DNA from: Bacteroidales bacterium
GTDB taxonomy: Bacteria; Bacteroidota; Bacteroidia; Bacteroidales; UBA932
Direction: 5' to 3'
Assembly: GCA_017461285.1 (NCBI GenBank)
Contig: JAFTYS010000013.1
Location: 1-23,407, forward strand
DNA length: 23,407 bases
Shown here: positions 1-23,407 of the stretch, piece by piece
Numbering within the stretch: position 1 is the stretch's first letter
How the letters are laid out: every line of letters begins with the position of its first letter
The notes under the pieces: model-generated
The model's input: the letters and a program-made list of their open reading frames with translations, nothing else
The model's database searches: none
What the model was told of the DNA's origin: nothing
Position numbers and translations under genes: made by a program

Positions 1-226
1 AGAGGCAGAGTGGAGGATGATTTGTCATTGTCCGGCAATGGAGTCAAGCGACTATGCAAATATATCGGACCGTAAAAGCGTCAAGGCAATCTATTACGGT
101 CCTGATATAGAAGAACGATACAAATCTCATTTGAGAAAGGTTGCTCAGTTGCGTGGGTTAGAAGAATATGATGTATCGGTAGATTTGGACAACCCGAACT
201 TCGAACTCAAGCTGACTAAGTTATAG
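1..226 (+). CDS. C-terminal end of a DUF2971-like protein (5' end outside window)
   Basis: The reading frame is open from base 2, so the ATG at 17 is probably internal and the gene starts upstream of the window. The visible residues begin EAEWRMI, which resembles the (Y)E-x-EWR motif of DUF2971 proteins. They continue with KAIYYGPDIEERYKSHLRKV, which fits the family's usual tail of a 'yfG' strand followed by a helix. The frame ends at TAG 224-226. The biochemical function of the family is not known to me; members are often found in accessory or defence-rich regions. Its stop overlaps the stop of a degraded gene on the opposite strand. The family call is by pattern recall on about 74 residues, so it is moderate to low confidence. 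Confidence 0.45.
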   Translation, partial: EAEWRMICHCPAMESSDYANISDRKSVKAIYYGPDIEERYKSHLRKVAQLRGLEEYDVSVDLDNPNFELKLTKL

Positions 227-486
227 GTCAGATTTCTTCTCGTGCGACTCTCCAAGCAGCTTGATCAGATATTCCAACTTGATTCCTTCTCTGCTCGGAT
301 CCATCTTTTGTCTAGTGTAGGGATGGCTGTGATGAGCTGCCTGATGGAGTGGGAGTAATCGTACTTGACGGGATCCTGACAGATTTCCACTGTCAGCTTC
401 TCATCTAAAATAGCATCTCTGATGAATGCTGAAATGCTATTATCAGGCTTTTGTAAAATGAGACAATCTTCAAAAACTGCCCCTCG
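221..486 (-). pseudogene. Truncated, frameshifted remnant of a small gene with a ribbon-helix-helix-like segment
   Basis: On the minus strand a frame runs from the end of lptG through KPDNSISAFIRDAILDEKLT and on to IPTLDKRW, then stops at a TGA after ESSWNI. The 'SISAFIRDAIL' stretch resembles the helix of ribbon-helix-helix DNA-binding or mobilisation proteins. Adding one A to the A-run (+ strand TTTT, 306-309) would join the frame to KMDPSREGIKLEYLIKLLGE and a TAA at 221-223. That TAA overlaps the stop of the facing DUF2971-like gene, as expected for a real gene end. No start codon is left, because the 5' end runs into the tRNA-like fragment. The indel could be a true mutation or a sequencing error. 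The protein family is uncertain. Confidence 0.4.
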
Positions 487-506
487 TGCTCCGGACGGGA
501 ATCGAA
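487..506 (-). other. tRNA 3'-end fragment, possible integration (att) core
   Basis: Read on the minus strand, this is TTCGATTCCCGTCCGGAGCA: a typical T-loop (TTCGATT), the 3' side of a T-stem (CCCGT) and a 3' acceptor strand ending in the discriminator base. The 5' half of the T-stem does not pair (bases 507-511 give TCTAG against CCCGT), and the upstream bases are lptG coding sequence. It is therefore a fragment, not a tRNA gene. Such 3' fragments are the usual crossover cores of tyrosine-recombinase elements. Confidence 0.5.
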
Positions 507-513
507 CTAGAGG

Positions 514-1611
514 TTACTTCGGAGCGAGGCGGTAGAGGACGACGGCGATTATGGTGAAGACTATGTTCGGGAGCCATAATGCGACGGCTGGCGAGAGGGT
601 GTCGGTGTAGACGAACATCTCGCTGAACTTCATGAAGAGGATGTAGGTGAAGGCCAGGGCAATGCCGGCTCCGATGTTCCATCCGATTCCGCCCCTGCGC
701 TTCTTTGACGACAGGGCGACACCCATGATCGTAAGGATGAATGCCGAGAAAGGAAGGGCGAAGCGGTTGTGCTTCTGGATCAGGGAGAACTTCACGTTCG
801 CGTCTCCCCTCATGTTCTGGAGTGCGATCAGATCGTTCAGTTCGAAGTAGTTGTAGGTCTCGACAGACTCCGGATTCCAATAGAAGTCACTCACATCGAG
901 GGCAAGCATCGTGTCGAGCTGCTTTCCGCTGCGGATGTTGTCGGTAAGGTCCTCGTTGTAGTCACGGATGAAGTATTTCTTCAGGCACCATACATTTCTT
1001 GTCGTGTCATATACAGCCGTTTCCGCAGTTATCTTCGATACGAGCCTGTTGTCTTCGATCTTCTCAAGGGTAAAGCGGTAGGCGGTGTTGTTCCACGAAC
1101 TGAAGGATTCGGCAAAGGCGAACTCTCCGGGAGCGATCTGATAGTGGACGTTGCGTCCTACGTTCTTCGTCTTGTCCTTTACGTATTTCGTCTCGAACTC
1201 TATTCGTTCCTTATTGGACTCCGGGATCACGAACAGGTTGAGTCCCAGGGAGAAAAGGGCGATCAGAGCGGCGGAGAATATGTACGGGACCATCATCCTG
1301 TGGAAGCTTACTCCGCAGGAAAGGATGGCCACTATCTCCGTATCGGAGGCCATCTTGGATGTGAAGAATATCACGGTGATGAACACGAACAGAGGGCTGA
1401 ACATGTTCATGAAATACGGGACGAAGTTCACATAATAGTCAAAAATGATGGCTTTGAGCGGAGCTTCCTTTTCGACAAAGTTGTCGATCTTCTCGCTGAC
1501 GTCGAAGATGATCACGATGCCGATGATAAGGATAAGCGCCACGAAGAACGTCGTTATGAACTTCTTGACGATATAGACATCCAGTTTCTTTGGCCTGAGG
1601 TCGAACTCCAT
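514..1611 (-). CDS. lptG: LptF/LptG-family (YjgP/YjgQ) lipopolysaccharide export permease
   Basis: This 365-residue inner-membrane protein belongs to the YjgP/YjgQ family. These proteins form the transmembrane part of the LptB2FG ABC transporter that extracts lipopolysaccharide from the inner membrane for export. The pattern is the family's own: transmembrane segments near residues 15-37, 60-85 and 98-120, a periplasmic beta-rich domain around 125-270, and three more segments near 280-300, 310-335 and 340-360. Length is normal for the family. It starts five bases after the stop of tgt, so the two are almost certainly one transcript; I recall this tgt-permease order in other Bacteroidota. Whether it is strictly LptG or LptF cannot be settled without its partner, which is not in the window. 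A tRNA-like fragment begins seven bases after the stop. Confidence 0.85.
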   Translation of the reverse strand: MEFDLRPKKLDVYIVKKFITTFFVALILIIGIVIIFDVSEKIDNFVEKEAPLKAIIFDYYVNFVPYFMNMFSPLFVFITVIFFTSKMASDTEIVAILSCGVSFHRMMVPYIFSAALIALFSLGLNLFVIPESNKERIEFETKYVKDKTKNVGRNVHYQIAPGEFAFAESFSSWNNTAYRFTLEKIEDNRLVSKITAETAVYDTTRNVWCLKKYFIRDYNEDLTDNIRSGKQLDTMLALDVSDFYWNPESVETYNYFELNDLIALQNMRGDANVKFSLIQKHNRFALPFSAFILTIMGVALSSKKRRGGIGWNIGAGIALAFTYILFMKFSEMFVYTDTLSPAVALWLPNIVFTIIAVVLYRLAPK

Positions 1612-1616
1612 TTCCT

Positions 1617-2747
1617 TTATAATCTAGTCGTTATCCTGCGCACGGTCTCATCCTTCCATTTCGCGAAATCTCCTGCCTTGATATGCTTCCTGGCCTCGCG
1701 CACGAGGTCAAGATAGAAGGCGAGGTTGTGCTCGCTGGCTATCTGGCCGGCGAAAATCTCGCCTGCCACGAAAAGATGGCGGACATATGCCTTGGTATAT
1801 GTATGGTCCACAAATGACGAACCCTTCGGATCGAGCGGCGAGAAATCGTCCGCCCACTTCCTGTTCTTCATGTTCATGATTCCGTCCCATGTGAACAGCA
1901 TGCCGTTGCGGCCGTTGCGGGTAGGCATCACGCAGTCGAACATGTCCACGCCTCGCGCTATGCCTTCGAGGATATTGGCAGGCGTGCCGACGCCCATCAG
2001 GTAACGCGGCTTGTCTTCCGGAAGGATCGGGCACACCACCTCGAGCATCTCATACATCTTCTCGGTCGGCTCGCCTACGGCAAGTCCGCCGATCGCATAT
2101 CCTTCGCGGTCGAGAGCCGCCGCATGATCGACCGCCGCACGGCGAAGGTCGGGATAGACGCAGCCCTGGATGATAGGGAAAAGGGCCTGCGAATAACCGT
2201 ACAGAGGCTCTGTCTCGTCGAAATGCTTCACGCATCTCTCCAGCCACCTCTGGGTAAGCGCCAGTGACTTCTTGGCATACCGGTAGTCCGCATCTCCGGG
2301 ACAGCACTCGTCCAGAGCCATGACGATGTCAGCTCCGATGATCCTCTGCGTGTCCATGTTGTTTTCTGGGGTGAAGATATGCTTCGAACCGTCGATATGG
2401 GAACGGAAGATGCATCCGTCCTCAGTGAGCTTGCGGATCGGGCTGAGGGAGAAGACCTGGAATCCGCCGCTGTCGGTCAGGATCGGCCTGTCCCAGGACT
2501 CGAACTTGTGGAGTCCGCCGGCCGCCTTGAGAACTTCCAGTCCCGGGCGGAGATAAAGATGATAGGTGTTGCCTAGGATGATCTCTGCCTTGATGTCTTC
2601 CTTGAGGTCCTTGTGGTATATGCCTTTGACCGAACCCACCGTGCCGACAGGCATGAAGATAGGAGTCTCGATCTGACCGTGGTCAGTCGTGATGACTCCG
2701 CATCTTGCTGCGGAATTCGGGTCATTATGTGTCTTGACAAATTTCAT
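1617..2747 (-). CDS. tgt: tRNA-guanine (queuine) transglycosylase
   Basis: This enzyme swaps guanine-34 of tRNAs with GUN anticodons for preQ1, a step in queuosine synthesis. At 376 residues it has full family length. The general-base aspartate is in DSGGFQVF (Asp92), the substrate-pocket signature is GGLAVGE (221-226), and the nucleophile is Asp271 in FDCVMPTRNGR. The C-terminal zinc site is altered. Where E. coli-type enzymes have CxCxxC followed by a histidine, this protein has G309, S311 and D314 with only His340 retained, so the three cysteines are absent. The fold around it (TYTKAYVRHL) is conserved, so the gene still looks functional. It is transcribed leftward with lptG, from a promoter back-to-back with that of the MFS gene. 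Confidence 0.93.
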   Translation of the reverse strand: MKFVKTHNDPNSAARCGVITTDHGQIETPIFMPVGTVGSVKGIYHKDLKEDIKAEIILGNTYHLYLRPGLEVLKAAGGLHKFESWDRPILTDSGGFQVFSLSPIRKLTEDGCIFRSHIDGSKHIFTPENNMDTQRIIGADIVMALDECCPGDADYRYAKKSLALTQRWLERCVKHFDETEPLYGYSQALFPIIQGCVYPDLRRAAVDHAAALDREGYAIGGLAVGEPTEKMYEMLEVVCPILPEDKPRYLMGVGTPANILEGIARGVDMFDCVMPTRNGRNGMLFTWDGIMNMKNRKWADDFSPLDPKGSSFVDHTYTKAYVRHLFVAGEIFAGQIASEHNLAFYLDLVREARKHIKAGDFAKWKDETVRRITTRL

Positions 2748-2765
2748 TCAAATCAATTTAACCGT

Positions 2766-2773
2766 CAAAGATA
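2766..2773 (-). promoter_or_regulatory. Bacteroidota-type -7 box for tgt-lptG
   Basis: The minus strand reads TATCTTTG, an exact match to TAnnTTTG, 18 bases before the tgt ATG. This implies a leader of only about 12 bases. The best upstream TTTG (2786-2789) is only 12 bases away, shorter than the usual 19-21, so the -33 box is weak. Confidence 0.6.
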
Positions 2774-2795
2774 ACAACTTTTACTCAAAATCGCT

Positions 2796-2803
2796 TATCT
2801 TTG
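2796..2803 (+). promoter_or_regulatory. Bacteroidota-type -7 box for the MFS transporter gene
   Basis: TATCTTTG matches TAnnTTTG exactly and lies 52 bases before the ATG at 2856. It is 22 bases from the oppositely oriented identical box serving tgt, so the two promoters overlap in their upstream regions. No good -33 TTG is seen. Confidence 0.6.
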
Positions 2804-2855
2804 TATGATACATGGCGAAAATCAAATAATGAACAACATTAAAAACTGATAACAA

Positions 2856-4136
2856 ATGAACAAGTCAATCAAACTCAGGCTGATCGTGATGAACATCATC
2901 CAGTGGGCTGTGTGGGGATCGTATCTCACCTCGATGGGAAGCTACCTTGCATCCGTAGGACTGGCGACACGCATCGGCATCTTCTATTCAATGCAGGGAA
3001 TCGTTTCCATCTTCATGCCTACCCTCATGGGCATCGTGGCGGACAAGTTCATCCCGGCCCAGAAGCTCCTTGGGCTCTGCCACGGCATCGCCGGAGCTGC
3101 CATGGCCGGCGCAGGCCTCTACGGAATGAGCGCCGGAAGCGAAGTCTCATTCGGCATCCTCTTCGGGCTGTATGCAGTCAGCGTGGCATTCTACATGCCT
3201 ACGATCGCCCTTTCCAACTCGGTAGCATTCGGCATCCTCGAGAGAAACGGCTATGACACCGTAAAGGACTTCCCTCCTATCCGAGTGTTCGGAACCATCG
3301 GATTCATCTGCGCAATGCTTTTCGTGAACTTCATGACAAACGGTGCAGGAGTACAGTACCAGCATTCATACAACCAGTTCATCGTATCGGGAATCTGCGG
3401 TCTGGCAATGTTCCTTTACTGCTTCACTCTTCCTGAATGCCCTTGCAACAAGAATGCAGGAGCGGAGCAGACCCTCGCAGAGCGCTTCGGTCTGAATGCA
3501 TTCGCCCTTTTCAAGGACAGGCAGATGGCGATCTTCTTCATCTTCTCGATGCTCCTCGGAGTGGCCCTCCAGATCACCAACGGCTTTGCAAATCCGTTCA
3601 TCTCACACTTCCAGGAAGTTCCTGAATTCGCAGACACATGGGGTGCACGCAACGCCAACGCCCTCATTTCGATCTCACAGATATCCGAAACCCTCGGCAT
3701 TCTCCTCATCCCTGTAGCAATGAAGATCTTCGGCATCAAGAGGGTAATGCTCATCGCAATGTTCGCATGGGTTCTCCGCTTCGGCCTCTTCGGAGCCGGC
3801 AACCCAGGATCAGGCGTATGGATGCTCATCCTCTCGATGATCGTATACGGCGTGGCTTTCGACTTCTTCAACATCTCAGGAGCCCTCTACACCAACATGC
3901 GCACAAGCGAGAAGCTCCAGAACAGCGCGCAGGGCCTCTTCATGCTGATGACCAACGGTATCGGAGCGACAATCGGAACCCTCAGCGCACAGGCTGTGGT
4001 GAACCACTTCGTCTACAACGCCGCCGAGCCGAACTGGAGCGCCGCATGGTACACATTCGCAGCCTATGCCCTCGTAGTAGCCTTCCTCTTCATGATCCTC
4101 TTCAAGACCCCGAAGAACGAAGACAAGATAGCGTAA
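2856..4136 (+). CDS. MFS transporter, nucleoside:H+ symporter (NupG/XapB)-like
   Basis: This 426-residue integral membrane protein has about 12 hydrophobic segments spread through its length. The N-terminus LRLIVMNIIQWAVWGSYLTS, followed by a GSYLASVG segment and a 'PTLMGIVADKFIP' loop, matches the nucleoside:H+ symporter branch of the major facilitator superfamily as I recall it from Bacteroidota. The expected role is proton-driven uptake of nucleosides or related compounds across the inner membrane; the actual substrate cannot be read from the sequence. It stands alone, divergent from tgt, and ends just before a strong hairpin. The divergent pairing with tgt makes a queuine or queuosine-related substrate conceivable, but this is only inference. 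Confidence 0.8.
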   Translation: MNKSIKLRLIVMNIIQWAVWGSYLTSMGSYLASVGLATRIGIFYSMQGIVSIFMPTLMGIVADKFIPAQKLLGLCHGIAGAAMAGAGLYGMSAGSEVSFGILFGLYAVSVAFYMPTIALSNSVAFGILERNGYDTVKDFPPIRVFGTIGFICAMLFVNFMTNGAGVQYQHSYNQFIVSGICGLAMFLYCFTLPECPCNKNAGAEQTLAERFGLNAFALFKDRQMAIFFIFSMLLGVALQITNGFANPFISHFQEVPEFADTWGARNANALISISQISETLGILLIPVAMKIFGIKRVMLIAMFAWVLRFGLFGAGNPGSGVWMLILSMIVYGVAFDFFNISGALYTNMRTSEKLQNSAQGLFMLMTNGIGATIGTLSAQAVVNHFVYNAAEPNWSAAWYTFAAYALVVAFLFMILFKTPKNEDKIA

Positions 4137-4153
4137 AGCGGAAGCATAAAATC

Positions 4154-4219
4154 ACAGTCCCCCGACCGGGAGGAAAGCATTTCCCTTAGTTTTCTGCTTT
4201 CCGATGGTCGGGGGACTGT
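4154..4219. terminator. Long hairpin, two-way terminator between convergent genes
   Basis: A perfect 14-bp stem (ACAGTCCCCCGACC at 4154-4167 with its complement at 4206-4219) is extended, after a small internal loop, by a second 8-bp stem (GGAAAGCA at 4172-4179 with 4195-4202). A TTTT run follows at about 4222 on the plus strand. It lies between the stop of the MFS gene and the stop of the M3 peptidase gene, so it can serve both. Confidence 0.8.
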
Positions 4220-4255
4220 CGTTTTATCCGGTAGGATTCTATTTCTTCGGCCAGA

Positions 4256-6343
4256 TTACTTTGTAAGACCGAGTTTCTTCATAAGTGCTGCAGGCTCTGG
4301 ATCGTGGCCGCGGAAGTTGCGGTAGATCACGGCCTCATCCTGCGCGCCGCCCTTTGAAAGGATGTTCTCACGGAACGATGCTGCAACCTCGGTATTGAAG
4401 ATGCCCTTCTCCTTGAAGAGTGAGAATGCGTCAGCTTCGAGAACCTCTGCCCACTTGTATGAATAGTAGCCTGCAGAATATCCGCCTGAGAAGATATGCG
4501 AGAATGAGCCTGAGAATGCTGTTCCCTCAACGGCCGGCATCACTGCATATGGTGCAAGGGCCTTCTTCTCAAACTCTACCGTGCTCTCTGAAGGAAGAGC
4601 TGTAAGAGTATGCCATGACATGTCGAGGAGGCCATAGTGGAGCTGGCGCACCTGTGCATAGCCTGCAAGATAGTTCTTTGCAGCGACGATCTTCTCGATA
4701 AGCTCTGCTGGGATAGGCTCGCCTGTCTGATAATGCTTTGCGAATGAATTGAGGTACTCAGGTTCGAAGGCCCAGTTCTCCATGATCTGAGAAGGGAGCT
4801 CCACGAAGTCGCGGCTGACGTTGGTACCTGTAAGAGAACCGTAACGGCCCTGCGCGAAGATGCCGTGGAGAGCATGTCCGAACTCATGGAGGAATGTTGT
4901 AAGTTCATCATGGGTGATGAGGGCTGGGGCGTCAGCTGTAGGCTTTGTGAAGTTGCATACGATGCTGATGAAAGGCCTCTTCTCTACGCCGTCCTTGATG
5001 CTCTGTCCGCGGAACTCAGTCATCCATGCGCCGCCCCTCTTGCTTGCTCTTGGGAAGAAGTCTGCATAGAAGAGGGCAAGGTGGCTTCCGTCAGCGTCCT
5101 TGACCTCATATACCTTCACATCTTCATGATATACAGGCACATTGTCAAGCTCCTGGAAAGAGATTCCATAAAGGCGTGATGCAAGTCCGAAGACTGCGTC
5201 GATGCAGCTTTCGAGCTGGAAGTAAGGCTTGAGCTCCTCTGCGCTGAGAGAGTACTCAGCCTGCTGGTACTTCTCCGACCAGTAGCTGAAGTCCCATGAC
5301 TCGAGCCTGTCGCCTTCGAATCCGTTCTTCTTCGCATATGCGAAAACATCGGCAACATCCTTCTTCGCATATGGAAGCGATGGCTCGAGAAGGTTCATGA
5401 TAAACTCGGTGACAGTCTTCCTGTCCTTCGCCATTCTTGTTTCAAGAGCGTAATCTGCATATGTCTCGTATCCGAGGATGTTCGCGATCTTGATCCTCAG
5501 GTCAACGATCTTCCTTACGATATCGGTATTGTCGAATTCGCCGCCGATCGCCCTTGTGTTGTATGCCGTCCATATCTGCTTGCGGAGGTCACGCTTCTCG
5601 CTGTACTTGAGGAAAGGGCTGTAGCTTGGTGCATCGAGAGTGAAAGCCCATCCTTCAAGACCCTTCTCGGCAGCTGTCTCTGCAGCCATTGTCCTCACGA
5701 ACTCAGGAAGGCCTGCAAGGTCAACCTCGTCAGTGATGTTGAGGACATATGCATTTGTTGCTGCGAGCACGTTCTTGCTGAACTGGAGGGTGGTGAGGGA
5801 AAGTTCCTCTGACCACTTGCTGTAAAGTTCCTTGTCCTCGTCGGAAAGGTTAGCTCCGCCGCGTACGAAGCCTTTGTAGTTATCCTCGAGGAGCTTCATC
5901 TGGTCCTGGTCAAGACCAAGCTCGTTCCTCTTCTCATAGACGGTCTTCACCTTTTCAAAAAGCACCGGATTGAGAGATACGTACATTTCGTATTCGGTGA
6001 GCATCGGTGAGATCTGCTCGGCGATAGTCTGCATCTGCTCGTTTGTGTTCGCTTCCATGAGGTTGTAGAAGATGCCTGCCACATTGTTCAGTGTCTCGCC
6101 GGCATACTCCATTGCCTCGATGGTGTTCTCGAATGTAGGGTCTTCCTCATTCGCGATGATAGCATCGATTTCAGCCTTTGCCTCGGCTATGCCTGCCTCG
6201 AAGGCAGGAAGATAATGTTCATTTTCGATCTTGTCGAACTGCGGAGCTCCAAACGGTGCTGAAGACTCCGTAAGGAGAGGATTCTTCATAGTGCATCCTG
6301 TGATAAGTGCAAGCGCTGCGCCTGCAATAAGTAAACTCTTCAT
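4256..6343 (-). CDS. dcp: M3-family zinc peptidase, peptidyl-dipeptidase Dcp-like lipoprotein
   Basis: This 695-residue enzyme is expected to remove dipeptides from the C-termini of peptides. The thermolysin-like zinc motif HEFGH is at residues 486-490, and the third ligand is probably Glu515 in FVELPSQIMENW, the usual M3 spacing. I chose the ATG at 6343 because it gives a clean lipoprotein signal, MKSLLIAGAALALITGC, with the lipid-attachment Cys17. An ATG at 6391 would add 16 residues that spoil the signal and would start upstream of the likely promoter. Cys17 is followed by TMKN rather than an acidic stretch, so the protein may stay in the periplasm. The upstream leader AACAAACAAAACAAAT is A-rich, typical of Bacteroidota translation starts. 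It probably finishes the degradation of imported peptides. Confidence 0.88.
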   Translation of the reverse strand: MKSLLIAGAALALITGCTMKNPLLTESSAPFGAPQFDKIENEHYLPAFEAGIAEAKAEIDAIIANEEDPTFENTIEAMEYAGETLNNVAGIFYNLMEANTNEQMQTIAEQISPMLTEYEMYVSLNPVLFEKVKTVYEKRNELGLDQDQMKLLEDNYKGFVRGGANLSDEDKELYSKWSEELSLTTLQFSKNVLAATNAYVLNITDEVDLAGLPEFVRTMAAETAAEKGLEGWAFTLDAPSYSPFLKYSEKRDLRKQIWTAYNTRAIGGEFDNTDIVRKIVDLRIKIANILGYETYADYALETRMAKDRKTVTEFIMNLLEPSLPYAKKDVADVFAYAKKNGFEGDRLESWDFSYWSEKYQQAEYSLSAEELKPYFQLESCIDAVFGLASRLYGISFQELDNVPVYHEDVKVYEVKDADGSHLALFYADFFPRASKRGGAWMTEFRGQSIKDGVEKRPFISIVCNFTKPTADAPALITHDELTTFLHEFGHALHGIFAQGRYGSLTGTNVSRDFVELPSQIMENWAFEPEYLNSFAKHYQTGEPIPAELIEKIVAAKNYLAGYAQVRQLHYGLLDMSWHTLTALPSESTVEFEKKALAPYAVMPAVEGTAFSGSFSHIFSGGYSAGYYSYKWAEVLEADAFSLFKEKGIFNTEVAASFRENILSKGGAQDEAVIYRNFRGHDPEPAALMKKLGLTK

Positions 6344-6378
6344 ATTTGTTTTGTTTGTGATAATTCCATACCAACCTG

Positions 6379-6386
6379 CAAAGTTA
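6379..6386 (-). promoter_or_regulatory. Bacteroidota-type -7 box for the M3 peptidase gene
   Basis: The minus strand reads TAACTTTG (TAnnTTTG), 35 bases before the ATG at 6343. Its first three bases are the TAA stop codon of the upstream zinc-ribbon gene. No -33 TTG at the expected spacing is seen, so this is a moderate call. Confidence 0.5.
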
Positions 6387-6764
6387 GTCAAAGTTTTCTA
6401 TTTTCGATATGGAATATATCCTGGTCCCCGTCCTGATGTACCTGATGTCAAAGCAGCAGCACTCATCATGCTTTCCGCACTTGCGGAACGAGGTCATGAT
6501 GGTGGGCACGAATCCCATGGAAGCAAGGGTCATCAGATCGACGGAGTCCACATCGGCCTTGATCAGGTTCTCCAGCAGTTCATAATTCCGGAAAAGGACC
6601 TTCATGATCCTTCTCTTGAAGACTCTGCTCTTCTTCGCCCGTTCATTGAAATTCCTGGCACGGCATTCGTCGCAGCAGAATTTCTTGTCTGCACGTCCGT
6701 ACCTTATCTGATCGCCACATTCCAGACAGAGAGGAATATGTCTCGCCTGCTTTACATACACCAT
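6384..6764 (-). CDS. Small zinc-ribbon protein, Bacteroidota hypothetical
   Basis: This 126-residue protein begins MVYVKQARHIPLCLECGD. Cys13 and Cys16 pair with Cys31 and Cys34 (CDEC) to give a C-x2-C ... C-x2-C zinc ribbon or treble-clef knuckle. A basic stretch (RAKKSRVFKRR) follows. A second cysteine cluster, KCGKHDECCC, lies near the C-terminus. I recall similar short zinc-ribbon hypotheticals in Bacteroidota but know no function; nucleic-acid binding is a guess from the zinc knuckle plus basic helix. An ATG at 6815 would add 17 residues, but that start lies upstream of the only promoter-like box and the added residues contain no domain. The gene faces away from the SSB-like gene across a repeat-rich intergenic region. 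Confidence 0.65.
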   Translation of the reverse strand: MVYVKQARHIPLCLECGDQIRYGRADKKFCCDECRARNFNERAKKSRVFKRRIMKVLFRNYELLENLIKADVDSVDLMTLASMGFVPTIMTSFRKCGKHDECCCFDIRYIRTGTRIYSISKIENFD

Positions 6765-6785
6765 TGTCACATTCTTTATTGCCGG

Positions 6786-6793
6786 CAAATATC
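6786..6793 (-). promoter_or_regulatory. Weak -7-like box for the zinc-ribbon gene
   Basis: The minus strand reads GATATTTG, one mismatch from TAnnTTTG, 21 bases before the ATG at 6764. It supports the downstream start, but a single-mismatch 8-mer is weak evidence. Confidence 0.3.
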
Positions 6794-6852
6794 TGCCGCA
6801 AGACGGAGATTTCAAACACCCGGAACGATGTATTTCCGTTTCTTATCGAATG

Positions 6853-6957
6853 TTTTTCCGTTTTTTATTCCCGACTCGATGATAAAATAAATCTTTGTGC
6901 CATAAAATAAATCTTTGCATCATAAGAAAAGTGACATGATCATAAAAAACGGAAAAA
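6853..6957. repeat. 16-bp perfect inverted repeat with 73-base spacer
   Basis: TTTTTCCGTTTTTTAT at 6853-6868 is the exact reverse complement of ATAAAAAACGGAAAAA at 6942-6957. The right arm overlaps the left arm of a second dyad (6938-6949), so in RNA only one of the two pairings could form at a time. Confidence 0.7.
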
Positions 6958-6971
6958 TCTTTTTTATGATC
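6938..6971. repeat. 12-bp perfect dyad upstream of the SSB-like gene promoter
   Basis: GATCATAAAAAA (6938-6949) and TTTTTTATGATC (6960-6971) are exact reverse complements separated by ten bases (6950-6959). As DNA this is a good operator shape. As RNA it is an AT-only hairpin. Confidence 0.7.
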
Positions 6972-6984
6972 GGACGAAAACCTA

Positions 6985-7014
6985 TTGGACTGACGCGGAT
7001 TCTGCCTTACTTTG
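6985..7014 (+). promoter_or_regulatory. Promoter of the SSB-like gene
   Basis: TTG at 6985-6987, a 19-base spacer and TTACTTTG at 7007-7014 fit the Bacteroidota consensus with one mismatch. The predicted leader is about 70 bases. The A-tract array lies immediately upstream. Confidence 0.55.
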
Positions 7015-7078
7015 GAACCAACATATCGAGTGCGCATAAGATGTGGGTAAAAATCTAAAAATCAATCAACAGACTAAA

Positions 7079-7085
7079 GAAGGAG
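7079..7085 (+). promoter_or_regulatory. Shine-Dalgarno-like site of the SSB-like gene
   Basis: GAAGGAG ends six bases before the ATG at 7092. A strong purine Shine-Dalgarno is unusual here; the M3 peptidase, for example, has an A-rich leader instead. It fixes the start. Confidence 0.6.
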
Positions 7086-7091
7086 AATCTT

Positions 7092-7427
7092 ATGGAACAC
7101 ATCAACAAGATCGAGCTGCAGGGCCGCGTAGGCACCTTCAGGACAAACATCGTAGGAGACAACATGGTGGCAAACTTCTCCATGGTCACGGAATATCTGT
7201 ACAAGACCCGTGACGGAGGAGCCGCAAACGAAACGACATGGCATCAGGTCACGGCATGGGAAGGAAGGGATATGCCGGACCTCACAAAGATCGCCAAGGG
7301 CACGCCCGTCCATGTGACAGGACGTCTGAGGACATTCAAGTACACGAACTCGGAAGGCGTTGAAAAGCAGCTGTATGAGGTCGTGGCATACAAGATCAGG
7401 ATCCTGACCGAAGAAGAAGCGGCCTGA
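7092..7427 (+). CDS. ssb: Short single-stranded DNA-binding (SSB-like) OB-fold protein
   Basis: At 111 residues this is essentially one OB fold: NKIELQGRVGTFRTNIVGDN, FSMVTEYLYK, TTWHQVTAWEG, and the GTPVHVTGRLRTFKYTNSEG segment typical of SSB. Replicative SSBs normally carry a long flexible linker ending in an acidic tip that recruits partners. This protein stops at RILTEEEAA and lacks both. It is therefore likely an accessory or regulated SSB paralogue rather than the main replication protein, although the family call itself is solid. It has its own promoter and a Shine-Dalgarno-like site, and is followed by a GC-rich inverted repeat. Confidence 0.8.
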   Translation: MEHINKIELQGRVGTFRTNIVGDNMVANFSMVTEYLYKTRDGGAANETTWHQVTAWEGRDMPDLTKIAKGTPVHVTGRLRTFKYTNSEGVEKQLYEVVAYKIRILTEEEAA

Positions 7428-7446
7428 AAGTGACATTTTCACACAG

Positions 7447-7487
7447 ACAGGCGCGATTTAATAATAATTTAACATATCCGCGCCTGT
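7447..7487. terminator. GC-rich inverted repeat after the SSB-like gene (terminator or operator)
   Basis: ACAGGCGCG (7447-7455) pairs perfectly with CGCGCCTGT (7479-7487) around a 23-base AT-only-type loop. There is no T-run after it. Its right arm ends five bases before the pflB -33 box, so it could equally be a regulatory site for pflB. Confidence 0.45.
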
Positions 7488-7492
7488 TCAAA

Positions 7493-7523
7493 TTGCTTAC
7501 AATCATAATATAAGGTATCTTTG
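7493..7523 (+). promoter_or_regulatory. Promoter of pflB-pflA
   Basis: TTG (7493-7495), a 20-base spacer and TATCTTTG (7516-7523) match the Bacteroidota consensus fully. The leader to the ATG at 7561 is about 30 bases. This is the best promoter in the window. Confidence 0.75.
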
Positions 7524-7560
7524 CCGCCGTTTTTGAAAGATGATCTAAAAATTGGTTTTT

Positions 7561-9783
7561 ATGGTACAGAAGTTCAATGACGGCAGATGGAGCCGCAGGA
7601 TTGATGTCGCTGATTTCGTTTACAGCAACATCACCCCTTACGAAGGAGATGCATCATTCCTCCAGGGCGCTACAGAGCGCACAAAGAAGCTTTGGAACAA
7701 ATGCCTCGAGGCTCTCGCAGAAGAGAGGGCAAACGGCGGAGTCCGTTCAATCGACGCAAAGACGATATCTACAATAACATCACACGCAGCAGGATATATC
7801 GACAGGGAAAACGAGCTTATCGTAGGTCTTCAGACAGACGAGCTCCTCAAGAGGGCGATCAAGCCTTTCGGAGGTCTCAAGGTCGTAGAGAAGGCATGCC
7901 TTGAAAACGGCGTGGAACTCGATCCTAAGGTAAAGGAGATCTTCACCCATTACAGAAAGACCCATAACGACGGAGTTTTCGACGTATATACAGAGGAAAT
8001 CCGCAAGTACAGGTCGCTCGGATTCCTCACAGGACTTCCTGACAACTATTCGAGAGGACGTATCATCGGAGACTACAGAAGACTCGCTCTTTACGGAATC
8101 GACAGACTGATCGAGGCGAAGAGGGAGGACCTCAGGAACCTTACCGGTACAATGACCCGCTCGCGAATCACTCTCCGCGAGGAAGTAGCGGAGCAGATCC
8201 GCGCCCTCCAGGAGATCAAGGTGATGGGAGAATACTACGGACTTGACCTCAGCAGGCCTGCAACTAACGCGCAGGAGGCAGTGCAGTGGCTTTACATGGC
8301 ATACCTCGCAGCGGTAAAGGAGCAGGACGGAGCAGCGATGTCCCTTGGTAACGTATCGTCATTCCTCGACATCTACATCCAGTACGACCTCGACAACAAC
8401 ATCATCGACGAGACATTCGCACAGGAGCTCATCGACCAGTTCGTGATGAAGCTCAGAATGGTGCGCCACCTCAGGATGAACTCATACAACGACCTCTTCG
8501 CAGGAGACCCTACATGGATCACAGAGTCCATCGGAGGACGTTTCACAGGCGGAAAGAGCAAGGTCACCAAGACTTCGTTCCGTTTCCTCCAGACCCTCTA
8601 CAACCTCGGTCCTGCACCGGAGCCTAACATGACTGTCCTCTGGCACCCTGCGCTTCCTGAAGGATTCAAGGAGTTCTGCGCAAAGGTCTCCATCGAGACA
8701 AGCTCCGTACAGTACGAGAACGACTCGCTCATGCGTAAGGTAAGAGGATGCGACGACTACGGCATCGCATGCTGCGTATCATACCAGGCTATCGGAAAGG
8801 CCATCCAGTTCTTCGGAGCACGCGCAAACCTCGCGAAGGCTCTCCTCCTCGCCCTCAACGGCGGACGTTGCGAGAACACCGGAACACTTATCGTAGAGGG
8901 AATCAAGCCTCTCAAGAGCGATGTTCTTGACTTCGACGAAGTGATGGAGAACTATAAGAAGGTACTCCACGAGGTGGCACGCGTCTACAACGAGACAATG
9001 AACATCATCCACTTCATGCATGACAAGTACGACTATGAGAAGTCACAGATGGCGTTCATCGACACAGATCCTAAGATCAACCTCGCATACGGAGTGGCAG
9101 GTCTTTCCATCGTGGCCGACTCGCTTTCAGCGATCAAGCATGCAAAGGTGACTGCACGCCGCAACGCAGACGGACTGACAGACGGCTTCGACATCGAGGG
9201 AGAATTCCCTATGTTCGGAAACGATGACGACAGGGTGGACGTGCTCGCACGCGACATCGTCCAGCTCTTCGACACCGAACTCCGTGCCAGAAAGGTCTAC
9301 AAGGGCGCAGAGCCTACACTTTCCCTCCTTACCATCACATCGAACGTGATGTACGGAAAGAAGACAGGAGCGACACCTGACGGACGCGCGAAGGGAGTGG
9401 CATTCGCACCGGGCGCAAACCCGATGCACGGCCGCGACACCCATGGAGCGATCGCTTCACTCTCGTCAGTAGCAAAGCTCGACTACCACGACTCTAAGGA
9501 CGGTATCTCGAACACGTTCTCGATCGTACCGAAGTCCCTCGGCCCAACAGAGGAGGACAAGATCGACAACCTCATCACAATGATGGACGGCTACTTCAGC
9601 AAGGGTGCCCACCACCTCAACGTAAACGTCCTCAACAGGGAGATGCTTGAAGATGCGATGGAACATCCTGAGAAGTATCCGCAGCTCACCATCCGAGTTT
9701 CAGGATATGCAGTAAACTTCATCAGGCTCAGCCGCGAGCAGCAGCTTGAAGTGATTTCAAGAACATTCCACGAATCTTTATAA
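7561..9783 (+). CDS. pflB: Pyruvate formate-lyase (formate C-acetyltransferase)
   Basis: This 740-residue cytosolic glycyl-radical enzyme converts pyruvate and CoA to acetyl-CoA and formate under anaerobic conditions. The adjacent catalytic cysteines lie at about 404-405 in [12 protein letters not shown]. The radical glycine is at about 715 in RVSGYAVNF near the C-terminus, the standard distance from the end. The length is near the usual 740-760. I use the ATG at 7561, which is well spaced from the promoter; an in-frame TTG three codons upstream is less likely. Its TAA stop overlaps the ATG of the activase gene by one base (TAATG), so the two are translationally coupled. Confidence 0.96.
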
Positions 9784-10508
9784 TGATAAAGGTACATTCA
9801 TACGAATCAATGGGAACATACGACGGACCTGGGCTCAGGCTCGTCGTATTTCTTCAGGGATGTCCGTTCCGCTGCCTCTACTGCGCGAACCCTGACACCA
9901 TAAGCTTCGACGGCGGGACTCCCACCGATCCGGAAGAAATCGTCAGGATGGCGGTAAGCCAGAAGCCATTCTTCGGCAGAAGAGGAGGAATCACATTCTC
10001 CGGAGGAGAGCCGACGATGCAGGCAAAGGAACTTCTTCCGCTTTATGCCAGACTCAAGGAAGAGGGCATTAACATATGCCTGGACACCAACGGAGGCACA
10101 TGGAACAGCGACATCGAGGAACTCCTGAAGCAGACCGACCTTGTGCTTCTGGACTGCAAGCAGTTCAACAATTCAAGGCACGAAGCGCTTACAGGACGCA
10201 GCAATGTGCAGACCTTGAAGACGGCACAGTGGCTTGAGGACAACGGTAAGCCTTTCTGGCTCAGATATGTCCTGGTTCCGGGAATCAGCGATTTCGAAGA
10301 GGACATAAGGGCGCTTGGAGAGCATTTCAGGAACTTCAGGATGATTCAAAGAGTGGAAATCCTCCCATACCACACCCTCGGAAAGCACAAGTACGAATCT
10401 TTGGGATGGGAGTACAAGCTGGAAGGAACCCCTTCCAACACTCCTGAGCAGCTGGACAAGGCAGTCGCTCTGTTCCGGGAATATTTCGGCTGCGTGATAC
10501 TGAATTAA
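9783..10508 (+). CDS. pflA: Pyruvate formate-lyase-activating enzyme (radical SAM)
   Basis: This 241-residue radical-SAM enzyme uses a [4Fe-4S] cluster and S-adenosylmethionine to install the glycyl radical on PflB. The cluster motif is C27-x3-C31-x2-C34 (GCPFRCLYC). A glycine-rich SAM contact, TFSGGEP, is at about 78-84. Length is normal for the family. It overlaps the pflB stop by one base and ends at a strong terminator, closing a two-gene operon. Confidence 0.95.
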   Translation: MIKVHSYESMGTYDGPGLRLVVFLQGCPFRCLYCANPDTISFDGGTPTDPEEIVRMAVSQKPFFGRRGGITFSGGEPTMQAKELLPLYARLKEEGINICLDTNGGTWNSDIEELLKQTDLVLLDCKQFNNSRHEALTGRSNVQTLKTAQWLEDNGKPFWLRYVLVPGISDFEEDIRALGEHFRNFRMIQRVEILPYHTLGKHKYESLGWEYKLEGTPSNTPEQLDKAVALFREYFGCVILN

Positions 10509-10512
10509 CGTC

Positions 10513-10540
10513 AAAAGAACCTTCACGGGTTCTTTTTTTT
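10513..10540 (+). terminator. Intrinsic terminator of pflB-pflA
   Basis: AAAAGAACC (10513-10521) pairs with GGTTCTTTT (10528-10536) around a six-base loop, with the T-run continuing to 10540. It is a textbook hairpin plus U-tract, four bases after the pflA stop. Confidence 0.9.
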
Positions 10541-10542
10541 GT

Positions 10543-10550
10543 TATATTTG
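10543..10550 (+). promoter_or_regulatory. -7 box for the iron-sulfur protein / aldo-keto reductase operon
   Basis: TATATTTG matches TAnnTTTG directly after the pfl terminator. The expected transcription start is near 10557, which would make an ATG at 10556 unusable and favours the ATG at 10586. No -33 TTG is visible because the terminator fills that position. Confidence 0.45.
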
Positions 10551-10585
10551 TCGGAATGAACGGTAAGAAACCAAACCATAACTAT

Positions 10586-12115
10586 ATGCTACGAAAAATT
10601 CGAATCATCCTGGCGTCGATTTTCTTTATCGGAGTGACGCTTCTGTTCCTGGATTTCACAGGAACGATCCACGCATGGCTCGGATGGATGGCGAAGGTAC
10701 AGTTCCTTCCTGCCCTCCTTGCCCTGAATTTCGGAGTGGTGGCGGTGCTGCTTGTGCTGACCCTGCTCTTCGGAAGAGTCTATTGTTCCGTAATCTGCCC
10801 TCTCGGCGTGATGCAGGACATCATCTCGTGGATCCACGGCAAGACAAAGAAGAAGAACCGTTTCCGTTTCAGCTACTCCCCTGCCGTCAAATGGCTCAGA
10901 TATGGAGTACTGGCGTTGTTCATAATCGCCCTTATCGCCGGCCTGCACTCTCTGGTTGCCCTTGTGGCTCCATACAGCGCATACGGCCGCATCGCGTCGA
11001 ACCTCCTTGCCCCTCTCTACCAGCTGGGCAACAATTTCTTCGCATGGATAGCGGAAAGAGCGGGAAGCTATGCATTCTACAGCACTGAGGTATGGATCAA
11101 GTCAGCAGCCACATTCGCTGTAGCGGCTGTGACATTCATCGTGGTCGCAATCCTCGCATGGAAGAACGGCAGGACATGGTGCAACACCATCTGCCCTGTC
11201 GGCACAGTCCTCGGATTCTTCTCAAGATTCAGCGTATTCGCCCCTGTCATCGACACTGAGAAATGCCGTAACTGCGGACTCTGCGGAAAGCAGTGCAAGG
11301 CTTCATGCATCAACATGAAGGAGCATCAGATCGACCTCAGCCGCTGCGTGGCATGCATGGACTGCATCGACACATGCAAGGACGGAGCTATACATTATGC
11401 TTGCAGATACGGAAAGGGATCCCCGGTCAAGCCGGGGATGACGGAGAAGAATACGGGAATGACGGAGAAAAAGCAGGGGATGACGGACCAGGGCCGACGT
11501 GCGTTCATGGTATCTGCAGCGATCGCGACTACAGCCGTTGCCGCCAAGGCGCAGGAAATGAAGGTCGACGGAGGACTCACAGACATAGAGCGCGCAAAGA
11601 AGCCCGAAAGGCAGACTCCGCTGGTGCCTGCCGGTTCGCTCAGTCTGAAGAACTTCGCGAACCACTGTACGGCGTGCCAGCTCTGCGTGAGCGTATGTCC
11701 TAACCAGGTTCTGAGGCCATCTACTTCCCTGATGACCCTCATGCAGCCGGAAATGTCATACGAAAGAGGCTACTGCCGTCCTGAGTGTACGAAATGTTCG
11801 GACGTATGTCCTGCAGGAGCGATCAGGCCTATAAGCGTTGAGGAGAAGTCTTCGATCCAGATAGGACACGCTGTCGTATGCCTTGACAACTGCGTCGTGA
11901 ACACAGACGAAGTCAGCTGCGGCAATTGCGCAAGACACTGTCCTGCCGGAGCCATCAGCATGGTAAGGAAGAATCCTGACGACCCTAAGTCGCTCAGGAT
12001 CCCGGTAGTGAATGAGGAAAGGTGCATCGGATGCGGAGCATGCGAGAATCTTTGCCCTGCAAGGCCGCTTACCGCAATTCATGTAGAAGGACACGAAGTA
12101 CATAAAACGATTTAG
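10586..12115 (+). CDS. Membrane-bound multi-cluster 4Fe-4S protein (NapH/NosR-like core)
   Basis: A redox protein of 509 residues from the ATG at 10586 (519 from 10556; positions below use the longer form). The N-terminal half has about four or five membrane segments (15-35, 50-73, 113-138, 180-202) and two CxxxCP motifs (C77/C81, C209/C213), as in NapH/NosR-type proteins. Two ferredoxin clusters follow (C237-C247 and C264-C274). A linker (288-314) encodes an in-frame repeat. A twin-arginine-like segment (RRAFMVSAAIATTAVAAKA) comes next, then a C-terminal ferredoxin region with clusters at C371-C381, C407-C418, C442-C462 and C490-C500. It probably moves electrons between quinone or membrane carriers and an exported partner. 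The aldo/keto reductase gene three bases downstream is the obvious candidate. The partner and direction of electron flow are inference. Confidence 0.8.
   Translation: MLRKIRIILASIFFIGVTLLFLDFTGTIHAWLGWMAKVQFLPALLALNFGVVAVLLVLTLLFGRVYCSVICPLGVMQDIISWIHGKTKKKNRFRFSYSPAVKWLRYGVLALFIIALIAGLHSLVALVAPYSAYGRIASNLLAPLYQLGNNFFAWIAERAGSYAFYSTEVWIKSAATFAVAAVTFIVVAILAWKNGRTWCNTICPVGTVLGFFSRFSVFAPVIDTEKCRNCGLCGKQCKASCINMKEHQIDLSRCVACMDCIDTCKDGAIHYACRYGKGSPVKPGMTEKNTGMTEKKQGMTDQGRRAFMVSAAIATTAVAAKAQEMKVDGGLTDIERAKKPERQTPLVPAGSLSLKNFANHCTACQLCVSVCPNQVLRPSTSLMTLMQPEMSYERGYCRPECTKCSDVCPAGAIRPISVEEKSSIQIGHAVVCLDNCVVNTDEVSCGNCARHCPAGAISMVRKNPDDPKSLRIPVVNEERCIGCGACENLCPARPLTAIHVEGHEVHKTI
11417..11497 (+). repeat. 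In-frame palindromic interspersed-type repeat with three 21-bp tandem units
   Basis: A palindrome, ATCCCCGG (11419-11426) with CCGGGGAT (11432-11439) and a five-base loop, runs into three units of exactly 21 bases (11435-11455, 11456-11476, 11477-11497), each starting GGR-ATGACGGA. They are translated as GMTEKNT, GMTEKKQ and GMTDQGR. On the minus strand the block gives the 'VIPGLTGDP' type of peptide that I associate with dispersed bacterial palindromic repeats. Confidence 0.75.
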
Positions 12116-12118
12116 GCT

Positions 12119-13492
12119 ATGAAGAACAATAATATAGACAGAAGAGAGTTTCTCAAGAAGGCAGGAAGCTCTGCCCTTGTGATAGGAGGTCTGGGAGCTG
12201 TTGCGGGATGCAAGGGGAATTCCTCGGCTGCGCCCGGTGCGACAGCGAAAGGTGCGGAAGGCACCGGCGAAATGACATACAGGACCAACAGCGTGAGGGG
12301 CGACAAGGTCAGCATCCTCGGCTACGGCTGCATGCGCTGGCCTATGGTAAAGGACGAGAACGGCCGCGACGTATGCGACCAGGAAGCCATCGACCGCCTT
12401 ATCGACTATGCGATCGGGCACGGCGTGAACTACTTCGATACCGCCCCTGTATATCTTCAGGGTCAGAGCGAATCGGCAACAGGAAAATCACTCAAGAGAT
12501 ATCCTAGGGAGAGCTACTACATCGCGACAAAGCTTTCCAACTTCAGCAACGCGAGCAGGGAGAACTCGATAGAGATGTACAGGAAGTCTCTTGAAAACCT
12601 TCAGACAGACTATCTCGACTACTACCTTCTCCATTCGCTCGGAAATGAAGCTGGATTCAGGCACAGGTTCGTGGACAACGGCATCATGGACTTCCTTCTG
12701 GAAGAGCGCAAGGCCGGCCGCATCCGCAACCTCGGATTCTCATTCCACGGAAGCAGGGAAGGATTCGACGAGATGATGGCATATCACGAAAAGTACCACT
12801 GGGACTTCGTGCAGATCCAGCTCAACTATGTGGACTGGAGGCATGCAAGCGGCAGAAACGCCGACGCGGAGTACCTCCAGCAGGAGCTTGACAAGAGGGG
12901 CATCCAGTCTGTGATCATGGAGCCGCTTCTGGGAGGCCGCCTTTCAAAAGTGCCTCAGTATGTGGCAGACCGCCTCAAGGAGCGCAATCCGGAAGGAAGC
13001 GTGGCATCATGGGCATTCAGATTTGCCGGAACCCATACGGGAGTCCTTACAGTGCTCAGCGGCATGACCTACATGGAGCATCTCCAGGACAACGTGAAGA
13101 CCTACTCGCCTCTCGTTCCGCTTACTGAAGACGAACTTGCATTCCTTGACGAGACTGCGGCCATCATGCAGAAATACCCGACGATTCCATGCAACGACTG
13201 CAAATACTGCATGCCATGCCCATACGGAATCGACATCCCGGCCATCCTCCTGCACTACAACAAATGCGTGAACGCCGGAGAAGTTGCGGCAAGCGTCAAC
13301 GACGAGGGATACAGAAAAGCCCGTCGCGCTTATCTGGTAAGCTACGATCGGGCTGTTCCGAAACTCCGTCAGGCTTCGCGCTGCATCGGTTGCAACCAGT
13401 GCATGTCACACTGCCCTCAGAGCATCAATATTCCTAGAGAACTGCATAAGATCGACAGATACGTCGAGAACCTTAAGCAGGACAAGCTTTAA
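12119..13492 (+). CDS. Exported aldo/keto reductase with C-terminal ferredoxin domain
   Basis: This 457-residue protein starts with a twin-arginine signal (RREFLKK, Arg8-Arg9) ending in a possible lipobox, AVAGC31, so it is probably Tat-exported and lipid-anchored. The aldo/keto reductase barrel follows, with the catalytic set Asp107 (FDTAPVY), Tyr112, Lys138 (IATK) and His172 (LLH). The C-terminus has two cysteine clusters: C358-x2-C361-x2-C364-x2-C367 (CNDCKYCMPC) and C422-x2-C425-x2-C428-x3-C432 (CIGCNQCMSHC). The combination suggests an oxidoreductase fed electrons by iron-sulfur clusters rather than only by NADPH. It is three bases downstream of the membrane iron-sulfur gene, so they form an operon. 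The substrate is unknown. Confidence 0.85.
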   Translation: MKNNNIDRREFLKKAGSSALVIGGLGAVAGCKGNSSAAPGATAKGAEGTGEMTYRTNSVRGDKVSILGYGCMRWPMVKDENGRDVCDQEAIDRLIDYAIGHGVNYFDTAPVYLQGQSESATGKSLKRYPRESYYIATKLSNFSNASRENSIEMYRKSLENLQTDYLDYYLLHSLGNEAGFRHRFVDNGIMDFLLEERKAGRIRNLGFSFHGSREGFDEMMAYHEKYHWDFVQIQLNYVDWRHASGRNADAEYLQQELDKRGIQSVIMEPLLGGRLSKVPQYVADRLKERNPEGSVASWAFRFAGTHTGVLTVLSGMTYMEHLQDNVKTYSPLVPLTEDELAFLDETAAIMQKYPTIPCNDCKYCMPCPYGIDIPAILLHYNKCVNAGEVAASVNDEGYRKARRAYLVSYDRAVPKLRQASRCIGCNQCMSHCPQSINIPRELHKIDRYVENLKQDKL

Positions 13493-13947
13493 AGGAATCT
13501 AGGACCTTCCTGGGCGGACTTGGTCACAAGAATAGCTTCAGCCTTGTCGGACTCCGACAGGGCTTTCTTTTCATATTTGCAGACTTCTGCCGAACCGTTC
13601 TGAGCTGTAAGGACAAGCTGCCCGCCTTCGAACGAAGCCTCATATTCGCTGCCCCACTTCTCGCCGTCGGAATACTTTCCTGAGACGATGGCTCCGGCTA
13701 CTGCATATGTGCCTTCATACTTTCTGTAACGGCCTTCACCGACCTTCTGATAAAGTTCGAAGGAAAGGTCCTGACCAAATTCCACATATACCTGAGGCAC
13801 TGAATTCAATCCGGAAACGCTGACAAGATGCCATTCTCCGACTATCTGGTCAGATACGACCGGACCATCGGAACCTGTCTCTCCACAAGAGATGGAAGCG
13901 AATGCGACAGAAAGCGCAAGTAACAGTTTATATATTGTTTTCATCAT
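13489..13947 (-). CDS. Small lipoprotein with a lipocalin-like domain
   Basis: This 152-residue protein has a lipoprotein signal, MMKTIYKLLLALSVAFASISC, with the lipidated Cys21 followed by GETGSDG. The mature part opens with IVGEWHLVSVSG and continues as alternating strands (YVEFGQDLSFELYQ, YEGTYAVAGAIVSGKY), which resembles the lipocalin-like 'GxW' domains common in Bacteroidota lipoproteins. Its function is unknown; ligand binding or an accessory role for the neighbouring protease locus is a guess. It follows the S8 protease gene by 38 bases with no promoter between, so it is probably the last gene of the Sus-type operon. Its stop overlaps the stop of the aldo/keto reductase gene on the other strand by four bases. 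Confidence 0.65.
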   Translation of the reverse strand: MMKTIYKLLLALSVAFASISCGETGSDGPVVSDQIVGEWHLVSVSGLNSVPQVYVEFGQDLSFELYQKVGEGRYRKYEGTYAVAGAIVSGKYSDGEKWGSEYEASFEGGQLVLTAQNGSAEVCKYEKKALSESDKAEAILVTKSAQEGPRFL

Positions 13948-13956
13948 ATTGCCATT

Positions 13957-13985
13957 TAAGATTCTTCACTTCGTTCAGAATGACA
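13957..13985 (-). repeat. Interspersed-type repeat in the Sus operon
   Basis: The plus strand contains GATTCTTCACTTCGTTCAGA followed by ATGACA, abutting the protease stop codon at 13986. I recognise this 'TTCTTCACTTCGTTCAGAATGAC' type as a sequence often dispersed in many copies in bacterial genomes. Only this copy is seen here. Its imperfect dyad has ATTCT at one end and AGAAT at the other. Confidence 0.5.
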
Positions 13986-16067
13986 TTACAGCCATCCGCC
14001 GTTGCCGCTTGCAACGCCTCTTGAAATGATAGATATGGTCCTTGAGATTTCCATACCTCCGGTCTGGTTCCAGCCGTCTGCCTTTCCATCCTCGTCATAT
14101 CCTGCAAGAGCCTTGACGGTTATCTTGCCTGATCCTGCCTTGGTCGGCTTGATGCTGAGCTTGCCGTACTTGATTTCGAGCGATGAAGCATCGTCGGAAA
14201 GACCGAGAGCCTCTCTTGTCGCAGCATCGCACTCGACGCCTACATAAGTAAGGTCTGTAGCTCCGCCTCCGAAGTACTCGGTAAGGTCGTATCTCTTCGC
14301 CTTCTCGTCCGCTCCAAGCACCCTTACGGTAATCGAAGGAGTGCCCTCCACATTCATGAGAAGCTTCCATGCGTCGATCGCACCAGTTCCCATCTTGCCT
14401 CCGCGGTATGCTCCGAGGTCGACATAATTGTACTTTCCGCCTTCGATGTAGAACTTGCCCTTGTATCCGTCCACGAAGTTCTTGTTTACTTCTTCGATGT
14501 CATTGACAGAAGTAAGGAGCATTGCGATGAAATCCTCACGAGAGAACTTCTTGCCCACCTTGTATGCATATGAAAGTCCCAGGGCAGCTACTCCCGATAC
14601 ATGAGGACAAGCCATTGATGTTCCCTGCATGTACACATAGTCATGACCTGTTCCTACATTGTCGTCTGAAGCTGTGTTGATGAATGTGGAAAGGACGCGG
14701 CTGCGGTTGTTCTCGACAGCAGTTATGTCACCGATATAGAAGTCACCGCCAGGAGCAGCGATATTACATCCGGGACCATAGTTTGTATAGCCTACAGCAG
14801 GAAGATAATCCGGTCCGATTGCGGTAACGGAAACGACTTCCTCAAGGGCTGCAGGATAGCTGGAAATGGCTGCACGCTCATTTCCTGCCGCAGCGATTAT
14901 GATGTTTCCGTCAAGGATGTCGCTGTTGTTGTTCTCCTTGTCGAGGAAGAACTGGACTCCGTCATATTCGGCTCCGTAAAGCTCCGCATATTCGGCATCC
15001 GTCTGGTAGTTTCCGTTTATCAGACCGAAAGAGCACTGCGCTATGCTTGCTCCGTTCTGTGCCGCATATACGAAACCATTTGCAGATGCATCCAGGTTCG
15101 ATGACATTCCGTTCTCGAAGATCTGGCATGACATCAGACGCACGCCGTCACCGTTGCCGGTTCCGCCGGCGATTCCGCTGACGCCTACGCCGTTGCCGTT
15201 CACAGCGGCAACGATTCCGGCCACATGGGTACCATGGCCGGAAGCCCTGGCGCCTTCCCAGCTGATGTTACCGTTCTCTCTCTCACAGTTCCAACCATAT
15301 ACATCATCGACATAGCCGTTGTTGTCGTCGTCCTTTCCGTTGCCAGGCACTTCCTTCTCGTTCTTCCACATGTTTGCGGCGAGGTCAGGATGGTCATACT
15401 TGACAGGGCTGTCCAGTACAGCCACGATAATGCGAGAGTCACCTCCGGTAAGCCTCCAGGCGTCCCTGACAGCGATATCGCCGCCCACAACAGCGGTGTT
15501 TGAACCTGCGTTCTTTCCGTCATTGATGTAATGCCACTGGTCCTTGAGCATAGGGTCGTTGAACGGAAGATCTCCTGCAGCGAACTGATGACGCGAAGGG
15601 GTGTAAGGAGTGAAGGAAAGGTCGCATGCAGGAACTATGGTCTTGTTGTACTGCACCTTCACCACGTCTGAAAACGTGGTAAGGCGGGCAGCGGCAACAG
15701 ACTTGTCCATGCCTTCGAACTCTACCTTGAACCATCTGTGGAGGTTATGCTTCCTGGCCACCTTCTCCTTGCCCGGAGCGATGGTGAAGACAGGCTTCAG
15801 GGACTTCACCTGAATGCCTTCGGAAAATGCCTCGACAAGGGTCCTGTCCCCGGCAGCAAAGGCATCCGAAACCTCTTCCGAAAGGAGAAGAAGCAGGGCT
15901 CCTTCCTCTGAATCTTCAGGAGTGTTGATGACCTTGGTCATGACGGCTCCCGGTACATCTGATGATGGTGCATTAACAGCATCATGCAGCTCCTCCATAC
16001 AGGAAGAAGCTGCAAGAAGCGTCAATGTCAAGAGCAGAGATGCTCTTCTGATTGAATTGAGATGCAT
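13986..16067 (-). CDS. S8 (subtilisin-family) serine protease lipoprotein
   Basis: This 693-residue secreted protease has a signal peptide ending LLAASSC, with a lipidated Cys23. An inhibitor-I9-like propeptide follows (about 110-145, RWFKVEFEGMD ... VVKVQYN). The catalytic triad is Asp219 (VAVLDSPV), His278 (GHGTHVAG) and Ser484 (GTSMACPHVSG), with Asn396 (AAAGNE) as the oxyanion residue. The usual DSG or DTG is DSP here. A calcium-loop-like insertion, GKDDDNNGYVDD, lies at 244-255. A C-terminal beta domain (about 575-660) looks immunoglobulin-like. It starts six bases after the 834-residue lipoprotein gene, so it is part of the Sus-type operon, and it probably cleaves proteins at the cell surface or in the periplasm to feed the SusC/D importer. 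Confidence 0.92.
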   Translation of the reverse strand: MHLNSIRRASLLLTLTLLAASSCMEELHDAVNAPSSDVPGAVMTKVINTPEDSEEGALLLLLSEEVSDAFAAGDRTLVEAFSEGIQVKSLKPVFTIAPGKEKVARKHNLHRWFKVEFEGMDKSVAAARLTTFSDVVKVQYNKTIVPACDLSFTPYTPSRHQFAAGDLPFNDPMLKDQWHYINDGKNAGSNTAVVGGDIAVRDAWRLTGGDSRIIVAVLDSPVKYDHPDLAANMWKNEKEVPGNGKDDDNNGYVDDVYGWNCERENGNISWEGARASGHGTHVAGIVAAVNGNGVGVSGIAGGTGNGDGVRLMSCQIFENGMSSNLDASANGFVYAAQNGASIAQCSFGLINGNYQTDAEYAELYGAEYDGVQFFLDKENNNSDILDGNIIIAAAGNERAAISSYPAALEEVVSVTAIGPDYLPAVGYTNYGPGCNIAAPGGDFYIGDITAVENNRSRVLSTFINTASDDNVGTGHDYVYMQGTSMACPHVSGVAALGLSYAYKVGKKFSREDFIAMLLTSVNDIEEVNKNFVDGYKGKFYIEGGKYNYVDLGAYRGGKMGTGAIDAWKLLMNVEGTPSITVRVLGADEKAKRYDLTEYFGGGATDLTYVGVECDAATREALGLSDDASSLEIKYGKLSIKPTKAGSGKITVKALAGYDEDGKADGWNQTGGMEISRTISIISRGVASGNGGWL

Positions 16068-16073
16068 ATTCTG

Positions 16074-18578
16074 TTAGTTTGACTTTGTCATTGTGAACGA
16101 CACAGGCTCTATTTCGAAGAAGATGTCCGAAACATCGAAAGTGTTCTGCATATAGTTGTATGGCGTTCCCTTGATTCCGTCGATTGTAGACCTGATATAT
16201 CCGCGGTCGGTCTCGACATAGTTCGTACGAGGCTTGCTGAGCTCTACAGACACCTTGTTGCATGCTGCAGGAGCCTTGAGCGACGCCGTTTCAGCGCCGT
16301 AATCAGCATACTTCGAATCAGGACTTACGAGAAGAGGATATGCATGTGTGTTCTCTGTGATGAGAGGAGCCTCTCCCGAATAGTCAGGTGATGTGAAGTA
16401 GCAGAGCATCATGGCTACATATGTGAATCCGTAAGATCCGGCCTCGGTCCTCGGGTTGCCGACAAATGCGATCACATCCTGTTCCTCTGTCACGAATCCT
16501 CCGATCATCGCACCGTTCTCGAGATATGCGGAAAGGCCGCTTCCGTCGAAGAAGAGATATGCATTTGTAGGATATATCGGCTTTCCGTTGTACTCGCCCG
16601 GTTCCATCTGGGTCATGATGGTATATACGAATCCTTCATAGAACTCGAGCTGGATCTCATCCTTGAATCCGTACTTCTTCGCAGCATCAGGATACATGCC
16701 TGAAAGCTTCACATAATCCATTGTTGTCTCGGCCTTCTTCGGATCCTCTGTCACGTTGCCGTTCACGTCGAGCATGAGGTCCTCATCCTCCATGATCTCT
16801 GCGGTAGCACGCTTCGTCCTGCCCCATTCCTTGTCCTTGTAAGGGTCAAGTGACCATACATCCCACTTCTGGAAGTATACGGACTTGTCATCTTCAGGCT
16901 GGAATCTGTTAGGAAGGTCATATATGCCGAATTCAGCATCCATGAGATCGAATTCGCCGGCAGTGAACTCTGTAGTCGTGAACACGCCGCTGTGGTATCC
17001 GTTGGCTGCGTATACGATGAGGATGTATTCAGTGCCAGGGGTAAGTCCGCTGATCACGCCTGAATATCCCGAACTGTTCACCTGTGCAAGGACTTCACGT
17101 CCGACAGGAGCGATGTAGTAGTCGAACTCTGCCTCGATCGCCTCGCGGAAGTCCTCGTAATGAACCTTCTTGTACATTGCGACCTTGACTTCGGTAAGTT
17201 CTGTACCATAAAGATAGAACTCCATCGCGTTCTCCTTTGTAAGACCGGCACCGGCATATTTGTCAGATACGATGAGACCCATGTGGATGTCGACATCCTT
17301 AGGATCGTCCGCAGTGTCATAACCGAACTTCACATATGTATATTCCTTGTAGTTGCCTGATGCGTCATACGAGCATGCGATCAGGGTATACAGACCTGTC
17401 TCCTCGGTAGTGAATTCATACTCGCCTGATTCTGTCACGGTCTGGACATTCTTTCCTGACTTCACTTCCTCAAGCTTGGACACCATCTCCGCGTCTGAAA
17501 CATGGCCAGGGAACACCTTGTACTGTACCTTGGCAACGTCAGGTCCGAAGGTGAATGTAACCGGCATGAGGCCCTTTACAGCAGGAGCTGTCTCCACCAT
17601 GACAGAGTAGTCATAAGGCTGGTAGCCTGGAAGGACAAGCCTGTGCTTTCCTGCGGCATTCGCATAAGCGGCACCGGCTGAAGGAAGATATGCTACGAGA
17701 GCGCTCTTAGGGAAGGTGATGGAACCGTCCTTCACTGTACCGTACTGGTTGGAGTATCCGGCATCAAACACTTCTTCAACATCAGAACCCATGTATACAA
17801 GTCCGTAGCGTCCGCTAGGACATGTGAACACATACTGGAGAGGGATATATACCCTGTTCGGGTCAGATGCATTGATATAGATGCTCGGCGCAGGGCAGTA
17901 TTCTGCGTAAAGGTCTGCGTTCTTTGTGTTTCCGTCAACAATGTATGACACAAAGTCCGGAGTATAGACCTCGTCTACCCTATAGTAACCCGGAAGGTCT
18001 TCGCGTTCATAGACCTTTACCGTCTTTTCCTGATAAGGTGCTGCGATTTCGGCACCGATTGCATTGAAGTAGCTTGACGCAAAGTCGTCTCTCCAGAGGC
18101 CTTCTCCCAGAAGCTCCCACTTCACCACTGTAAGAGAGAATGTCAGCTCGTTGCTTGAAAGACCGTAGTTCGAAACATACTGAGGGTCAGTCACCTTGAT
18201 CGTACAGGTATACTTCTTTCCTGTCTCGAAGTCCTCAGAGAAATAAACCTTGAAAGACGTGTTTTCCTGGTCTTCATCGAAATAGATGAACTCGTCCTCA
18301 AGTTCGAAGAAACCTTCTTCACTGCTTGTCAGCTCATAAGGCACATATGCCTCAGGAAAATAGTTCTTGACAGCAGGGTTTCTCTCGACTGTGAAGGTAA
18401 GGTACTTTGCACCTTCCGGGGCAACCTCGTATGCCTTAGCCTGCTCCTGCGGGAAGAAGAGGCCCTGGCAGTCCATGAGGTCAGGCTCACCAGGAGAATA
18501 AGGCTCTTCCTGGCATGCTGCGAATGAGAGAGCCATCGCCGCAGCAAGAATATATTTAAATATTGTCTTCATATTCAT
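16074..18578 (-). CDS. Large lipoprotein of the Sus-type locus, likely cell-surface
   Basis: This 834-residue protein has a lipoprotein signal, KYILAAAMALSFAAC, with Cys22. CQEEP follows, an acidic start typical of surface-exported Bacteroidota lipoproteins. I do not recognise a full-length family. Segments can be described: a beta-rich, acidic region at about 55-150 resembling Calx-beta or similar Ig-like folds; a middle region (150-330) with many aromatic residues; and a fibronectin-III-like end at about 500-540 (ISGLTPGTEYILIVYAANG). It holds the SusE/SusF position, 14 bases after susD and six bases before the protease gene. A role in binding the substrate at the surface is likely by position, not proven by sequence. 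No catalytic motif is evident. Confidence 0.7.
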   Translation of the reverse strand: MNMKTIFKYILAAAMALSFAACQEEPYSPGEPDLMDCQGLFFPQEQAKAYEVAPEGAKYLTFTVERNPAVKNYFPEAYVPYELTSSEEGFFELEDEFIYFDEDQENTSFKVYFSEDFETGKKYTCTIKVTDPQYVSNYGLSSNELTFSLTVVKWELLGEGLWRDDFASSYFNAIGAEIAAPYQEKTVKVYEREDLPGYYRVDEVYTPDFVSYIVDGNTKNADLYAEYCPAPSIYINASDPNRVYIPLQYVFTCPSGRYGLVYMGSDVEEVFDAGYSNQYGTVKDGSITFPKSALVAYLPSAGAAYANAAGKHRLVLPGYQPYDYSVMVETAPAVKGLMPVTFTFGPDVAKVQYKVFPGHVSDAEMVSKLEEVKSGKNVQTVTESGEYEFTTEETGLYTLIACSYDASGNYKEYTYVKFGYDTADDPKDVDIHMGLIVSDKYAGAGLTKENAMEFYLYGTELTEVKVAMYKKVHYEDFREAIEAEFDYYIAPVGREVLAQVNSSGYSGVISGLTPGTEYILIVYAANGYHSGVFTTTEFTAGEFDLMDAEFGIYDLPNRFQPEDDKSVYFQKWDVWSLDPYKDKEWGRTKRATAEIMEDEDLMLDVNGNVTEDPKKAETTMDYVKLSGMYPDAAKKYGFKDEIQLEFYEGFVYTIMTQMEPGEYNGKPIYPTNAYLFFDGSGLSAYLENGAMIGGFVTEEQDVIAFVGNPRTEAGSYGFTYVAMMLCYFTSPDYSGEAPLITENTHAYPLLVSPDSKYADYGAETASLKAPAACNKVSVELSKPRTNYVETDRGYIRSTIDGIKGTPYNYMQNTFDVSDIFFEIEPVSFTMTKSN

Positions 18579-18592
18579 CTTTTCTGTTTAGA

Positions 18593-20302
18593 TTACTCCG
18601 TCCACTCCGGGAGTTTTCCGGTAGGGTCAGGATTAATCCTTCCCTCATCTATTCCCTTGTTATGCAGATATTCCGTTCTAGGTATCACGAGATTCCACTG
18701 AGGTGAACGACCTTCTACATTAAATCTTGCAGAACTTGGGAAGTTTGTTCCTGAGTAGCCTCTGATTATACCCTGGTCAAGCCTCTTGTAGTCGTAGAAG
18801 AGGATTCCTTCTCCCCAGAACTCCACCCTCTTCTGGAAAAGCATTTCCTGGATGAAGGATTCCTTTGAAATGATACCTGAACAGTCATATCTCTGACCGG
18901 ACCACCTGTAGCTCATGAATTCGTCAAGCAATTTCTTTGCTGCATCCAGACCTTCGGTATGGAGTGTCGCCTCCATCTTGATGAAATACATCTCCTCGAC
19001 CCTCATGAGCATACGGTCAGCAGCGCCTCCGTTTGTATAGTCCATACATGCACCGCCCATCGGACGGAACTTGAGGCTCACATAAGGTTTTGCCGAATAA
19101 AGGAAGTAATCAGCAACATTGTAGATGCCGATTGATTCATTGCCGGTCAGAGGCTCATCCGATCCGGCATACCTGTAGTTAGGGTCAGTCTTCCATGTCG
19201 TGGCATCTTCGCCAAGCCATGACCACTTTCTGAAGTCATTGTCGGAAATCCTCTCATAAGTTGCCTTGCTGATGCTCGGAAGTGCAAGGATACCGTAAGC
19301 CCAGATAGCCTCAGCAGAAAGATGAGCGACGGTCGAGATCACAGGAGCAAGGTTTTCGCTTGAGGAAGTAAGGCCCCATATCCATGAATTGTTTGAACTT
19401 CCGTTATTGAAGCCGTTCATGGAATCGTGCCACTGGCTCTCGGTCAGAGGTGTTCTTCCGCTGGTCTTGACAGCCAGGTCGGCGTATTCGGCTGCCATTC
19501 TGTAATACTTCTTTTCATTTGATGCTGCAGCCATTTCAATATAGGCGCGTGCATAGAGGCCGTACACAGCACCCAATGTAGGGAGCGAATATACGTTTAC
19601 AGTAGGATCAAGAAGATCTTCCGCCATCTGAAGATCGGAAAGTATGAAATCATACATCTCCTCCCTCGAACGTCTCGGGTTATTCTTCTTGTCTTCGTCC
19701 GATGTGGCTTCGGTCACGATAGGAACAGACCATCCTTCAGCAAGGGCTTCTTCGTCGGCATTGAGATACTTGTTTGCCTTTGGCTCGTACAGACGTGCAA
19801 GGTCAAGATAGCACATTGCCCTGTAGGTATATGCCTGACCAAGGTAATTCCTGACGGCATCATCCGTCTCATCAGTAACCTCACCCACCATTCCGATGGC
19901 ATTGTTGGCGGCACCGATCCATACATAATAGCACTGCCATATATAACCTGTAGTCACATATTCAGGTCCCATCGAGAGATTCGTAAGGAATCCGTTGAAC
20001 CAGCTGTAACCAAGGTTTCCACCGATGGTCATATCCTCAAGCATATGCTCTGTCATAAGATGGATCGCAGAGATTCCGAAGTCGGCATGATAGCCGTATG
20101 AACCGGCATATCCGCCAGCATTGGCAGACATCATAGATGCCGGTATACCTTTTATGATAGCCTCAAGCACTGTGGCGTCATCCATCTCGTCGAGACGGTC
20201 GGAAGTCACTGATCCGCCTTTCTGAAAAGCGTCCTCAAGACAACCCGTTGAAATGAGACCGAGAAATACAAGGCCTATAATCTTTATAATGTTTATCTTC
20301 AT
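18593..20302 (-). CDS. susD: SusD/RagB-family outer-membrane nutrient-binding lipoprotein
   Basis: This 569-residue surface lipoprotein caps the SusC channel and binds the substrate. The signal is MKINIIKIIGLVFLGLISTGC, with a lipidated Cys21. The helical repeat region includes YTYRAMCYLDLARLYEP, a SusD hallmark. The C-terminal part has the typical VEEMYFIKMEATLHTEG, FQKRVEFWGEGILFYDYKRL and IPRTEYLHNKGI segments. Length is normal. It begins 11 bases after the susC stop. Because no carbohydrate-active enzyme accompanies it and a protease does, the ligand is more likely a peptide or protein than a glycan. Confidence 0.93.
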   Translation of the reverse strand: MKINIIKIIGLVFLGLISTGCLEDAFQKGGSVTSDRLDEMDDATVLEAIIKGIPASMMSANAGGYAGSYGYHADFGISAIHLMTEHMLEDMTIGGNLGYSWFNGFLTNLSMGPEYVTTGYIWQCYYVWIGAANNAIGMVGEVTDETDDAVRNYLGQAYTYRAMCYLDLARLYEPKANKYLNADEEALAEGWSVPIVTEATSDEDKKNNPRRSREEMYDFILSDLQMAEDLLDPTVNVYSLPTLGAVYGLYARAYIEMAAASNEKKYYRMAAEYADLAVKTSGRTPLTESQWHDSMNGFNNGSSNNSWIWGLTSSSENLAPVISTVAHLSAEAIWAYGILALPSISKATYERISDNDFRKWSWLGEDATTWKTDPNYRYAGSDEPLTGNESIGIYNVADYFLYSAKPYVSLKFRPMGGACMDYTNGGAADRMLMRVEEMYFIKMEATLHTEGLDAAKKLLDEFMSYRWSGQRYDCSGIISKESFIQEMLFQKRVEFWGEGILFYDYKRLDQGIIRGYSGTNFPSSARFNVEGRSPQWNLVIPRTEYLHNKGIDEGRINPDPTGKLPEWTE

Positions 20303-20313
20303 CTTTACCGGTG

Positions 20314-23300
20314 TTAGAATGTGATGTTAAAACCTACAGACGCTGTCCTTACAGGTGAGTTAAGGATGTTGCTTGTACTTCCGTCATGACTCTGACGAGG
20401 ATCAAGTCCTCTTCTGGCTGACCAATAGATTATGTTGTCGCAAGCGGCATAGACTCTGATCTTGCCTACGTTCATCTTCTCAGTCAGTCTTCTTGGAAGA
20501 GTATAGCCTATCTGGGCATTCTGGAAGTTGAGATAACTTGCATCGATGAGGAAACGGTCTGAAGTCGCAGCCGCATAAAGCTCATTGTAGTAGAACGCAG
20601 GAATGTCAGTATCCTTGTTTTCAGGAGTCCATGCATTGAGCATATCCTTATGGAAGTTCGCACCTTCCTTTCCTGCACTCGGAGAAGACATGTATGCCGC
20701 ATAACCTGAATCGTATGCAAGTCCTCCTATCGAATATGTGAACGATGCTGCAAAATCGAATCCCTTGTATGTCAGCGATGTACCGAATCCGCCATAGAGT
20801 TCCGGAGTAGGATCACCGCAGAGGTAGTAATCCGCATCATTGTAATCCGTAACCGGAGTCTTTGTTACATTGCCGGACTCATCAGTGACATTCTTATACC
20901 ACATGGCAGCACCTGTCTCCCTTTCCACTCCGGCAAACTGCCTGAGATAGAATGTCTTGAATGGAAGTCCCACACCGACATATCTGTTGCCTGACGCATA
21001 TCCAGGATATCCTTCTACGTTGTCGCCGATGTTGTCAGGATGGAGATTGGTGATCTTGTTCTTGTAATGCGTGAAGTTGAAGTACACATCCCATGAGAGC
21101 TCCTGCTGACGTACGATTCCCACATTGGCAGAAAACTCGATTCCGGCATTCCTCATGTTTCCTACATTGTCCCAATATCCGTTGGAAAGACCGTTTGACG
21201 CAGAAACCGGAGTAGTGAACCACATGAGCATGTCGGTGGTAGCATTGTAGAAAAACTCCAAGGATCCGGTAACACGTCTCTTCAGCATTTCGAAATCGAA
21301 ACCTGTATTGAAGTTCATCCTGGTCTCCCATGAGATTTCCTTGTTACCTATAGAACTGATGTTGAGCGACGGTGTTCCGTTCTGATTCATGAGGGAAGAC
21401 ACATCCACAAAGCGGTCAGAGCCGATGGAATCATTACCCTGTGATCCCACGGAAGCCTTGAACTTCAGCATGTCGATCCAGGCTGTACGAGGAAACCAGC
21501 TTTCCTGATCGAGAATCCAGCCTCCACCGAGAGACCAGAAGTTACCCCATCTGTAATCGCGATGGAAACGTGTCGATCCGTCACGACGGAATGAAGCACT
21601 TACGAAGATCCTGTTGGCGAAATCGTACTGAGCGCGTATGAAGAATCCCTCATTCTTGTATTCGCTTGACGCGGAACCTGCACTCTGGCCATCCACCACA
21701 GCACCATTCAGCTCGTCATTCTCAGGGTCGAACATCTGACTCTTCGAAGCCGATAGGCTGTATCCGTAGCTGCTGTAGTTTTCATGACCGAGAAGGACGC
21801 TGGCGTTATGAACACCCGCAAAAGTACGTGACCAGTTCAACAACTGCTGGAGGTTGATTGAGTATGTCTTTGCATGGCCCTTGGAGATGAGACCGCCCAT
21901 ATTGGCATACTGTCCGTAGAACTTGTTCATTATGGAAGTCGAACGGGTCTCGTCGATACCGAAACCGGCATTGAAAGTGAACTTGAAATCCTTGAGGAAA
22001 CTGATCTCAGCGTATGTAGTGCCGTTGAATGCATTGCTCTTTGACGAATTGGTATCGAGCAGAGAACCCTGAACCGCGTTCGAGTTACCAAGGTAAGGAC
22101 GTGTCGAACCTGCGTTCTCACCCTTTCCGTAGTCATATACCTGAAAACCGTATTTGTCAACCATCACATTTCCCATACCGTCCCTCACAAAAAGAGGATA
22201 TATCGGAGCAATCTGGTTTGCTACTTCAAATATGTTCGTAGTCGATCCCGAAACGCCTTCAGAAGAGTTTCCGTTGCTCATCCTCATGTCAGTGAATCCT
22301 ACATTCGCTCCGATCTTGAGCCAGTCCTTAGCCTGGTAATCAGTGCGCAGACGTGCGGTGAAACGCTGCATGTCAGAATTGTTGATGATGGCCTGATCAT
22401 CCAGGTATCCGAAAGACGCAAGGATCGACGCCTTGCCGGAAGTTCCCGACACACTCAGGTTATAGTCCTGACGGATGGAAGTCCTGTATGCGGCATCAAG
22501 CCAGTTGTCAGGCTGGAGCCAATAGCCTTTACCGTCCTTCTCGACATAACGTCCGAGGGTCGCATTCGGATTAAGTTTTCCGTTCAGACCGATGAATGCC
22601 TGTCCGTCAGGGTACGAATATACAAGATAACCGAGACCGCCATTGTTGACATCACCGAGCATTGTGCCGTTGGCGGCAATATGCGCCTCATATTCAGACA
22701 TGCCGTTCATTATATTGGCAAGACGGAGTGCGGAATAATACATTTCATAATACTGTCCCGGCTCAGTGATATAATCATAGTTCTGAAGCGCCTTGGTGTT
22801 GACACCCCACTTGGCGTCAATATTTATGACAGCATCCCCGTGTGTTGCCTTCTTGGTGGTGATCATGATGACACCATTCGCTCCACGAGCACCATAAAGG
22901 GCATTAGAAGCAGCATCCTTAAGCACGGTCATGGACTCGATGTCCGCAGGATTAAGGTTGTTCATATCGAAGTCGGACCCATAAGGGATACCGTCGATCA
23001 CATAAAGAGGAGACGTACCGGCATTGATGGAGCCGACGCCACGGATCTGTATCGAAGGCTTGGTGCCGAGGGTACCCGATGTCGTCGTCATCTGCACGCC
23101 GGCAACCACACCTTCGAGGGCTCTGGTAGCATCCGACGCCTGCACCTTGGCGATATCATCCGACTTGACTACTGTGGCTGATCCTGTAAAGGATTCCTTT
23201 GTCGCTGTACCGAAGGCTACGACGATGGTCTCCTCGATAGCTTCAGTGTCGGGAGCCAGCATCACATCGTGCTGGGTCTTGCCCGCAACAGGCACTTCCA

Positions 23301-23407
23301 CGGTGACATATCCGATTGAAGAGAAGATGAGGACTCCGTCAGACGGAACATCGATGGAATAGTATCCGTCCAGGTCCGTACTTGCTCCTGTCATCGTTCC
23401 CTTTACC
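20314..23407 (-). CDS. susC: SusC/RagA-family TonB-dependent outer-membrane transporter (N-terminus outside window)
   Basis: The last 1,030 residues are visible. The frame stays open to the window edge (VKGTMTGASTDLDGYYSI), so the signal peptide and start lie beyond the window. First is the carboxypeptidase-regulatory-like domain (ending near ...GKTQHDVMLAPD), then a TonB-box/linker (EETIVVAFGTATKESFTGS). The plug domain follows (ALEGVVAGVQ, PSIQIRGVGSINAGTSPLYVIDGIPYG, SMTVLKDAASNALYGARGANGVIMITTK), and then a long beta-barrel ending in an aromatic residue (VGFNITF). It imports the substrate delivered by SusD with energy from TonB. It is the first visible gene of the leftward operon, so the promoter is outside the window. 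Confidence 0.95.
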   Translation of the reverse strand, partial: VKGTMTGASTDLDGYYSIDVPSDGVLIFSSIGYVTVEVPVAGKTQHDVMLAPDTEAIEETIVVAFGTATKESFTGSATVVKSDDIAKVQASDATRALEGVVAGVQMTTTSGTLGTKPSIQIRGVGSINAGTSPLYVIDGIPYGSDFDMNNLNPADIESMTVLKDAASNALYGARGANGVIMITTKKATHGDAVINIDAKWGVNTKALQNYDYITEPGQYYEMYYSALRLANIMNGMSEYEAHIAANGTMLGDVNNGGLGYLVYSYPDGQAFIGLNGKLNPNATLGRYVEKDGKGYWLQPDNWLDAAYRTSIRQDYNLSVSGTSGKASILASFGYLDDQAIINNSDMQRFTARLRTDYQAKDWLKIGANVGFTDMRMSNGNSSEGVSGSTTNIFEVANQIAPIYPLFVRDGMGNVMVDKYGFQVYDYGKGENAGSTRPYLGNSNAVQGSLLDTNSSKSNAFNGTTYAEISFLKDFKFTFNAGFGIDETRSTSIMNKFYGQYANMGGLISKGHAKTYSINLQQLLNWSRTFAGVHNASVLLGHENYSSYGYSLSASKSQMFDPENDELNGAVVDGQSAGSASSEYKNEGFFIRAQYDFANRIFVSASFRRDGSTRFHRDYRWGNFWSLGGGWILDQESWFPRTAWIDMLKFKASVGSQGNDSIGSDRFVDVSSLMNQNGTPSLNISSIGNKEISWETRMNFNTGFDFEMLKRRVTGSLEFFYNATTDMLMWFTTPVSASNGLSNGYWDNVGNMRNAGIEFSANVGIVRQQELSWDVYFNFTHYKNKITNLHPDNIGDNVEGYPGYASGNRYVGVGLPFKTFYLRQFAGVERETGAAMWYKNVTDESGNVTKTPVTDYNDADYYLCGDPTPELYGGFGTSLTYKGFDFAASFTYSIGGLAYDSGYAAYMSSPSAGKEGANFHKDMLNAWTPENKDTDIPAFYYNELYAAATSDRFLIDASYLNFQNAQIGYTLPRRLTEKMNVGKIRVYAACDNIIYWSARRGLDPRQSHDGSTSNILNSPVRTASVGFNITF

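What the first reader, a model, noticed from the sequence alone, without database searches (positions are those of the whole stretch)
6831..6971. Seven A-tract motifs phased at about 20 bases upstream of an SSB-like gene
ATAAAA-type motifs occur at 6882, 6902, 6922 and 6942 with an exact 20-base period, flanked by inverted copies at about 6839, 6861 and 6960. Two helical turns per step puts every motif on the same face of the DNA. This is the arrangement expected for intrinsically bent DNA or for cooperative binding of a dimeric repressor. It sits directly upstream of a consensus promoter and between two divergent genes, one of which encodes a zinc-ribbon protein that could be the binder.
Basis: partly seen in the sequence, partly recalled or inferred. 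Interest (0 to 1): 0.7.

Follow-up and report, generated by a model that had tools for sequence, protein, structure and literature searches.

The report
Activator sites controlling DNA-uptake genes
The spaced A-rich motifs upstream of this single-stranded-DNA-binding gene look like docking sites for an unknown gene activator that also sits, at fixed distances, in front of other genes for taking up and processing foreign DNA, which points to a competence switch in uncultured gut bacteria.

Summary
The seven motifs are real (four ATAA cores exactly 20 apart; 0 of 20,000 shuffles). Bent DNA is not supported, and the exact 20-base period is local. What is conserved across 25 related intergenic regions is a 16-nt unit, TAAAAAANRGAAAAA, in direct pairs 22 or 19 nt apart, at a fixed helical position from a Bacteroidota -7 box (TAnnTTTG). 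A matrix trained only on these regions finds the unit upstream of dprA (7 of 7 near genomes), comM (5 of 6) and a membrane AraC-type regulator gene (7 of 7), but not comEC (0 of 7), and of comF in 2 of 6. comEA, radC, PD-(D/E)XK nucleases, a secreted nuclease and fimbrillin-like genes carry it too. Two geometries recur: unit start 71 nt (or 60, 82) before the G of the box, or the reversed unit 22 nt before the box, as in class I and class II activator sites. Best reading: operator array of a DNA-uptake (competence) regulon in Bacteroidales, probably Candidatus Cryptobacteroides, with the membrane AraC-type protein, whose gene carries the same operator, as candidate activator. Binding, induction and transformation are untested.

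The parts
6387..6764 (-). Conserved four-cysteine (zinc-ribbon-like) protein gene, divergent from ssb; one predicted target of the array
   Evidence: ORF; homologs; next to ssb in relatives; no Pfam family at E<=0.001
6786..6793 (-). Probable -7 box of the zinc-ribbon gene (GATATTTG on the - strand)
   Evidence: 60 nt from the unit start to its G in 16 of 25 regions (value 61 there counted to the next base)
6831..6846 (-). Type-1 unit, proximal to the zinc-ribbon promoter (score 16.2)
6853..6868 (-). Type-1 unit, distal partner, 22 nt from the proximal one (score 18.6)
   Evidence: spacing 22 in 16 of 17 such pairs
6882..6897 (+). Type-2 unit ATAAAATAAATCTTTG (role unknown)
   Evidence: similar units at comM and fimbrillin-like loci of G001
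6902..6917 (+). Second type-2 unit, 20 nt on
6922..6937 (+). Degenerate unit ATAAGAAAAGTGACAT, 20 nt before the ssb unit
6942..6957 (+). Type-1 unit of the ssb promoter; its first base is 72 nt before the G of the -7 box
6960..6971 (-). Inverted partner TTTTTTATGATC, making an AT-rich palindrome with 6938-6949
7007..7014 (+). ssb -7 box TTACTTTG (Bacteroidota sigma-A type)
   Evidence: 65-67 nt from the proximal unit start to TACTTTG in 24 of 25 regions
7035..7042 (+). 5' arm CATAAGAT of a leader helix that would pair with the ssb start codon
7087..7094 (+). 3' arm ATCTTATG, includes the ssb ATG
7092..7427 (+). ssb-like gene (111 aa)
   Evidence: PF00436

Best explanation
The array is a set of binding sites for a transcriptional activator. 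A 16-nt unit (TAAAAAANRGAAAAA), often as a direct pair 19 or 22 nt apart, is held at a fixed helical position upstream of a -7 box without a clear -33 element. Upright, its start lies 60, 71 or 82 nt before the G of the -7 box (class I). Reversed, it lies 22 nt before the box (class II). In the window it would drive ssb and the divergent zinc-ribbon gene. The same module stands before dprA, comM, comEA, radC, PD-(D/E)XK nucleases, fimbrillin-like genes and a membrane-embedded AraC-type regulator gene. I infer that this defines a DNA-uptake (competence) regulon and that the AraC-type protein is its autoregulated activator. Shown: the sequence, its conservation, spacing, geometry and gene set. 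Inferred: binding, activation, the identity of the activator, and that the cells transform.
For: Held-out matrix test: dprA 7 of 7, comM 5 of 6, AraC gene 7 of 7, comEC 0 of 7, comF 2 of 6 near genomes; 9 of 240 G001 genes (6 loci) reach 13 bits, and these include dprA and comM. Geometry: in 102 units outside the ssb region TTTG falls at exactly 71 in 21, against a null maximum averaging 5.4 and never above 10 in 2,000 trials. In one genome alone, so without orthologs, 9 of 29 G001 units sit at exactly 71 (null maximum at most 6 in 5,000 trials) and 6 of 28 in G022 (null reached 6 in 0.0004). Same-strand neighbours of at least 15 bits within 60 nt are spaced only 19 (16) or 22 (11). ssb: 24 of 25 within 65-67 nt. 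comM: reversed unit with gap 22 in 8 of 12 genomes that carry one. Genome-wide module pattern: 59 matches against 6 reversed controls in seven near genomes. Per-gene table. The AraC gene lies behind the same YitT-family gene in the 12 genomes inspected. In Riemerella, DprA and a helix-hairpin-helix protein are essential for transformation and YifB/ComM mutants are reduced (PMC8459023, passages).
Against: comEC, the uptake channel, lacks the unit (0 of 7 near, 1 of 21 other genomes), and comF has it in 2 of 6. Outside the near clade the matrix finds it at dprA in 2 of 18 and at comM in 7 of 18 genomes, although these species have relatives of both proteins. Not all targets are competence genes: ychF, nucleases, a transposase and lipoproteins are included. 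RhuM/ORF6N genes have units but no TTTG at the expected distances. 54 of 121 units have no TTTG at the listed forward distances, some of them because they are reversed or distal sites. At ychF the unit at 71 is the farthest of three, and nearer ones lie at other distances. The G027 dprA units have no matching box. With two mismatches allowed the bare motif is no commoner between genes than its reversed control. No expression, binding or transformation data exist.
Confidence: 0.72

Rival explanations
1. Activator operator as above, but the binder is another protein, for example the zinc-ribbon protein encoded next to it, with the AraC-type gene only a target.
For: The zinc-ribbon gene sits divergently next to ssb in 24 of 27 named loci (the other 3 are cut off by the contig end), is itself a predicted target, and has a basic stretch after its cysteines.
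Against: No recognised DNA-binding fold. The AraC-type protein has a standard HTH_18 domain, though only at 33.7 bits against a cut-off of 33.6, and direct pairs about two helical turns apart suit that family (recalled).
Confidence: 0.3
2. Repressor operator: a dimeric repressor binds cooperatively between the divergent genes.
For: Array lies between divergent promoters; inverted partner at 6960-6971.
Against: The upright units do not overlap the -7 box or start; their position is fixed 60-82 nt upstream in steps of about 11 nt, as expected for activators.
Confidence: 0.08
3. The A/T-rich units are parts of bidirectional intrinsic terminators.
For: In several targets (radC, AraC gene, dprA) the spacer holds a strong hairpin next to the unit.
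Against: The ssb/zinc-ribbon region is divergent, so no terminator is needed, and its spacer folds weakly (-5.0 kcal/mol). Terminators do not explain the fixed 71-nt and 22-nt distances or pairs at 19/22.
Confidence: 0.06
4. A dispersed mobile repeat such as a BrickBuilt-type MITE that happens to lie here.
For: Six further places in G001 share modules with the window, and units recur in tandem.
Against: Spacing is 19/22, not 23. The unit is kept at orthologous promoters across species and keeps its distance to the comM box although the upstream neighbour differs between G001/G022 and G008/G025/G033 (read by eye; gap).
Confidence: 0.03
5. SOS (LexA-like) operator: the gene set reflects DNA damage, not uptake.
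For: ssb and radC are SOS genes in some Bacteroidetes (PMC8565304, passages).
Against: The published boxes CTAA-N5-TTAG and GGA-N5-TCC are absent from all 25 ssb regions; GGA-N5-TCC does occur in 2 of 25 dprA, 4 of 24 comM and 2 of 12 AraC upstream regions, about as often as at comEC (3 of 28). comM and comEA are not usual SOS genes (recalled). recA, dinB and umuDC promoters were not examined.
Confidence: 0.06

Closest known systems
TfoS of Vibrio (membrane-bound AraC-family competence regulator)
   Same: Membrane protein of the AraC family acting above competence genes (PMC7564644, passages).
   Different: TfoS has a periplasmic sensor domain related to hybrid two-component proteins and acts through an sRNA and TfoX (same passages). 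The candidate here has several hydrophobic segments up to about residue 216, then an HTH, no recognised sensor domain, and is proposed to act directly on the uptake genes.
ToxT-type AraC regulators and their A/T-tract sites
   Same: All 3 solved-structure sequences found by the family profile are this regulator, over its DNA-binding part (profile positions 297-355; the name ToxT and its T-rich repeated sites are recalled).
   Different: ToxT is soluble and controls a different gene set (recalled); similarity covers only the DNA-binding domain.
Class I / class II activator promoters (CRP, MarA/Rob)
   Same: Fixed helical-phase positions upstream of the box and a second position next to it with reversed orientation, as for MarA-type regulators (recalled).
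   Different: Different sequence, Bacteroidota -7 box, pair spacings of 19 and 22.
Sxy/CRP-S, ComK, ComX/cin-box competence regulons
   Same: One short motif upstream of ssb, dprA and comM/radC-type genes (recalled for those systems).
   Different: Motif and candidate regulator look unrelated; comEC is not included here.
BrickBuilt MITE of Porphyromonas gingivalis
   Same: Intergenic tandem repeats in a Bacteroidales genome (PMC4596501, passages).
   Different: BrickBuilt has 23-nt repeats and terminal inverted repeats like those of IS5-family elements.
Bacteroidetes SOS operators
   Same: Predicted to regulate ssb and radC in some species (PMC8565304, passages).
   Different: Palindromes CTAA-N5-TTAG or GGA-N5-TCC, absent from the 25 ssb regions.

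Membership tests
Activator (class I/II) operator | Fixed distance to the core promoter in helical steps | tested here: met
   Peaks at 60, 71/72 and 81-83; single-genome test at 71; 22-nt gap for the reversed unit
Activator (class I/II) operator | Weak or missing -33 element at target promoters | tested here: inconclusive
   TTG in the -33 region in 1 of 25 units with d 71/72; no comparison with other promoters was made
Activator (class I/II) operator | Protein binding and activation | not testable with these tools
   needs bench work
Competence regulon | Shared site upstream of several transformation genes | tested here: met
   ssb, dprA, comM, comEA, radC
Competence regulon | Site upstream of the channel gene comEC | tested here: not met
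   0 of 7 near genomes, 1 of 21 others
Competence regulon | Cells take up DNA | not testable with these tools
   metagenome-assembled genomes only
AraC-family regulator (candidate binder) | HTH_18 DNA-binding domain | tested here: met
   33.7 bits against cut-off 33.6; solved AraC-family domain match E 2.2e-6
AraC-family regulator (candidate binder) | Binds the unit | not testable with these tools
   inferred from the unit in front of its own gene only
TfoS | Periplasmic sensor domain | tested here: not met
   Nothing but AraC-type matches by Pfam or NCBIfam; residues 1-216 are mostly hydrophobic segments in a simple hydropathy plot
Intrinsically bent DNA | Curvature above other AT-rich promoters | tested here: not met
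   1.107 against AT-matched median 1.140; 64% of 78 at or above (wedge parameters recalled)
Bacteroidetes SOS operator | CTAA-N5-TTAG or GGA-N5-TCC | tested here: not met
   0 of 25 ssb regions
BrickBuilt MITE | 23-nt tandem repeats | tested here: not met
   type-1 spacings 19 and 22; type-2 spacing 20 in the window
BrickBuilt MITE | Terminal inverted repeats with target duplication | not tested
   not searched

The most novel reading that the evidence does not exclude
A membrane-embedded AraC-type protein is the competence master activator of this Bacteroidales clade, and its regulon names the missing outer parts of Bacteroidota DNA uptake: fimbrillin-like and DUF4493/DUF6359 lipoproteins and an outer-membrane-like protein would form the DNA-capturing surface apparatus, together with a secreted nuclease and PD-(D/E)XK nucleases.
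Probability: 0.3. Interest if true: 0.88.

Novelty: new variant of a known kind. Interest (0 to 1): 0.72.

Why it matters
The control of DNA uptake in Bacteroidota is poorly known (recalled), and the rows listed by my literature searches (one search found no paper) show no competence regulon or master regulator for the phylum; papers outside the held library or below the listed rows were not seen. A fixed, readable promoter module lets the regulon be listed from sequence alone in uncultured gut bacteria, names a testable regulator, and nominates unknown surface proteins as uptake parts.

Tried and rejected
Bent DNA: curvature ordinary. Exact 20-base period as the conserved feature: rejected. 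Terminator, MITE and SOS readings: see rivals. A loose tandem pattern (TTTCYNTTT twice, gap 7-14) was enriched only in a few near genomes and about equal to control elsewhere. The bare motif with two mismatches shows no clear excess. A conserved element before comEC resembles type-2 units but does not match the trained matrix. The role of type-2 units is unresolved. Type-1 singletons beside GTTGTTTTA hairpins were first set aside as terminators, then kept because they also lie 71 nt from a box. Rfam: no match in the window at gathering scores. Structure prediction of the AraC-type and zinc-ribbon proteins could not be run.

Selection to disclose. The seven near genomes (G001, G022, G008, G025, G027, G033, G030) were picked for closeness and visible arrays; counts for the other genomes are given beside them. 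The matrix test used 25 of 29 dprA loci, 24 of 30 ComM-family loci, 28 of 30 comEC loci, 8 of 12 listed comF-like loci and 12 of 30 AraC loci; the rest were partial, weak paralog matches or, for AraC, not chosen. Of 30 loci, 27 were used and 3 distant ones (L323-L325) dropped; of the 27, 3 were cut off before ssb. comEA second units score 14.3, below the 15-bit cut used for spacings; their spacing is 20. Orthologous promoters are not independent observations (one search gives single-genome tests), and tested species share their ssb region with the training set. Box positions at several nuclease genes are TTTG only, without the TA. Three of the seven nuclease genes in that table (L255, L257, L261) were assigned by their look, not by a family search.

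Full report
WHAT WAS CHECKED. The window is a Bacteroidales chromosome; its own assembly is not held and the nearest held genome, G001, shares 31% of its sampled 31-mers. Contig lengths identify G001's ssb contig with JAFQAT010000003.1, a goat-cecum Bacteroidales MAG. Two of the 27 related named loci used carry the name Candidatus Cryptobacteroides, so that genus is probable, not proven. The reported motifs are there, with exact spacing, and are far beyond chance. They lie between a divergent four-cysteine protein gene and an SSB-fold gene.

FIRST CLUE. A DNA search of G001 with only the window's intergenic region found the orthologous region (81% identity) and six other places. Two of the six lie next to dprA and comM, and another next to a secreted nuclease (families). 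In 397 kb of G001 (20 stretches) the type-1 motif with at most one mismatch occurred 10 times between genes and once inside, against 1 and 0 for its reversed control; with two mismatches it was 17 and 5 against 14 and 6. Genome-wide counts against the reversed control were 29 to 6 (G001), 40 to 7 (G022), 17 to 9 (G008) and 36 to 20 (G033).

CONSERVATION. From named genomes, 24 of 27 loci have ssb divergently next to the zinc-ribbon gene; three contigs end too early. A 16-column matrix fitted by EM, started from the window's own unit, to these 24 regions and the window has the core TAAAAAANRGAAAAA. Two units pointing at the zinc-ribbon gene are 22 nt apart in 16 of 17 pairs and 21 in one. The unit nearest ssb begins 65 (16), 66 (7) or 67 (1) nt before TACTTTG in 24 of 25 regions; the exception is 86. 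On the zinc-ribbon side the value is 61 in 16, 62 in one, 72-73 in two, 82-83 in four, one misplaced box (103) and one without a box. The exact 20-nt chain is limited to the window and, in shorter form, its two nearest relatives.

HELD-OUT TEST. The matrix, trained on ssb regions only, was run on 300 nt upstream of other genes. Scores of at least 13 bits: dprA 7 of 7 near genomes and 2 of 18 others; comM 5 of 6 and 7 of 18; membrane AraC gene 7 of 7 and 1 of 5; comF 2 of 6 and 1 of 2; comEC 0 of 7 and 1 of 21. Of 240 G001 genes, 9 reach 13 bits, at 6 loci: comM, dprA, the ychF/secreted-nuclease pair, a lipoprotein with its divergent neighbour, a weaker divergent pair in L084, and one in L085.

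GEOMETRY. For 127 units of at least 15 bits, the distance from unit start to the G of TA-N1-2-TTTG in the unit's own direction peaks at 71 (22 cases), with 72 (5) and 70 (2); there is no such peak in the other direction. Counting any TTTG for 121 units gives 60 (10), 71 (25), 72 (7), 81 (8), 82 (12), 83 (4) and 90 (7), against a mean of 1.8 per position; in the other direction the one clear peak, 45 (11), is the reversed geometry described below. Leaving out ssb/zinc-ribbon units, 71 still has 21 of 102 units; in 2,000 trials with random offsets the highest count at any position averaged 5.4 and never exceeded 10. Because orthologs inflate such counts, I repeated it in single genomes: 9 of 29 G001 units fall at exactly 71 (null never above 6 in 5,000 trials) and 6 of 28 G022 units (null reached 6 in a fraction of 0.0004). 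Same-strand neighbours of at least 15 bits within 60 nt are spaced 19 (16) or 22 (11) and nothing else. A genome pattern joining box and unit gives 59 matches against 6 reversed controls in seven near genomes (13-0, 11-1, 6-1, 7-0, 6-1, 6-1, 10-2); some of the 59 will be chance. G010 has 6 to 0; the other seven genus genomes total 16 to 14 and the five outgroups 56 to 39. The reversed unit at comM leaves exactly 22 nt to an 8-mer ending TTTG in 8 of 12 genomes with a unit of at least 11 bits, among them all five near genomes that have one. The DUF4493 lipoprotein gene shows the same 22 in four of four genomes, and the secreted nuclease in two of two, though in G022 that box lies about 310 nt from the annotated start. 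The -7 box of Bacteroidota sigma-A, TAnnTTTG, spans -12 to -5 (PMC9723704, passages). The upright unit therefore centres near -58, -69 or -80, and the reversed one near -43 (my arithmetic).

TARGETS. Geometry by gene: ssb 71-72; zinc-ribbon gene 60; AraC gene 70-71 in the seven near genomes (G033 by a 13.3-bit unit); radC 71 in three genomes; comEA 70 in three (by the second unit in two), while G033 has a unit but no TTTG; ychF 71 in two, by the farthest of three units; FimA-like 71 in two; outer-membrane-like gene 71 in G001, G022 and G008; dprA 82 in G001, G022 and G008, 71 in G030, 60 or 61 in G025 and G033, none in G027; PD-(D/E)XK nucleases 60-61 or 71 in six of seven. RhuM/ORF6N genes (four) have units without a matching box. 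Family support: HHH_3, RadC, PDDEXK_2 (four of the seven tested), Exo_endo_phos_3, DUF4493/DUF6359, FimA-like, Y1_Tnp.

CANDIDATE ACTIVATOR. The AraC gene encodes about 370 residues with hydrophobic segments to about residue 216 and a C-terminal HTH_18. Matches were found in 29 of 30 genus genomes, many over the HTH part only; the 12 inspected all lie directly behind the same gene, a YitT-family gene in G001. Its promoter carries one or two units in all seven near genomes. The family profile hits one regulator, ToxT, among solved structures. This is a site-based inference; binding is not shown.

MECHANISM (inferred). A membrane signal would activate the AraC-type protein, which raises its own level and, bound to unit pairs on one face of the helix, recruits polymerase. 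Hairpins seen in some spacers look like terminators of upstream genes tucked into a spacer of fixed length. Products would handle incoming single-stranded DNA (SSB, DprA, ComM, ComEA, RadC) and surface or nuclease functions. In Riemerella, DprA, ComEC, ComF, RecA and a helix-hairpin-helix protein are essential for transformation and YifB/ComM mutants are reduced (PMC8459023, passages).

LIMITS. All evidence is from sequence, in incomplete MAGs. comEC is not a target. The gene set mixes uptake, nuclease and unknown surface genes, so a wider horizontal-gene-transfer or stress role remains open.

Noticed in passing
window 7035-7042 and 7087-7094: ssb leader: CATAAGAT can pair with ATCTTATG over the start codon; better than shuffles (p<0.05) in 16 of 25 species, with a compensating change in L307 (CATTATGG/TCATAATG) and a longer helix in L308. 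Possible translational control.
   Followed up: partly
window 6882-6917: Type-2 units ATAAAATAAATCTTTG recur at comM and fimbrillin-like loci; in G022 comM two of them form a 44-nt palindrome (read by eye). Role unknown.
   Followed up: no
L186 (G022), L237, L232 and L238 (G001), L265 (G008): A dispersed hairpin of the form GTTGTTTTAnnnTAAAACAAC between genes, in several cases inside the 48-nt spacer.
   Followed up: no
comEC upstream regions, e.g. L157, L166, L170, L176: Conserved element around TTTGCAAAGTTATAAAATWAATCGCTACTTTAGCAAAAA before comEC in the near species.
   Followed up: no
L070 1530-2521: A Y1/IS200-like transposase gene carries the unit at 71 nt from its box.
   Followed up: partly
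L254, L259: ORF6N and RhuM proteins near units match PADLOC candidate defence families PDC-S05.
   Followed up: no
L232 2485-2557: A module with unit, hairpin and box at 71 nt but no convincing gene found behind it; possible small RNA.
   Followed up: no
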